From Neisseria gonorrhoeae (lineage in GTDB: Bacteria > Pseudomonadota > Gammaproteobacteria > Burkholderiales > Neisseriaceae), in assembly GCF_003315235.1 (NCBI RefSeq), contig NZ_QNRU01000007.1, forward strand, positions 1 through 64,000: a DNA stretch of 64,000 nucleotides. Direction: 5' to 3'. The notes beneath the pieces were generated by a model that did not search any database, had not been told where the DNA came from, and saw only the letters and a program-made list of their open reading frames with translations. Of this stretch, positions 1-64,000 are shown piece after piece (within the stretch, counting starts at the first letter, position 1; the number at the start of each line of letters is the position of its first letter). Both the position numbers and the translations under genes were made by a program.

Positions 1-201
1 AAAGAGCGTTGCGAAATTATAAAGTATTCCTTCCGCCTGTCTAAGATATCTCTCGATATTTCCGACATTCCGTGCTATACTTTTCAGTTCGTCCGCCGCT
101 TCGGCAGCGGCGAAGAACCGAACTATACGCCCGCAGGGGAAAACAGTCAATACTTTCAGCGGGATTTTTTTGGGGAAATTCGTCATGTCGCTGTCGGATA
201 A
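1..201 (+). CDS. 3' end of an unidentified protein, cut by the window edge
   Basis: Frame 1 is open from the first base to TAA at 199-201 and gives 66 residues of normal, aromatic-rich composition (it includes TFQFVRRFGSGEEPNYTPAG). I do not recognise the family. A second plus-strand frame starts at an ATG inside it (185) and runs to TGA at 278-280, giving a 31-residue basic and proline-rich peptide that could be an overlapping small gene or the product of a one-base frameshift. An inverted uptake-sequence terminator follows at 283-315. That the first frame is coding is inferred only from its openness and composition. Confidence 0.4.
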   Translation, partial: KERCEIIKYSFRLSKISLDISDIPCYTFQFVRRFGSGEEPNYTPAGENSQYFQRDFFGEIRHVAVG

Positions 202-282
202 GGTTTTTTATCTCCGCCAAACGCTGCGCCGCCTCCAACAACCCCCCTCCTCTTCTCCTCCGGCTGATGCGCCTTTGTGAAT

Positions 283-315
283 ATGCCGCCTGAAACTCGG
301 GGCTTCAGACGGCAT
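283..315. terminator. inverted DUS hairpin between the left-edge gene and dksA
   Basis: ATGCCGCCTGAA and TTCAGACGGCAT face each other across a short loop, followed by T-rich sequence on the plus strand. It can end both the left-edge gene (plus) and dksA (minus). The left arm has one change (GCCGCCTGAA) from the uptake consensus. Confidence 0.75.
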
Positions 316-329
316 TTTGTTTGCCTCCA

Positions 330-746
330 TCAGTCGGCAAACTGTTTCTTCATCCTCTCTCGGCGTTCTTGGGCCTCAACGGATAAAGTGGCTGTCGGGC
401 GTGCCAGCAGCCGCTTCAGGCCGATAGGTTCTCCCGTATCGGCACAGAATCCATAGTCCCCTTCATCAATATTGCGGATGGTCGCCTGTATTTTACTGAG
501 AAGTTTTCGTTCCCGATCCCGGGTACGGAGTTCCAATGCGTACTCTTCTTCCTGTGTGGCACGGTCGGCAGGATCGGGGGCTGATTCGTGTTCTTGGAGA
601 TGCCCTGTTGTAACGGAGGCGTTTTCGATGAGTTCGTCTTGCATTTTTACCAGCAATTCGCGGAAAAAAGCCAAATGGTCGTCATTCATATAATCGTCTT
701 CCGGCCCAATCCAATTCAAAATATCTTGTTCTGTCAGCTTTACCAT
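330..746 (-). CDS. dksA: DksA-family RNA polymerase-binding transcription factor, zinc-less type
   Basis: A 138-residue DksA/TraR-family protein that enters the RNA polymerase secondary channel and works with ppGpp in the stringent response. The coiled coil (about residues 30-95) carries the tip motif DPADRA with D58 and D61, matching the two functional aspartates of E. coli DksA. The C-terminal globular domain lacks the zinc finger: the four cysteine positions read C101, T104, S122, A125, i.e. C-x2-T-x17-S-x2-A, the pattern I recall for Pseudomonas aeruginosa DksA2, which works without zinc. The start has a GAGAGGG Shine-Dalgarno just upstream. It is convergent with the left-edge gene. Family assignment is certain; zinc independence is inferred from the lost cysteines. 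Confidence 0.95.
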   Translation of the reverse strand: MVKLTEQDILNWIGPEDDYMNDDHLAFFRELLVKMQDELIENASVTTGHLQEHESAPDPADRATQEEEYALELRTRDRERKLLSKIQATIRNIDEGDYGFCADTGEPIGLKRLLARPTATLSVEAQERRERMKKQFAD

Positions 747-894
747 AATGTATGCCCTCTCGGTTCACCGCAAAAAAAACAAAGCACTACAAAGTGGCTT
801 TATTCCTTTGATTTTTATAAGGCTTATTGCCTAAGGCGTTTTTGAAAACGCGCATCATAACACGTTTTGGATTGGTTTTTTTATTTTCTTTACA

Positions 895-1686
895 TTATTG
901 ATATTGCCGTTCCATTTCCTGCGAACGGCACACACAGGCACAAACGCCCTCACTTATGGCTTCGGCGACACGATGCCGTCTGAAGGCTTCCACGGCTTCG
1001 TGGGTTGTCCCGCCTTTTGACGTTACATTTTTTTGAAGCTTCTCGAAATCTTCACCCGTCTGCTCGGCAAGGGCAACCGCTCCTTTAAACGTTGCCAGAC
1101 TGAGCGCGCGTGCTTCTGCCATATCAAACCCTTGTCGGATGGCGGCATTTTGCAATGCGTCCAGCAGATAAAACACATAAGCCGGCCCGCTGCCGCTGAT
1201 GCCGGTAATGCTGTGCATTTGCGCTTCATCTTCCAACCAAACGGTCAAACCGACTGATTTCATGATTCGATCGGCAATCCTGCGGTCTGTTTCCGATACT
1301 TCCGCTTCGGCATACATACCGGATACGCCCAGCCCGATTTTTCCGGGTGTATTCGGCATAACCCGGACAATGCGGCGGCTTCCCCCGAGGTAACGGCTGA
1401 GCGTACCGACCGACAATCCGGCTGCGACAGAAAGCACCAATGCGCCGTTGGTGCGGATATTTTTGCACGCGGCTTCCATATCCTGCGGTTTGACGGCAAG
1501 GATTAAAACATCGTCGGAATGAAGCTCCGGCAGGGTTGCCGAAGTTTCGACCCCCAACTCTTTTCCCAAACGTTCGCGCTTTTCCGCACCACGGTTGGCT
1601 ATATGGATGCGGTATCCCCCTTGTTTGACCAATCCGCCCGCAACGGCAGCCGCCATATTTCCGCCGCCGAGAAAATAAACATTCAT
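895..1686 (-). CDS. proC: pyrroline-5-carboxylate reductase
   Basis: Last step of proline synthesis: NAD(P)H-dependent reduction of 1-pyrroline-5-carboxylate, in the cytoplasm. 263 residues, the usual length. The N-terminal Rossmann motif is FLGGGNMA (residues 5-12), and the C-terminal dimerisation domain has the family stretch SGSGPAYVFYLLDAL near residue 165. An in-frame ATG six codons upstream (1704) exists, but its sequence overlaps the likely ribosome-binding GGGTAG, so the start at 1686 before NVYFLGGG is preferred. A lipoprotein gene and yggS lie upstream on the same strand, a common proteobacterial yggS-proC neighbourhood. Confidence 0.96.
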   Translation of the reverse strand: MNVYFLGGGNMAAAVAGGLVKQGGYRIHIANRGAEKRERLGKELGVETSATLPELHSDDVLILAVKPQDMEAACKNIRTNGALVLSVAAGLSVGTLSRYLGGSRRIVRVMPNTPGKIGLGVSGMYAEAEVSETDRRIADRIMKSVGLTVWLEDEAQMHSITGISGSGPAYVFYLLDALQNAAIRQGFDMAEARALSLATFKGAVALAEQTGEDFEKLQKNVTSKGGTTHEAVEAFRRHRVAEAISEGVCACVCRSQEMERQYQ

Positions 1687-1734
1687 TATTTCTACCCTAT
1701 TCAAAATTACCTTACTAAATTCATTCCCAATTTT

Positions 1735-2142
1735 TTACCATCGGACGCGCTCGGACAGGCCGTTGCGCCGCAACCCCTGCTTTTCCAAACAGTCGAAACC
1801 TTCCTGTTTGAACCTCTCAACCAAAGGTTTGCCGTCACGCGTACGCCAATCCAACCCGCAGGCTTCAAACTTCCCTATTTTCCTATAAAAGTAAGATTTT
1901 TGCGCGGATTCATATTCGTTTGCCCTGACGGAACGATTGCCGTCTGAAAGCGGTATCTCGTAGTCCTCTAAAGACAGCGGACTCTCGCCGCCAATATCCC
2001 AAAAATCGATGGCGGCAGGTTTTCTCGGCTTACACCAGCCGGACAAGGACGAACACTCATACCACCCCGCCAGCCGGCAGCCTGCAACCGTAAATGCAAA
2101 CAACGCAGCCGTTGCCGTATATTTTATTACCCGAATTTCCAT
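1735..2142 (-). CDS. small lipoprotein of unknown function
   Basis: 135 residues beginning with a short basic n-region, a hydrophobic stretch and the lipobox FTVAGC (Cys22), so it should be lipidated and envelope-anchored. The mature part has several cysteines and a tryptophan-rich start, with no family I recognise. The start at 2142 shares its A with the TGA of yggS (TGATG), so translation is probably coupled to yggS. A start 18 codons further upstream is open but would put the signal peptide inside the protein. Confidence 0.8.
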   Translation of the reverse strand: MEIRVIKYTATAALFAFTVAGCRLAGWYECSSLSGWCKPRKPAAIDFWDIGGESPLSLEDYEIPLSDGNRSVRANEYESAQKSYFYRKIGKFEACGLDWRTRDGKPLVERFKQEGFDCLEKQGLRRNGLSERVRW

Positions 2143-2828
2143 CAGCCCCTTTTCCCGAAAATCGCGCTGCCGATACGGACGTGTGTCGCACCGCACTCAA
2201 TGGCGGCAGGCATATCGTCCGACATCCCCATAGACAGCACGTCCGCCTTAACGCCAGCCGCATTGAGGTCGGCAAGCAGCTTTTGCATGGTCTGAAACTG
2301 AGTTTTCAACTCCGTTTCACTGCTGTTGGCTTTGGCAACGCACATCAGTCCGCGCACGACAAGGTTGGGCAGCTTCGCCACTTCCACGGCAAGCGCGACC
2401 GCTTCTTCGGGCGCGACACCGTGTTTTGCCGCCTCGCCCGCAATGTTCACCTCGACACACACCTGCAAGGGCGGCATTAAGGAGCGACGCTGCCTGCTCA
2501 GCCGGACGGCGGTCTTCAGACGGCATACGGTATGCACCCAATGCGCGCGTTCGGCGACAAATTTGGTTTTGTTGGACTGCACATCTCCGATGACGTGCCA
2601 CACGATGTCGGTCAAATCCGCCAATTCCTCCGTTTTGCCGTACCACTCCTGAATATAGTTCTCGCCGAAATCACGCTGTCCGGCAGCGTAAACTTCGCGG
2701 ATGCCGTCTGAAGGGAAGGTCTTGCTGACGGCAATCAGGCCGACGGAATGCGGCTCCCTGCCCGCCTGCAGAACCAATTTTCCGATACGGTCGGACACCT
2801 CACGATAACGTTCTTGCAACACCGTCAT
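2142..2828 (-). CDS. yggS: YggS/PLPBP-family pyridoxal phosphate homeostasis protein
   Basis: 228 residues of the single-domain alanine-racemase-fold family that binds PLP and buffers vitamin B6 and amino-acid pools. The PLP lysine is K36 in AVSKTFP. The family's GxxQSNK element is present as IGDVQSNK, and the C-terminal phosphate-binding end SMGMSDDMPAAIECGATHVR is intact. It is divergent from pilT (119-bp gap) and followed by the coupled lipoprotein gene and proC. Confidence 0.93.
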   Translation of the reverse strand: MTVLQERYREVSDRIGKLVLQAGREPHSVGLIAVSKTFPSDGIREVYAAGQRDFGENYIQEWYGKTEELADLTDIVWHVIGDVQSNKTKFVAERAHWVHTVCRLKTAVRLSRQRRSLMPPLQVCVEVNIAGEAAKHGVAPEEAVALAVEVAKLPNLVVRGLMCVAKANSSETELKTQFQTMQKLLADLNAAGVKADVLSMGMSDDMPAAIECGATHVRIGSAIFGKRG

Positions 2829-2860
2829 AGATCATCCCCTAATTAAAAATGATTAAACAG

Positions 2861-2890
2861 TTGAAACCCCTCCAGTCAGGGCGGTATAAT
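2861..2890 (+). promoter_or_regulatory. sigma-70 promoter of pilT
   Basis: TTGAAA (2861-2866), an 18-bp spacer, and a perfect TATAAT (2885-2890), placed 57 bp before the pilT ATG in the yggS/pilT divergent gap. Confidence 0.8.
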
Positions 2891-2947
2891 CAAGGTTGTT
2901 AGAATCATTCCAACCAATCGAAACATTATACTAAACAGAGCCGCATT

Positions 2948-3991
2948 ATGCAGATTACCGACTTACTCGCCTTCGGCGCTAAAAACAAAGCATCCGACCT
3001 TCACCTGAGTTCGGGCATATCCCCTATGATTCGGGTTCACGGCGACATGCGGCGCATCAACCTTCCCGAAATGAGCGCGGAAGAGGTCGGCAATATGGTA
3101 ACTTCGGTGATGAACGACCACCAGCGGAAAATCTACCAGCAAAACTTGGAAGTCGACTTCTCGTTCGAACTGCCCAACGTCGCCCGATTCCGCGTCAACG
3201 CCTTCAACACCGGCCGCGGCCCCGCCGCCGTATTCCGCACCATTCCCAGCACCGTCTTATCGCTGGAAGAATTGAAAGCCCCGAGCATTTTCCAAAAAAT
3301 CGCAGAATCGCCGCGCGGCATGGTATTGGTTACCGGCCCTACCGGTTCGGGCAAATCGACCACGCTTGCCGCGATGATCAACTACATCAACGAAACCCAG
3401 CCGGCACACATCCTGACCATCGAAGACCCGATCGAATTCGTCCACCAAAGCAAAAAATCCCTGATTAACCAACGCGAGCTGCACCAGCACACCCTCAGCT
3501 TCGCCAACGCGCTGAGTTCCGCATTGCGCGAAGACCCCGACGTTATCCTTGTCGGCGAGATGCGCGACCCCGAAACCATCGGCTTGGCACTGACCGCCGC
3601 CGAAACCGGACACTTGGTTTTCGGCACGCTGCACACGACCGGCGCGGCAAAAACCGTCGACCGTATCGTGGACGTATTCCCCGCCGGAGAGAAAGAAATG
3701 GTGCGTTCCATGCTGTCCGAATCGCTGACCGCCGTCATCTCCCAAAACCTGCTGAAAACGCACGACGGCAACGGCCGTGTCGCCTCGCACGAAATCCTGA
3801 TTGCCAACCCCGCCGTCCGCAACCTCATCCGCGAAAACAAAATCACGCAGATTAACTCCGTCCTGCAAACCGGGCAGGCGAGCGGTATGCAGACGATGGA
3901 CCAATCGCTGCAATCGCTGGTGCGCCAAGGGCTGATCGCACCGGAAGCCGCACGCAGACGCGCGCAAAACAGCGAAAGTATGAGTTTCTGA
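2948..3991 (+). CDS. pilT: type IV pilus retraction ATPase PilT
   Basis: Hexameric cytoplasmic ATPase that depolymerises the type IV pilus, driving twitching motility and needed for DNA uptake. 347 residues, the family norm. Walker A is GPTGSGKST (residues 130-138); the Asp and Walker B boxes are HILTIEDPIEF (about 154-164) and DVILVGEMRDPETI (about 198-211); the His box is GHLVFGTLHT (221-230). The PilT-specific C-terminal motif is AVRNLIRENK. pilU follows in the same direction after 163 bp. Confidence 0.98.
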   Translation: MQITDLLAFGAKNKASDLHLSSGISPMIRVHGDMRRINLPEMSAEEVGNMVTSVMNDHQRKIYQQNLEVDFSFELPNVARFRVNAFNTGRGPAAVFRTIPSTVLSLEELKAPSIFQKIAESPRGMVLVTGPTGSGKSTTLAAMINYINETQPAHILTIEDPIEFVHQSKKSLINQRELHQHTLSFANALSSALREDPDVILVGEMRDPETIGLALTAAETGHLVFGTLHTTGAAKTVDRIVDVFPAGEKEMVRSMLSESLTAVISQNLLKTHDGNGRVASHEILIANPAVRNLIRENKITQINSVLQTGQASGMQTMDQSLQSLVRQGLIAPEAARRRAQNSESMSF

Positions 3992-4154
3992 CACACAACC
4001 GCCTTCCGGCCATGCCGGCGGGAAAACAAGGCGCAAACACGCGGGGCGGGACGCGGCATCCCGCCCGGCATACCCTTCCGAACAGGAAGCGTCCGCCTTC
4101 CTGTTGAAACCTGCCGCCGCAAACTGCAAGGCTTAAACCGAAAAGAAGCTAACG

Positions 4155-5381
4155 ATGAATACCGATAACCTGCACGACATCTTGGACGAAACGGTTCAAG
4201 TGTATTCTCAAAAAAAACAAAGCCGATCCGAAACCCCGGCCGAAATCGGCACACACTTCCACCCGCTGCTCGACCGCCTGTGCGAAACCGCAGAAGCACA
4301 AAACGCGTCCGACATCCTTATCAGCAAAGGATTCCCGCCCTCGTTGAAAATCAACAGCGCATTAACCCCGCAGCCGCAAAAGGCTCTGACGGGCGAGGAA
4401 ACCGCCGCCATCGCCGCATCGACGATGAACGCCGAACAATCGGAAATATTCCGGCGCGACGGCGAAATCAACTACTCCGTCCAATCGCGCAGCGGCACGC
4501 GCTACCGCGCCAACGCCTACTACAGCCAAGGCAGCGCAGGTTTGGTTTTGCGGCGCATCAACCACGTCATCCCGCAAATGCGGGAATTGGGCTTGCCCGA
4601 AAAACTCAAAGACCTCGCCGTCGCACCGCGCGGGCTGCTGATTATCGTCGGGCCTACCGGTTCGGGCAAATCCACCACGATGGCGACTATGCTCGAACAC
4701 CGCAACAAAACCCTGCCCGGCCATATCGTTACCATCGAAGACCCGATTGAGTTTATCTACAAACCGCGCCGCTGCATCTTTACCCAGCGCGAAATCGGCG
4801 TCGACACCATAAACTGGCAGACGGCGGTACAAAACGCTATGCGCCAATCCCCAGACGTGGTCTGTATCGGCGAAGTCCGCAGCAGGGAAAGTATGGAATA
4901 CGCGATGCAGCTCGCCCAAACCGGCCACCTGTGCATTTTTACGCTCCACGCCAACACCGCGCCGCAGTCGCTCGAACGCATACTCAACTTCTACCCCAAA
5001 GAACAGCACAACCAAATACTGATTGACATCGCCCTCAATCTGACCGGCATCATCTGCCAACGCCTCGCCCTCAAAAAAGACAAAACGGGCAGGACGGCGG
5101 TTGTCGACTTGCTCATCAACACGCCCGCCATCCAGGACTTCATCCTGAAGGGCGACCTGATGAACATCAGTAAAATCATGGAAACCGCCAAAACCGACGG
5201 AATGCAGACGATGGACCAAAACCTTTTCGAACTGTACCGTCACGGCATCATCAGTTACGAAGAAGCCCTGCGCCAGTCCGTTTCCGCCAACAACCTGCGA
5301 TTGCACATCCAACTGCACAAAGAAGGCAAAACGCCCGAACTCCTTTACGACAGGGTCAACGGTCTCAACCTCATTTCCTGA
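4155..5381 (+). CDS. pilU: PilT-like ATPase PilU
   Basis: Second retraction-type ATPase, an auxiliary of PilT in type IV pilus dynamics. 408 residues, with a 45-residue N-terminal extension relative to PilT. Walker A GPTGSGKST is at residues 166-174, with GHIVTIEDPIEFIY, DVVCIGEVRSRESM and GHLCIFTLHA following in the usual order. The C-terminus is longer than in PilT and ends LYDRVNGLNLIS. It could share the pilT promoter; the 163-bp gap holds only a short GC hairpin. Confidence 0.96.
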   Translation: MNTDNLHDILDETVQVYSQKKQSRSETPAEIGTHFHPLLDRLCETAEAQNASDILISKGFPPSLKINSALTPQPQKALTGEETAAIAASTMNAEQSEIFRRDGEINYSVQSRSGTRYRANAYYSQGSAGLVLRRINHVIPQMRELGLPEKLKDLAVAPRGLLIIVGPTGSGKSTTMATMLEHRNKTLPGHIVTIEDPIEFIYKPRRCIFTQREIGVDTINWQTAVQNAMRQSPDVVCIGEVRSRESMEYAMQLAQTGHLCIFTLHANTAPQSLERILNFYPKEQHNQILIDIALNLTGIICQRLALKKDKTGRTAVVDLLINTPAIQDFILKGDLMNISKIMETAKTDGMQTMDQNLFELYRHGIISYEEALRQSVSANNLRLHIQLHKEGKTPELLYDRVNGLNLIS

Positions 5382-5394
5382 TCCGCAAAACCCA

Positions 5395-5433
5395 ATGCCG
5401 TCTGAAAACCGCATCCCCGTTTTCAGACGGCAT
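5395..5433. terminator. inverted DUS hairpin after pilU
   Basis: Paired uptake sequences ATGCCGTCTGAAAAC and GTTTTCAGACGGCAT around an 9-base loop, 13 bp after the pilU stop codon, followed by a short T run. Confidence 0.85.
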
Positions 5434-5497
5434 GATTTTATCCGCCCCATTCATGTGCCACACTTTATTCACTTCATAACAATAAACCGGTAAAACC

Positions 5498-7648
5498 ATG
5501 AAAACCCCACTCCTCAAGCCTCTGCTCATTACCTCGCTTCCCGTTTTCGCCAGTGTCTTTACCGCCGCCTCCATCGTCTGGCAGCTAGGCGAACCCAAGC
5601 TCGCCATGCCCTTCGTACTCGGCATCATCGCCGGCGGCCTGGTCGATTTGGACAACCGCCTGACCGGACGGCTGAAAAACATCATCGCCACCGTCGCCCT
5701 GTTTACCCTCTCCTCGCTCACGGCGCAAAGCACCCTCGGCACAGGGCTGCCCTTCATCCTCGCCATGACCCTGATGACCTTCGGCTTTACCATTTTAGGC
5801 GCGGTCGGGCTGAAATACCGCACCTTCGCCTTCGGCGCACTCGCCGTCGCCACCTACACCACGCTTACCTACACCCCCGAAACCTACTGGCTGACCAACC
5901 CCTTCATGATTTTATGCGGCACCGTACTGTACAGCACCGCCATCATCCTGTTCCAAATCATCCTGCCCCACCGCCCCGTCCAAGAAAGCGTCGCCAACGC
6001 CTACGAAGCACTCGGCGGCTACCTCGAAGCCAAAGCCGACTTCTTCGACCCCGATGAGGCAGCCTGGATAGGCAACCGCCACATCGACCTCGCCATGAGC
6101 AACACCGGCGTCATCACCGCCTTCAACCAATGCCGTTCCGCCCTGTTTTACCGTTTGCGCGGCAAACACCGCCACCCGCGCACCGCCAAAATGCTGCGCT
6201 ACTACTTCGCCGCCCAAGACATCCACGAACGCATCAGCTCCGCCCACGTCGACTACCAAGAGATGTCCGAAAAATTCAAAAACACCGACATCATCTTCCG
6301 CATCCACCGCCTGCTCGAAATGCAGGGACAAGCCTGCCGCAACACCGCACAAGCCCTGCGCGCAAGCAAAGACTACGTTTACAGCAAACGCCTCGGACGC
6401 GCCATCGAAGGCTGCCGCCAATCGCTGCGCCTCCTTTCAGACGGCAACGACAGTCCCGACATCCGCCACCTGAGCCGCCTTCTCGACAACCTCGGCAGCG
6501 TCGACCAGCAGTTCCGCCAACTCCGACACAGCGACTCCCCCGCCGAAAACGACCGCATGGGCGACACCCGCATCGCCGCCCTCGAAACCGGCAGCTTCAA
6601 AAACACCTGGCAGGCAATCCGTCCGCAGCTGAACCTCGAATCAGACGTATTCCGCCATGCCGTCCGCCTGTCCCTCGTCGTTGCCGCCGCCTGCACCATC
6701 GTCGAAGCCCTCAACCTCAACCTCGGCTACTGGATACTGCTGACCGCCCTTTTCGTCTGCCAACCCAACTACACCGCCACCAAAAGCCGCGTGTACCAAC
6801 GCATCGCCGGCACCGTACTCGGCGTAATCGTCGGCTCGCTCGTCCCCTACTTCACCCCCTCCGTCGAAACCAAACTCTGGATCGTCATCGCCGGTACCAC
6901 CCTCTTTTTCATGACCCGCACCTACAAATACAGTTTCTCCACCTTCTTCATCACCATTCAGGCACTGACCAGCCTCTCCCTCGCAGGTTTGGACGTATAC
7001 GCCGCCATGCCCGTGCGCATCATCGACACCATTATCGGCGCATCCCTTGCCTGGGCGGCGGTCAGCTACCTGTGGCCAGACTGGAAATACCTCACGCTCG
7101 AACGCACCGCCGCCCTTGCCGTATGCAGCAGCGGCACATACCTCCAAAAAATTGCCGAACGCCTCAAAACCGGCGAAACCGGCGACGACATAGAATACCG
7201 CATCACCCGCCGCCGCGCCCACGAACACACCGCCGCCCTCAGCAGCACCCTTTCCGACATGAGCAGCGAACCCGCAAAATTCGCCGACAGCCTGCAACCC
7301 GGCTTTACCCTGCTCAAAACCGGCTACGCCCTGACCGGCTACATCTCCGCCCTCGGCGCATACCGCAGCGAAATGCACGAAGAATGCAGCCCCGACTTTA
7401 CCGCACAGTTCCACCTTGCCGCCGAACACACCGCCCACATCTTCCAACACCTGCCCGACATGGGACCCGACGACTTTCAGACGGCATTGGATACACTGCG
7501 CGGCGAACTCGGCACCCTCCGCACCCGCAGCAGCGGAACACAAAGCCACATCCTCCTCCAACAGCTCCAACTCATCGCCCGGCAACTCGAACCCTACTAC
7601 CGCGCCTACCGACAAATTCCGCACAGGCAGCCCCAAAACGCAGCCTGA
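5498..7648 (+). CDS. YccS/YhfK-type FUSC-family inner-membrane protein
   Basis: 716 residues with the twin-module layout of the YccS/YhfK (FUSC-like, PF12805/PF13515) family: about five membrane segments in the first 160 residues, a long soluble region, a second hydrophobic block near residues 390-520 starting ESDVFRHAVRLSLVVAAACTI, and a soluble C-terminus. The FUSC family is linked to efflux of aromatic acids and other small compounds, but no substrate can be read here. A DUS lies inside the coding region near 7483. The strongly C-rich sense strand matches pilT and pilU. Shine-Dalgarno is weak. An 8-G run lies just after the stop (7671-7678). Confidence 0.8.
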   Translation: MKTPLLKPLLITSLPVFASVFTAASIVWQLGEPKLAMPFVLGIIAGGLVDLDNRLTGRLKNIIATVALFTLSSLTAQSTLGTGLPFILAMTLMTFGFTILGAVGLKYRTFAFGALAVATYTTLTYTPETYWLTNPFMILCGTVLYSTAIILFQIILPHRPVQESVANAYEALGGYLEAKADFFDPDEAAWIGNRHIDLAMSNTGVITAFNQCRSALFYRLRGKHRHPRTAKMLRYYFAAQDIHERISSAHVDYQEMSEKFKNTDIIFRIHRLLEMQGQACRNTAQALRASKDYVYSKRLGRAIEGCRQSLRLLSDGNDSPDIRHLSRLLDNLGSVDQQFRQLRHSDSPAENDRMGDTRIAALETGSFKNTWQAIRPQLNLESDVFRHAVRLSLVVAAACTIVEALNLNLGYWILLTALFVCQPNYTATKSRVYQRIAGTVLGVIVGSLVPYFTPSVETKLWIVIAGTTLFFMTRTYKYSFSTFFITIQALTSLSLAGLDVYAAMPVRIIDTIIGASLAWAAVSYLWPDWKYLTLERTAALAVCSSGTYLQKIAERLKTGETGDDIEYRITRRRAHEHTAALSSTLSDMSSEPAKFADSLQPGFTLLKTGYALTGYISALGAYRSEMHEECSPDFTAQFHLAAEHTAHIFQHLPDMGPDDFQTALDTLRGELGTLRTRSSGTQSHILLQQLQLIARQLEPYYRAYRQIPHRQPQNAA

Positions 7649-8130
7649 AAAAATTTCGGCATTTTGTAAAGGGGGGGGCGGATTGTCAGGCAGGTTGCAA
7701 GATAGTGGATAAGGCTTTGCGCAGGGTAAATGCGTAGCAACTGAACCGTCATTCCCTCAAAAACAGAAAACCAAAATCAGAAACCTAAAATCCCGTCATT
7801 CCCACGAAAGTGGGAATCCGGTTTTTTTGAGTTTCAGTCATTCCCGATAAATTGCCTTAGCATTGAATGTCTAGATTCCCGCCTGCGCGGGAATGACGGC
7901 GGAGCGGTTTCTGTTTTTTCCGATAAATGCCGCAATCTCAAATCCCGTCATTCCCACGAAAGTGGGAATCTAGGTCTGTCGGCACAGAAACTTATCGGGT
8001 AAAACGGTTTCTTTAGATTTTACGTTCTAGATTCCCGCCTGTGCGGGAATGACGGTTTAGAAGTTGCCCGAAACCTCAAAAAAAACCGAAACCGAACAAG
8101 CCGGATTCCCGCCTGAGCGGGAATGACGGG
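7649..8130. repeat. NIME/dRS3 repeat array, left part
   Basis: Gene-free. Five copies of the 20-bp dRS3 inverted repeat (ATTCCC-N8-GGGAAT) at 7798-7817, 7875-7894, 7950-7969, 8031-8050 and 8105-8124, separated by 30-60-bp RS spacers: a neisserial intergenic mosaic element. These repeats serve as recombination substrates and as attachment sites for neisserial filamentous phages. Between 7798 and about 7898 the sequence is almost identical to 8871 to about 8972. Confidence 0.9.
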
Positions 8131-8415
8131 CTAAATAATATCAAACCATAAATCCCGCCAAGAAACATTATTTTCTTCAATCAGTTGCAATTTCCAAGCC
8201 CTGTTCCATTTCTTCAACTGTTTTTCCCGAGTAATTGCGCTCTCCATCGTAGGATGCAGTTCATACCAAACCGGCATAGTAACGTTGTACCGTGATGTAA
8301 ATCCTTCAATCAAATGCTCCCTATGTTGGTAAATACGTTGCACCAAATCAGATGTAACGCCAATGTATAACGTGCCATTACGTTGGCTTGCTAAAATATA
8401 AACCGCAGGCTGCAT
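8131..8415 (-). CDS. small GIY-YIG endonuclease-domain protein
   Basis: 94 residues forming a complete stand-alone GIY-YIG module of the YhbQ/UPF0213 type. The motif is split as usual: VYILASQRNGTLYIGVTSDL (residues 5-24) with the catalytic Arg in LVQRIYQHRE, followed by a C-terminal Glu-rich helix with EKQLKKWNR. Such proteins are predicted nucleases of uncertain role. It stands alone inside the NIME array with dRS3 copies on both sides, so it may have been carried in by repeat-mediated recombination, which is inference. Confidence 0.85.
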   Translation of the reverse strand: MQPAVYILASQRNGTLYIGVTSDLVQRIYQHREHLIEGFTSRYNVTMPVWYELHPTMESAITREKQLKKWNRAWKLQLIEENNVSWRDLWFDII

Positions 8416-9000
8416 ATAATACCCTTTTGAATTATTTAAATTTATATTCCCGCGAACACCATCCAGTGATTACTTTAACCCTTCGTTATCCCCATAGCTT
8501 TCCATCATTCCCGCAACTCTTCGTCATTCCCGCGAAAGCGGGAATCCAGAATCTCTAAAGCTTCAGCTAACCTTTGAATATTGCTGTTGTCCCACGTTCT
8601 AGATTCCCGCCTGAGCGGGAATGACGGCGGAGCGGTTTCTGTTTTTTCCGATAAATTCCTAAAACTCAAAATTTCATCATTCCCACGAAAACAGAAAACC
8701 AAAATCAGAAACCTAAAATTCGTCATTCCCACGAAAGTGGGAATCCGGTTCGTTCGGTTTCGCTTGTTTTAAGTTTCGGGTAACTTCCACTTCGTCATTC
8801 CCGCGCAGGCGGGAATCCGGTGCGTTGAGTTTCAGCTATTTAGAATAAATTTTGAAACTCTAATCCCGTCATTCCCACGAAAGTGGGAATCCGGTTTTTT
8901 TTGAGTTTCAGTCATTCCCGATAAATTGCCTTAGCATTGAATGTCTAGATTCCCGCCTGCGCGGGAATGACGCGTTTCATTTGCCGCCCCCTCCCGAAAA
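8416..9000. repeat. NIME/dRS3 repeat array, right part
   Basis: Gene-free. Six full dRS3 copies at 8526-8545, 8603-8622, 8725-8744, 8797-8816, 8871-8890 and 8949-8968, plus half copies near 8444 and 8679 that look like recombination joints. The last two copies with their spacer repeat the unit at 7798-7898, with one T more in the poly-T run. Confidence 0.9.
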
Positions 9001-9010
9001 ACGCAAAAAA

Positions 9011-9039
9011 ATGCCGTCCGAAGGCCTTTCGGACGGCAT
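9011..9039. terminator. inverted DUS-variant terminator of pilC
   Basis: ATGCCGTCCGAAGG and CCTTTCGGACGGCAT form a stem; read on the minus strand it is followed by seven T. Both arms carry the GCCGTCCGAA variant of the uptake sequence. Confidence 0.85.
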
Positions 9040-9067
9040 TTGCGGAAAAACCGGCCGCGCAGGCGGG

Positions 9068-12000
9068 TCAGAAGAAGACTTCGCGCCAGCTTAAGCGTTT
9101 GATACCGCACATCGGGCCGGTAATATCCAAGCTGTCCAAATCGTTCATCAGCAGGGTGCGCACACCTTTTTTGGAGAAGCAGCGGTTGTTTTTGCCGGGA
9201 CGCCTGCCGGCGGGGTCTATACCGCTGCCGCCCGCATCGCCGTCCGCCGTCGTTGAAAATCCGTCTGTTTCCGTTTCATCCAGGTAACGCACATTAACCG
9301 GTTTGTCGTAAACATATCCGTTCGGGCAGACGGTTTTGCTGTTTTTCCACATGCAGCCTATGGGGACGGACTTGCCGCCGGCGGTTTTCTTATGGCCGGA
9401 ATATTGCGCAACCGAATTGTGATCCGGCACAATCGGGCGCGCGCTTCTCGGAGTCAATGCGCCGCCGTCGGCGGTATTGATGCCCAAAATGGCGGTTTGC
9501 GCGCCACATTTGTCCGCGCCCGTATAGCTGCGGATGGTGACAAAGGCGGTACGCAATACCACGGTCGGTTTGACGGTAACGCGTTGTCCGCCTGTCAATT
9601 TCACCGCCCAGCCCTTGCTGCCCGAACCGTCGGATCTCTTGTTCAGGAATAATGTTTTATTTTCCTGCGTAAGGTTTTGCTCGAGCAGCCCGCTCCCCAA
9701 AACGCCGCGGCTTGCATTTACATTATTCGCCGCCTTATCGTCGTCGAAGATGCCGTAAATATATTGTTCGTCCGTATTCAGTACATCATCTTCGGTCAAA
9801 TCGCTGCCCGTACCGAAGATGACGACGCGTTTGTCTTTCAGTCGGGAAACGGCGGGCGCGGAAGTAATCGGTTTTGTGCCTTGGAAAATAGTGCGTACAG
9901 TCCATTTGGACGGATTGTCGCCGCTCAAATCAAAGCGGTACATATTCCCGCCCCGGTCGCCGGCATAGGCGATATCGACAATGCCGTCCAAATCTTTATC
10001 CACCAGCGTGGGGGACGAAAGCCCGCCTTTGCCGCCGGGCACATCGATTTTTGTAATCGGCGTACCTAAGGTGTCTTTCAAATCATATACATACAGCGCG
10101 GTTTTATTTTCTTGGCTGTCAATATCTTTAGCCGCATAACCGGAGGCGAGGAAGGCGGCGTATTTGCCGTTGCGGATTTTGCCGATTTGCGGCGTGCCGA
10201 CGGTGTAGCCTAATTCCACTTCCACGCGATTTTTGCCGTTTTTGCCGTTATTATCGCCATTTTTGACATCAAACAGGGGAGCGGCGGCCGGATAATTTTC
10301 GTTGATTTTGCTTAAATCCAAGGCATACGCGCCCCTGCCGCCAAGGCCCATTGCGCCGAACATAAACACGTGTTTTTGCCCGCTCAGTTCGACTTGGCGC
10401 AAGACAAAGCCGCCGTCCACGCCGTAGCGGTCGCCCACATAGCCTTTTTCGGCAAAGGCGCGCAGCTCTTTGGCGAGGGTGGAGTCATTGAGAGCGGAAG
10501 TGTCGTTATCAAAATCTTGGCGCGGCATCGTTCCGGGGATGTAGCTGAGCTTCAGATTGTAGCTGCGTTCATCACTGCCGCCGTTTTTTTTGAAGATATG
10601 CACCATCCCGTCGTTCGCGGCGGTTGCCAGATACCCGCCGACCGCCGTTATCGGGCTGTTGACGATGTCGCCCAAATCGCGATTGCCGTTGTTGTCGCGG
10701 ATGCGGTATCTTTGGCTGTATTTGTCTGGTTTTTGGTTAATTAATTTAAATTTATTGTCATTATCGGGACCCCGAACCGTCCAAGGCAGCAGCACTTTTT
10801 TCCACTCGTCGGCTTCAAGATTGACGTTCGCTTCCTTAACAATGCCGAAAGTGTCGTTTTTGCCGGTGTTGTTTCCATTTAAATTGACAAAATCGATGAC
10901 CTCATCCTTGCTTCTACTCAGTCTGATCAAATGTACGCCGTCATCCAATCGGATGATTGTTTGCCGCCCGTTGAAACTCGGCTGTCGACTTTTAATCTCA
11001 CCATCATTCAAAGATTTGAGGGAATAGCGGCCGGGTTTGCCGTGTTCGGTTTTTCTTTTCAGATTTTGAAGGTAGATGCGGCTGCTCGAACTGTCGGGGT
11101 AGGTGGAAACCGAAGCGGAATACATCTCCGCCTTACCATCTTGCCCAGGTCCGAACCACAACGCGGGGGCGGTCAGTGCCGGCGAAAGGGCTTTGGATTT
11201 GGGATTGGGGTTCGGTTCGTTGATGCAGCGGCCTGCTTTGACTTCCGGCAGGCCGAGGCGGACTGTAATGTTCCCTTTATCTTCAATCTTCCACGAAGCC
11301 CAATAACTTAGAAAGCCTCGTCTTATCGTCTCGACGCGCGGTCTCAAGGTGCCCAAATCCACTGTTTTGCCTGGCGCGATATTTTCAATCTGTTTTTTAT
11401 CCAGCAGGTGCAGTTTGGCGTTCAGATAATAGGCCACGGCGGTATGTTCGCGCTGCTGGTCGCCAAGGGAAATAGGGTGGTCTCGTGTCGTAGAGACGAT
11501 GGTTTGATTATTATTGTCTTCACTAAAAGAAGATATCAATTTGTTGAATGATTTGCTATTTTTGACGGTATTCTCGCTGCCCAAATTGAAAGACACGCCC
11601 AACCAGGGATGATCCTTCAATTTGTAAATGGGCGAATTTTCGCGGCTTTTGTCTTCGTATATATCCAGCTTGTTGCCCTTTCTTTGCAACCCTTGTTGAC
11701 CGAAGGCAAATTTGGTCTCATAGACAAGTTGGGGACAGCCTGTGATGTCTCTGCATATGACATCGGCGTAGCTGTAGCCTGCCAGCCCGGGCCGGGTGGT
11801 ATGAATCCAATTGACGGCATTGCCGCGCTTGTTCAGCTCGGCGGTATCAAAGCCGGAAACCTTGCCGTAGGGCGGCAGGTAGGTGGCTGTGCCAAAAACG
11901 ACAATACCGCTTTGTTGGGAAACAAGGGTATCGCTATTGTCGAATGAGACAGAGCCTCCTCCTGTTTTGTTCCTATGATGAGTATATTCGCGCTTCCTGT

Positions 12001-12180
12001 CTTTGTCCTTTATTGAAGATGGCACATTCGACCTTACCTCGGGCTGGTTTTGCCCGTTCATGACAATAGCGTAGTCACGGGCTTGCGCCTGCCCCCCCCC
12101 CCGCCGGTATGGGAAAACATCAAGATGGCGGTATAAAGCGCGGTATGGCGGAAAACCTGCCTTTTCAAAGTTTTATTCAT
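9068..12180 (-). CDS. pilC: PilC/PilY1-family type IV pilus adhesin, phase-variable and OFF as written
   Basis: Pilus-associated adhesin and regulator of retraction that promotes host-cell attachment and transformation. The true start is ATG at 12180: MNKTLKRQVFRHTALY begins a signal peptide whose end is encoded by a G tract (11 C on the plus strand, 12092-12102). With 11 G the frame runs into TGA at the tract's far side after about 40 codons; 12 or 9 G would join it to the long frame starting near 12061 and give about 1037 residues. The long frame has the PilY1 C-terminal propeller and the calcium-binding loop DKDLDGIVD. It ends in a cysteine-containing tail. Whether it is pilC1 or pilC2 cannot be settled here; I see no REP2/CREN promoter element directly upstream. 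Confidence 0.95.
12092..12102. repeat. poly-G phase-variation tract of pilC
   Basis: Eleven C on the plus strand (G on the coding strand) inside the signal-peptide codons. The coding frame before it closes on GGC at 12103 and 30 bases separate the tract from the downstream ATG at 12061, so 11 is out of frame and 12 is in frame. Confidence 0.9.
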
Positions 12181-12362
12181 ATTTTATTCCTTAAGTTTGC
12201 CTTCGCGGGACGGCGCGCCGCGAACGCCGGGGTTCGGTAAACCGCCCGATTCCGCGCCCGCCGGATTGCTGATTGAAAAGCTTACCTCCCCATTTTAACT
12301 TTGCGCACTTATCACGGTAAAGCGTTTTTTAGCAAACCGCCGCAGATGCCCGACCGGTCCGG

Positions 12363-12382
12363 ATTCCCGCCTGCGCGGGAAT
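12363..12382. repeat. single dRS3 repeat upstream of pilC
   Basis: ATTCCCGCCTGCGCGGGAAT, identical to the copies at 7875 and 8949. Confidence 0.9.
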
Positions 12383-12475
12383 GACGGCATCGGTTTGACG
12401 GTATTTAATTGAATTGCGGAAATTGACGGATTCAGTGAGATTGGCGGGATGAAGCCTACCCTATAGCCCGCCTTT

Positions 12476-12628
12476 TATAGCGGATTAACAAAAACCGGTA
12501 CGGCGTTGCCCCGCCCCGACTCAAAGGGAACGGTTCCCTAAGGCGCCCAAGCACCGGGCGGATCGGTTCCGTACCATTTGTACTGCCTGCGGCCCGCCGC
12601 CTTGTCCTGATCTTTGTTAATCCGCTAT
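12476..12628. repeat. Correia element (CREE), full-length copy 1
   Basis: About 153 bp bounded by TATAGCGGATTAACAAAAA and its inverse TTTGTTAATCCGCTAT. The internal part contains the GGTACGGCGTTGCC and CAAGGCGGCGGGCC-type blocks found in the copies at 26636 and 48484. Full-length CREE usually contain an IHF-binding site and can bring promoters; this one lies between pilC and the DnaA-box cluster. Confidence 0.92.
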
Positions 12629-12630
12629 GC

Positions 12631-13080
12631 TTATACACAACCAGACAAAAGCCATCTTATTGAAATATCATAAGATTTACTCAAAAATCTTATTTTCTCC
12701 ACCACTTATGCACAAACTCGGATACACACTCTGCCAATATGCAGAAAAAAAGACATTCGCGCCGACACCTTTTCATCCCCACAAGTTCCAAACACATTTC
12801 CGGCTTAAATATCCACAGCATTCCCGTTCTTAAAGGCACCGGCAGCCATTCGGTAAAGAAAAGCGGGATGTCGTCCGCACAACAAGCAAACTATCCACAA
12901 AACTTATTCCCCACGAAAAACAATCCACAGGTATGCACAAAAGGGAATCCTCCTTACCGACACCCTTTTAAAACGGCAATTCAGATGATTTTAAAAATAA
13001 AAAAAAGTTACCCACAGAAAATTCCCCATATCAATATAATCATCGTTTTATTATTTAAACCTTATATTTTATTTATAACC
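12631..13080. other. oriC: candidate chromosomal replication origin (DnaA-box cluster plus AT-rich stretch)
   Basis: Gene-free segment between pilC and gnd. DnaA-box-like 9-mers, all in one direction: TTATACACA (12631), TTATGCACA (12706), ATATCCACA (12809), CTATCCACA (12891), CAATCCACA (12921), GTATGCACA (12931) and TTACCCACA (13008). The two first fit TTATNCACA exactly; the others differ at one or two positions. They are followed directly by a very AT-rich stretch (13017-13080), as expected of an unwinding element. Genes to the left run mostly leftward and those to the right mostly rightward, and the plus strand changes from C-rich to G-rich here. dnaA is not in the window. Assignment is inference. 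Confidence 0.55.
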
Positions 13081-13210
13081 CTTCAGGGAAACGGCACGGC
13101 AAAGCGTAAAGGCATCTTTTCAAAAAATTAAAAAGTTAAGGATTGTTAAACAAGTGTAAATCAGGTAGAGTTGCAGCCGATAAATTAAATCTATAACGGA
13201 GCTTCCTGCA

Positions 13211-14659
<1,449 letters not shown>

Positions 14660-14672
14660 TTCCGTTGCCGAA

Positions 14673-14699
14673 ATGCCGTCCGAACCGTTCGGACGGCAT
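14673..14699. terminator. inverted DUS-variant hairpin after gnd
   Basis: ATGCCGTCCGAACC and GGTTCGGACGGCAT form a perfect palindrome followed by TTTGTTTT, 13 bp after the gnd stop. Confidence 0.85.
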
Positions 14700-14721
14700 T
14701 TGTTTTGCAGGAAATAGAAAG

Positions 14722-15993
14722 ATGTTCCAATGGCTTTATGATGTATTGTGGCTGCTTGCGCCGATATGGATACGGCGTTATTTGGACAAACGCTCCGGAA
14801 GTGCCCCGGCATACCGGGCGCATAGGGACGAGCGTTTCGGCAAGCCGCATCCGAATCCCGTTACCGGCGCGGTTTGGATACACGCCGTTTCGGTCGGAGA
14901 AACGCGTGCCGCCCAGCCCTTGATACGCGAGTTGCGGCGGCGTTTTCCCGATGCGCCGCTGCTGATGACGCAGATGACCCCGACGGGACGGGAAACCGCG
15001 CAAGTTCTGTTTCCCGATGCGCAATGCCGCTATCTTCCGTATGACAAAAAAACGTGGGTACGGCAGTTTTTGCGCGAACACCGCCCGATGTTCGGCATTT
15101 TGATGGAAACCGAAATCTGGCCCAATCTGATGAAGGAATGCCGGCGAGCGGGTGTGCCGCTGTTTTTGGCGAATGCGCGGCTGTCGGAAAAATCGCTGAA
15201 CGGTTATCTGAAAGTCCGCCGCCTGATCCGTCCCGCAGCCGCTTCGCTGACGGGCTGTCTGGCGCAGACGGAGGCGGATGCGGCGCGGTTGGCGAAATTG
15301 GGCGCGGCATCCGTGCAGGTGTGCGGCAATACCAAATACGACCTGATGCCGTCTGAAGACATGAAAACGCTGGCGGGGCAGTTTGAAAAACGCATCGGAG
15401 GCCGGCCGGTTGCCGTGTGCGGCAGCACGCGCGTTTATCGGGGCGAAGACGAGGCGGAAAAACTGCTGGCGGCGTGGCAACAATATCGCGGCGATGCCCT
15501 GCTGGCCGTCGTGCCGCGCCATCCCGAGCATTTTCAGACGACATTTGAAACGGCGAAACGCTTCGGGTTTAAGGTTCAGCGGCGCAGCGACGGTTTGCCG
15601 GTCGAACCCGATACGCAGGTGTGGGTAGGCGACAGTATGGGCGAGCTGTATGCGTATTACCTGTGCGCCGATGTCGCTTTTGTCGGCGGCAGTCTGGTCG
15701 GTTCGGGCTGTCAGAACATCATCGAACCGCTTTCCTGCGGCGTTACGACGATATTCGGCTTTTCGACCTACAATTTTTCCGAAGCCTGCCGGCACGCCTT
15801 GGCATCGGGTGCGGCGGTTCAAGTCGAATCGGCGGACGCGTGGCGTGAAGCCGTTGAAAAAACCTTATCTGGCGAGGGGGGCGGAATGCAGATGCAGGCG
15901 CGCGTGGACGGCTTTATCGCACAACATCGCGGAGCGGGCGCGAGAATCGCCGAGGCGGTGCGGGAAGCGGTATGCGGACATCGGGGGCGATAG
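14722..15993 (+). CDS. waaA: 3-deoxy-D-manno-octulosonic acid (KDO) transferase
   Basis: Transfers KDO from CMP-KDO to lipid IVA, the first core step of lipooligosaccharide synthesis at the inner membrane. 423 residues. The N-terminal hydrophobic helix (residues 2-17) anchors it; the catalytic Glu60 is in VSVGETRAA; the C-terminal CMP-binding half contains GGSLVGSGCQNIIEP. The start at 14722 follows CAGGAAATAG; the frame is open further upstream through the gnd 3' end, but that extension lies in gnd coding DNA. Contains a DUS near 15346. Confidence 0.95.
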   Translation: MFQWLYDVLWLLAPIWIRRYLDKRSGSAPAYRAHRDERFGKPHPNPVTGAVWIHAVSVGETRAAQPLIRELRRRFPDAPLLMTQMTPTGRETAQVLFPDAQCRYLPYDKKTWVRQFLREHRPMFGILMETEIWPNLMKECRRAGVPLFLANARLSEKSLNGYLKVRRLIRPAAASLTGCLAQTEADAARLAKLGAASVQVCGNTKYDLMPSEDMKTLAGQFEKRIGGRPVAVCGSTRVYRGEDEAEKLLAAWQQYRGDALLAVVPRHPEHFQTTFETAKRFGFKVQRRSDGLPVEPDTQVWVGDSMGELYAYYLCADVAFVGGSLVGSGCQNIIEPLSCGVTTIFGFSTYNFSEACRHALASGAAVQVESADAWREAVEKTLSGEGGGMQMQARVDGFIAQHRGAGARIAEAVREAVCGHRGR

Positions 15994-16033
15994 TGATACA
16001 ATCCGTATCCGAGTTTTCCGGTTGGAGCATCGT

Positions 16034-16483
16034 ATGAGTATTTATGCCGTCGCGCACATCATCCACCTGTATTGCGCCACCGCCTTTGTCGGCGGCGTGT
16101 TTTTTGAAGTGCTGGTTTTGTCCGTCCTGCATACGGGACGGGTGTCGCGCGAGGCGCGGCGCGAAGTGGAAAAGGCAATGTCTTACCGCGCCGTCAGGGT
16201 GATGCCGTTTGCGGTCGGACTGCTGTTCGCCAGCGGCATCGTGATGGCGGCAAACCGCTACCTTCCTATATCGGGCGAACCGTTTGCCACTTCCTTCGGT
16301 ACGATGCTGACGTTGAAAATCCTGTTGGCGTTCAGCGTGTTGGCGCACTTCGCCATCGCCGTCGTCAAAATGGCGCGTTCCACGCTGACGGTCGGCTGGT
16401 CGAAATACATACACGCCGTCGTCTTTACCCATATGCTGCTGATTGTCTTTTTGGCAAAAGCGATGTTTTATATCAGCTGGTAA
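16034..16483 (+). CDS. small four-helix membrane protein, possibly CopD-like
   Basis: 149 residues with four predicted membrane helices (about residues 2-30, 55-75, 87-110 and 125-147). Histidines lie in or near helices (H8, H11, a HF near 110 and VVFTHM near 130), a pattern seen in CopD-like and other heme- or copper-binding small membrane proteins, but no diagnostic motif is clear. Start chosen at ATG 16034 (TTGGAGC upstream), because the upstream open frame overlaps waaA. It sits 32 bp before the TerC/Alx gene on the same strand. Confidence 0.7.
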   Translation: MSIYAVAHIIHLYCATAFVGGVFFEVLVLSVLHTGRVSREARREVEKAMSYRAVRVMPFAVGLLFASGIVMAANRYLPISGEPFATSFGTMLTLKILLAFSVLAHFAIAVVKMARSTLTVGWSKYIHAVVFTHMLLIVFLAKAMFYISW

Positions 16484-16515
16484 CACAACTACATTTCAAA
16501 TCAGGAGATTGAACC

Positions 16516-17490
16516 ATGACAGAATATCCCGGCATCGGGTCGCCGTTGTTTTACGGCGTTTTTTTTGCGGCAGTGCTGGTCATGATTGCCTTGGATATGT
16601 TTTCGCTGAAGAAAAACGGCAGCCATAAAGTCGGCATCAAAGAAACCTTGGCATGGAGCGGCTTGTGGGTTGCCGTATCCTGCCTGTTCGCAGGCTGGCT
16701 GTATTTCGAACTCGCCGGCAATCCCGGCTACGGCGCGGCAGCCGCAAAAGAAAAAGTATTGGAATTCTTTACCGGCTACATTTTGGAAAAATCGTTGGCA
16801 GTCGACAATATTTTCGTGTTCCTGATGATATTCGGCTACTTCAAAGTCGCACCGCAGTTTCAACACCGCGTGCTGCTGTACGGCGTATTGGGCGCATTGG
16901 TATTGCGCACCGTCATGATTTTCGTCGGCGCGGCACTGGTTCGGCAGTTCGAGTGGATTCTGTATCTGTTCGGCGCGTTCCTGCTCTATACCGGCATACA
17001 CATGATGAAGCCCGAAGGAGATGAGGAAGAGGATTTGGCAAACAGCAGGCTGCTGAATGCCGTCAAGAAAGTCGTTCCGGTCGGCACGGCGTTTCACGGC
17101 GAGAAATTTTTTACCGTCGAGAATGGCAAAAAAATCGCCACGCCGCTGTTTTTGGTGCTGATTATGATTGAATTGAGCGATGTCGTTTTTGCCGTGGACA
17201 GTATCCCCGCCGTCTTTGCCGTTACCACCGATCCGTTTATCGTGCTGACTTCCAATATTTTCGCTATTTTGGGTTTGCGGGCGATGTATTTCCTGCTGGC
17301 GGATGTGGCGGAACGCTTTATCTTCCTGAAATACGGCTTGGCATTCGTGTTGGGTTTTATCGGTGTGAAAATGCTGGTGATGCATTGGGTACACATCCCG
17401 ATTTCCGTTTCGCTGTCGGTCGTGTTCGGCGCGTTGGGTGCATCGATACTGACCTCGTTAATTTATACGAAAAAACAGCCTGATAAATAA
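16516..17490 (+). CDS. alx: TerC/Alx-family integral membrane protein
   Basis: 324 residues with the TerC-family arrangement of seven to nine helices and paired acidic motifs in membrane helices: EKSLAVDNIFVF (about residues 91-102) and ELSDVVFAVDSIPAVFAVT (about 220-238). Alx/TerC proteins are linked to manganese export and pH or tellurite stress; the family is certain, the substrate is inference. An AGGAG lies eight bases before the ATG. I see no yybP-ykoY-like manganese riboswitch in the short 5' gap. tRNA-Lys follows. Confidence 0.88.
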   Translation: MTEYPGIGSPLFYGVFFAAVLVMIALDMFSLKKNGSHKVGIKETLAWSGLWVAVSCLFAGWLYFELAGNPGYGAAAAKEKVLEFFTGYILEKSLAVDNIFVFLMIFGYFKVAPQFQHRVLLYGVLGALVLRTVMIFVGAALVRQFEWILYLFGAFLLYTGIHMMKPEGDEEEDLANSRLLNAVKKVVPVGTAFHGEKFFTVENGKKIATPLFLVLIMIELSDVVFAVDSIPAVFAVTTDPFIVLTSNIFAILGLRAMYFLLADVAERFIFLKYGLAFVLGFIGVKMLVMHWVHIPISVSLSVVFGALGASILTSLIYTKKQPDK

Positions 17491-17517
17491 AACGCCGTCT
17501 GAACGCCGACAAAATGG

Positions 17518-17542
17518 TTGACAGCATCAGGCTTGATGTATA
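17518..17542 (+). promoter_or_regulatory. promoter of tRNA-Lys
   Basis: TTGACA at 17518-17523 with TATAGA at a 15-bp spacing (or TAGACT at 17 bp), about 17 bp before the tRNA 5' end. Confidence 0.65.
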
Positions 17543-17558
17543 GACTTTCAAAGTTTTC

Positions 17559-17634
17559 GGGTCGTTAGCTCAGTCGGTAGAGCAGCGGACTTTTAATCCG
17601 TTGGTCGAGCGTTCGAATCGCTCACGACCCACCA
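17559..17634 (+). tRNA. tRNA-Lys (anticodon UUU), CCA encoded
   Basis: 76 nt including the encoded CCA. Acceptor arms GGGTCGT and ACGACCC pair; the D-arm is GCTCAGTCGGTAGAGC, the anticodon loop CTTTTAA has anticodon TTT, and the T-arm contains GTTCGAATC. A rho-independent terminator follows at 17646. Confidence 0.98.
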
Positions 17635-17645
17635 GGTAAAGCAAA

Positions 17646-17679
17646 AAAGCTGAGTTTTCAAAACTCGGCTTTTTTTTTG
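17646..17679 (+). terminator. rho-independent terminator of tRNA-Lys
   Basis: GCTGAGTTTT and AAAACTCGGC pair across one base and are followed by nine T. Confidence 0.9.
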
Positions 17680-17855
17680 TTTTCCGACAATCCTTGTTCG
17701 GAAAGCGCGGCATTTCGTCAAATTCTTTGGTGCGGCTTCCGTATTTTTCCCGAAAATCCCTTATAATTCCGCCTCTGCAACCTTCATCGGGTGATGCTTT
17801 ATGCATTGTCCCGAGTATTGAAATATTAGCAAGTACCCACCAGGAGGGAACAAAC

Positions 17856-19109
17856 GTGGACAAACTGAAAATCTCCGCAAACGGCCCGCTCAACGGGGAA
17901 ATAACGGTCTCGGGCGCGAAAAACGCGGCATTGCCGCTGATGTGCGCGGGTTTGCTGACATCGGGTACGTTGCGCCTGAAAAACGTCCCTATGCTGGCAG
18001 ATGTCGCAACCACGCAAAAGCTGCTTCAGGGCATGGGCGCGCGCGTTCTGACCGACAATATCAGCGAATTTGAAATCAACGGCGGTACGGTCAACAATAC
18101 CTGCGCCCCTTACGAATTGGTTCGGACGATGCGCGCTTCGATTTTGGTGCTTGGCCCGACGCTGGCGCGTTTCGGCGAGGCGCAAGTCAGCCTGCCGGGC
18201 GGCTGCGCCATCGGTTCGCGCCCCGTCAATCAGCATTTGAAAGGCTTGGAAGCGATGGGGGCGGAAATCGCCATCGAACACGGTTACGTCAAAGCCAAAG
18301 GCAAACTCAAAGGTGCGCGCGTGGCGATGGATGTCGTTACCGTCGGCGGTACGGAAAACCTGCTGATGGCGGCGACGCTGGCGGAAGGTACGACGGTTTT
18401 GGAAAACTGCGCCATCGAGCCTGAAGTGGTCGATTTGGCGGAATGCCTGGTCAAAATGGGCGCGAAAATCAGCGGCATCGGAACATCGACCATGATTGTG
18501 GAAGGTGCGGGCGAGCTGTACGGCTGCGAACACAGCGTCGTCCCCGACCGGATTGAAGCGGGGACGTTCCTGTGTGCGGTGGCGATAACCGGCGGCAGGG
18601 TGGTTTTGCGGAATGCCGCCCCGAAAACGATGGAAGTGGTGTTGGACAAACTGGTCGAGGCAGGTGCGGTGATTGAAGCGGGCGACGATTGGATCGCCAT
18701 CGATATGCGGCAGCGTCCGAAGGCGGTGGACATCCGCACGGTCGTCCATCCCGGCTTCCCCACGGATATGCAGGCGCAGTTTATGGCATTGAATGCTGTG
18801 GCGGAAGGAAGCTGCCGCGTGGTGGAAACGATTTTTGAAAACCGCTTTATGCACGTTCCGGAGTTGAACCGGATGGGGGCGAACATTACAACCGAGGGCA
18901 ATACGGCATTTGTGCAGGGTGTGGAACGGCTTTCCGGCGCGGTCGTCAAGGCGACGGATTTGCGCGCGTCCGCCAGCCTCGTTATCGCCGGTTTGGCGGC
19001 GCGCGGCGAAACCGTGGTCGAACGGATTTACCACTTGGATCGCGGTTATGAAAATATTGAAAAAAAACTCGGCAGCGTCGGTGCGAACATCGAGCGCGTA
19101 TCCGGCTGA
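17856..19109 (+). CDS. murA: UDP-N-acetylglucosamine 1-carboxyvinyltransferase
   Basis: First committed step of peptidoglycan synthesis: adds enolpyruvate from PEP to UDP-GlcNAc; the fosfomycin target. 417 residues starting at GTG 17856, preceded by AGGAGGG at seven bases; the open frame upstream has no such signal. K22 in SGAKNAALP and Cys117 in [11 protein letters not shown], the fosfomycin-reactive residue, are intact. A TATAAT-like box near 17763 may be its promoter. Confidence 0.97.
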
Positions 19110-19119
19110 TCGGGTTGCG

Positions 19120-19146
19120 ATGCCGTCTGAAGGCTTCAGGCGGCAT
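19120..19146. terminator. inverted DUS hairpin after murA
   Basis: ATGCCGTCTGAAGG and CTTCAGGCGGCAT face each other (one arm has a T to G change), 11 bp after murA and 44 bp before pgk. Confidence 0.75.
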
Positions 19147-19189
19147 CAATTGTTTCTGTATCGCAAACACTGATTGAAAAGGACTGATT

Positions 19190-20383
19190 ATGGCATTTTT
19201 AAAACTGACCGAACAAAACGTGCGGGGCAAAACCGTCCTCATCCGCGCCGATATGAACGTGCCGTTCAAAGGCGGCAAAATCAGCGACGACACCCGTATC
19301 CGCGCCTCGCTCGCGTCCGTCAAATACTGCTTGGACAACGGCGCGTCCGTTATTGTGATGACCCACTTGGGCCGCCCGACCGAAGGCGAGTTCCACCCCG
19401 AAGACGACGTTGCGCCCGTTGCCGCGCACTTGGGCGGCCTGTTGGGCAAAGACGTGAAAGTATTGAACGACTGGCGCGAAAACAAACCGGCTTTGAACGC
19501 GGGCGATGTCGTGATGTTGCAAAACGTGCGTATCAACAAAGGCGAGAAGAAAAACGATTTAGAACTGGGCAAAGCCTACGCCGCCTTGTGCGACGTGTTC
19601 GTCAATGATGCGTTCGGCACCGCACACCGCGCCCAAGCTTCGACCGAAGCCGTTGCCCAAGCCGCGCCCGTCGCCTGCGCCGGCGTATTGATGGCGGGCG
19701 AACTCGACGCTTTGGGCAAAGCCCTGAAACAGCCCGCGCGCCCGATGGTGGCGATTGTTGCCGGCAGCAAAGTGTCCACCAAGCTGACCATCCTCGAATC
19801 GTTGGCGGACAAAGTCGATCAGCTTATCGTCGGCGGCGGCATCGCCAACACATTCCTGTTGGCAGAAGGCAAAGCCATCGGTAAATCGCTGGCGGAACAT
19901 GATTTGGTGGAAGAATCCAAAAAAATTATGGCGAAAATGGCGGCCAAAGGCGGTTCTGTGCCGCTGCCGACCGATGTCGTCGTTGCCAAAGCCTTTGCCG
20001 CCGATGCCGAAGCGGTGGTAAAAGACATCGCCGACGTTGCCGAAGACGAGATGATTTTGGACATCGGCCCGAAATCCGCCGCCGCGCTTGCCGATTTGCT
20101 TAAAGCCGCCGGTACGGTCGTTTGGAACGGGCCGGTCGGCGTGTTCGAGTTCGATCAATTCGCAGGCGGCACGAAAGCCCTTGCCGAAGCCATCGCCCAA
20201 AGCAAAGCGTTCTCGATTGCGGGCGGCGGCGACACGCTGGCGGCGATTGCCAAATTCGGCGTTACCGAACAAATCGGCTACATCTCCACCGGCGGCGGCG
20301 CGTTCCTTGAGTTCTTGGAAGGCAAAGAGCTGCCTGCCGTAGCCGCTTTGGAAAAAACGCGGCGAGTAAACGGTTTGATATAA
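19190..20383 (+). CDS. pgk: phosphoglycerate kinase
   Basis: Glycolysis/gluconeogenesis: 1,3-bisphosphoglycerate + ADP to 3-phosphoglycerate + ATP. 397 residues, typical bacterial length. Signature [16 protein letters not shown] near residue 16, HLGRP near 61, the hinge and nucleotide region with NGPVGVFE and the C-terminal GGGDTLAAI are all present. AAAGGA precedes the ATG. Confidence 0.97.
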
Positions 20384-20387
20384 AAAA

Positions 20388-20425
20388 ATGCCGTCTGAAA
20401 CGAAATGGTTTCAGACGGCATTTTT
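20388..20425. terminator. bidirectional inverted DUS terminator between pgk and bolA
   Basis: ATGCCGTCTGAAAC and GTTTCAGACGGCAT around a six-base loop, flanked by A7 on one side and T5 on the other, so it can serve both converging genes. Confidence 0.9.
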
Positions 20426-20434
20426 GTGTGGCGG

Positions 20435-20683
20435 TTATTGTGCTTTGGCAGCCCATTCCGCCGGAGTGGCGGCAACCGAAATGGAAAGTGCGTGCAGTTC
20501 GTTGCTTTCCAGTTGGGCTTTGAGTCCGTCTTTAATCAGGCGGTGGCGCGCGAGGCGTGCCTTGCCTTCAAATTCTGATGAAACGATGACGGCGAAAAAA
20601 TGGTGTCCGTCGCCTTCTACTTCGATGTGTTCGCATTTTGCCACGCCTGCAATCAGGGCCTTGACTTGTTCGGGTGTCAGCAT
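20435..20683 (-). CDS. BolA/IbaG-family protein
   Basis: 82 residues covering the whole BolA fold, of the short IbaG/YrbA type rather than BolA proper. The family element HFFAVIVSSEFEGKARLARH contains the conserved His pair and the FEGK-RHR region; Cys17 is a possible Fe-S co-ligand. Such proteins pair with monothiol glutaredoxins in iron-sulfur trafficking. In many proteobacteria ibaG neighbours murA, which lies 1.3 kb away here. Confidence 0.9.
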   Translation of the reverse strand: MLTPEQVKALIAGVAKCEHIEVEGDGHHFFAVIVSSEFEGKARLARHRLIKDGLKAQLESNELHALSISVAATPAEWAAKAQ

Positions 20684-20731
20684 AGTGGGGAGTCCTTATT
20701 GGGGAAATGCGCCATTATACTGGCAAATCGA

Positions 20732-20763
20732 AATTCCGTCTGAAAACGGCTTCAGACGGAATT
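20732..20763. terminator. inverted repeat terminator of ftsX, DUS-like with TTCC
   Basis: AATTCCGTCTGAA and TTCAGACGGAATT pair around AACGGC; the arms keep CCGTCTGAA but replace the leading ATG by ATT. It lies 12 bases beyond the ftsX stop on the minus strand. Confidence 0.75.
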
Positions 20764-20775
20764 TTTGACGGTGTT

Positions 20776-21693
20776 TTATTTTTTGGCTTTGAAGCAGAGC
20801 AGGTGTTGTGTGGTGGCAAGCCACGCGCCGAATACGCCCAACGCGATGACGAAGCCGAACACCAGCCCGAGTTCGCCGACGTAGAAGAAACGCCAGCCGA
20901 TGTTCAAGCCGTAGGGTTTGAAGATGGCATCGACCAAGGGGCGCACGGCAGAGAGCAGCCAACCGCAAAGCCCTAAGCTGACGGCGGCGGAGAAGATACT
21001 CTGCCACATAGCCTGATAAAGGAAGGGGCGGCGGATAAACGACGCGGGCGCACCCAGGAGTTTGGTGATTTCGATTTCTTCTTTGCGGCTGAGGATTTGC
21101 AGTCGGATGGTGTTGTGTGCGACAAGGACGAAAGCCATACCCAGCGTCAGGGAAAGAAACCATAAGATTTTGCGGATGAACTCGTTGATTTGGTACAGCG
21201 TTTGCACCCATTCGGTATCCATAGACGCGGATTCGACCATAGGCAGCTTGGTAATGTCCCGGTAGATTGCCTGCATTTGGGCGGGCGTGGTTGCCGGGTC
21301 GGGGGTAACGATAAAGACATCCGGCAGGGGGTTGCCGTCAAGCATGGAAATCAGATTTTGGTCGAGGTTGGACTGTAATTCCGCCAAACCGTCTTCCTTG
21401 CCGATGAAGCGGATGTTGTCGAGCCGTTTATCGCGCGTCAGCAGGCTGCGTACGGTATCGCTGTCGCTTTGTGCGGCGGCGGTTTCCATATAGACGGTGA
21501 TTTGCGGCGACTCGTTGAGTTTGCCCAACACGCTTTGCCCGCTTTGGATGCCCAGATACATAAACAGCGGCAGGGTCATCGCGACGGCAAGCATTATGAG
21601 GGTAAGCAGTGTGCCGAAGGGTTGGCGCAGAAGCTGTTTGAGTGCGGAGCGCGCGGATTCGACGTGCAGCGAGAAGTAGTGGATGATGCTCAT
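20776..21693 (-). CDS. ftsX: cell-division protein FtsX
   Basis: Membrane subunit of the FtsEX complex that controls peptidoglycan hydrolysis at the septum. 305 residues: one N-terminal helix (about 25-48), a periplasmic domain with the FtsX_N pattern (PQITVYMETAA to TPAQMQ), then three C-terminal helices typical of FtsX/MacB permeases. Its ATG overlaps the ftsE stop by four bases (ATGA). Confidence 0.95.
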   Translation of the reverse strand: MSIIHYFSLHVESARSALKQLLRQPFGTLLTLIMLAVAMTLPLFMYLGIQSGQSVLGKLNESPQITVYMETAAAQSDSDTVRSLLTRDKRLDNIRFIGKEDGLAELQSNLDQNLISMLDGNPLPDVFIVTPDPATTPAQMQAIYRDITKLPMVESASMDTEWVQTLYQINEFIRKILWFLSLTLGMAFVLVAHNTIRLQILSRKEEIEITKLLGAPASFIRRPFLYQAMWQSIFSAAVSLGLCGWLLSAVRPLVDAIFKPYGLNIGWRFFYVGELGLVFGFVIALGVFGAWLATTQHLLCFKAKK

Positions 21694-22340
21694 GCGAGTC
21701 GTCCTTTCGAGAGGCGCAGGATGCGGTGTCCGTAGTCCGCCATCAGGGTTTCGTCATGTGCGGCGACGATGACGGTGGTTCCCGCTTCGTGGAAGGTTTT
21801 GAACAATTCCATAATATCGAGCGCGTAGGCACGGTCGAGGTTGGCGGAGGGTTCGTCGGCAATCAGCAGGCCGGGCTGGTGGACGACGGCGCGGGCGATG
21901 CACAGGCGTTGTTGTTCACCGCCCGAGAGGGTTACGGGATCGTCCAATTCTCGTCCTTTCAAGCCGACTTTTTCGATGGCGATGCGGGCGCGTTCTTCGG
22001 CTTTGCGCGGCGGATAGCCGATAATCCGCAGGGGCAGGATGACGTTTTGCAGGACATTGCGGTCGTTGAGGATTTTGTGGTCTTGGAACACGATGCCGAT
22101 GTGTTGGCGCATAAAGCCGATTTGGTTGTCGGACAATGTGCCGAGGTCCTGTCCGTTACACAGGACTTTGCCCATGCTCGGCTTGGTGATGCCCGAAATC
22201 AGCTTGAGGACGGTGGATTTGCCCGAACCGGAGTGTCCCGCGATAAAAATCATCTCGCCTTTGTTGATTTGGAAGCTGACGTTTTTCAGGGCTTCAAAAC
22301 CGCCGGGATAGGTTTTGGAAACTTGTTCGAAACGGATCAT
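21690..22340 (-). CDS. ftsE: cell-division ATP-binding protein FtsE
   Basis: 216-residue ABC ATPase partner of FtsX. Walker A GHSGSGKST (residues 35-43), signature LSGGEQQR, and Walker B LLIADEPSANLD are complete. The start MIRFEQVSKTYPGG is chosen because it matches FtsE length; the frame stays open 24 codons upstream through a DUS. Translation of ftsX is probably coupled by the 4-bp overlap. Confidence 0.96.
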   Translation of the reverse strand: MIRFEQVSKTYPGGFEALKNVSFQINKGEMIFIAGHSGSGKSTVLKLISGITKPSMGKVLCNGQDLGTLSDNQIGFMRQHIGIVFQDHKILNDRNVLQNVILPLRIIGYPPRKAEERARIAIEKVGLKGRELDDPVTLSGGEQQRLCIARAVVHQPGLLIADEPSANLDRAYALDIMELFKTFHEAGTTVIVAAHDETLMADYGHRILRLSKGRLA

Positions 22341-22497
22341 AGGAGGTCCTGTAAGGAAGGGCGGCATATCGTTTCGGGCGGTTGCGTCCGCAGGGATATG
22401 CCGTCTGAACAATAGGTAAGACAGTACCGATTATAAAGATTCCGCCTGTTTTTAGATAGTGGATAAGTTTGGCGGATACCGAAGGCCGGGCGGGAAA

Positions 22498-22526
22498 ATG
22501 CCGTCTGAAGCGGCTTCAGACAGCAT
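22498..22526. terminator. inverted DUS hairpin after the thioredoxin gene
   Basis: ATGCCGTCTGAAGC and GCTTCAGACAGCAT (one mismatch) face each other a few bases beyond the stop codon of the minus-strand gene. Confidence 0.75.
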
Positions 22527-22533
22527 CCGGCGT

Positions 22534-23016
22534 TTAACGGCATTTTGAATGGGCGAGTTTGACGGCTTCGGTCAGGCTTTTCTCGTTCACCTCTCCTGTA
22601 ATGGTCTGCCTGTATCCGCATTTCGGGGCTTCGACGACGGTAAAGGGCAGTACGCCGACATTGTTTCCGTAGGATTTCATAAAGTTTCGGCTGTTCGCCC
22701 CGGTGTAACGCCAAATCGGGTAGCTGACCGGGGTCTGCTTGAGAAAGTTGCCGATATTGTCGGATGTGTCGAGCGCGATGCCGACCATATCGACGCTGCC
22801 TTTTTTCTGCGCTTTGTACCATTTGGACATGGCGGGCATCTCTTTTCGACACGGACCGCACCAAGTCGCCCATAGGTTGGCGATGCGGACGGGGGCTTTG
22901 AGCGATTGCAGGTTTTGCGGGGTATTGTCTTTCCATCCGGCCAGTTCGTCTGCCGAGGCGGTATGTGCGGCAAATGTGGCGGCAAGGGCGATTGCGGCGA
23001 GATTCAAGCGTTTCAT
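22534..23016 (-). CDS. TlpA-like periplasmic thioredoxin
   Basis: 160 residues. The first 22 form a signal peptide (MKRLNLAAIALAATFAAHTA, then SA-DE). The thioredoxin fold follows, with the active site WCGPC at residues 52-56 and a cis-Pro region VGVLPFTVV. Two further cysteines lie in the C-terminal part. TlpA-type proteins keep thiols reduced in the periplasm, for example in cytochrome c or oxidase assembly; the partner is unknown here. An AAAGGAC lies before the ATG; the longer open frame upstream crosses the divergent promoter region. Confidence 0.9.
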   Translation of the reverse strand: MKRLNLAAIALAATFAAHTASADELAGWKDNTPQNLQSLKAPVRIANLWATWCGPCRKEMPAMSKWYKAQKKGSVDMVGIALDTSDNIGNFLKQTPVSYPIWRYTGANSRNFMKSYGNNVGVLPFTVVEAPKCGYRQTITGEVNEKSLTEAVKLAHSKCR

Positions 23017-23139
23017 CGTTTTGTCCTTTGTATGTCGATTCGGGTATTGTAAACCGTTTGGTACGGTTGGAGGCGGGGTATTGAGTAAAACCCTGCGTAA
23101 GCCGATAATAAGGGGATTGTCGAGAAGTAGGGAAATGTC

Positions 23140-23493
23140 ATGTCTGAAATCAAAATTTTCCACAATCCGCGTTGCAGCAAATCGCGTGCCGCCGTGTCCC
23201 TATTGGAAGAACGCGGCATTGCTGCCGAAGTGGTCAAATATTTGGATACGCCGCCCGACTTGTCCGAATTGAAGGATATTTTCAACAAATTGGGCTTGGA
23301 ATCGGCGCGCGGGATGATGCGCGTGAAAGATGATTTGTACAAGGAATTGGGTTTGGACAACCCCGATTTGGACAATGACGCGCTGCTGCGTGCCATCGCC
23401 GATCATCCCGCCCTGTTGGAGCGTCCGATTGTTTTGGCAAACGGTAAGGCGGCTGTCGGCAGACCGTTGGAAAATATCGAAGCGGTATTGTGA
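23140..23493 (+). CDS. ArsC/Spx-fold arsenate reductase-like protein
   Basis: 117 residues of the glutaredoxin-dependent ArsC family (YfgD-like). The catalytic Cys12 is in HNPRCSKSR, and the C-terminal Arg elements LLERPIV and AVGRPLENI are present. No arsenic resistance genes adjoin, so a housekeeping reductase role is as likely as arsenate reduction. Its stop overlaps the GTG start of the next gene (GTGA). Confidence 0.88.
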   Translation: MSEIKIFHNPRCSKSRAAVSLLEERGIAAEVVKYLDTPPDLSELKDIFNKLGLESARGMMRVKDDLYKELGLDNPDLDNDALLRAIADHPALLERPIVLANGKAAVGRPLENIEAVL

Positions 23494-24146
23494 ACAAACG
23501 GCTGTTTTGCAGCCGCAACGGCTTGCGCTATTACCTGTTGGGCGGTTTCTGTTTGAGTGTTTTTCCGCTTTTGCTGGTGTTTGCCTCATCCGTTTGGGCG
23601 GTTTATCGGACGGGCGGGCAGGTTTTGCCGCCGTATGTCCGGGCGGATGCCGCGCTGGTGTTGGGCGCAGCCGCGTGGGACAAACGCCCTTCCCCGGTTT
23701 TTCGGGAACGCATCAACCACGCCATCGCGCTTTACCAAAGCCGCAGGGTAGGCAAAATCGTGTTTACGGGAGGGCGAACCAAAAAAGGCTATATGACCGA
23801 AGCCGAGGTCGGGCGGCGGTACGCGCTCAAACAGGGGGTTCCGGCGCGCAACATCCTGTTTGAAAACACTTCGCGCAACACTTATGAAAACCTGAACAAC
23901 ATCCGTCCGGTTTTGCGTGCCAACGGTATTGCCAGCGTGGTGATTGTCAGCGATCCCTACCATTTGGCGCGGGCGGCGGAAATGGCGGAGGATTTGGGTG
24001 TCCGCGTTTATATGTCTGCCACGCCGACCACGCGGTTTGATGCGGGAAATAAGAAAAAAATCTTTATGCTGCAAGAGGGGTATGCGTTATCCCTCTACCG
24101 TTTGGAAAAATGGGGCAGCCGCTTTTTGGGATGGCTGTCTGATTGA
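23490..24146 (+). CDS. DUF218/SanA-YdcF-family membrane protein
   Basis: 218 residues starting at GTG 23490, coupled to the ArsC-like gene by overlap. One membrane helix (about residues 15-38) is followed by the DUF218 fold: DAALVLGAAAWD, KIVFTGGRTKKG, then E-x-A-x3 and the ENTSRNTYENL motif and VIVSDPYHLARAAEMA. SanA-type proteins affect envelope barrier function; the biochemical activity is not known. Confidence 0.88.
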   Translation: MNKRLFCSRNGLRYYLLGGFCLSVFPLLLVFASSVWAVYRTGGQVLPPYVRADAALVLGAAAWDKRPSPVFRERINHAIALYQSRRVGKIVFTGGRTKKGYMTEAEVGRRYALKQGVPARNILFENTSRNTYENLNNIRPVLRANGIASVVIVSDPYHLARAAEMAEDLGVRVYMSATPTTRFDAGNKKKIFMLQEGYALSLYRLEKWGSRFLGWLSD

Positions 24147-24157
24147 GGCGGTAGAAA

Positions 24158-24203
24158 ATGCCGTCTGAAACTTATCCGCAGGCAGGGTTCGGACGGCATT
24201 TTT
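24158..24203 (+). terminator. inverted DUS terminator after the SanA-like gene
   Basis: ATGCCGTCTGAA and TTCGGACGGCAT flank an 18-base loop, followed by T5. Confidence 0.75.
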
Positions 24204-24261
24204 GATGCCTAAGCACGGTAAAAACAGTAAAATAAACGCTTTCAAAGATTTCGGAGCCATT

Positions 24262-25656
24262 ATGACCGTCAAAACCCGTTTCGCCCCCAGCCCCACCGGT
24301 TACCTGCACATCGGCGGCGTTCGCACCGCCTTGTTTTCGTGGGCGTTTGCCCGCCATCATAAAGGCGAATTTTTATTGCGTATCGAAGACACCGACTTGG
24401 CACGTTCCACCGCCGAATCCGTCAACATCATCCTTGGCGGCATGAAATGGGTCGGTCTCGATTACGACAACGCCGACAACGTGGTGTACCAAACCCGCCG
24501 TTTCGACCGTTATAAAGAAGTCATTGCCGAACTCTTGGCAAAAGGCGATGCCTACTACTGCTATTGCAGCAAAGAAGAATTGGAAGCGATGCGCGAGAAA
24601 GCCGAAAAAGAAGGCACGGCGACTTACGACCGCCGCTGGCGGCCGGAAGCAGGCAAAACCCTGCCCGAAATTCCTGCAGGCGTGCAACCCGTCGTCCGCT
24701 TCAAAACGCCTTTGGACGGCGTTACCAAATGGACAGACTTGGTCAAAGGCGAAATCTCCATCCCCAACGAAGCCCTAGACGACCTGATTATTGCCCGCGC
24801 CGACGGTACGCCGACCTACAACTTCTGCGCCGTGGTAGACGACTACGACATGGGCGTTACCCACATTATCCGCGGGGACGACCATGTGAACAATACCCCG
24901 AAACAAATCAACATCTTGAAAGCCATCGGCGCGAACCTGCCCGAATACGGGCATCTGCCGATGATTCTCAACGAACAAGGCAAAAAAATTTCCAAACGCA
25001 GCGGCGATACCGTCGCCATTACCGATTTCGGCGCAATGGGCATTCTGCCCGAAGCGATGCTCAACTATTTGGCGCGTTTGGGCTGGGCGCACGGCGACGA
25101 TGAGTTTTTCACGACGGAACAATTCATCGAATGGTTTGATTTGAAAGACGTTTCCCCGTCCCCAAGCCGTATGGATTTGAAAAAGCTCTATTGGATCAAC
25201 GGCGAACACATCAAAATCACACCCGACGGCAAACTTACCGAACTCGTCAAACCGCGCCTTGCGCTGCGCGATATTCATGAAACCGAAAAACCTGCGTTGG
25301 AAGACGTGTTGGCACTGGTCAAAGACCGCGCCCAAGATTTGAACGCCTTGGCAGACGAATGCCTGTATTTCTACAAAAAACAAGTCCCTGCCGAAGCCGA
25401 TGTTGCCAAACACTGGGACGACGAAGCCGCCGCCCGTATGCTGCGCTTCGCCGAACGCCTCGAAGGGCTGGAAGACTGGAACGCCAAAGCCATTCACAAC
25501 CTCTTCAAACCTTTCTGCGACGAAGAAGGCATCAAAATGGGCAAACTCGGTATGCCCCTGCGCCTTGCTGTCTGCGGTACGGCAAAAACCCCGAGCGTCG
25601 ATGCCGTGTTGGCATTAATCAGCAAAGAGGAAGTGTTGAAACGCATCCGTGCTTAA
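24262..25656 (+). CDS. gltX: glutamyl-tRNA synthetase
   Basis: 464-residue class I aminoacyl-tRNA synthetase charging tRNA-Glu. The HIGH-type motif is YLHIGG (residues 15-19) and the KMSKS-type loop is KKISKRSGD. The start MTVKTRFAPSPTG fits the family exactly; the frame is open 20 codons upstream. A perfect DnaA box TTATCCACA lies 2 bp after its stop codon. Confidence 0.97.
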   Translation: MTVKTRFAPSPTGYLHIGGVRTALFSWAFARHHKGEFLLRIEDTDLARSTAESVNIILGGMKWVGLDYDNADNVVYQTRRFDRYKEVIAELLAKGDAYYCYCSKEELEAMREKAEKEGTATYDRRWRPEAGKTLPEIPAGVQPVVRFKTPLDGVTKWTDLVKGEISIPNEALDDLIIARADGTPTYNFCAVVDDYDMGVTHIIRGDDHVNNTPKQINILKAIGANLPEYGHLPMILNEQGKKISKRSGDTVAITDFGAMGILPEAMLNYLARLGWAHGDDEFFTTEQFIEWFDLKDVSPSPSRMDLKKLYWINGEHIKITPDGKLTELVKPRLALRDIHETEKPALEDVLALVKDRAQDLNALADECLYFYKKQVPAEADVAKHWDDEAAARMLRFAERLEGLEDWNAKAIHNLFKPFCDEEGIKMGKLGMPLRLAVCGTAKTPSVDAVLALISKEEVLKRIRA

Positions 25657-25676
25657 GTTATCCACAGGTGCGGGCA

Positions 25677-25713
25677 ATGCCGTCTGATGTCGGAATGCGG
25701 CTTCAGACGGCAT
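25677..25713 (+). terminator. inverted DUS hairpin after gltX
   Basis: ATGCCGTCTGA and TCAGACGGCAT flank a 15-base loop; a third DUS core follows at 25714. Confidence 0.65.
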
Positions 25714-25730
25714 TCAGACGGAAGTTGAAC

Positions 25731-26072
25731 ATGAAAAAAATATTGTATTTTCTGATGTTTGTTTTTTCTACAAGCGTATGGGCAGGGGGTGCGGAAGACA
25801 ATTTGCTCAGCATCCAATCCGGTTACCGTGCTTTACTGCAAAAGCAAAACAATCTGGACGGAAAAATCATCGGGATGCAGTCGGATTTGGAAGATGCGCG
25901 CCGGCGTTTGCAGGCGGCTCAGGCAGACATCGCCCGTTTGGAAGCGGAAATTCCTGCAGCAATGGCCCAAAAAGCCCGGCAGGCTGAAGAGATGAGGCAA
26001 ATCGGAGTGCGTTTGGACCATGCTTGGAATGCGGTTTACGGCGCAGGGGAACGAAAGCGTCGGGGGAATTGA
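25731..26072 (+). CDS. small periplasmic coiled-coil protein, unknown function
   Basis: 113 residues: signal peptide MKKILYFLMFVFSTSVWA, then a heptad-rich helix from about residue 45 to 95 (LEDARRRLQAAQADIARLEAEI). I do not recognise a family. The GNAT gene starts 3 bp after its stop, so the two are likely co-transcribed. An upstream open extension overlaps gltX and is rejected. Confidence 0.75.
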   Translation: MKKILYFLMFVFSTSVWAGGAEDNLLSIQSGYRALLQKQNNLDGKIIGMQSDLEDARRRLQAAQADIARLEAEIPAAMAQKARQAEEMRQIGVRLDHAWNAVYGAGERKRRGN

Positions 26073-26075
26073 CCG

Positions 26076-26567
26076 ATGAATTCCCTCTTTGTGGACAACA
26101 CTGTTTTTATTACACGGCTGAAAGCCGGGCATATCGGCAGGTTGGTTCAGGCGTTGTTTGAGGAGTGGCACGGATTTGAACCGTGGTCTTCCGTGGATAA
26201 GATTCGTGCCTATTACGGCAGATGTTTGAAGGATGACGAACTGCCGCTGGCTTTTGCGGCTGTGGATGATTCCGGAACCCTGTTGGGTTCGGCTGCAGTC
26301 AAGCGGCATGATATGGAAAATTTTCCACAGTATGAATATTGGTTGGGCGATGTCTTTGTTTTACCTGAATATCGCGGAAAAGGCATTGGCAGGAGGCTGG
26401 TCGCCCACTGCATAGGCGCAGCGCGTTCGCTGGGGATAAAGTTCTTGTATCTTTATACGCCTGATGTGCAAATATTTTATGAATCATTCGGCTGGGCGGT
26501 TGTCGGGCGACATTTCCATAACGGGGAATGGGTTACGGTTATGCGTTTGGATGTGGATAAGGTTTAA
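26076..26567 (+). CDS. GNAT-family N-acetyltransferase
   Basis: 163 residues with the acetyl-CoA motif A DVFVLPEYRGKGIGRRLV (about residues 92-109) and a following helix and strand (FLYLYTPDVQIFYESFGW) typical of GNAT proteins. The substrate cannot be inferred. A perfect DnaA box (TGTGGATAA, 26552-26560) falls in the last codons. Confidence 0.9.
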   Translation: MNSLFVDNTVFITRLKAGHIGRLVQALFEEWHGFEPWSSVDKIRAYYGRCLKDDELPLAFAAVDDSGTLLGSAAVKRHDMENFPQYEYWLGDVFVLPEYRGKGIGRRLVAHCIGAARSLGIKFLYLYTPDVQIFYESFGWAVVGRHFHNGEWVTVMRLDVDKV

Positions 26568-26580
26568 GCCGAATGGGCAG

Positions 26581-26607
26581 ATGCCGTCTGAGCTGTTCGG
26601 ACGGCAT
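26581..26607 (+). terminator. inverted DUS terminator after the acetyltransferase
   Basis: ATGCCGTCTGAG and GTTCGGACGGCAT form a hairpin followed by T6. Confidence 0.8.
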
Positions 26608-26635
26608 TTTTTATGTTTGGAAATTTCCTGTCAGA

Positions 26636-26789
26636 TATAGTGGATTAACAAAAACCGGTACGGCGTTGCCCCGCCCCGGCTCAAAGAGAACGATTCCCTA
26701 AGGCGCCCAAGCACCGGGCGAACCGGTTCCGTACCATTTGTACTGCCCGCGGCCCGCCGCCTTGTCCTGATTTTTGTTAATCCGCTATA
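26636..26789. repeat. Correia element (CREE), full-length copy 2
   Basis: 154 bp from TATAGTGGATTAACAAAAA to TTTTGTTAATCCGCTATA, nearly identical to the copies at 12476 and 48484. It lies between the acetyltransferase and mutS 3' ends, directly beside a DnaA box at 26794. Confidence 0.95.
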
Positions 26790-26842
26790 AAGTTTATCCA
26801 CAGATTTTTCCATATGGTTTGATGCTGCTCCGCCAACGGAAA

Positions 26843-29437
26843 TTAAGATACGGATTTGCACAAATCTTTCAGACGGTACAGTTCTGACAATGCTTCGCGC
26901 GGGGTCAGGCTGTCGGGATCGAGGTTTTCCAGGGCTGCTGCCAATATACCTTCAAAATGTTTTTCCTCTGCTTTATCCACAAAGCAGTCCACATTCGGTT
27001 CATCTCCTTTTTCAGACGGCATGGTACTGAAAATATCCAGTTGGGGACGGTTTGCGGCGGCTTGGTTTTCCAGTCCGTTCAAATGCTTTTGGGCGGCTTT
27101 CAATGCGCGCACAGGCAGGCCGGCGAGTTTGGCGACGGCGATGCCGTAGCTTTTTCCGGCGGGACCGGGTTGGATTTGGTGCAGGAACACGATGTCCCGT
27201 CCCTGTTCGAGCGCGGAAAGGTGCATATTGACGGCGGCGGCGTGGGCTTCGGGCAGGTAGGTCAGCTCGAAATAGTGGGTGGCAAACAGGCTGAAGGATT
27301 TGTTTTTTTGCAGCAGGTGTTCGGCGATTGCGTGCGCGAGGGCGAGGCCGTCGAAAGTGGAAGTACCACGTCCGACTTCGTCCATTAAAACAATGCTTTG
27401 TTCGGTGGCGTGATGCAGGATGTAGGCGGTTTCGCTCATTTCGACCATGAAGGTGGAGCGGTTGGAGGCGAGGTCGTCCGATGCGCCGATGCGGGTGAAG
27501 ATTTGATCGACAGGCCCGATTGTGGCGGCATCGGCAGGCACGAAACAGCCGGTGTGTGCCAATAAAACAATCAGCGCGACTTGGCGCATATAGGTGGATT
27601 TGCCGCCCATATTGGGGCCGGTGAGCAGCATGAGGCGGTGTTTGTGGTCGAGGTCGGTGTGGTTGGCTGTGAAGTGGCGTACCTGCTGTTCGACAACGGG
27701 ATGGCGGCCGTTTTCGATGTGGACAACCGGATAGTCGGCAAACTCGGGACGGACAAAGTTCCGCTCTTTTGCCAAGGCTGAAAATGTGGACAACACGTCC
27801 AGCGCGGCGGCGGCTTTGGCGGCTTTTTGAAGCTGCGGCAATGCCGTCCGAAGGTTTTTCAATACGCCGTCAAAGAGTTGTTTTTCTAAGGCGAGGGCTT
27901 GGTCTTGAGCAGTCAGCACTTTGTCTTCAAAGGCTTTCAGTTCCGGCGTGATGAAGCGTTCGGCGTTTTTGAGGGTTTGCCGGCGTTGGTAGTCGGCAGG
28001 TGCTTGTTCGGCTTGGGTTTTGGACAATTCAATGTAAAAGCCGTGAACGCGGTTGAACTCGACTTTGAGTGTGGACAAACCGGTACGTTCGCGTTCCTTG
28101 GCTTCCAAATCCAGCAAAAATTCGTCGCCATGGTTTTGAATGCGGCGCAATTCGTCCAGTTCGGGATGAAAACCGTGGTTGATGACATTGCCGTCTTTCA
28201 GCCAGACGGAAGGTTCGGGCATCACGGCGGCTTTGAGGGTTTCGGCAACTGGCAGGGTTTCGGGGAAAACGGCTTTAAGGGTTTCCAACAGGCTGCTGCC
28301 GGTTGCGGACAAGTCGATTTGTGCCAACTCGAACAGACTGTCGCGTAAAGATGCCAAATCGCGCGGGCGGGCATTGCCGACGGCGATGCGGGCGGCGATA
28401 CGTTCGATGTCGGCAATGCTCTTCAGATGGCATTGGAGGGGTTCGTATTGGCTTTCCAGCGCGGTTACGGCTTCTTGGCGCGCTCGGATGTGGGCGCGGT
28501 TGCGTAAAGGGTGGTGCAGCCACAATGCCAACAGGCGGCTGCCCATGTGGGTGGCGCAGCCGTCGAGTATGGAAAACAGGGTCGGCGTTTTTTTGCCGGA
28601 GAGGGTTTGCGTGATTTCGAGATTGCGGCGCGTGGCGGCATCCATGCCGATATATTGGCTGTCGGTTTCGAGCGACAGGCCGTCCAAATGTTGCGGCATC
28701 AGGTTTTGCGTCAGGCGGATATAGTTCAACAGCGCACCTGCCGCGCCAATCGAAACGGCGTGTTCTTTGCTGTCCAAACCGAAGCCGCGCAAATCTTGGC
28801 AGCCGAAATATTCCGTCAGCAGTTTTTCCCCCGCGTCGGCGGCAAACTGCCACGCGTTCAGGCGTGTAACACCCGATGCCGTCTGAAGTTGCGGTGCGTT
28901 TTTACTGTCCGGCAGCAAAATTTCCGCCGCCTGCAGGCGCGCCAGTTCGTCGTTCAATTTATCCGCAGTTGTCAGCTTGGTTTTGAATTCGCCGCTTTGC
29001 AGCGATGCCCACGCTAAACCGATGTATTTTTTGTCGGGAGACACGGCAACGATGCGGTTGGTTTCCTTGTCTTCCAGTAATGCGGAATCGGTTAGCGTGC
29101 CGGGCGTTACGATGCGCACGACTTTGCGCTCCACCGGCCCTTTGCCCGCGCCGACTTCGCCGACCTGTTCGCAAATCGCCACGCTTTTGCCCAACTTGAC
29201 CAGGCGCGCCAGATACTGTTCCGCCGCGTGAAACGGAACGCCTGCCATTTTAATCGGCACGCCGTCCATCTGCCCGCGTGTGGTCAGGGTGATGTCCAAC
29301 AATTTCGCCGCTTCCACCGCGTCATCCAAAAACAGCTCGTAAAAATCACCCATACGGTAAAACACTAGTTTGTCGGTATGTTGCGCTTTTATGCCGAGGT
29401 ATTGCTGCATCATTGGGGAAACGGCGGATTTGGACAT
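26843..29437 (-). CDS. mutS: DNA mismatch repair protein MutS
   Basis: 864 residues, full length. Recognises mismatches and, with MutL, directs repair; its loss raises phase-variation rates in meningococci. The mismatch-binding domain has the Phe-x-Glu motif in the N-terminus ([13 protein letters not shown], about residue 29); the ATPase P-loop is [14 protein letters not shown] near residue 620 with [12 protein letters not shown] after it. No frameshift is visible. A DnaA box (26973-26981) lies near its 3' end. Confidence 0.97.
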
Positions 29438-30872
<1,435 letters not shown>

Positions 30873-30899
30873 GGCTTGAACAAACCTGTGGATAAGTAA

Positions 30900-30932
30900 A
30901 TGCCGTCTGAACACATTGCGTTCAGACGGCAT
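30900..30932. terminator. bidirectional inverted DUS terminator between gap and trmO
   Basis: ATGCCGTCTGAAC and GTTCAGACGGCAT around a seven-base loop, between converging genes. A perfect DnaA box (TGTGGATAA, 30887-30895) lies immediately upstream. Confidence 0.85.
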
Positions 30933-31023
30933 TGTTTATCTGTAACTTGATATTGCGGCTTATGGCGAACAAACAACAGCCGTTTGTTCAACTGCTATGC
31001 GGCAAAACCGGATTTTGCCCGAT

Positions 31024-31704
31024 TTAAAGCGGGGTTGGGGAAAGATTAATAACCGTCGCGCGGTTTTCCTCGATTTGAAACCTGACTTCGTAATCCGCAA
31101 TATTCATCACATAAATCCGTTCGGGAATATTCTGATAGGCGGGGCGCGGATCTTGGGCAATGCTTTGGCTGATAAGGTTTTTGGTGTTTGCAGATAAATT
31201 TTCCGCGCCGATGTTTTCCTGCCAAACGACTTCCAACTCTACGGGTTTGCCGCTGACGAAACCGGATGCGGCATCGGGTTTGGATTCGATAAAGGGGATA
31301 TAAGGCTTGATGTCCACAATCGGCGTGCCGTCCAGCAGGTCTGAGCCGCTGCAATAGAGGCGGACGGGTTTGCCGGTTTCGATGCGTTCGAGTTTAAGGA
31401 GAGAGAGTCCGAGATGGTTGGGGCGGTGGGGGCTGCGCGTGGCGAACACGCCCATTTTTTGTTTGCCGCCGAGCCGTGGCGGGCGCACCATTTGCGCCCA
31501 ACCTTCATCCAATACGCCGTGGAAGATAAAACTTATCCACACATAATCGAAATCTTCCAACCCGCGCACGCTGTCTGCGGTAAATTCGGGATTCAGCTCG
31601 ATGCAGGCTTCTGCGGCGGAGACCAAACCGGGCTGGCGGGCGATGCCGAATTTCTGTTTGTAGGGCGAGCGGGCGGTGCCGATGGGGGTAATGGTATAAG
31701 TCAT
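31024..31704 (-). CDS. trmO: tRNA (N6-threonylcarbamoyladenosine-37) methyltransferase TrmO
   Basis: 226 residues of the TrmO/YaeB (TsaA) family, which uses S-adenosylmethionine to methylate t6A37 in tRNA-Thr. Family motifs GVFATRSPHRPNHLGLSLL (about residues 85-103) and DGTPIVDIKPYIP are intact, and the C-terminal extension of the proteobacterial form is present. Perfect DnaA boxes lie inside (31533) and just upstream (31710). Confidence 0.92.
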   Translation of the reverse strand: MTYTITPIGTARSPYKQKFGIARQPGLVSAAEACIELNPEFTADSVRGLEDFDYVWISFIFHGVLDEGWAQMVRPPRLGGKQKMGVFATRSPHRPNHLGLSLLKLERIETGKPVRLYCSGSDLLDGTPIVDIKPYIPFIESKPDAASGFVSGKPVELEVVWQENIGAENLSANTKNLISQSIAQDPRPAYQNIPERIYVMNIADYEVRFQIEENRATVINLSPTPL

Positions 31705-32163
31705 AAGATTGTGGATAAGTTTTTTGGAAAAACCTTATCTTATCACAGCCGGTTTTACCGCTTTCGGGTAGTAATTTGTTATAATACAGGGCATTTAAAT
31801 CGCGTTGAAATAAAGTAGCACAGAATCCTCGTGTCCAAGACGCTCTTAAAAAGGCATTGGAGTATTGATAAAAAAGAAGCATAACGGTTCGTTATAACGA
31901 AGAGGGAATCCCGTATATTACACCCAAGTCAGGTTGTTATCTTTCCTTTTGGATCTCACTTACAGGAGGTGAGATCTGAAATTTTGGGTAATAAAATCGG
32001 ATTACAGCTTCTAGCAAGGAGTACCTTAGGTATAGCTAAAATGGAGGGGGTGGATATGACATATCATATCCACCTAGATGGATTGTGCTCCTTAAATAAA
32101 GAAGGTAAGAGTTTTGTTATTCGTAAAATAGAGAATGACGATCTTAAGTGAAGAAGTAATGAG
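31705..32163 (+). promoter_or_regulatory. long structured leader upstream of the nicotinamidase-like gene
   Basis: About 370 nt of AT-rich, repeat-rich sequence between an extended -10 promoter (TGTTATAAT, 31777-31785) and the next gene. Visible structures: palindrome TTCGTTATAACGAA (31888-31901); stem GATCTCAC/GTGAGATC (31952-31976) with AGGAG in its loop; and stem GGTGGATATG/CATATCCACC with a six-base loop (32050-32075). An open frame of 60 codons begins with GTG at 31969, directly after the looped AGGAG, and ends at 32151; an internal ATG at 32041 would give 36 residues. I recognise neither the RNA nor the peptide. It may be a regulatory leader or a small-gene locus. Confidence 0.5.
31969..32151 (+). 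CDS. possible small ORF inside the leader, unknown
   Basis: 60 codons starting at GTG 31969 after AGGAGG; that Shine-Dalgarno lies in the loop and arm of an 8-bp hairpin. A shorter version could start at ATG 32041 or 32056. The C-terminal part (SLNKEGKSFVIRKIENDDLK) reads like a protein, but codon use is AT-rich and unlike the neighbours. It ends 12 bp before the nicotinamidase-like gene. Coding status is uncertain. Confidence 0.3.
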   Translation: MRSEILGNKIGLQLLARSTLGIAKMEGVDMTYHIHLDGLCSLNKEGKSFVIRKIENDDLK

Positions 32164-32799
32164 ATGATTGTTTCCATTGATGTTGATGCACAAAAAACGT
32201 TTACGCCACTGTGTCCTGACGAACTGCCCGTGAACGAGGGGCATTTGATTGTCGAGGAGTTAAATGCCCAAGCCGCTTTGGCGGATTTGCGTGTGATGAC
32301 GAAAGATGCGCATCATATGGCGGCGAAATGGCTTGTGGATAACCCTGTTGATATGTTGAAGCCGACAGGTTTGTCCGATGCGGATTTGACTTGGGTGGCT
32401 CATGCGATGGTCGGTACGTGCGGCTATGAATTGTTGGACGGTCTGCCTTCCGCCAAGGAATACGATTATTGCGTTTGGAAAGGTGTCGATCCCGAATTGC
32501 ATCCTTACGGCGCGTGTTTTCACGATATTGAGGAAAAACTGAGCACTGGATTGATTGAGTGGCTGCGTTGTCAAAATACGAATATGGTCATTGTCGGTGG
32601 CTTGGCTACGGATTATTGTGTTAAAACAACGGTTTTGCAGTTACTTAAAGGCGGTCGTTGGCAGGTTATCGTGAATGAAGCGGCTTGTCGGGGTATTGCG
32701 CCCGATACCATTGAAGCAGCGTGGCAGGAAATGCGTTCTTCGGGTGCGATAATTTTGAAAAACGCCGAAAAAATTAAAAAATATATTAATAATCAATAA
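32164..32799 (+). CDS. isochorismatase-fold hydrolase, nicotinamidase-like
   Basis: 211 residues of the cysteine-hydrolase (isochorismatase) superfamily. The catalytic triad can be placed: D8 in SIDVDAQKTF, K106 in YCVWKGVDP and C152 in GGLATDYCVKTT. A metal-site pattern DAHH (48-51) supports nicotinamidase (nicotinamide to nicotinate for NAD salvage) over isochorismatase. It follows the structured leader and precedes waaC by 36 bp, with a parS-like palindrome in the gap. Confidence 0.85.
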   Translation: MIVSIDVDAQKTFTPLCPDELPVNEGHLIVEELNAQAALADLRVMTKDAHHMAAKWLVDNPVDMLKPTGLSDADLTWVAHAMVGTCGYELLDGLPSAKEYDYCVWKGVDPELHPYGACFHDIEEKLSTGLIEWLRCQNTNMVIVGGLATDYCVKTTVLQLLKGGRWQVIVNEAACRGIAPDTIEAAWQEMRSSGAIILKNAEKIKKYINNQ

Positions 32800-32807
32800 C
32801 TTATAAT

Positions 32808-32823
32808 TGTTTCACGTGAAACA
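32808..32823. promoter_or_regulatory. parS site (ParB-binding palindrome)
   Basis: TGTTTCACGTGAAACA, a perfect 16-bp palindrome equal to the widely conserved bacterial parS consensus, between the nicotinamidase-like gene and waaC. parS sites cluster around chromosome origins. parA and parB are not in the window. Confidence 0.8.
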
Positions 32824-32835
32824 CCCTGTCTACAT

Positions 32836-33804
32836 ATGAAAATTTTACTTGTCCGTTTGTCCAGTATGGGTGATTTAATTCACACTTTGCCCGCAATCGA
32901 AGATTTGGCGCGACAATGCTCTGATGTAGAACTGCATTGGCTATGTGAAGCCGGGTTTGCGGGTATTGCACGGTTGCATCCGTTTGTAAAAAAGGTCCAT
33001 GTAATGAAATGGCGGCAATGGCGCAAACATCTCTTTCAGGCTGAAACTTGGCGGGAGATGGGTCGTTTGAAACAGGCTTTGCTGCAGGAAGCATTTGATT
33101 TTGTATTGGACAGTCAGGGTCTGATTAAAAGCGCGTGTTTCGCCAAAATGGCAAAATCCCCTATTTATGGTTTGGATAAACACAGTGCGCGTGAGGGGGT
33201 GGCTGCTTTGGCGTATGATAAAAAGTATGTCGTACCGAAAGGTAGAAATGCCGTTTGGCGCAACCGTGATCTGTTTGCCCAGGTGTTTGGGTATGCAATG
33301 CCTGAGACGCAGGTATTTGGTTTGTCCGTTCCTGAAGCAAGCCGTCTGAAAAATTTAGCGCAGCCGTATTATGCGGCTTTGCACGCGACCAGTCGGGACA
33401 GTAAGTTATGGCCTATGGAAAATTGGCGGGAGTTGCTGCAGAAACTGAATCAAAAACAACAATGCAATGTTTATCTGCCTTGGGGAAACGAGGCTGAAAA
33501 AGTGCGTGCGGAACAGATTGCAGACGGGCTGCCGTTTACCATAGTGTGCGCTAAAATGAATTTATTACAGGCGGCGTATCTGTTGAAACACGCGGTTGGA
33601 ATAGTTGGTGTAGATACCGGTTTGCTGCATTTGGCAAATGCCTTGGAAAAACCTGTGGTCGGCATTTATACCGATACCGATCCGATTAAAACAGGCGTTC
33701 AAGTTTCGGCTATTGCAAAAAATGTGGGCAATATCGGGCAGATTCCGACCGCAGATTTGGTTTATCAAACGCTGATGGATTGTGTTTCAGCAGATAAAGG
33801 CTAA
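32836..33804 (+). CDS. waaC: lipopolysaccharide heptosyltransferase I
   Basis: 322-residue GT9 glycosyltransferase adding the first heptose to KDO in lipooligosaccharide core synthesis. The N-terminal RLSSMGDLIHTLPA (residues 7-20) includes the catalytic Asp13, and the ADP-heptose-binding region VGVDTGLLHLANAL is near residue 258. It starts 13 bp after the parS palindrome. Confidence 0.94.
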   Translation: MKILLVRLSSMGDLIHTLPAIEDLARQCSDVELHWLCEAGFAGIARLHPFVKKVHVMKWRQWRKHLFQAETWREMGRLKQALLQEAFDFVLDSQGLIKSACFAKMAKSPIYGLDKHSAREGVAALAYDKKYVVPKGRNAVWRNRDLFAQVFGYAMPETQVFGLSVPEASRLKNLAQPYYAALHATSRDSKLWPMENWRELLQKLNQKQQCNVYLPWGNEAEKVRAEQIADGLPFTIVCAKMNLLQAAYLLKHAVGIVGVDTGLLHLANALEKPVVGIYTDTDPIKTGVQVSAIAKNVGNIGQIPTADLVYQTLMDCVSADKG

Positions 33805-33897
33805 AGGGTCGTCTAAAACTGATATGGCGGCATGATATTTTCCAATTTATTAGATACAGGAATGTATATCCGCCAGCCTGAGTAAATACTTTAAAAA

Positions 33898-33906
33898 TGG
33901 TATAAT
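33898..33906 (+). promoter_or_regulatory. extended -10 promoter of etfBA
   Basis: TGGTATAAT, a perfect extended -10 element 124 bp before the etfB ATG; no good -35 is visible. Confidence 0.6.
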
Positions 33907-34029
33907 CGGTAAAATTATCCGAAAGATTGCTAAATAAATTCGTTTTTAAGGAAAACGGATTTGATTTTATAAAGAAGAAGGTTTGGTTTCGCTGGATGGT
34001 GAAAGCAGCGTTCTTTTTAGGAGAATTCA

Positions 34030-34779
34030 ATGAAAGCACTGGTCGCAGTAAAGCGCGTAGTGGACTACAACGTCAAAGTCCGTGTGAAAGCCGATGGTTC
34101 GGATGTGGACATCGGCAATGTCAAAATGTCGATGAACCCGTTTGATGAAATCGCTGTGGAAGAAGCCGTCCGTTTGAAAGAAGCCGGGAAAGTAAGCGAA
34201 ATTGTAGCGGTTTCTTTGGGTGAAAAGAAATGCGAAGAAACCTTGCGTACCGCTTTGGCAATGGGTGCCGACCGTGCCATTCATATTGAAACCGATGTGA
34301 AATTAGAGCCGCTGGCAGTTGCCAAACTGCTGAAAGCTGTTGCGGACAAAGAAAATCCGCAAATTTTCTTTTTGGGCAAACAAGCGATTGATGACGATGC
34401 CAATCAAGTGGCGCAAATGCTGGCAGCTTTGTTGAATGCGGCGCAAGGTACATTTGTTTCAAAAGTACAAATTGAAGGTGATGAAGTACAGATTGTGCGC
34501 GAAATTGATGGCGGCGAAGAAACGATTGCGTTGAAACTGCCTGCAGTCATCAGCGCAGATTTGCGTTTGAACGAGCCGCGCTTTGTCAAACTCCCCAATA
34601 TTATGGCGGCAAAGAAAAAACCTCTGGAAAAACTGGATTCTGCCGATTTGGCTACCGATATTTCGCCTCGTCTGAAAACGGTGAAATTTGCCGAACCTAA
34701 GGCGCGTCAGGCAGGCGTAAAAGTAGCAAGCGTTGCCGAATTGGTTGAAAAATTGAAAAACGAAGCCAAAGTGATTTGA
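34030..34779 (+). CDS. etfB: electron transfer flavoprotein, beta subunit
   Basis: 249 residues; with EtfA it passes electrons from acyl-CoA and similar dehydrogenases to the quinone pool via ETF:quinone oxidoreductase. Family features: [13 protein letters not shown] at the N-terminus, [26 protein letters not shown] for AMP binding, and the recognition-loop region [28 protein letters not shown] lies before the ATG; etfA follows after 10 bp. Confidence 0.96.
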
Positions 34780-34789
34780 GGAGGCTGAA

Positions 34790-35725
34790 ATGAGCGTATT
34801 GATTATTGCCGAACACGACAACAAACAGTTGAATCCTGCCACTTTGCATGCTGTTGCCGCTGCCGCCAAACTGGGCAAGGTCGATTTATTGGTTGTCGGA
34901 AACGGCGCATCGTCCGTCGTGGAATTCGCGAAGCAAGTAGCGGGAGTGGAAAAAGTTTTGGTTGCAGATGCTGCTCATTATGCTGAAGGTTTGGCTGAAG
35001 AGTTGGCTCCGCTGGTTGTCAAATTGGCGGCGGATTACCGCTATGTTGCAGCAACGGCAACCACATTCGGTAAAAACCTTTTGCCCCGCGTAGCCGCCTT
35101 ATTAGACGTACCGCAAATTTCTGATTTGACCGAGATTGTAGATAACACGACTTTTGTACGTCCGATTTATGCAGGTAATGCATTTGAAACCGTGCAAGCC
35201 GATTCAGAAAAATTGGTGCTGACCTTCCGTGTGACGGCTTTTGACGCAGTGGCGGCGCAAGGTGGTAATGCTGAGGTAATTAATGTTAAAACAACCCCTG
35301 CCCAAAACCTGAGTCGTTTTGTTAACCGTCAACTTTCCCATTCCGATCGTCCCGAACTGACTCAGGCAAAAGTGATTGTTTCCGGTGGTCGTGCGTTGGG
35401 TAGTGTGGAAAAATTCAGTGAAGTGCTGACACCGTTGGCGGATGTTTTAGGTGCGGCAATCGGTGCATCCCGTGCGGCGGTTGATGCCGAGTATGCACCA
35501 AACGATGCTCAAGTCGGACAAACCGGTAAGGTGGTTGCGCCGCAGCTCTATTTTGCAATCGGTATTTCAGGTGCGATTCAACACGTTGCCGGTATGCAGG
35601 ACAGTAAGGTGATTGTTGCAATCAACAAAGATGCCGATGCGCCGATTTTCAATGTAGCCGATTACGGATTGGTTGGCGATTTATTTGAAATTGTTCCACA
35701 ATTAATAGAATTATTGAAAAATTGA
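34790..35725 (+). CDS. etfA: electron transfer flavoprotein, alpha subunit
   Basis: 311 residues, binding the FAD. The C-terminal ETF-alpha signature is LYFAIGISGAIQH to KVIVAINKDADAPIFNVADYG, and SGGRALGS lies before it. GAGGAGG precedes the ATG. A parS-like palindrome begins right at the stop codon. Confidence 0.96.
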   Translation: MSVLIIAEHDNKQLNPATLHAVAAAAKLGKVDLLVVGNGASSVVEFAKQVAGVEKVLVADAAHYAEGLAEELAPLVVKLAADYRYVAATATTFGKNLLPRVAALLDVPQISDLTEIVDNTTFVRPIYAGNAFETVQADSEKLVLTFRVTAFDAVAAQGGNAEVINVKTTPAQNLSRFVNRQLSHSDRPELTQAKVIVSGGRALGSVEKFSEVLTPLADVLGAAIGASRAAVDAEYAPNDAQVGQTGKVVAPQLYFAIGISGAIQHVAGMQDSKVIVAINKDADAPIFNVADYGLVGDLFEIVPQLIELLKN

Positions 35726-35741
35726 TGTTTCACGTGAAACT
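35726..35741. promoter_or_regulatory. second parS-like site
   Basis: TGTTTCACGTGAAACT, 15 of 16 positions of the parS consensus, 2.9 kb from the first and directly after etfA. Confidence 0.75.
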
Positions 35742-35787
35742 TTCAGGCGACTTTGTTATTAATGAGGTCGTCTAAAAACATTTCAGC

Positions 35788-36399
35788 ATGATTACGACTT
35801 ATAAAACCATTACTTCCCCGACGCAGGCTGAGTTTAAAGATAAAGGCAGCCGTTTTATTGCATTTGCCTATCCGATTCGGACATTGGCTGATGTGAAAAA
35901 ATACCTCAATCTGTTAAAGGAAGAGCATTATAAAGCGCGGCATTGGTGCTATGCCTATCGTTTAGGTGTGAACGGGATGCAGTTTCGCGGCAACGATGAT
36001 GGAGAGCCACCAGGAAGTGCTGGGCGGCCAATTTTGGGACAGATTGATTCGGTGGGTATCACTGATGTTTTGGTCGTGGTCGTCCGCTATTTCGGTGGTG
36101 CTTTATTGGGCGTTCCCGGCTTGATTCACGCATACAAAGAGGTAACGGCTCAGGCGTTGGCGATCGCGGAAGTGGTTGAAAAGAATATTGAAAAAACCGT
36201 TTGGCTGAAATGTGAGTATCCGTTTTTGAATGAAGCAATATGCATTGCCAAACAATATCAGGCGGATATATTGGAGCAGGATTTGCAGTTGGATTGCCGA
36301 TTGACGGTAAGTTTGTCGTTGGCAAATTATGAGGCCTGTGTTGCGGCTTGGAAGAATACACGGCAGGTTGAAGTAAATACGGAAAAGCCTTTTGAATGA
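35788..36399 (+). CDS. YigZ/IMPACT (UPF0029) family protein
   Basis: 203 residues. The N-terminal UPF0029 domain has KDKGSRFIAFAYPI and the signature GEPPGSAGRPILGQI (about residues 72-86) with VVVRYFGGALLGVPGLIHAY. A short C-terminal DUF1949-like domain follows. Eukaryotic relatives regulate Gcn2; the bacterial role is unclear. Confidence 0.9.
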   Translation: MITTYKTITSPTQAEFKDKGSRFIAFAYPIRTLADVKKYLNLLKEEHYKARHWCYAYRLGVNGMQFRGNDDGEPPGSAGRPILGQIDSVGITDVLVVVVRYFGGALLGVPGLIHAYKEVTAQALAIAEVVEKNIEKTVWLKCEYPFLNEAICIAKQYQADILEQDLQLDCRLTVSLSLANYEACVAAWKNTRQVEVNTEKPFE

Positions 36400-36450
36400 A
36401 AGGTTGTATGAAATGCTTTGTAATGGTATTTCAGGCAACCTCTTCGCTGA

Positions 36451-36777
36451 TTAATTTTCTTGTGTATATCTGTCTAAGGTATCGACGCTGGAGCATAAAT
36501 ATAGCCAAGCCAATTGATGGAATTCGCCCGGCGCGTTCCATAATGCATCTTCACTCATAATGCTATATTCGCCTTCTGTTTGCAAATTCAGTTCTACCCC
36601 GTCTTTAATAGTCTGATGGCGCACCTGATACTCGTGGGTATAGAAATTGTCCATATCGCGAATTAAAGCGACGGCATATTTCCAACGGCGGATGTTTTCT
36701 TCCAGTTGCAGTAGTAAATGACACCATTCGCGGTATTTGCTTTGGATTTCATCAATACGTTTTTGCGTGTTTGCTTG
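36451..36777 (-). pseudogene. DUF4298-like protein without a normal start codon
   Basis: The minus-strand frame is open from TAA at 36778-36780 down to TAA at 36451: 108 codons that read as one good protein (RIDEIQSKYREWCHLLLQL to SSVDTLDRYTQEN), with the DUF4298-like motif SIMSEDALWN. The only ATG is at 36654, in the middle of the domain, so the frame has probably lost its start codon, unless a rare start such as ATT or CTG is used. The family call is from memory of the motif. Confidence 0.55.
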
Positions 36778-36925
36778 TTATTTTTTAATTTGTGAATAAG
36801 TTGAATAGGTTGCAGAGTGGAATGAAGTGGTCTTTTGTTTGATTCTACTAAAATTTCTTCAGATGGGACAAAAGTTCCTTTGTATCGAGTTTTCGTTAAA
36901 AGTACATATTTGTCAAGGAGATGGC

Positions 36926-38197
36926 ATGAAACTGCTGGTTATCGGTAATGGCGGTCGCGAACACGCGCTGGCTTGGAAGTTGGCGCAATCGCCCAAAGTG
37001 GAAACAGTATTTGTTGCGCCCGGTAATGCCGGTACGGCGATTGAATCCAAGCTCCAAAACATTGCCTTGACCGCGTATCAGGATTTGATTGAATTCTGCC
37101 GTAAAGAAAATATTGTTTTTACCGTCGTCGGCCCTGAAGCGCCTTTGGCGGCAGGTATTGTGGATGATTTTCGTGCCGCAGGGCTGAAAATATTTGGTCC
37201 GACACAATATGCGGCGCAGTTGGAAAGTTCTAAAGATTTCGCCAAAGCATTTATGGTGAAATACAATATTCCGACCGCGCAATACCAAACCTTTGAAAAT
37301 GCCGATGCCGCACATGATTACGTCAATCAGAAAGGTGCGCCTATCGTTATCAAAGCCGATGGTTTGGTGGCAGGTAAAGGCGTGATTGTGGCAATGACTT
37401 TGGATGAAGCGCATGCTGCGATTGACGATATGTTGTTGGGCAATAAAATGGGCAATGCCGGCGAACGCGTTGTGATTGAAGATTTTCTGCAAGGCGAAGA
37501 AGCGAGCTTTATCGTTATGGTTGATGGCAATCATGTATTACCTATGGCGACCAGTCGAGACCACAAACGTCTTTTAGACGGAGATAAAGGCCCGAATACG
37601 GGCGGTATGGGTGCGTACAGTCCCGCGCCTGTGGTAACGCCTGCTGTGTACGAGCGTGCGATGAACGAGATTATTTTGCCGACCGTAGCGGGTATGAAAG
37701 CGGAGGGGCACGAGTTCACCGGCTTTTTGTACGCAGGTTTGATGATCGATCAAAGCGGTGCACCCTATACGATTGAGTTTAACTGCCGTTTCGGCGATCC
37801 CGAAACCCAGCCGATTATGAGCCGTCTAAACAGCGATTTGGCGGATTTGGTTGAAGCGGCAATAGACGGCAGACTGGACAGCGTCAAAGCGGAATGGAAT
37901 CCGCAAACTGCCGTGGGTGTGGTACTGGCGGCGCAAAATTACCCCGAAACACCCAAGAAAGGCGATGTTATTTCCGGTTTGGATGACGTCAACCGAATCG
38001 GCAAAGTATTCCATGCCGGCACAACGGTAAACGAGAAAGGCGACGTGTTGACCAACGGCGGGCGCATATTGTGTGTTGTAGGATTGGGCGACGATGTGGC
38101 GCAAGCGAAAGCCAAGGCGTATGGCGCGTTGGAAAAAATCAGCTTCGACGGGATGCAATACCGTAAAGACATTGCCGATAAAGCGATTAACCGTTAA
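36926..38197 (+). CDS. purD: phosphoribosylamine-glycine ligase
   Basis: Second step of purine synthesis, forming glycinamide ribonucleotide with ATP. 423 residues. N-terminal VIGNGGREHALAWKL (residues 5-19), ATP-grasp stretch PIVIKADGLVAGKGV, and signature FNCRFGDPETQ are intact. AAGGAG lies five bases before the chosen ATG. Confidence 0.97.
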   Translation: MKLLVIGNGGREHALAWKLAQSPKVETVFVAPGNAGTAIESKLQNIALTAYQDLIEFCRKENIVFTVVGPEAPLAAGIVDDFRAAGLKIFGPTQYAAQLESSKDFAKAFMVKYNIPTAQYQTFENADAAHDYVNQKGAPIVIKADGLVAGKGVIVAMTLDEAHAAIDDMLLGNKMGNAGERVVIEDFLQGEEASFIVMVDGNHVLPMATSRDHKRLLDGDKGPNTGGMGAYSPAPVVTPAVYERAMNEIILPTVAGMKAEGHEFTGFLYAGLMIDQSGAPYTIEFNCRFGDPETQPIMSRLNSDLADLVEAAIDGRLDSVKAEWNPQTAVGVVLAAQNYPETPKKGDVISGLDDVNRIGKVFHAGTTVNEKGDVLTNGGRILCVVGLGDDVAQAKAKAYGALEKISFDGMQYRKDIADKAINR

Positions 38198-38211
38198 TTA
38201 GAAAGAGGATG

Positions 38212-38255
38212 ATGCCGTCTGAAGCCAAGTATGACTGATGCGCTTCAGACGGCAT
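38212..38255. terminator. inverted DUS terminator after purD
   Basis: ATGCCGTCTGAAGC and GCTTCAGACGGCAT flank a 16-base loop and are followed by TTTTAT. Confidence 0.8.
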
Positions 38256-38263
38256 TTTATATT

Positions 38264-38833
38264 ATGTTATTTTCGAGAATTATCGCAGCATCAGCGCAAC
38301 GTAAGTTAAGCGTTTATTTGAAAAAAGGCGGTTTGGTTGCTTATCCGACCGAATCTTGTTATGGCTTGGGGTGTCTTCCGACATTAGCCAAAGCACTCGG
38401 TAAGTTGGCGCATTTGAAAAAAAGGCCGCAACACAAGGGTATGATTGTCATCGGGAATCAACTTGAACAATTGCAGCCTTTACTTCAAATGCCGTTTGAA
38501 AACATTCAAACCATGCTTAGAAACGAATGGCCTGCTCCTAAGACTTTCCTATTGTTGGCTAAATCTGGCGTATTACCTGCGTTGCGCGGGAAGAGGCGCA
38601 GCAAGCTTGCGGTCAGAGTGCCCGATCATACAGGTGCAAGGCGTTTGTGTCAGGCATTGGGTATGCCTTTGGTTTCCACTTCATGTAATCGGGCGGGTAA
38701 ACGCGCGTGTCGGACGGAGAGGGAAGTCAGAAGGCAGTTCGGACGCGATGTGTGGATTGTCGGTGGGAGAATCGGCAGGCAGAAATCGCCGAGTCAGATT
38801 ATCGATGGGGAAACAGGTAAACGTTTGCGTTAG
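38264..38833 (+). CDS. tsaC: threonylcarbamoyl-AMP synthase, short form
   Basis: 189 residues of the YrdC/Sua5 superfamily, single-domain TsaC length. It makes threonylcarbamoyl-AMP for t6A tRNA modification, functionally linked to trmO 7 kb upstream. YPTESCYGLGCLP (residues 27-39) and the substrate-binding VSTSCNRAGKRA are present. The Shine-Dalgarno is poor; the start was set after the terminator at 38255. Confidence 0.85.
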   Translation: MLFSRIIAASAQRKLSVYLKKGGLVAYPTESCYGLGCLPTLAKALGKLAHLKKRPQHKGMIVIGNQLEQLQPLLQMPFENIQTMLRNEWPAPKTFLLLAKSGVLPALRGKRRSKLAVRVPDHTGARRLCQALGMPLVSTSCNRAGKRACRTEREVRRQFGRDVWIVGGRIGRQKSPSQIIDGETGKRLR

Positions 38834-38847
38834 ATATGGATGCTTGA

Positions 38848-39363
38848 GTGAAAACTTTTTTGCATACACAAAGAAAAAATTTTTTGGATGGTATTTCTCT
38901 ACATGATTGTTATCGCACGGCGATAAAGGTAGAAGGACGCAACGTCTGCTTTGATTTTGAGGACGGTTTTGTCGTTCTGGACAATAATCCGAACAATCAA
39001 GCGGGCAAGCATCTGAAAACAGATTTTTCCCGTGTTGTTTTAACCCATGAAAATAGAAACGCCGAAGACGACTATTTGGTCGATATTTTTGAAGACATCG
39101 TCTTTTTAGGGAAACGTTTGTTTACAGTCAGAAAATTTCTTGATTTTTCTGAATTGCTTGAAATGATCAATGCACAAGGCTATTTTCTTGAATTTCTGTA
39201 TCTGTATGAATGTATCGGTGTCAAAACAAGCGATTATTTTTTAGAGGCTGTGTTGGTTACGGGACGGAGCCGGGAATGTAAAAAATGCTTTATCAAAATT
39301 ATGAGGGCAAGCAGTTTTGTGTATCAATGGAACAATTTACGTTTGAATAGTGAGATTGTATAG
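38848..39363 (+). CDS. hypothetical protein, AT-rich orphan
   Basis: 171 residues from GTG 38848, 14 bp after tsaC. I do not recognise a family. It is rich in Phe, Tyr, Asp and Asn, with no signal peptide or membrane helix. Its low GC relative to neighbours is compatible with recent acquisition. The GTG start is uncertain; the first in-frame ATG lies far inside. Confidence 0.6.
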   Translation: MKTFLHTQRKNFLDGISLHDCYRTAIKVEGRNVCFDFEDGFVVLDNNPNNQAGKHLKTDFSRVVLTHENRNAEDDYLVDIFEDIVFLGKRLFTVRKFLDFSELLEMINAQGYFLEFLYLYECIGVKTSDYFLEAVLVTGRSRECKKCFIKIMRASSFVYQWNNLRLNSEIV

Positions 39364-39429
39364 CGGGTTTATATTTCGGATGGAAGCCGGTTTAAAAAAA
39401 TAATGTGGATAATTTCAGGGAATGGCAAA

Positions 39430-39475
39430 ATGTCGTCTGAAATGCTGATATTTCAGTATTCCAGACGGCATTTTT
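39430..39475. terminator. imperfect inverted DUS terminator
   Basis: ATGTCGTCTGAAATG (a variant DUS) and CAGACGGCAT pair around a loop, followed by T5. A perfect DnaA box (39404-39412) lies just upstream. Confidence 0.7.
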
Positions 39476-39514
39476 ATAATAAGGCTTATGGATAAATTTG
39501 TGTATAAGTTGAAA

Positions 39515-39937
39515 TCAGAGTTTTTTCCCGCATACGGTTTCATATTGTTTTTCAGTTAATGTCCCGGACAGGATGCTCATCGGGCGGAGGGAAGAGGCTG
39601 TGTAGTTTTGTGTGGAAATTTCCGTGTTTTTTGTATCAAATAACTGTAGCGAACTTAAGCGGTATGTTTTGTTGTTGCAGTGGATTTCCCACTCGGCAAT
39701 GGCAGTCTTGTATGCGGGGGTGTTGGCAAAACGTTCTTGTTTCAGATTGGTAACAACTTTTTTATCTTGGAAAATCATCAGATTTCCGTTTTTTCTCACA
39801 CTGTCTTTATTAATATATGTATGAATATTGCCGTTTGAGATTGTGCCGATATTTTCCCATCGGGCAGACTTGTCCGGTGTGCTGCAGGCGGTTATCAAAA
39901 TAGGGAGTAAAACGAAAGATAGGAAGATTGGGCGCAT
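39515..39937 (-). CDS. lipoprotein with surface-adhesin E-like domain
   Basis: 140 residues. Lipobox LITAC gives a lipidated Cys18. The mature part (RWENIGTISNGNIHTYINKDSV, then AEWEIHCNNKTYRLSSLQLFD) resembles the surface-adhesin protein E family (PF16747), also seen in the neisserial adhesin complex protein. A TAAGGA seven bases before ATG 39937 sets the start, rather than an ATG six codons upstream. The adhesin role is inference from the family. Confidence 0.75.
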   Translation of the reverse strand: MRPIFLSFVLLPILITACSTPDKSARWENIGTISNGNIHTYINKDSVRKNGNLMIFQDKKVVTNLKQERFANTPAYKTAIAEWEIHCNNKTYRLSSLQLFDTKNTEISTQNYTASSLRPMSILSGTLTEKQYETVCGKKL

Positions 39938-40157
39938 TAGGGTTTCCTTAATCATTGAAATCCGCTCATTCAGAAAGAACGGGTTGGGCGGGAGGGGTAA
40001 TGCCGTCTGTGAAATGAGGCAAATATGGGAAATTGATGCAGCCTTCGTGTTTTACGTATTTATATATTCCGTATGGAGGAATATGCTGCTTTTGAAGAGT
40101 GTATTATGGATGAACTGCCGATAACAGTAAATCGGTTTGATTTGTTTCCGTCAGCTT

Positions 40158-40186
40158 ATGCCGTCTGAAGCCCTTTCAGACGGCAT
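40158..40186. terminator. inverted DUS terminator of the bufferin/sigma-factor operon
   Basis: ATGCCGTCTGAAG and CTTTCAGACGGCAT pair with a tight loop, directly abutting the anti-sigma stop codon at 40187. Confidence 0.8.
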
Positions 40187-40366
40187 TTATTTTGAAGTTC
40201 TGGTTGTTTTTGCCAGTGATATTTTGATGGTTTGAAGCTGTCTTTTATATTCCCGGCAATGCGGGCAGAACAGCAGGTGCATATATATGGAAATCTTCTC
40301 GCCCGGGGTGGTTTCCCGGTCCTGATGTTTGGAAAGAAGCAGGGCAATATCGCGGCATTTTTTCAT
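40187..40366 (-). CDS. mseR: zinc-finger anti-sigma factor (MseR type)
   Basis: 59 residues; no membrane helix. Contains the ZAS motif H-x3-C-x2-C as HLLFCPHC (about residues 30-37), with a His and a Cys upstream as likely fourth ligands. It lies five bases after the sigma-factor gene on the same strand, the standard arrangement for a soluble zinc anti-sigma that holds its ECF sigma until a redox or metal signal. In meningococcus the equivalent gene has been described as MseR. Confidence 0.88.
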   Translation of the reverse strand: MKKCRDIALLLSKHQDRETTPGEKISIYMHLLFCPHCREYKRQLQTIKISLAKTTRTSK

Positions 40367-40371
40367 AACGT

Positions 40372-40959
40372 TTACTTCGGGTTTTCTTGGTTGAACCATT
40401 TGATTTGCAGGCATTGGCGCAATGATTCTCGGGCGCGGTGCATAATGGTGTGGTAGTTGGACGTGCTGATACCGCACATTTGTTGTATTTCGTTGGATGA
40501 AAAACCGAGTATTTCCTTCAGGGTGAATACCCGTGCGGTGTTTTCAGGCAGGTTGTATAGGCAGCTTTGCAGAATTTTTTGGAATTCGTTGTTATTTAAT
40601 GATTTTTCCGGAGTGTTCCAATGTTGCGGCTGCCCTTCCGGCGTCCAATGCCCGTTTTGGGAAAAATGGCTTTCAAATGCTTCATCCAGCAGCTCGTCAT
40701 CCAGTGCGGTAAAGACTTTCCTCTGCCTCCCGATTTGACGTAATGCGTCAATAATTTTGTTTTTCAATATGGCAAAAAGCCAGCTGTTGACAAGTGCCCT
40801 GCCTTGAAAACTGTCGCCTGCGCTGTATGCGGACAGCAATGTTTCCTGCACTAAATCTTCAGCCAAATCAGGGTGGTCGGGCAACTGGAGCCGCGCAAAA
40901 TGCAGAAGCAGTTTGCGCGACTCCATTAATTCGGCATCGGTCAGGTCGGGTAGCGGCAT
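40372..40959 (-). CDS. rpoE: ECF-family RNA polymerase sigma factor
   Basis: 195 residues. Region 2 includes DLVQETLLSAY and NSWLFAILKNKIID (about residues 35-72); region 4 helix-turn-helix is SNEIQQMCGISTSNYHTIMHRARESL (about 154-180). Known in gonococcus as Ecf, controlling methionine sulfoxide reductase and its own locus. Here it is transcribed with bufferin genes upstream and its anti-sigma downstream, so the switch and the metal-binding products form one unit. The gap to the bufC stop is 21 bp. Confidence 0.93.
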   Translation of the reverse strand: MPLPDLTDAELMESRKLLLHFARLQLPDHPDLAEDLVQETLLSAYSAGDSFQGRALVNSWLFAILKNKIIDALRQIGRQRKVFTALDDELLDEAFESHFSQNGHWTPEGQPQHWNTPEKSLNNNEFQKILQSCLYNLPENTARVFTLKEILGFSSNEIQQMCGISTSNYHTIMHRARESLRQCLQIKWFNQENPK

Positions 40960-40980
40960 AGTATCGGGAACAAGGTAATT

Positions 40981-41727
40981 TTATGCGGATAGATGGTTTT
41001 GGCTCGGGGAATTGCCTTCCATATTTTCGGATATGGCGGACAAGGAGGGGATGATAATCCTTTGTTCAATCCAGCCTGACCATTTCCCAAGCAAAATATT
41101 TTTCCAATTATCGGCTTTAGGCATAAATTCGACAAGGGTTTGGGCGAGGGTGTCAAACGAAAGCGCGGAGGAACCCATTATCTCCAGCAGCATCATATCG
41201 AAGCCGTCCAATGTTTGGTACATCACATCATCTTCGGCGTTTCGCCATATTAACAAGGCTGTTTCCGCTTCCTGCAAATCATGGGTAACATCGTATCGAT
41301 ATTGCCGGATAAAGGCCGCAGGGGAGGGCGTGTATTTGCTGTCATTTGAATAATGAATGTCGGGAATATCCGGAATTTGTGCAACTTCTGCCAGCAATTG
41401 GGTATATTCAAAATCCATCAGCGCCAAAATGCCGTCTGAAAGCGGCGGGCTTTGGCAATATTGTAGGAACTCGCCGGGGATTTCTTGAAAATAGGGCGTT
41501 TGGGCACGCGCGTCGCGGACGAAACCTTCTTTCAGACGGCTCCATTCTTTGCTGTCAAAGTATTGCCGCGTTTCGGTATAGCAGCGGTCGATAAAGCTGT
41601 GGATATTGTTGCGTATCAGGCGGATATAGACGTTCAATCGGTCTTGCGGCAGACCGTCTGCGGCTTCGCCCCCGCGTATGGCTTGGGAGAAACGGTGCTG
41701 GTATTGGGCGGAGGTTTCAGGCTGCAC
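40981..41727 (-). CDS. bufC: BufC: DUF2063-family partner of the MNIO enzyme
   Basis: 248 residues, DUF2063 N-terminal domain (HRFSQAIRG to [21 protein letters not shown]) plus a C-terminal domain with an [17 protein letters not shown] core. In bufferin loci this protein presents the precursor to the DUF692 enzyme. The start is GTG at 41727, inside the 3' end of bufB, with AAAGGAA eight bases upstream, so the two genes overlap by 11 bp and are coupled. The frame is open further upstream but only as the bufB shadow. Confidence 0.85.
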
Positions 41728-42559
41728 GGCGGTATTCCTTTCCGGCACGCGTTTGATAATCGGCAATTTTGGCAACTTCGGCTTCGAGTTCGGCAAAAGG
41801 TGGGAAATTGAAATCGCGTTCCAACAGGGTGGGAGGGATGGTGGGAAGCTTGGTGTAGGTGAGTTCGAGCAAGTCCCAAACGGTCGGTAAAACCGCCGCG
41901 CCGTGGGTATCAATCAAAAGCTCGGGGGTTTCGGCATCGTGTCCGGCGATGTGGATGTAGCACACGCGCCCTGCGTCCACATTCTCTAAAAAGGCCTCAG
42001 GCGACAGCAGGCCGTGATTGACGGCGTTGACGTAAATATTGTTCACATCCAAATGAATACCGCAGTCGGCTTCACGGGCAACCGCGTTGAGGAACTCGAC
42101 CTCGTTCATCTCGGCAAGCGGAGAATGCAGGTAGTAGGACGTGTTTTCCACGGCGATGCGGCAGCCCAAACGGTCTTGTACTTCGCGGATACGCCGCGCC
42201 GTATGATGCACCATTTCTTCAGTGAAAGGCAGCGGCAATAAATCGTAAAGATGACCGCCGTCGTGGCAGTAGCTCAAATGATCGGAGAAAAACGTGCAGT
42301 CATAACGGCACATCATTTCTTTGATGCCGTCTATCAAATCGGTATCCAGCGGGGCTTGTCCGCCCAGCGACATAGATAATCCGTGCAACGCCAGCGGCAG
42401 CCGTTCCGCCACACGGTCAAACTGTTTGCGCGCCCTGCCGCCCATTTTCAGCCAGTTTTCCGGTGCGGCTTCGATAAAGCATATCGGGCTGTTTTCGGAA
42501 AGCGAGAGAAAGTCTTCCGCTAAATCGCGGCGGTAGCCCAAGCCTGCGTGTTGAATCAT
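41717..42559 (-). CDS. bufB: BufB: DUF692 multinuclear non-heme iron oxidase (MNIO)
   Basis: 280 residues covering the TIM-barrel DUF692 family, relatives of MbnB and HvfB that turn cysteines of a precursor peptide into copper-binding heterocycles. Iron-ligand motifs visible: [22 protein letters not shown] (near residue 83), [25 protein letters not shown] and [10 protein letters not shown]. Start chosen at [13 protein letters not shown]; an ATG eight codons upstream lies within a DUS-like stretch. Enzyme class is secure; the exact modification is inference. Confidence 0.92.
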
Positions 42560-42630
42560 ATTTTTACCCGGTTCGGATGGCACAAAAGAATGATGTGCTT
42601 GTTAAAAAAAATCTTTGTTTGCCGTTAAAA

Positions 42631-42659
42631 AAGCCGCATTTTACTGAAAAACGCGGCTT
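42631..42659 (-). terminator. attenuator-like hairpin between bufA and bufB
   Basis: On the minus strand AAGCCGCGTTTTT pairs with AAAATGCGGCTT and is followed by a T run, 18 bases after the bufA stop and about 70 before bufB. It is a normal rho-independent terminator shape and not a DUS. Confidence 0.8.
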
Positions 42660-42676
42660 GGTTTGAAGGGGCGGGA

Positions 42677-42985
42677 TTATTTAGAACCGCATTTGCCTTC
42701 GCCGCATTTGCCTTCGGCAGATTTGGCTTTGGCTTTAGATGCTTTGGTGTGTTTGTGGGCTTTTTTTACAGTTGCACCGCATTTGCCCTCGCCGCATTTG
42801 CCTTCGCCTGCTTTAGAAGCAGCCGCGCCGCACGAACCTTCGGCAGATTTGGATGCGCCGCAAGAGCCTTGGGCGGATTTTTGAACGCCTGTTGCGTTGC
42901 TTGCCGGTTTGTCGGCGGCAACGGCGCCGGCGGCCAAAGACAGGGATAAAGCACCGGCGAGTGCGGCAGCAATGTTTTTGTTCAT
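42677..42985 (-). CDS. bufA: BufA: bufferin/HvfA-like secreted precursor with six Cys motifs
   Basis: 102 residues, DUF2282 type. Signal peptide 1-24 (AGAVAA, then DK). The mature region carries six cysteines, each in (E/Q)G(K/S)CG: Cys42 (QGSCG), Cys52 (EGSCG), Cys64, Cys69, Cys94 and Cys99 (EGKCG). The last four form two tandem EGKCGEGKCG pairs separated by a Lys/His-rich linker. In Haemophilus HvfA the EGKCG cysteines become oxazolone/thioamide copper ligands; the same is inferred here from motif and neighbours. The tandem motif invites slipped-strand change in copy number. Confidence 0.9.
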   Translation of the reverse strand: MNKNIAAALAGALSLSLAAGAVAADKPASNATGVQKSAQGSCGASKSAEGSCGAAASKAGEGKCGEGKCGATVKKAHKHTKASKAKAKSAEGKCGEGKCGSK

Positions 42986-43058
42986 TTCTATTTCCTTTTC
43001 AGAATATCAAGTTAACGAGATAAGGTTGGAATGTTTAAAGTCGGATTCCACGACTGAA

Positions 43059-43508
43059 TCAATCTTGTTTCAGACGGCATCGGGGGCAAAACCGTTTTTT
43101 CAGCAGCGTATCCAGCGACCATCCGCCCGCACCCTGGAAAAGCAGCGGGATTAATACCACGATATAAATTAAAGCCATTTTATAACCGTTGTCGCAGACA
43201 TTGTAACCCGAACCGGCGTGAACCGCAGCCCAAGCGACGGCGGTAACGACCATCAGCCCCAATGCCGACAGGCGCGTTGCCAAACCCAAAAGCAACAGTA
43301 CGGGCAGCAAAAGCTCCGCATACATGGCGAAATTCCAGTTTAACGCGTCCGGCAGCAAGTTGAACGGGAATGGAAACTGATCGTTGATTTCGGAAAACCA
43401 ATTCTCCCCGTTCCATTTTTGCAAACCCGATTCCAAAAATTCATATGCGGCAAACAGACGCAAAACCAGCATAGCGGATGCCGTCTGCCAAGTTGTTCCG
43501 ATTTTCAT
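43059..43508 (-). CDS. DoxX-family membrane protein of the bufferin locus
   Basis: 149 residues, four membrane helices (about 10-30, 60-82, 85-103 and 113-128). DoxX-like proteins are frequent first or last genes in bufferin loci, where a redox or quinone role has been suggested. Includes GSGYNVCDNGY in a loop and a C-terminal CPRC pair. AGGA lies seven bases before the ATG. The bufA start is 73 bp downstream, so bufA may have an additional promoter. Confidence 0.85.
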   Translation of the reverse strand: MKIGTTWQTASAMLVLRLFAAYEFLESGLQKWNGENWFSEINDQFPFPFNLLPDALNWNFAMYAELLLPVLLLLGLATRLSALGLMVVTAVAWAAVHAGSGYNVCDNGYKMALIYIVVLIPLLFQGAGGWSLDTLLKKRFCPRCRLKQD

Positions 43509-43856
43509 AAGTGTTCCTGTTTTTGTTCCTGTTGATACCCCGTTAGACGGATTTTGTCGGAAAAACTGACACCCGTCAGCTAATAATTTAACAAGTTAAT
43601 GAATATAAAAAGAAAGTATTTTGACGGAAAGAAAGGGAAAAAGGCGGGATATTTGGATAACGGCGGTGTTGTGAGATAATTCCCGCCTTGGACGGTATGC
43701 CTTCAAATACAATTTCCGTAAAGGAAAAAAAGAAAATATTAATTTTGATGATGATATAAAAAGCCCCCTTTAGCTTGGCTGTCAAAGGGGGGGTTAAGAA
43801 AAGCAATCCCCCCCCTTTTTTTTTGACGGGGAGCAATATATAAAGGAATGGAAAAT
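43509..43856. other. intergenic region with homopolymers between doxX and the patatin gene
   Basis: Divergent gap of 348 bp. Visible: CTGACACCCGTCAG palindrome (43566-43579), with TTAGACG (minus strand CGTCTAA, an ECF -10-like box) at 43543; a stem of AAGGCGGGA and TCCCGCCTT around 43645-43687; G7 at 43787-43793; and C8 directly followed by T9 (43808-43824) just upstream of TATATAAAGGA. No ORF. Confidence 0.6.
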
Positions 43857-44750
43857 ATGGTAACGTTTTCAAAAATCAGATCATTTTTGGCAATCGCCGC
43901 CGCCGCGTTGCTTGCCGCCTGCGGTACGGCGGGAAACAATGCCGCCCGCAAGCCGGTGCAAACCGCCAAACCCGCCGCAGTGGTCGCTTTGGCACTCGGT
44001 GGCGGCGCATCTAAAGGATTTGCCCATATAGGAATTGTTAAGGTTTTGAAAGAAAACGGTATTCCTGTGAAGGTGGTTACCGGCACATCGGCAGGTTCGA
44101 TAGTCGGCAGCCTTTTGGCATCGGGTATGTCGCCCGACCGCCTCGAATTGGAAGCCGAGATTTTAGGTAAAACCGATTTAGTCGATTTAACCTTGTCCAC
44201 CAGTGGTTTTATCAAAGGCGAAAAGCTGCAAAATTACATCAACCGAAAAGTCGGCGGCAGGCAGATTCAGCAGTTTCCCATCAAATTTGCCGCCGTTGCC
44301 ACTGATTTTGAAACCGGCAAGGCCGTCGCTTTCAATCAAGGGAATGCCGGGCAGGCGGTTCGTGCTTCCGCCGCCATTCCCAATGTGTTCCAGCCAGTCA
44401 TCATCGGCAGGCACAAATATGTTGACGGCGGTCTGTCGCAGCCCGTGCCCGTCAGTGCCGCTCGGCGGCAGGGGGCGAATTTCGTGATTGCCGTCGATAT
44501 TTCCGCACGTCCGAGCAAAAATGTCGGTCAAGGTTTCTTCTCTTATCTCGATCAGACGCTGAACGTGATGAGCGTTTCCGTGTTGCAAAACGAGTTGGGG
44601 CAGGCGGATGTGGTTATCAAACCGCAGGTTTTGGATTTGGGTGCAGTCGGCGGATTTGATCAGAAAAAGCGCGCCATCCGGTTGGGCGAGGAGGCAGCAC
44701 GTGCCGCATTGCCTGAAATCAAACGCAAACTGGCGGCATACCGTTATTGA
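43857..44750 (+). CDS. patatin-like phospholipase lipoprotein, RssA type
   Basis: 297 residues. Signal peptide and lipobox LLAAC (Cys22) predict an envelope lipoprotein. The patatin fold has the oxyanion GGGASKG (48-54), nucleophile S78 in GTSAG and the Asp of YVDGGL near residue 185; all are needed for acyl hydrolysis. AAAGGA nine bases upstream favours ATG 43857 over ATG 43848. Confidence 0.9.
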   Translation: MVTFSKIRSFLAIAAAALLAACGTAGNNAARKPVQTAKPAAVVALALGGGASKGFAHIGIVKVLKENGIPVKVVTGTSAGSIVGSLLASGMSPDRLELEAEILGKTDLVDLTLSTSGFIKGEKLQNYINRKVGGRQIQQFPIKFAAVATDFETGKAVAFNQGNAGQAVRASAAIPNVFQPVIIGRHKYVDGGLSQPVPVSAARRQGANFVIAVDISARPSKNVGQGFFSYLDQTLNVMSVSVLQNELGQADVVIKPQVLDLGAVGGFDQKKRAIRLGEEAARAALPEIKRKLAAYRY

Positions 44751-44852
44751 CGCTATGCCGTCTGAACGTATTTCCAGAAGGCTTCATCCATAGAAAAAAA
44801 TACCCGAATCCCGTACAATACGCCCCTAAAATTTTGAAAGAACGAAAGAATC

Positions 44853-45956
44853 ATGGAAGCCGAAGTAATCAACCAGCTCAACAACACCCTGAATGATTTG
44901 GAGAAGCGTAGCGAAGACATCCGCGTTTATATGGATTATCAGGGCAAGAAAGACCGATTGGAAGAAGTCATCGGGCTTTCCGAAGACCCCGAGCTTTGGA
45001 ACGACCCGAAACGTGCCCAAGAAATCGGCAAAGAGAGCAAAATCCTTGAAGGCATCGTGCTGACGCTCGACAACATCGCTTCGGGTATCGAAGACAACCG
45101 TATGCTGATTGAAATGGCCGTCGAAGAAAACGACGAAGAAGGTTTTGCCGCCGTGAAGGAAGACGTGGCGGGGCTGGAAAAACAGATGGCGGATTTGGAG
45201 TTCAAACGGATGTTCAACCAGCCCGCCGACCCGAACAACTGCTTTATCGACATCACCGCCGGCGCGGGCGGTACCGAAGCGGAAGACTGGGCGGGGATGC
45301 TGTTCCGTATGTACAGCCGCTATGCCGAGCGCAAAGGCTTCAAAATCGAAATCCTTGAGGAAGACGACGGCGAAATCGCAGGCATCAACCGCGCCACCAT
45401 CCGAGTGGAAGGCGAATACGCTTATGGTTTGCTGCGTACCGAAACCGGCGTTCACCGTCTGGTGCGCTACTCGCCGTTTGATTCGAACAACAAACGCCAT
45501 ACCTCGTTTGCCTCCGTGTTCGTTTACCCTGAAATCGACGATTCCATCGAAATCGAAATCAACCCCGCCGATTTGCGCATCGACACCTATCGCGCATCGG
45601 GTGCGGGCGGTCAGCACATCAACAAAACCGACTCCGCCGTGCGTATTACCCACGAGCCGACGGGGATTGTGGTGCAATGTCAAAACGACCGTTCTCAACA
45701 CGCCAACAAAGCCGCCGCGATGGAAATGTTGAAATCCAAACTGTATGAATTGGAAATGCGCAAACGCAACGAAGAGAAACAGGCATTGGAAGAAGGTAAA
45801 TCCGATGTGGGTTGGGGCAGCCAAATCCGTTCGTATGTTTTGGATTCCTCACGCATCAAAGACTTGCGTACAGGCTACGAAGTCGGCAACACCAAAGCCG
45901 TATTGGACGGCGACTTGGACGGCTTTATCGAAGCCAGCCTGAAACAGGGTGTGTAG
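44853..45956 (+). CDS. prfB: peptide chain release factor 2
   Basis: 367 residues; terminates at UGA and UAA. The SPF recognition motif is in [13 protein letters not shown], and the catalytic GGQ is in [17 protein letters not shown]. The frame is uninterrupted: the region equivalent to codon 25 of E. coli prfB ([14 protein letters not shown]) has no in-frame UGA, so the usual autoregulatory frameshift is missing. Confidence 0.97.
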
Positions 45957-45966
45957 TTTGAGACGT

Positions 45967-46005
45967 ATGCCGTCTGAAGCCTGTGCCGCTTCAGACGGCA
46001 TTTTT
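45967..46005. terminator. inverted DUS terminator after prfB
   Basis: ATGCCGTCTGAAGC and GCTTCAGACGGCAT around an eight-base loop, followed by T5. Confidence 0.85.
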
Positions 46006-46013
46006 GCGTTTCG

Positions 46014-46022
46014 TGTTATAAT
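46014..46022 (+). promoter_or_regulatory. promoter of rnpB
   Basis: TGTTATAAT, a perfect extended -10, eight bases before the rnpB 5' end. Confidence 0.7.
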
Positions 46023-46029
46023 CCGCGCC

Positions 46030-46395
46030 GCACACGGGACGGGCAGACAGTCGCCGCGTATCGCGTAAGGCATACGGGGAGGAAAGTCCGGGCTCCGCAG
46101 GGTAGAATGCCGGTTAACGGCCGGGCGCGGTAACGCGACGGAAAGTGGAACAGAAAGCAAAACCGCCGATGGCTGCTTTGGCAGCACAGGCAAGGGTGAA
46201 AAGGTGCGGTAAGGGCGCACCGCGCATTTGGTAACAATATGCGGCAGGCCAAACCCCATTCGGAGCAAGACCAAACAGAACGCAATGACGCTGCCCGCCG
46301 AGCGTTCGGGTAGGTTGCTTGAGCATACCGGCAACGGTATGCCTAGAGGAATGACTGTCCGAGACAGAACCCGGCTTACCGCCTGTCCGGTGTGC
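46030..46395 (+). ncRNA. rnpB: RNase P RNA, type A
   Basis: 366 nt. The conserved blocks CAGACAGTCGCCGC, GAGGAAAGTCCGGGC and ACAGAACCCGGCTTA are in the right order, and the ends GCACACGGGACGGGC and GCCTGTCCGGTGTGC pair as helix P1. Catalytic subunit for tRNA 5' maturation. Confidence 0.97.
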
Positions 46396-46408
46396 ATCCG
46401 ACACGCAA

Positions 46409-46450
46409 ATGCCGTCTGAAACCTGAAATACGGTTCGGACGGCATTTTTA
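46409..46450 (+). terminator. inverted DUS terminator after rnpB
   Basis: ATGCCGTCTGAAACC and GGTTCGGACGGCAT pair, followed by T5. Confidence 0.8.
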
Positions 46451-46677
46451 TTTAGGCTGTGTTTTTATATTCCGTTGATGCAGCCCTGATGAGTCGGACA
46501 AAATGCCTTTTACTCAATAGGACCGGTTTCCGCCCAAGCGGAAATAAACGGCTATTTCCCTTGCAAACAGACGGAATCAGGCGGGTATTTAAATGACAAT
46601 CAGCAGGCTGCCTTCCGGTTGGGGGGGGAAAGCCTGTCCTGTCGGGTGGAAACGGTTTGGTTTCATTATGCGGAAAA

Positions 46678-46704
46678 ATGCCGTCTGAAGGGTTCAGACG
46701 GCAT
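46678..46704. terminator. inverted DUS terminator of the peptide transporter
   Basis: ATGCCGTCTGAA GGG TTCAGACGGCAT with a three-base loop, 20 bases beyond the transporter stop; on the minus strand a T run follows. Confidence 0.85.
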
Positions 46705-46723
46705 CGGCGCATCGGGGCAGGAC

Positions 46724-48181
46724 TTAGTCTGTGCCTTCGAGCATTTTGTTCAATTTGGGGACGAGCAGGAGCAGCAGGAAGCCTGTGGCTGCGCCGATGT
46801 AGAACAGCAGCCGGTAGAAGCCGATTTCGTCGCCCGCCTGATAGCCTTTTTCAAACAATACGCCGCCCAAAGTGAAGCCTAATGAAAAGGCAAGGAAATT
46901 AAGGGCGACCATTTGGGTTTTGAATAAAGGCGGTGCGATTTTGGTGGAGATGGACAGCGCAATCGGGGAAATCATCAGTTCGCCTATCGTGATGGCGAGG
47001 ACGATCAGTGCGAAAACCGCAATAGGCATCGGCGTTCCGGAGGAAATAAAGGGAACGAATCCCAAAAACGACGCGCCGGTAACAAATACCGCCATAGCGA
47101 ATTTCAGCGGGGTTTTGGGTTGTTTGCGCCCCATTTTTGTCCACATTGCCGCCATGAGTCCGGAAAACAGGATGACCCACAGGCTTTGCATAGAATCTTT
47201 CCAGGCGACGGGTACAGTAAACGAACCGATGGTGCGGTTGACGGTTTCGTCGAAATAGACGGTTGCCACGGTGTAAATCTGAAACCAGACGGCCCAAAAC
47301 ATACAGATGGTCAGGAAAAGCGGGATGTAGGCGATGATGTGCCGTTTGTTGTCGGAACTGACGCGGGGGTTGGTCAGCAGGCGGGCGAAATAGGCGATGA
47401 CGGCAAGGATGACGGTAGATAAGAGGATGCCGGAGAAATTGTCGAGGTTGACAAGCCCGGTTTTGATGGCGGTTGCAAGTGCGGCGATGAGGGTGATGCC
47501 GACGGCGGCCGCAGTTTTGCCCTGTCCTTTTGAAAGCGGATGGGGGACGGTGGGGTGGGGCAGGTTTTTACGTCCCAAGGAATAACGCCACAAGCCGAAT
47601 GCCATACCGACCGCCGCCGCGCCGAAACCATAATGGAAACCGATGTTTTCTTGAAGCAGTCCGGTCAATAAGGGGCCTAAGAAGCCGCCGATATTGATGG
47701 CGATGTAGAAAATGGAAAATCCCGCATCGCGCAGCGGGCGCATTTCGTCCTGTTCGTATAATGCGCCCACCATAGAACTGGCCGTAGATTTCACGCCGCC
47801 GCTGCCCAATGCGATGAATATCAGCCCGATTAGAAGGCCGTACAGGCCCGGTGCGGCGGCAAGGACGATGTGCCCGAGCATTACGACGATGCCCGAGAGG
47901 AAGAGGGTTTTTTCCGCACCCCATACGCGGTCGGCAAACCACGCGCCCAAAATGGTGGACAGGTACACGCTGCCGCTGTATGCGCCGACAATGCCGCCTG
48001 CGAGGGTTTTGTCTATGCCCAAGCCGCCTTTGTCGGCGGTGTAGTAGAGGTAAATCAGCAGGATGCCCTGCATTCCGTAAAATGAAAAACGTTCCCACAA
48101 TTCGATATGGAAGAGGGTGGAAAGCTGGAAGGGGTGGCCGAAAAATGTTTTTTCTCCGGTGCGGGCGGGATGCCGGGACAT
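46724..48181 (-). CDS. proton-dependent oligopeptide transporter (POT family)
   Basis: 485 residues, about 14 membrane helices. The POT signature ExxER is in ELWERFSFYGMQGILL (about residue 27-42), and the second motif region GGFLGPLLTGLLQENIGFHYGF is near residue 170. Symports di- and tripeptides with protons across the inner membrane. AGGAG lies eight bases before the ATG. A perfect 15-bp-stem palindrome lies upstream at 48253. Confidence 0.93.
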   Translation of the reverse strand: MSRHPARTGEKTFFGHPFQLSTLFHIELWERFSFYGMQGILLIYLYYTADKGGLGIDKTLAGGIVGAYSGSVYLSTILGAWFADRVWGAEKTLFLSGIVVMLGHIVLAAAPGLYGLLIGLIFIALGSGGVKSTASSMVGALYEQDEMRPLRDAGFSIFYIAINIGGFLGPLLTGLLQENIGFHYGFGAAAVGMAFGLWRYSLGRKNLPHPTVPHPLSKGQGKTAAAVGITLIAALATAIKTGLVNLDNFSGILLSTVILAVIAYFARLLTNPRVSSDNKRHIIAYIPLFLTICMFWAVWFQIYTVATVYFDETVNRTIGSFTVPVAWKDSMQSLWVILFSGLMAAMWTKMGRKQPKTPLKFAMAVFVTGASFLGFVPFISSGTPMPIAVFALIVLAITIGELMISPIALSISTKIAPPLFKTQMVALNFLAFSLGFTLGGVLFEKGYQAGDEIGFYRLLFYIGAATGFLLLLLVPKLNKMLEGTD

Positions 48182-48483
48182 AAAGGTTCTCCTAAAAGAT
48201 TTTCTCTCAATACCGTCTGAAACGGATGCGGACGGCGGCGGTGTTTTTTTGTATGAAAATATCGGTTTTTAACCGATATTTTCATTCTTTGTCAAACGAC
48301 GCGCTGCCGTTTTTCGCGGGCGGATGTTTTTATATTTGTTTCAATTCAATGGATTGTATTTTAGAGGACGTGTTCCGATACGGCGCGGGTAAATCCTTTT
48401 CTGTCAATGGCTTATCCGATAGGGCGGTTTTTACTTAGATGGAAAATCACTTCCTTATATATCCGCCACGCCGAAGGGCGCAT
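48182..48483. other. upstream region of the peptide transporter
   Basis: About 300 bp without a gene. It holds a single DUS at 48213 and the palindrome ATGAAAATATCGGTT-TTT-AACCGATATTTTCAT (48253-48285, 15-bp arms). It ends at a Correia element. Confidence 0.7.
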
Positions 48484-48638
48484 TATGGTGGATTAACTTT
48501 AAACCGGTACGGCGTTGCCCCGCCCCGGCTCAAAGGGAACGGTTCCCTAAGGCGCCCAAGCACCAAGCGAACCGGTTCCGTACCATTTGTACTGCCTGCG
48601 GCCCGCCGCCTTGTCCTGATTTTTGTTAATCCGCTATA
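48484..48638. repeat. Correia element (CREE), full-length copy 3
   Basis: 155 bp, same orientation and almost the same sequence as the copies at 12476 and 26636; the left terminus has changed to TATGGTGGATTAAC and one internal position (TTT for AAA after TTAAC) differs. Confidence 0.93.
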
Positions 48639-48962
48639 TTTTTCTTAACCATCCCTTCCAACAGCCGTGCGAAGGTTTTTTTATATCAGTGGGAAATGCA
48701 ATATTCTATTGTTTTTATTGTAGAATTTTAAAAACAGATTGTTGTGTTCCGCGTTTTTGCCGGTTTGGAAGCGGTGGGGCGCATCAGCCTTTTATAAAGG
48801 CATATCGGAAGCCTGTATAAGGTTTTTGAACATATCGATCCTGTTCCCTTGCAGGCGGACGGCAGCGGCGGATGGCGAAAGGCGGGTTTTCAAATGTCCG
48901 GTTTGGCGGCGCGTCTTTCAGACGGCATGGCGGCGGAGCGTGCCGCGCCGTCTGAAAACCGT
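48639..48962. other. intergenic region between CREE copy 3 and tamB
   Basis: No credible gene. Contains an inverted ATTCTA/TAGAAT pair around 48701-48725 and, at 48916-48957, TTTCAGACGGC facing GCCGTCTGAAA around a 20-base loop, likely the tamB terminator. Confidence 0.5.
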
Positions 48963-51900
48963 TTATTTCCCTTTGCCGTTTCCGGCGGAGTCTTTTTTGT
49001 CCGAACCGAAGAGGCGGTCGAAACGTATGGTGTATGTCAGCTCGCCGCCCGACGAACGGCTGCCGATACGGGCAACCGCCTGTATGGCGCGGGTCAGCCG
49101 GTAAATCAGTTTGACGGACTGTTCCGCGCTGGAGATGCCGTATTCGTAGCCGATGTAGAGTTTGCCGGTCAGTTGTTTGCCGACGGTCAGCACCTGTTCG
49201 GCGGGGTTGAGTTCGCCGGTTTGCGCGTTGCGGCTGCGCTTGCTGGTAAAGCCCAAATCATCCACCAGCCCGATGCGGTCGTTGATTTGCCCGGCAAGCA
49301 GCGCGCCTGCGGCTGCGGACAGGGCGGCATTGTCGCCGCTGCTGCCGCTGCCGGCGCGGTTGAGGATGAGCCAGGAGAGCTTGTCTTTTTCACTCATCGG
49401 TTCGTTTGCCGTCAGCGTAATGCGCGGGCTGTTGAGGCTGCCCAATATTTCCACGCCCGCACCGACGGGGGAAAGGCGGCGTTCGGCGCGGATGTTGAGG
49501 TTGGGGTCGTTGAGCGGGCCGACAAAGGAGACTGTGCCTTTGGTAATGTCTAAATCCTGCCCGTATGCTTTGTAACGCCCTTTGATGACGCGGACCGTGC
49601 CCACCCCACGCACATTTCCGCCCGGTTGCGCGGTCAGGGTCAGTTTGCCGCCTATGGTAACGTCCGCGCCGTAGCCGGAGAAGCGGATGCCGTCATTGAG
49701 GTCTAAAGTCAGGTTCATATTGACGGGGAGCGATGCCGCCGCCTCTTTCTTGACTTCGCCCAATACGACGACATCGTCGCCGACGGACGGCATCGAGGAT
49801 TTTTGCGAACCGAACAGCCCCTGATCAGTTTTAATCATACCGGTAACGGATATGCCTTTTTGCGGCGAATAGCGCAGGCGGGTGTTGCCGGAAACCGTCA
49901 GGCGGCGGTTGGGGCGGGACAGGATGCGGTATTTGTCGAACACCGCGCCGATATCGACATCGGGCACGCTGTTTTCCATGCTGACCGTGCCGGAGAGTTC
50001 CGCCGTCCCTTCGTGCCGGAATTTCAGGCTGTCGATTACCCATTTCCTGCCTGCAATATGCGAACGCAGCGAGCCGTTGTCCAAGATGATGCCTTGGGTT
50101 TGGTTGCGGTAATAGAGCTTGTCGCCGTTGATACTGCCGCCCAAGTGCGGGTCGGCGATGCTGCCGCCGAGGGTTACGGCGGCATTCAGGCTGCCTTTGA
50201 CGGTTTGTCCGACCGGTAGGAAGTTGCGGAATACTTCGGCATCGGCAACGGTCAGGTTGAGCCTGCCGCCCAAAGGCGCGGTATCGAAGGAGCGGCTTTG
50301 CCCGACGGTGATATTGCCGTTGATTTTCCCGTAGTTGCTGCTACCGTTGACGGCGGCATTGACGGACGGAGAGCCTACCCGTCCGCCGATTTGCGCGGAG
50401 GCATTCAGGCTGCCGGTAATGTTTTGCGCGGCGGCGGGCAGAAAGGGCTTCAATGCGCCCAAGTCGGGAAGGGAGGCTGTAATCCTGCCGCCGAGCGGTG
50501 TATTTGCCATATTGCCGCCGAAGGCGTTGCCGATGCCCAAATCGGCGTTAATCCGTCCGAAACGCGCGCCGCCGTCAAGCAGGATTCCGATGCGGTCGTT
50601 TTGAAAGCGCGTTTTCAGGGAAAATGCGTTCAAACCCAAAGCCTGCCCGCCGGGCAATACGGCATCGCCGCTTTGCCGGCTGATATTGAGGTAGCCGCGC
50701 GCGTTGTGCCCGTAGGCGACATCCCAGTCGCCGTTTAAAACCAGATTGTGTTCGAAGGGCGGTTTGAAGAAATTGTGCAACTCGGCGATGTGCAGGCCGC
50801 GTGCGCCGCCTTTTGCCGATATGCCGGTTTTCCTGTCCCAAGAAAAGTGTTGCAGGTTGAGGCTGCCGCCCATTGCCTGCCAATTTGCCGCACTTGCCGC
50901 CAAGCGTTCCGCACCGGCTTCGAGCGTCATACGGTTTTGCAGCTTGAGGTTGAATGCGCCGCCGATGTCGAGGATGCCGATGCTGCCTTTCCATCGGGTA
51001 AGTTCCCTGTTGATGCCGCCTGAAGCGTCCAAATCGAGTTTGAACGGTTTGCCGTCCAGCGTCATGGCGGCGTGTGTGCGGATGCGGTGCTGCGCGCCCG
51101 TACCTTCCAGCGTCAGGCCGGCGGTATCGACAACCGCCGCGCCGCCCGACAGGGAAAGGCGGCCGCCCTTGATATCGGCGCGCATCGGGCGGCTTGTGCC
51201 GGGTGAGCCTTTGAGGGTAAAATCGAGCGAACGGATGTCTGCCGCTTTGCCGATGTGTAAGTTGCGCGCCGTGCCGGAAAGGTCGGTTTCAAAGGTTCGG
51301 ATGCCGCCGTCCAAATCGCCGGAAAGGTGTCCGCGTACATTTAAAGACCCCGCGAGTCCGAAACCGAAACGGGATAAATCGGGTGCGGTGATATTGAGGT
51401 TAAGCCGGTCGCCTTTTTTGCCGAAGCCGCCGTCTGTTTTGACGATGTTCCGCCCCAACCGCAAATCGACGGCGGCACGCGGAAGGTGGCGGGACTCGTA
51501 AACAATGTCGGCACTGCCGGCAATCGGCACGCCGTTGAACGTACCGGGCAAAAAACGCATTTTGCCCGTAAATTTCTCTTTTGCCAGTTCACCGGCAAGA
51601 TGAATCGAACCGTTGATATTGCCTGCCGGAAATTGCGGATCGATGCGCGAAGGGTCGAATGCGCGGGAACGGATGTCCAGCTTGAGCAGGCGGTCTTTAA
51701 ACAGCTCGAGATAGCCTTGCGCGGTCAGGCTGCCTTCCCCGGCGGAGATGTTGACGGTGTCGAACACCAGTTTCCGCTGTTCGTTTGCGGGGTCGCTTGC
51801 GATGGCGAGGCTGCCGTCCGTGCGTGCCGTGCCGGTGCCGAGTTGCCAAGAGATTTTGGGCGAGGCGGTCGTGCCGCCGATGCCGATGCTGCCGTCCAAC

Positions 51901-53132
51901 CTGCCTTTGAACGCGGTTTGCAGCACGTCTTCCGCGCCGACGGAGTTGATGCCTATATTTAAATCAAGGATGTCTTTTTCGGTGTCGATTTTGCCCGACA
52001 GCCTGATGCCGCCCCGTCCGAGCAGGGCGGCGGACGTATTGCCGATATGCACCGTGCCGTCCTGCCGGATGACAAAGCCGCCCAAAACCTGACGGACGGG
52101 GATGCCGTTGCGGTCGGCAAAGCCGGCTTTGGTGTTTTCCAAATCGAGCGAGCCTTCCAGCGCGATGCCGTCTGAAAACGACGGGATGGCGGTCAGGTCG
52201 AAATTCAGCCCGGCATCGGGCAGGGAAGGCACGAAGGCGGACGGATTGATGTTGAATCCTTTGACCAGTACTTCTTCCAATGTTTTATCCAATGATTCGG
52301 CAAACGGGTGGATGACGGATTTTCCCGAGAGGCGGATATTGCCGCCGTCGATCGTCAGTTCGGCGCGCACATCCTTCAGGCTGCCGCTCAGCCGCGCCGT
52401 ACTGTGTATGGTTTCGCCTTCGAATCCGCCTTTGGTGTAAATGGCGGTATCGAGGGCAAACGGTTTTTTCAAGCCGACCGAGGCTGACCCCGACGAACTG
52501 CTCCACGGCGTGTCGGCGGCCTTCAGGTCGAGGCGGTGCCCTTTACGGTCGTAACGGTATGCCGCGTTGAGGCGTTCGAGATAGACAGTTTGTTTGTCAA
52601 AGGTTTTGCCCATGCTGATTTTGCCCGTCTCGAAGCGGTCGAGATAGACGGCGGCGGGCAGGTCTATGCTGTCGGGCAGGCCTTGAGGCGGGCGTTCTTC
52701 TTTAGGCGGAGTCGGTTTGGTTACGATGGCGATGTCGCCGGCGGAGATGTCGGTGATGTGCAGGCTGCGGCGCATCAGTTCGGACGGTTTCCACGCGAAG
52801 CGGAAGCGGCTGATTTTAAGGTCTGCCCCCTCGGTTTCTATCGACCAGTTGTCGCCGTCGAAGCCGTCGAGCAGTGTGCCTTTGAGGTTTTGGGAGGAAA
52901 TGTTTACGCCGAACCAGGACGGGATTTGGTACAGCCCGAAGCGCAAACCTGCTTCCGTACCGGCGATCCAGCCGAGGAAACATACTGCCAAAATCAGGAC
53001 AGACAGCAGTGCCGCCGACAGCTTCAGCAGCGGGCGGCGTTTTTTTGCCGGCGGGGCGGGGCGGTGTTCAGACGGCATTTTGCGCGTGCCGTTTTCGGTC
53101 GGATCGGTATCTGTCGGTGCGGTATCGGTCAT
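48963..53132 (-). CDS. tamB: translocation and assembly module inner-membrane protein TamB
   Basis: 1389 residues. One N-terminal membrane anchor (about residues 37-55, LSAALLSVLILAVCFLGW), then a very long beta-taco region spanning the periplasm, ending in the DUF490/TamB domain (from about residue 1050 to the end). With TamA it assists outer-membrane protein insertion and, in other bacteria, phospholipid transport. Co-directional with tamA, 54 bp downstream of it, the gap holding a DUS. Confidence 0.95.
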   Translation of the reverse strand: MTDTAPTDTDPTENGTRKMPSEHRPAPPAKKRRPLLKLSAALLSVLILAVCFLGWIAGTEAGLRFGLYQIPSWFGVNISSQNLKGTLLDGFDGDNWSIETEGADLKISRFRFAWKPSELMRRSLHITDISAGDIAIVTKPTPPKEERPPQGLPDSIDLPAAVYLDRFETGKISMGKTFDKQTVYLERLNAAYRYDRKGHRLDLKAADTPWSSSSGSASVGLKKPFALDTAIYTKGGFEGETIHSTARLSGSLKDVRAELTIDGGNIRLSGKSVIHPFAESLDKTLEEVLVKGFNINPSAFVPSLPDAGLNFDLTAIPSFSDGIALEGSLDLENTKAGFADRNGIPVRQVLGGFVIRQDGTVHIGNTSAALLGRGGIRLSGKIDTEKDILDLNIGINSVGAEDVLQTAFKGRLDGSIGIGGTTASPKISWQLGTGTARTDGSLAIASDPANEQRKLVFDTVNISAGEGSLTAQGYLELFKDRLLKLDIRSRAFDPSRIDPQFPAGNINGSIHLAGELAKEKFTGKMRFLPGTFNGVPIAGSADIVYESRHLPRAAVDLRLGRNIVKTDGGFGKKGDRLNLNITAPDLSRFGFGLAGSLNVRGHLSGDLDGGIRTFETDLSGTARNLHIGKAADIRSLDFTLKGSPGTSRPMRADIKGGRLSLSGGAAVVDTAGLTLEGTGAQHRIRTHAAMTLDGKPFKLDLDASGGINRELTRWKGSIGILDIGGAFNLKLQNRMTLEAGAERLAASAANWQAMGGSLNLQHFSWDRKTGISAKGGARGLHIAELHNFFKPPFEHNLVLNGDWDVAYGHNARGYLNISRQSGDAVLPGGQALGLNAFSLKTRFQNDRIGILLDGGARFGRINADLGIGNAFGGNMANTPLGGRITASLPDLGALKPFLPAAAQNITGSLNASAQIGGRVGSPSVNAAVNGSSNYGKINGNITVGQSRSFDTAPLGGRLNLTVADAEVFRNFLPVGQTVKGSLNAAVTLGGSIADPHLGGSINGDKLYYRNQTQGIILDNGSLRSHIAGRKWVIDSLKFRHEGTAELSGTVSMENSVPDVDIGAVFDKYRILSRPNRRLTVSGNTRLRYSPQKGISVTGMIKTDQGLFGSQKSSMPSVGDDVVVLGEVKKEAAASLPVNMNLTLDLNDGIRFSGYGADVTIGGKLTLTAQPGGNVRGVGTVRVIKGRYKAYGQDLDITKGTVSFVGPLNDPNLNIRAERRLSPVGAGVEILGSLNSPRITLTANEPMSEKDKLSWLILNRAGSGSSGDNAALSAAAGALLAGQINDRIGLVDDLGFTSKRSRNAQTGELNPAEQVLTVGKQLTGKLYIGYEYGISSAEQSVKLIYRLTRAIQAVARIGSRSSGGELTYTIRFDRLFGSDKKDSAGNGKGK

Positions 53133-53186
53133 AATGTCTGTTTCAAAATGGTTTGCTGCAATGCCGTCTGAAGCGGCCGTATCGGT

Positions 53187-55034
53187 TTAGAAACGCGTTC
53201 CCAAGCTGATGTGCCAGCGGATTTTTTTGTCGCTGTGTCCGTAGGCGATGTCGAAGGAAAACGGCGCGAGCGGGCTGAACCAGCGCACGCCCAGTCCCGA
53301 ACCGTGTTTCAGCTTCATACGTTTGAAATTGGCGGCGGCATCGCCCATATCGTGGAATACCGCGCCGGACAGGGTGCGCGTAAACGGCAGTTGGTATTCC
53401 AAGCTGCCCACCAAGAGGGCGCGTTCGGGCAGGACCGATCCGTTCGGACCGGCAAGCCCGATGCTGTCAAGTTCGTAACCGCGCACGGAAGACGCGCCGC
53501 CGCTGCGGAACATCAGCCCCGAGGGGACATCGGCATTGTCGCGTGCAACGGTGTAACCCGCTTGTCCGCGTATGATGAACGTGCCGAGTTTTTTGTTTTC
53601 GGGCGTGAAGAAATAACCTGCGCGGGCAGAGGTGCGGATTAGCGCGGTGGAGGACAGGAATGTGCCCAAAGTCGTCCCGATTTTGCCGTCGAGGTAATGG
53701 CCGTTTTCGGGGTGCAGCACGTTGTTGAGCAGCTGGCGTTTCCAAGAGGCGGTCAGCATCGTGGCGTGGCTGTTGCCCAAATCGACATCCGAGCCGGGGA
53801 TTTTCCGGCCTTCTGCGAGAAATTCCGCCCCCAGCCTGGCATCGATGCCCGCGCGGTCGCGCACATACCAGATGCCGCCGGAGAAGGCGCGTTTTTCAAG
53901 GTTTTGGGTGGTCGAACGGTTGTAGGAAACGTTGCTTGTCCAGTAGTTGCCCCGATAGTTGCGCGGCTGGCTGATGCCGGCGGCAAGCGTGGTTTCGTAT
54001 TTGTCCATATCCCAGACGACCGAGCCGATATAGCCTTTGTTGAAGAGGTTGTAATAGTCGTAGGCGATTTTGCCGCCCAAACCGTATTCCGAATCGAGGC
54101 GGATGCCGGTTTCGAGTTTGTGGCGTTTGACCTCGGTTACGCTGACTTTGACGGGGACGCGGTCGCCTTGGAGGCGGTCGAAGTCGGCTTGTACGGACGC
54201 GCCGGAATAATGCCCGTTTTGTTCGAGCGCCTGTTGGAAGTCGAGCAGCAGGTCGAGGTCGTAGGGCGTGCCCGGTTGGAAGCGCGCCAGGCCGGAGACG
54301 GTTTGTTCGGGGTAACGCTGTGTGCCGGTGATTTCAAAGTCGCCGAAGGCAATGGGGCGGCCGCTGTCCACGACGACGTTCAAATCGGCGGTGGCGGTAT
54401 CGGGGTTGACGGCCGCCCGGGTGTTGCCGAGCTTGGCAAGCGGGTAGCCTTTGCGCGTTACCGCGCCGAGGACGGAAGTTTTGCTGTTTTCCCAACTGTC
54501 CTGATCGAAATCGCTGCCTACCGGCTGCTGCCAGTTTTCCAGCGCGTTGCGGTAGTATTCGGCGAGGTTGCCGTCTGAAAGGATGTCGCCGAGGATGGCG
54601 ACGCCGACGTTGGCGATTTTGGTGCGCGGGCCCGGTGTGATGTGCACCGTATAAGCTCCGTCTTTTTCCGTCAGGCTGACCTTGCTGCTGAAATAGCCTT
54701 TGCTGCGGAGCATTGTTTTAACGTTGTCCGGTGCTTCTTCGGCAAGGAATCCCGTCTGTTCCTTATCCAAAACCTCTTCCTGCTGCTGCGTGATGAGCGG
54801 CAGGTGTTCTTCGACCATATCTTTGATTTCACTGTCCTGCGTGTCGATGCGGACGGGGAATTTGGGTTTTAATTTGACTGATTCGGTGTCGGGGCTTTTG
54901 CTTTTGAACAATGCGAAACCCGCCGCCTTGTTTTCGGAAAGGTCGGCGGCAGGCGCGTATGCGTGCGGAAAGAAAAATAAAGCCGGCAGGAGCAGGGCGG
55001 TCGGTTTGATCATCATGGTACGGGTGTCGTGCAT
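53187..55034 (-). CDS. tamA: translocation and assembly module outer-membrane protein TamA
   Basis: 615 residues: signal peptide (MIKPTALLLPALFFFPHAYA), three POTRA-like domains (about residues 50-270) and an Omp85-type 16-strand barrel ending in RWHISLGTRF, with the conserved (V/I)RGYE motif as SVRGYELDS. The start is ambiguous: ATG at 55034, or the ATG pair at 55016/55013 right before the signal peptide; no clear Shine-Dalgarno decides. Operon with tamB. Confidence 0.94.
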   Translation of the reverse strand: MHDTRTMMIKPTALLLPALFFFPHAYAPAADLSENKAAGFALFKSKSPDTESVKLKPKFPVRIDTQDSEIKDMVEEHLPLITQQQEEVLDKEQTGFLAEEAPDNVKTMLRSKGYFSSKVSLTEKDGAYTVHITPGPRTKIANVGVAILGDILSDGNLAEYYRNALENWQQPVGSDFDQDSWENSKTSVLGAVTRKGYPLAKLGNTRAAVNPDTATADLNVVVDSGRPIAFGDFEITGTQRYPEQTVSGLARFQPGTPYDLDLLLDFQQALEQNGHYSGASVQADFDRLQGDRVPVKVSVTEVKRHKLETGIRLDSEYGLGGKIAYDYYNLFNKGYIGSVVWDMDKYETTLAAGISQPRNYRGNYWTSNVSYNRSTTQNLEKRAFSGGIWYVRDRAGIDARLGAEFLAEGRKIPGSDVDLGNSHATMLTASWKRQLLNNVLHPENGHYLDGKIGTTLGTFLSSTALIRTSARAGYFFTPENKKLGTFIIRGQAGYTVARDNADVPSGLMFRSGGASSVRGYELDSIGLAGPNGSVLPERALLVGSLEYQLPFTRTLSGAVFHDMGDAAANFKRMKLKHGSGLGVRWFSPLAPFSFDIAYGHSDKKIRWHISLGTRF

Positions 55035-55405
55035 CGGTGTGGCGGATTTCGATTCTAACACTGTTCGGACGGGGCGGGACGCTTCAGACGGCATACTGCC
55101 GACGGTATTTCGGAGGTTGCGGCCCGCCGGAAATGTATCTGCTTGTTTTAAGGCATTTTGTTTCCAATCCGCATATGGAAAACAGGCTGCGTTTCGGAAT
55201 AGTGTCGAAAAATAGGCAGGATTAAATAAATTTATTCTCGTTCAATAAATTAAACCGTTGCGCCGAATGATAAAACAAAGCCTGTCCCTGCATAGGGCAA
55301 ATCAACGCACCTCAAAACACAGCTTGAAAAATAAAAAAAACACAGAGAATGGGTTTTCTTTTAAAATACAACATTTTTTAACATATCACAACATAAGGAA
55401 GAATT
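55035..55405. other. divergent intergenic region of tamA and sstT
   Basis: 370 bp, AT-rich on the sstT side. Contains a DUS-like site at 55082-55094, and otherwise no repeat, ORF or clear consensus promoter that I can support. Confidence 0.5.
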
Positions 55406-56635
55406 ATGGCGTTCGGCAAATCCTTATTTCATGCGATCGGCCGCGTCAGCCTGGTCAGGCAGATTGCCGCCGGTTTGGCGTTGGGCATCGTAATCGGTTC
55501 GGTTTCACCGCAACTGGGCTTGGCGGCAGGCTTGTTCGGCAGCCTGTTTGTCGGCGCGCTCAAAGCGGTCGCGCCGGTTTTGGTATTTATTTTGGTGGCG
55601 GCCACAATCGCGCAGCACCAAAAAGGCAACAAGGTGCATATCAGGCCGATTATCGTCCTTTACCTCATCGGCACGTTTTCCGCAGCCCTGACCGCCGTCA
55701 TCGCCGGTATGGTTTTCCCGACGCACATTGTTTTGGCGGGCGCGGGCGATGTGTCCGCCGCGCCGCCTTCCGGCATTGTGGAAGTGTTGAAATCGCTGCT
55801 GATGAACCTGGTCGCCAACCCGATTAACGCGATTGCCAATGCCAACTATATCGGCATTTTGGCTTGGGCTTTGGTTTTGGGCGCGGCGTTGCGGAATCAC
55901 GGTTCGGACGTTACGCGGCAGGTCGTTGCCGATTTGGCGGAAGCGGTTTCCACCGTCGTGAAATGGATTATCCGTTTTGCCCCTTTGGGTATTTTCGGGC
56001 TGGTGTCGTCCACAATCGCGGAGACGGGTTTCGGCGCGCTGGCGGGTTATGCGAAGCTGCTTGCGGTGCTGTTGGGCTGTATGGCGTTTATCGCGCTGGC
56101 GGTCAATCCCGCCATCGTGTGGTGGAAAATCCGCCGCAACCCTTATCCGCTGGTGTTTACCTGCCTGCGCGAAAGCGGCGTGTATGCCTTCTTTACCCGT
56201 TCTTCCGCCGCCAATATCCCCGTGAATATGGCTTTGGCGAAAAAGCTGGGGCTGCACGAAGACACTTATTCGATTTCCATCCCGTTGGGGGCGACCGTCA
56301 ATATGGGCGGCGCGGCGATTACGATTACCGTTTTGGCTATGGCGGCGGCGCACACCCAAGGCATACAGGTTGATTTTGCCACCGCGCTGCTGTTGAGCCT
56401 GGTGGCGACGGTCAGCGCGTGCGGCGCGTCCGGCGTGGCCGGCGGTTCGCTGCTGCTGATTCCGCTGGCGTGCAGCCTGTTCGGCATCAGCAACGATGTC
56501 GCCATGCAGGTGGTCGCCGTCGGCTTCATCATCGGCGTGATTCAGGATTCGGCGGAAACGGCGTTGAATTCTTCAACCGACGTTTTGTTTACCGCTGCCG
56601 CCGATTTGGGCCGACAGAGAAACCGTGCGGAATAA
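55406..56635 (+). CDS. sstT: sodium/serine-threonine symporter SstT
   Basis: 409 residues, dicarboxylate/amino acid:cation symporter family. Hairpin and ion-binding motifs: [34 protein letters not shown] (about residues 293-307) and [19 protein letters not shown] near the C-terminus. AAGGAAGAA precedes the ATG. Confidence 0.94.
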
Positions 56636-56643
56636 ACCAAGCT

Positions 56644-56679
56644 ATGCCGTCTGAAGCCCGTTTGGCGTTCAGACGGCAT
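56644..56679. terminator. inverted DUS terminator after sstT
   Basis: ATGCCGTCTGAA and TTCAGACGGCAT flank a 12-base loop, followed by ATTTTT. Confidence 0.85.
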
Positions 56680-56731
56680 ATTTTTACAATTTTATGGGCA
56701 TATGGCGGAAACAATACCGGCTGCCTTGAAT

Positions 56732-56773
56732 ATGTTTCAACACACAGGTCGATACATAAAGCGTCGCCCTATG
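56732..56773 (+). repeat. left copy of a 42-bp inverted repeat, REP2-like, upstream of nhba
   Basis: Begins ATGTTTCAACACACAGG and ends CGCCCTATG; its reverse complement occurs at 59083-59124 with three mismatches. It ends immediately before the AAGGAG of nhba, the position described for neisserial REP2/CREN elements that supply ribosome-binding and promoter signals. The REP2 name is from memory. Confidence 0.65.
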
Positions 56774-56785
56774 AAGGAGATGATG

Positions 56786-58066
56786 ATGTTTAAACGCAGT
56801 GTGATTGCAATGGCTTGTATTTTTCCCCTTTCAGCCTGTGGGGGCGGCGGTGGCGGATCGCCCGATGTCAAGTCGGCGGACACGCCGTCAAAACCGGCCG
56901 CCCCCGTTGTTGCTGAAAATGCCGGGGAAGGGGTGCTGCCGAAAGAAAAGAAAGATGAGGAGGCAGCGGGCGGTGCGCCGCAAGCCGATACGCAGGACGC
57001 AACCGCCGGAGAAGGCAGCCAAGATATGGCGGCAGTTTCGGCAGAAAATACAGGCAATGGCGGTGCGGCAACAACGGACAACCCCAAAAATGAAGACGCG
57101 GGGGCGCAAAATGATATGCCGCAAAATGCCGCCGAATCCGCAAATCAAACAGGGAACAACCAACCCGCCGGTTCTTCAGATTCCGCCCCCGCGTCAAACC
57201 CTGCCCCTGCGAATGGCGGTAGCGATTTTGGAAGGACGAACGTGGGCAATTCTGTTGTGATTGACGGACCGTCGCAAAATATAACGTTGACCCACTGTAA
57301 AGGCGATCCTTGTAATGGTGATAATTTATTGGATGAAGAAGCACCGCCAAAATCAGAATTTGAATCGTTAAGTGATGAAGAGAAAATTAAGAAATATAAA
57401 AAAGATGGAGAAAAGTTTACTGGTTTGGTTGCTATAAAAGTTGAAAATAATGGGTTGAATAAATATACCATTATTTATCAAGCTCAGCCTACTCGTTCTG
57501 CACGGTCGAGGAGGTCGCTTCCGGCCGAGATTCCGCTGATTCCCGTCAATCAGGCCGATACGCTGATTGTGGATGGGGAAGCGGTCAGCCTGACGGGGCA
57601 TTCCGGCAATATCTTCGCGCCCGAAGGGAATTACCGGTATCTGACTTACGGGGCGGAAAAATTGCCCGGCGGATCGTATGCCCTCCGTGTGCAAGGCGAA
57701 CCGGCAAAAGGCGAAATGCTTGTTGGCACGGCCGTGTACAACGGCGAAGTGCTGCATTTCCATATGGAAAACGGCCGTCCGTACCCGTCCGGAGGCAGGT
57801 TTGCCGCAAAAGTCGATTTCGGCAGCAAATCTGTGGACGGCATTATCGACAGCGGCGATGATTTGCATATGGGTACGCAAAAATTCAAAGCCGCCATCGA
57901 TGGAAACGGCTTTAAGGGGACTTGGACGGAAAATGGCGGCGGGGATGTTTCCGGAAGGTTTTACGGCCCGGCCGGCGAGGAAGTGGCGGGAAAATACAGC
58001 TATCGCCCGACAGATGCTGAAAAGGGCGGATTCGGCGTGTTTGCCGGCAAAAAAGATCGGGATTGA
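56786..58066 (+). CDS. nhba: neisserial heparin-binding antigen NHBA (GNA2132)
   Basis: 426-residue surface lipoprotein, a component of a meningococcal B vaccine. Lipobox LSAC (Cys18) followed by six Gly; a disordered Ala/Asn/Gly-rich N-terminal half; the arginine-rich heparin-binding segment RSARSRR (237-243); and the conserved C-terminal beta-barrel domain (about 245-426) beginning [13 protein letters not shown]. The Arg-rich segment is the site near which NalP and host proteases cut. AAGGAG sits six bases before the chosen ATG. The peptide variant cannot be named without comparison. Confidence 0.97.
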
Positions 58067-58287
58067 TGTTGATGCCGCCCGAAGCGCAGGTATTCATTAC
58101 GGCGGGACGACGCGTTCAAATCATCAAACAAGCCCCCGAAAAAGGCGGCATCCCAAAATCCGGCACTGAAATTGCCGCGCGTATCGGCGGCATTCCGCAG
58201 CCTGCCGGGGAAACCGTCGGCAGCAGCCGGAATGTCGGGTATTTCCGCCCGCCTTTTTCGGGCTGTTGAAATATGAAAATAAAGCAT

Positions 58288-58320
58288 AGGCCGTCTGAAT
58301 GTTCAGACGGCCTGTTTTTT
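58288..58320 (+). terminator. inverted DUS terminator after nhba
   Basis: AGGCCGTCTGAA and TTCAGACGGCCT with a two-base loop, followed by T7. Confidence 0.85.
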
Positions 58321-58499
58321 TAACGGCTGTGTTTCAACACTCCGCCGGTTCCAACCGGCAGCAGCAGGGAGATAATGCCTTGAACCCCGCTCTTCGGGGC
58401 GGCAGGGTTCGGGCCGGTTTGGGGAAAGGCATCGCCTTTCCGAATCGGGGCGGTGCAACGGGGTGCGCCTTATGTGCCGAAAGGGTTTGCGGCAACGGT

Positions 58500-58532
58500 A
58501 TGCCGTCTGAAGCGGGTGCGTTCAGACGGCAT
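58500..58532. terminator. inverted DUS terminator of the small membrane-protein pair
   Basis: ATGCCGTCTGAAGC and GTTCAGACGGCAT flank a short loop, 37 bases beyond the minus-strand stop at 58570. Confidence 0.7.
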
Positions 58533-58569
58533 TGTGATGTTTGGGGCGCGGGTCCGGTTCAAATCCGCA

Positions 58570-58785
58570 TCAGTTGATAAACCCGTTGTCTTTCATTTTC
58601 TTTTCAGAAAAATACTGGCCGCATACCAGCAGGGCGGCGAGGATGATGACAAACAGCCCTGCCATAGTCAGTGTGATTTTGAAGAACAATTCGGCTTCGA
58701 GAAAAGAAAACCAAAGTTGCACAATCAGCAGCAGCACCCAGCCGGCAAACAGTCCGAGACAGGCATAAACGCCGAGCTTAAACAC
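58570..58785 (-). CDS. small two-helix membrane protein, unknown
   Basis: 71 residues with two membrane helices (about 4-27 and 36-57). No recognised family. It overlaps the DUF4177 gene upstream by eight bases, so the pair is co-translated. Confidence 0.75.
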   Translation of the reverse strand: MFKLGVYACLGLFAGWVLLLIVQLWFSFLEAELFFKITLTMAGLFVIILAALLVCGQYFSEKKMKDNGFIN

Positions 58786-58993
58786 GGTCCCGCTCCAAAA
58801 TGACGACGTAGGCTTCGCGTTTGAAAAACAGCAGCATACGGCGCAAATCTTTTTCCATCGTTACGACCCGCCAGCCTTCGGGGGTTTGTTTGTTGAGGAA
58901 CGCGCTGAAATTGACGGGGTTGACCTTTGCCGCGCCGAAAAACAGGCTGGACAACAGGCTTTCCTGATAAATGACGACTTTGTATTCTTTCAT
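58778..58993 (-). CDS. DUF4177-like small protein
   Basis: 71 residues; the pattern [11 protein letters not shown], then [20 protein letters not shown] and YVVILERD matches short DUF4177-type proteins (strand, helix, GWxVV, strand). AAGGAA precedes the ATG. Function unknown. Confidence 0.75.
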
Positions 58994-59082
58994 CGTATTT
59001 CCTTTTCGGTTGAAACCCCGCCCTTTGGGGCGGTAGGATCAGACTTTATTTGGGAGGGAACCCCTTCCAAATCAGGACGATA

Positions 59083-59124
59083 CATAGGGCGGTGCTTTAT
59101 GTATCGTCCTGTGTGTTGAAACAT
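59083..59124 (-). repeat. right copy of the 42-bp inverted repeat flanking the nhba segment
   Basis: Reverse complement of 56732-56773 with three mismatches. It partly overlaps a 13-bp-stem hairpin AGGACGATACATA/TATGTATCGTCCT (59074-59110), which the left copy lacks. Confidence 0.7.
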
Positions 59125-59139
59125 AGGATTCCTTTAATC

Positions 59140-59167
59140 AAGGGATTGCCTTTTCAGGCAATCCCTT
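59140..59167. terminator. hairpin downstream of argG
   Basis: AAGGGATTGCC and GGCAATCCCTT pair across six bases; not a DUS. It lacks a strong T run on the argG strand, so it may act as a 3' stabiliser. Confidence 0.6.
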
Positions 59168-59195
59168 AAATTGCAGCGATGCAATGCGGCGAAAT

Positions 59196-60605
<1,410 letters not shown>

Positions 60606-60607
60606 TC

Positions 60608-60646
60608 ATGCCGTCTGAACGGGTATTCCGCCGTTTCAGGCGGTAT
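60608..60646. repeat. inverted DUS pair in a divergent promoter region
   Basis: ATGCCGTCTGAACGG and CCGTTTCAGGCGGTAT face each other between the divergent argG and the CinA-like gene, where a terminator has no obvious use. Confidence 0.6.
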
Positions 60647-60663
60647 TTAAAACCGAAAACATT

Positions 60664-61464
60664 ATGAACGCGTTCAACCTCATCATCATCGGAGACGAAA
60701 TCTTACACGGCAGCCGCCAAGACAAGCATTTCGCCTTTTTTAAATCCCTGCTCGAATCCAAAGGGCTGAAGCTCAATCAGGTGCAATATCTGCCCGACGA
60801 ACCCGATTTGCTGGTCAGGCAACTGCGCCGCAGCTTTTCAGACGGCATACCGACGTTCGTTACCGGCGGCATCGGTGCCACGCCCGACGACCGCACGCGC
60901 CAAACCGCAGCGGCTGCTTTGGATTTGCCCGTCGTCCGCCATCCTGAAGCCGCCAAGTTTATCGAAGGCATAACCCGGAAACGCGGCAAGCCGCTCGATT
61001 CGCCCGAACACGCCCAACGCCTGAAAATGGCGGATTTCCCCGAGGGCGCAGAGCTTGTGCCCAACCCGTTCAACAACATCGCCGGATTTTCCATCCGCGA
61101 GCATTATTTCTTCCCCGGCTTTCCTGTGATGGCGCACCCGATGGCGGAATGGGTTTTGGAAACTTATTATGCCGGCCGCTTCAACCAAACCGAACGCGGC
61201 AGCCGCAGCGTGTATGTGTTTGAGCAGCCCGAATCGCGCATTACGCCGATTATAGAGCATATCGAGCAAACTTATCCCGGCGTGCGTTCGTACAGCCTGC
61301 CCAGCGTCGGTTGGACGCATTCAGACGGCACGCAGGTCAAACCGCACATTGAGTTCGGCATCAAAGCCGAAGGAGAAGCCGTCAACCTTTTGGACGCGGC
61401 GTGGGCGGAAGTGTTGCACAGCTTGGACGGATTGGGAGCAGAGCTGAAAAATCGGGTAAACTGA
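60664..61464 (+). CDS. CinA N-terminal (molybdopterin-binding MoaB-fold) protein
   Basis: 266 residues of the COG1058 family. MoCF-fold motifs: IIIGDEILHGSRQD (residues 7-20) and TFVTGGIGATPDDRT (about 64-78). The nicotinamide-nucleotide amidase domain of full CinA (about 160 residues more) is absent; the C-terminal 100 residues form the usual linker domain. The substrate is not known. Confidence 0.88.
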   Translation: MNAFNLIIIGDEILHGSRQDKHFAFFKSLLESKGLKLNQVQYLPDEPDLLVRQLRRSFSDGIPTFVTGGIGATPDDRTRQTAAAALDLPVVRHPEAAKFIEGITRKRGKPLDSPEHAQRLKMADFPEGAELVPNPFNNIAGFSIREHYFFPGFPVMAHPMAEWVLETYYAGRFNQTERGSRSVYVFEQPESRITPIIEHIEQTYPGVRSYSLPSVGWTHSDGTQVKPHIEFGIKAEGEAVNLLDAAWAEVLHSLDGLGAELKNRVN

Positions 61465-61503
61465 AAACTGTTTGCCCAAATCGGACGATATTTAAGGAAA
61501 ACC

Positions 61504-62490
61504 ATGCAATACCGAATCAGAAGAGAAAACGAAGCACCCGAAGCAAAAAATGCGGGGGAAACCTTATGGGAGCGCGACATTATGCGCGAAGTGCTGCTGT
61601 CCGCCTATCGGGACAGGCGCAGGGAGCGGATGTGGAAAAACATCTGGCGCGCCGTCAGCACCCTGATTCTGGTTGCCCTGATTGCAGGCATTTTCCGAAA
61701 AGACGAAGCCGCATTGCAGTTGGCGGGCAACACGCCGCATACCGCAGTCGTCAACCTGTACGGCAAAATCGGCAACGGCGTAGAAGACCAGGTCAAAAAA
61801 CTCAAAGACGGGATGGAGGCCGCCTACAAAAACCCGCAGGCAAAAGCCATCGTCATCCGCGCCAACAGCCCCGGCGGTTCGCCCGTCGTCTCCAACACCG
61901 CTTTTGAAGAAATACGCCGTCTGAAGGCGCAGCACCCCGGCATCCCCGTTTATCTCGTGGCAGAGGATATGTGCGCGTCCGGCTGCTACTACATCGCGGC
62001 GGCGGCGGACAAAATCTATGCCGACCCGTCCAGCATCGTCGGCAGCATCGGCGTTATCGGCAGCAGTTTCGACGCGACCGGCCTGATGGAAAAAATCGGC
62101 GTAAAACGCAGGGTTAAAATTGCGGGCAGCAACAAAGGCATGGGCGATCCGTTTTCGCCCGAAACGCCCGAACAGTCGAAAATCTGGGAAGAAATGCTGA
62201 CCGGCATACACGGCGAATTTATCAAAGCCGTCAAAACCGGACGCGGCGGCCGCCTCAAATTCCGACAATATCCCGACGTGTTCAGCGGTCGCGTGTACAC
62301 AGGCGCGGACGCGCTGAAAGTCGGGCTGGTGGACGGACTCGGCAATATTTACAGCGTGGCGCGAGACGTGGTCAAAGCTCCCGATGTGGTGGATTACACT
62401 CCGAAGGACGATTTCGGCAGAATCTTGGGCAGACGCTTCGGAGCAGAACTCAAAGCAAGCGTTTCGGAAGCTCTGCAGGCCGTCCGGTAG
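61504..62490 (+). CDS. S49-family signal peptide peptidase, SppA 36K/SohB type
   Basis: 328 residues with one membrane anchor (about 49-63) and a periplasmic serine protease domain. The Ser/Lys dyad can be placed at S159 (MCASGCYYIAAAAD) and K211 (AGSNKGMGDPF). NSPGGSPVVS (121-130) is the substrate groove. AAGGA precedes the ATG. Digests cleaved signal peptides or membrane proteins, by family. Confidence 0.92.
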   Translation: MQYRIRRENEAPEAKNAGETLWERDIMREVLLSAYRDRRRERMWKNIWRAVSTLILVALIAGIFRKDEAALQLAGNTPHTAVVNLYGKIGNGVEDQVKKLKDGMEAAYKNPQAKAIVIRANSPGGSPVVSNTAFEEIRRLKAQHPGIPVYLVAEDMCASGCYYIAAAADKIYADPSSIVGSIGVIGSSFDATGLMEKIGVKRRVKIAGSNKGMGDPFSPETPEQSKIWEEMLTGIHGEFIKAVKTGRGGRLKFRQYPDVFSGRVYTGADALKVGLVDGLGNIYSVARDVVKAPDVVDYTPKDDFGRILGRRFGAELKASVSEALQAVR

Positions 62491-62571
62491 CGTTGTTTAC
62501 AGTATTTCTAAGGGAATACCAGAATAAAAATATACACAAAAACACTCACCTCCCCAGTATGCTGCCACTAA

Positions 62572-63058
62572 GTCAGCCGCGTTACTATTTACCGTGCACT
62601 TAAAGCCGCAAAAGGCAGGTTGTCCCCGGGAGGTTTTGTGCATCCTGATACCGATCGGTTGCTGTTGCTGTTGCTGTTGCTCAAAGGACGGAAGGCCGCC
62701 GATAAACGAGATTACCTGTTTGTCGCTATTGACGATTTTTATACTCTGCCATTTTGCCGGACAAAACCGCAGACAGTGCTGCCAAGTTTCTGACCGAACA
62801 TCTGGCTGACCCCTGCTTGTACCTGGTTGAGTACGTTTACTCTGACAATGATAGGTAATATAAAGAGCCGTCCAACATGCTTTCGGTGCAGCTTGTTATG
62901 ATAATGGGATTGGTTGGAGGCTTGCCCGATTTGCTTGTCCGCAGACCAACGGTAAGGCGGAGCGGGTTATCCGTACCTTGATGGAGATGTGGCATGAGGA
63001 ACAGTCGTTTGACAGTCCGGAACATCAGCAAAAGGAGTTGTGCTGCTTTATTAATTTA
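62572..63058 (+). pseudogene. decayed IS481-like transposase
   Basis: HTH remnant VSRVTIYRALKAAKG, then RDYLFVAIDDF (first catalytic Asp of an integrase core), then, in another frame, KTADSAAKFLTEHLADPCLYLVEYVYSDND, then QTNGKAERVIRTLMEMWHEEQSF. At least two frameshifts and a stop. A (TTGCTG) run lies at about 62657-62680. It is cut off by the IS1016 end at 63059. Confidence 0.75.
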
Positions 63059-64000
63059 GGCACTGTCCTAGATAACTAGGGAAATTCAAATTAAGTTAGA
63101 ATTATCCCTATGAGAAAAGCCGTCTAAGCCGGTATAAACAAAATAAACTCATTGGGCTATTTGTCGCAGGTGTAACTGCAAGAACAGCGGCAGAGTTGGT
63201 AGGCATTAATAAAAATACCGCAGCCTATGATTTTCATCGTTTACGATGACTGATTTATCAAAACGGTCCGCATTTAGAAATGTTTGATGGCGAAGTAGAA
63301 GCAGATGAAAGTTATTTTGGCGGACAACGCAAAGGTAAATGCGGTCGCGGTGCTGCCGGAAAAGTCGCAGTATTCAGGCTTCTCAAACGAAATGGCAAGG
63401 TTTCCTTTGCCGTCCGTTATGTACGTTTCGTAACATTCGAAGACTTCCTGAACCCTGCCCGCCGTTTCGGTTTCTGTACCCCCCTGTTAGATAAGGGGGG
63501 GGGAAGATTCGAAGCGGTTGCCGGCTTCCTGCCGTCCGTCGGCGCGTCCGTCATCACGCCGGCAACCTCCTTTGTCATCCCTTGCTTATCTCCCATGTGC
63601 GAATCCTCAAAAACGGGCAAAAAAAAGCCCTGTTACTTGTAGAAAGTAAAGGGCGTTAATTTTTGTTAATCGCCCCTTCTTAGGGACGCAATATATAAGG
63701 TTTATACGGTTACTGTAGCGAATACTCAAACCGCTACTTTATTTCCTATTATCCGCGAACAAGTGAAACCTGACAGCATTGTTTATACGGATTGTTATCG
63801 TCGCTATGATGTATTGGATGCAGGCGAATTTAGCCATTTCCGTATCAATCACAGCACACATTTTGCCGAACGACAAAACCATATTAATGGAATTGGGAAC
63901 TTTTGGAACCGGGCAAAACGTCATTTACGCAAGTTTGACGGCATTCCCAAAGAGCATTTTGAGCCGTATTTAAAGGAGTGCGAACGGCGTTTTAACAACA
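63059..64000 (+). mobile_element. IS1016-type (IS1595 family) element, decayed, running off the window
   Basis: Left terminal repeat GGCACTGTCCTAGATAACTA at 63059. The transposase frame starts at ATG 63111 with MRK, loses one A (frameshift), reads LFVAGVTARTAAELVGINKNTAA, meets TGA at 63248, continues with EMFDGEVEADESYFGGQRKG, is interrupted by foreign DNA at 63398-63696, and resumes with VYTVTVANTQTATLFPII to the window edge. Cannot be active. Confidence 0.85.
63398..63696. other. 299-bp insertion inside the IS1016 transposase
   Basis: Bounded by 7-bp direct repeats AAGGTTT (63398-63404 and 63697-63703). Holds C6 and G9 runs, a GGGC-A8-GCCC hairpin (63619-63634), and a 67-codon minus-strand frame (63417-63620) with MTKEVAGVMTDAPTDGRKP, which looks coding and may be the truncated start of a phage or plasmid protein. 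Unidentified. Confidence 0.6.

Follow-up and report, generated by a model that had tools for sequence, protein, structure and literature searches.

The segment between pilC and gnd in Neisseria gonorrhoeae raises the question of whether chromosome replication starts there, away from dnaA, and whether one element or two would take part. In the Escherichia coli-type unwinding layout of a dnaA-linked oriC, DnaA boxes pointing in one direction are followed by AT-rich DNA. A preliminary description of the window (by which we mean the whole stretch of 64,000 nucleotides analysed) had proposed an origin of this kind upstream of gnd. We refer to this candidate as copy A, and to a second origin-like element, upstream of a gapA-type gene, as copy B.

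A One-Strand Array of DnaA Boxes Upstream of gnd

When the window was scanned for 9-mers with up to two mismatches to TTATCCACA, ten were found in copy A, all on the plus strand, with starts from 12631 to 13008 (span 12631-13016, 386 bp). Five of them carry one mismatch and none is perfect, and the minus strand of the same 450-bp segment contains no 9-mer within two mismatches. The preliminary description had counted seven boxes, so that the cluster is larger than initially reported. In 300 dinucleotide shuffles of the window, one-strand clusters of the same width had at most six boxes, as compared to the ten observed; on the real minus strand of the window a cluster also reaches up to six, outside copy A. 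When the 450-bp segment itself was shuffled 2000 times, ten boxes were never reached (0/2000; mean 2.0, maximum 8). The features of copy A and its conserved neighbour are as follows.

12631..13080, plus strand: copy A, candidate oriC, a one-strand DnaA-box array and then AT-rich DNA (box scan and model R1)
12631..12639, plus strand: DnaA-box-like TTATACACA, one mismatch, where a dispersed repeat ends (box scan)
12695..12703, plus strand: DnaA-box-like TTCTCCACC, two mismatches (box scan)
12706..12714, plus strand: DnaA-box-like TTATGCACA, one mismatch (box scan)
12773..12781, plus strand: DnaA-box-like TCATCCCCA, two mismatches (box scan)
12809..12817, plus strand: DnaA-box-like ATATCCACA, one mismatch (box scan)
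12891..12899, plus strand: conserved box 1, CTATCCACA (0-2 mismatches in 29/29 aligned species)
12921..12929, plus strand: conserved box 2, CAATCCACA, 30 bp after box 1 (box scan and alignment)
12931..12939, plus strand: DnaA-box-like GTATGCACA, two mismatches (box scan)
12954..12962, plus strand: DnaA-box-like TTACCGACA, two mismatches (box scan)
13008..13016, plus strand: conserved box 3, TTACCCACA, 87 bp after box 2, adjoining the AT-rich flank (29/29 aligned species)
13017..13080, plus strand: putative DNA unwinding element; it contains the conserved stretch TCAATATAATCATCGTTTTATTATTTAAA (alignments, AT content)
13211..14659, plus strand: gnd, 6-phosphogluconate dehydrogenase (6PGD), conserved neighbour (domain match)

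The AT-rich stretch described after the boxes is indeed present, its best 50-mer being 88% AT and located 182 bp before gnd. The position between pilC and gnd was also correct, since the genes on either side encode a PilY1-domain protein (left, pilC) and the 6PGD protein (right). A dispersed repeat at 12474-12632 (left end set by eye), which we take to be a Correia-type element, stops at the first box of copy A, to within a few bases. The terminal part of this repeat, from 12600 to about 12632, has matches at many sites in the source genome and in relatives.

Conservation of Three Boxes and of the AT-Rich Tail

The regions upstream of gnd were aligned for 29 of 30 gnd loci, 15 further genomes with gnd lying outside this set; locus L062 (genome G003) was left out because its record ends in this region. 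Box 2 follows box 1 at 30 bp in 28 of the 29 aligned species and at 31 bp in G004, which is also the one species where box 2 has four mismatches instead of 0-2. Box 3 is located 86-88 bp from box 2, with 0-2 mismatches, in all 29 species. The consensus of the AT-rich tail, TCAATATCATCATCTTTTTATTATTTAAA, is well conserved, but variable in several species.

The tail was also analysed for DnaA-trios, a single-strand motif according to the available portions of two published accounts (PMC10721633, PMC8287927). Strict [CT]T[AT] runs had a mean of 3.03 as compared to 2.10 in shuffled sequences, with 25/29 species above their shuffle mean. With the loose published rule (NTN), runs of 2-8 triplets were obtained, below 0.05 with respect to shuffles in 2/29 species; these runs start 9-29 bp from box 3, within the published 16-bp limit in three species and beyond it in 26. 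Since the loose published definition is not significant against shuffles, we do not claim DnaA-trios.

Model R1 Finds the Element Before gnd and, Elsewhere, After dnaA

Of the 29 gnd-upstream elements, 27 were used to train R1, a model based on sequence alone, whose E-values are rough. The R1 core of copy A corresponds to 12878-13080 (E 4e-34, 113.1 bits), a score obtained by construction, given that copy A is in the training set. In a search of 83 genomes of the family, combined with the positions of gnd and gapA, R1 matched 96-221 bp before gnd in 41 of the 45 Neisseria genomes with gnd. With the 27 training genomes set aside, R1 matched in 14 out of 18. No match upstream of gnd was given by the other four, namely G003 (whose record ends inside the region), G006, G025, and G040. 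The other matches in the genus (E ≤1e-4; G003, G004, G030, G033, G041, and G045) are within 7 kb of gnd, and in the family outside the genus R1 matched before gnd in 4/8 genomes with this gene.

An order-wide draw of 200 genomes, 195 of them outside the family, was searched with a cut-off of E ≤1e-4 and stricter filters. Outside the family, 37/195 genomes gave a match and 158/195 gave none. The position of dnaA was listed for 30 of the 37, and in 20 of these it is on the same contig as the match. In 14 of the 20, from seven families, the match is located 559-819 bp after the DnaA core domain and on the dnaA strand, which, judging from gene length, would place it just after dnaA, in the gap before the next gene. 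The other same-contig cases comprise five matches at 4.5-59 kb from dnaA and one at 3.18 Mb along a 3.6-Mb record; in the remaining 10/30 genomes the match is on a contig other than that of dnaA. A model trained upstream of gnd therefore recognises, elsewhere, the usual origin position beside dnaA, and we regard this as the strongest support for the identity of the element as oriC. The matches after dnaA may in part be due simply to the combination of boxes and AT-rich DNA.

Doubled elements were observed in several genomes. In G045 the gnd-linked element is present before and just after gnd on the same strand (locus L147, 9402-9605 and 11265-11468). Tandem pairs 226-310 bp apart occur in another genus of the family (G050, G051, and G053) and in two further families of the order (G109, G174, G197, G235, and G270); in G109 and G235 the pair is 14-15 kb from dnaA. 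Although dnaA is more than 300 kb off, two one-contig records start or end at the element (G067, C1:78-272, and G003, end of C1), as would be expected if their base 1 had been set at a predicted origin.

GC Skew and the Position of dnaA

The GC skew of the window, taken in 2-kb steps, is negative in five steps over 1-10 kb, about zero at 10-14 kb and positive in 24 of the 25 steps from 14 kb on, and the cumulative G minus C in 500-bp steps has its minimum for the window at 13,000. The change in skew described initially from sampled lines was thereby confirmed. The statement that dnaA is not adjacent was likewise borne out, this gene being on contig C4, apart from the window.

Since the source genome is in 72 contigs, the skew along the chromosome was sampled in five one-contig relatives (20-kb stretches, 120 in total, denser near the element in G019, G036, G009, and G045; one of the G036 stretches is mostly N). 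The integrated detrended skew had its minimum in the stretch holding copy A in G019, G009, and G045, although in the latter the minimum is shallow, and in a neighbouring stretch, 26 kb from copy A, in G036. In G011, whose curve has other reversals, the lowest stretch is the one holding dnaA, about 322 kb away from the element; for this reason, G011 counts against a displaced origin. The chromosomal minimum predicted near copy A by the preliminary description was therefore found at the site or within 26 kb of it in four of the five relatives, and at dnaA in the fifth. In all five complete relatives dnaA is 230-323 kb away from the element (276 kb in G019, 230 kb in G009, 323 kb in G045, and 300 kb in G036).

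A Second Element Upstream of gapA

R1 gave a further match in the window, between mutS and a gapA-type gene, with an E-value of 3.4e-10 in the window and 1.4e-8 in the genome. Copy B was never part of the training set. It is absent from the preliminary description.

29543..29732, plus strand: copy B, upstream of gapA (R1)
29555..29563, plus strand: box 1 of copy B, TTATCCATA (box scan and R1)
29585..29593, plus strand: degenerate box 2 of copy B, at a distance of 30 bp from box 1 (R1 alignment)
29672..29680, plus strand: box 3 of copy B, TTATACACA, at a distance of 117 bp from box 1, the same as in copy A (box scan and R1)
29868..30872, plus strand: gapA-type glyceraldehyde-3-phosphate dehydrogenase gene, conserved neighbour of copy B

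Among the 40 Neisseria genomes with a close gapA, copy B recurs upstream of this gene in 32 (in G008 with an E-value of only 4e-4), and R1 gave no match before gapA in the other eight. Both copies were found in 29 of 45 Neisseria genomes. In 27 of them A and B are on one contig, and in 21 of these they are inverted with respect to each other and 1.3-8.9 kb apart; by coordinates, the tails point outward in 20 inverted pairs and inward in one (G045). The remaining six pairs have the same direction; the window and three relatives account for the four that are 16.7-16.9 kb apart. In copy B, boxes 1 and 3 are 117 bp apart in the window, 118 bp in G036 and 115 bp in G011, which are three of the four copies compared; in the copy B of G045 only box 3 is clear. 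In G036 the genes for gamma-glutamyltranspeptidase and LpxC (lpxC) separate A and B. Comparing the window between 12.6 and 29.5 kb with G036 (locus L100), we noticed that the gnd side is flipped and that mutS, not lpxC, precedes copy B, so that a local rearrangement seems to have occurred at the origin in the lineage of the window.

Perfect Boxes, parS-Like Sites and Gene Directions

The source genome contains 22 perfect TTATCCACA sites, as compared to four for a reversed control pattern. Nine of the 22 are in the window, at 25.7-39.4 kb, and none of them is inside copy A; the "many" perfect boxes noted earlier within 30 kb are these nine. Eight of them surround copy B and are possibly a DnaA-titrating cluster.

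25658..32342, both strands: eight of the 22 perfect TTATCCACA sites within 6.7 kb, to the left and right of copy B (25658+, 26552-, 26794+, 26973+, 30887-, 31533+, 31710-, 32334-)
32808..32823, no strand: parS-like palindrome, perfect, TGTTTCACGTGAAACA (motif scan)
35726..35741, no strand: parS-like site with one mismatch (motif scan)

In the relatives, the stretch with the origin element holds 13 perfect boxes in G036 (mean of 0.26 in 31 other stretches), seven in G045 (0.11 in 19 others) and three in G011 (0.26 in 19 others). No enrichment was observed in the stretches with copy A of G019 and G009, which contain one perfect box each, other stretches reaching three and two; in G019, copy B falls outside the stretch counted. 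Two perfect boxes of G036 are in or just before copy B, and one is in copy A.

The two parS-like sites that had been reported within 30 kb are 20 and 23 kb from copy A. With up to one mismatch, the source genome has only three such sites (these two and one on contig C17), and the site at 32808 is the only perfect one. G036 also has two parS-like sites (up to one mismatch), located past copy B at about 3 and 6 kb from it.

The directions of the genes follow the earlier account only in part. To the left of copy A, where genes were said to run mostly leftward, four of the seven identified are on the minus strand (P5CR/proC-like, alanine-racemase-N/YggS-like, GIY-YIG, and pilC) and three on the plus strand (two PilT-family ATPases and YccS), so that the claim does not stand on this side. 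To the right, five of the genes named are on the plus strand (gnd, kdtA, terC, murA, and pgk) and four on the minus strand (ftsX, ftsE, mutS, and trmO).

Discussion

The initial reading of an oriC located away from dnaA is supported by the box array, the AT-rich flank, the local skew minimum, the sampled skew of four of the five relatives, the parS-like sites and the gnd-upstream architecture conserved in the genus. On this sequence evidence, copy A is very probably the chromosomal oriC, displaced from dnaA, and we assign to this reading a probability of about 0.85. DnaA would bind the one-directional array, with the three boxes spaced 30 and about 87 bp as its core, and would open the adjoining AT-rich DNA, towards gnd; DnaB would then be loaded and, upon firing, two forks would leave copy A. 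The parS-like sites beyond copy B would serve segregation.

An origin at dnaA, as in most bacteria, was considered and rejected. Upstream of dnaA the source genome has two perfect and two weaker boxes, and the sampled skew of G011 favours this position. Nevertheless, these are four boxes with respect to the ten of copy A, the skew minima lie away from dnaA in four of the five relatives, the R1 matches near dnaA within the genus are weak (E 6.5e-4 or worse), and the perfect parS-like site is in the window; G011 stays contrary to the rejection, and we regard an origin at dnaA as very improbable. It is also unlikely, if somewhat less so, that the origin is elsewhere nearby and that the two copies serve gnd and gapA, either as promoter regions under the control of DnaA or as sites that titrate it. 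Such a role would agree with the location of both copies 96-309 bp before a sugar-metabolism gene and with the conserved stretch that runs on from copy A towards the start of gnd in many species. It would not account for skew minima at or near copy A in four of the five sampled chromosomes, for the presence of parS in the region, or for R1 matches just after dnaA in other families.

The role of copy B is less clear-cut than that of copy A. It would be a second module of the same design within the same origin region and, together with the nearby perfect boxes, could represent half of a bipartite or twin origin; it might otherwise act as a second opening site, form a bridged complex together with A, or serve as a control site along with the perfect boxes around it. 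From the sequence, we consider the chances about even that copy B participates in initiation or in its control. The main start in the window's lineage is suggested to be A and not B, because the skew between them is positive overall and the boxes of B are weaker. The same skew, as if this DNA were copied rightward from A, would also agree with copy A being the sole origin and B a relic, or a by-product of some ancient duplication, that takes no part in initiation, an explanation that we hold possible, with some doubt. In fact, the copy B of the window has only two boxes with up to one mismatch and a degenerate box 2, it scores 35.6 bits as compared to 113.1 for A, and eight of the 40 genomes lack a match before gapA. 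On the other hand, a relic should decay, whereas the distance from box 1 to box 3 is kept in three of the four copies compared and the element is found upstream of gapA in 32/40 genomes; moreover, in G036 copy B has more perfect boxes in or just before it than copy A contains. A fuller model, which we propose only tentatively, is that Neisseria may have a twin origin made of two complete modules (boxes at fixed spacing and an AT-rich tail), usually inverted with the tails outward to gnd and gapA, which would act together, either with a fork opened by each module or with one module in control of the other; in the window's lineage the two would have become tandem, 16.7 kb apart.

Neisseria cells contain several copies of the genome. 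For this genus, which includes important human pathogens, these results give the replication origin a precise location and a layout that can be tested. A predicted origin in Neisseria is not new in itself, since putative origins are already reported in the available parts of PMC2784325 and PMC3898611. In the former, base 1 of N. meningitidis 8013 was placed in the putative origin by published prediction rules, citing Mackiewicz 2004; in the latter, a review, the legend of a figure indicates that putative oriC is marked in meningococcal genomes. The origin predicted for strain 8013 is probably the same locus as copy A, although the available text of PMC2784325 gives neither its place nor a box layout, a neighbour gene or a second copy. 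Within the literature searched, partly available as excerpts, we found neither copy B nor an arrangement with gnd and gapA described; copy A may be listed in DoriC or in Mackiewicz 2004. The accessible part of a gonococcal study (PMC9337635) describes genomes rotated to dnaA, a procedure that would not place base 1 of Neisseria genomes at the origin.

With respect to dnaA-linked bacterial origins, the Neisseria element has in common the boxes in one direction and the AT-rich DNA, and R1 finds the spot after dnaA in 14 of 20 cases; it differs in its distance from dnaA (230-323 kb in five relatives) and in having gnd and gapA as neighbours. Putative double origins collected in DoriC (PMC4403523, as far as the available text goes) are similar in that two origin-like regions lie near each other on one bacterial chromosome; the word Neisseria is absent from that text. 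In the bipartite origins of Helicobacter pylori and Bacillus subtilis, according to the available sections of PMC8235120, two box clusters flank dnaA, and the DNA unwinding element is in oriC2 in B. subtilis and beside the ts boxes of oriC2 in H. pylori. As in those origins, two DnaA-box clusters close together and separated by one or more genes would form a single origin region in Neisseria. In contrast, dnaA is not between the clusters (in G036 it is 300 kb away), 21/27 pairs are inverted, and both clusters have an AT-rich tail of the same design. This suggests a bipartite origin in which, unlike the two compared here, both halves would carry an unwinding-type tail and neither would be located beside dnaA.
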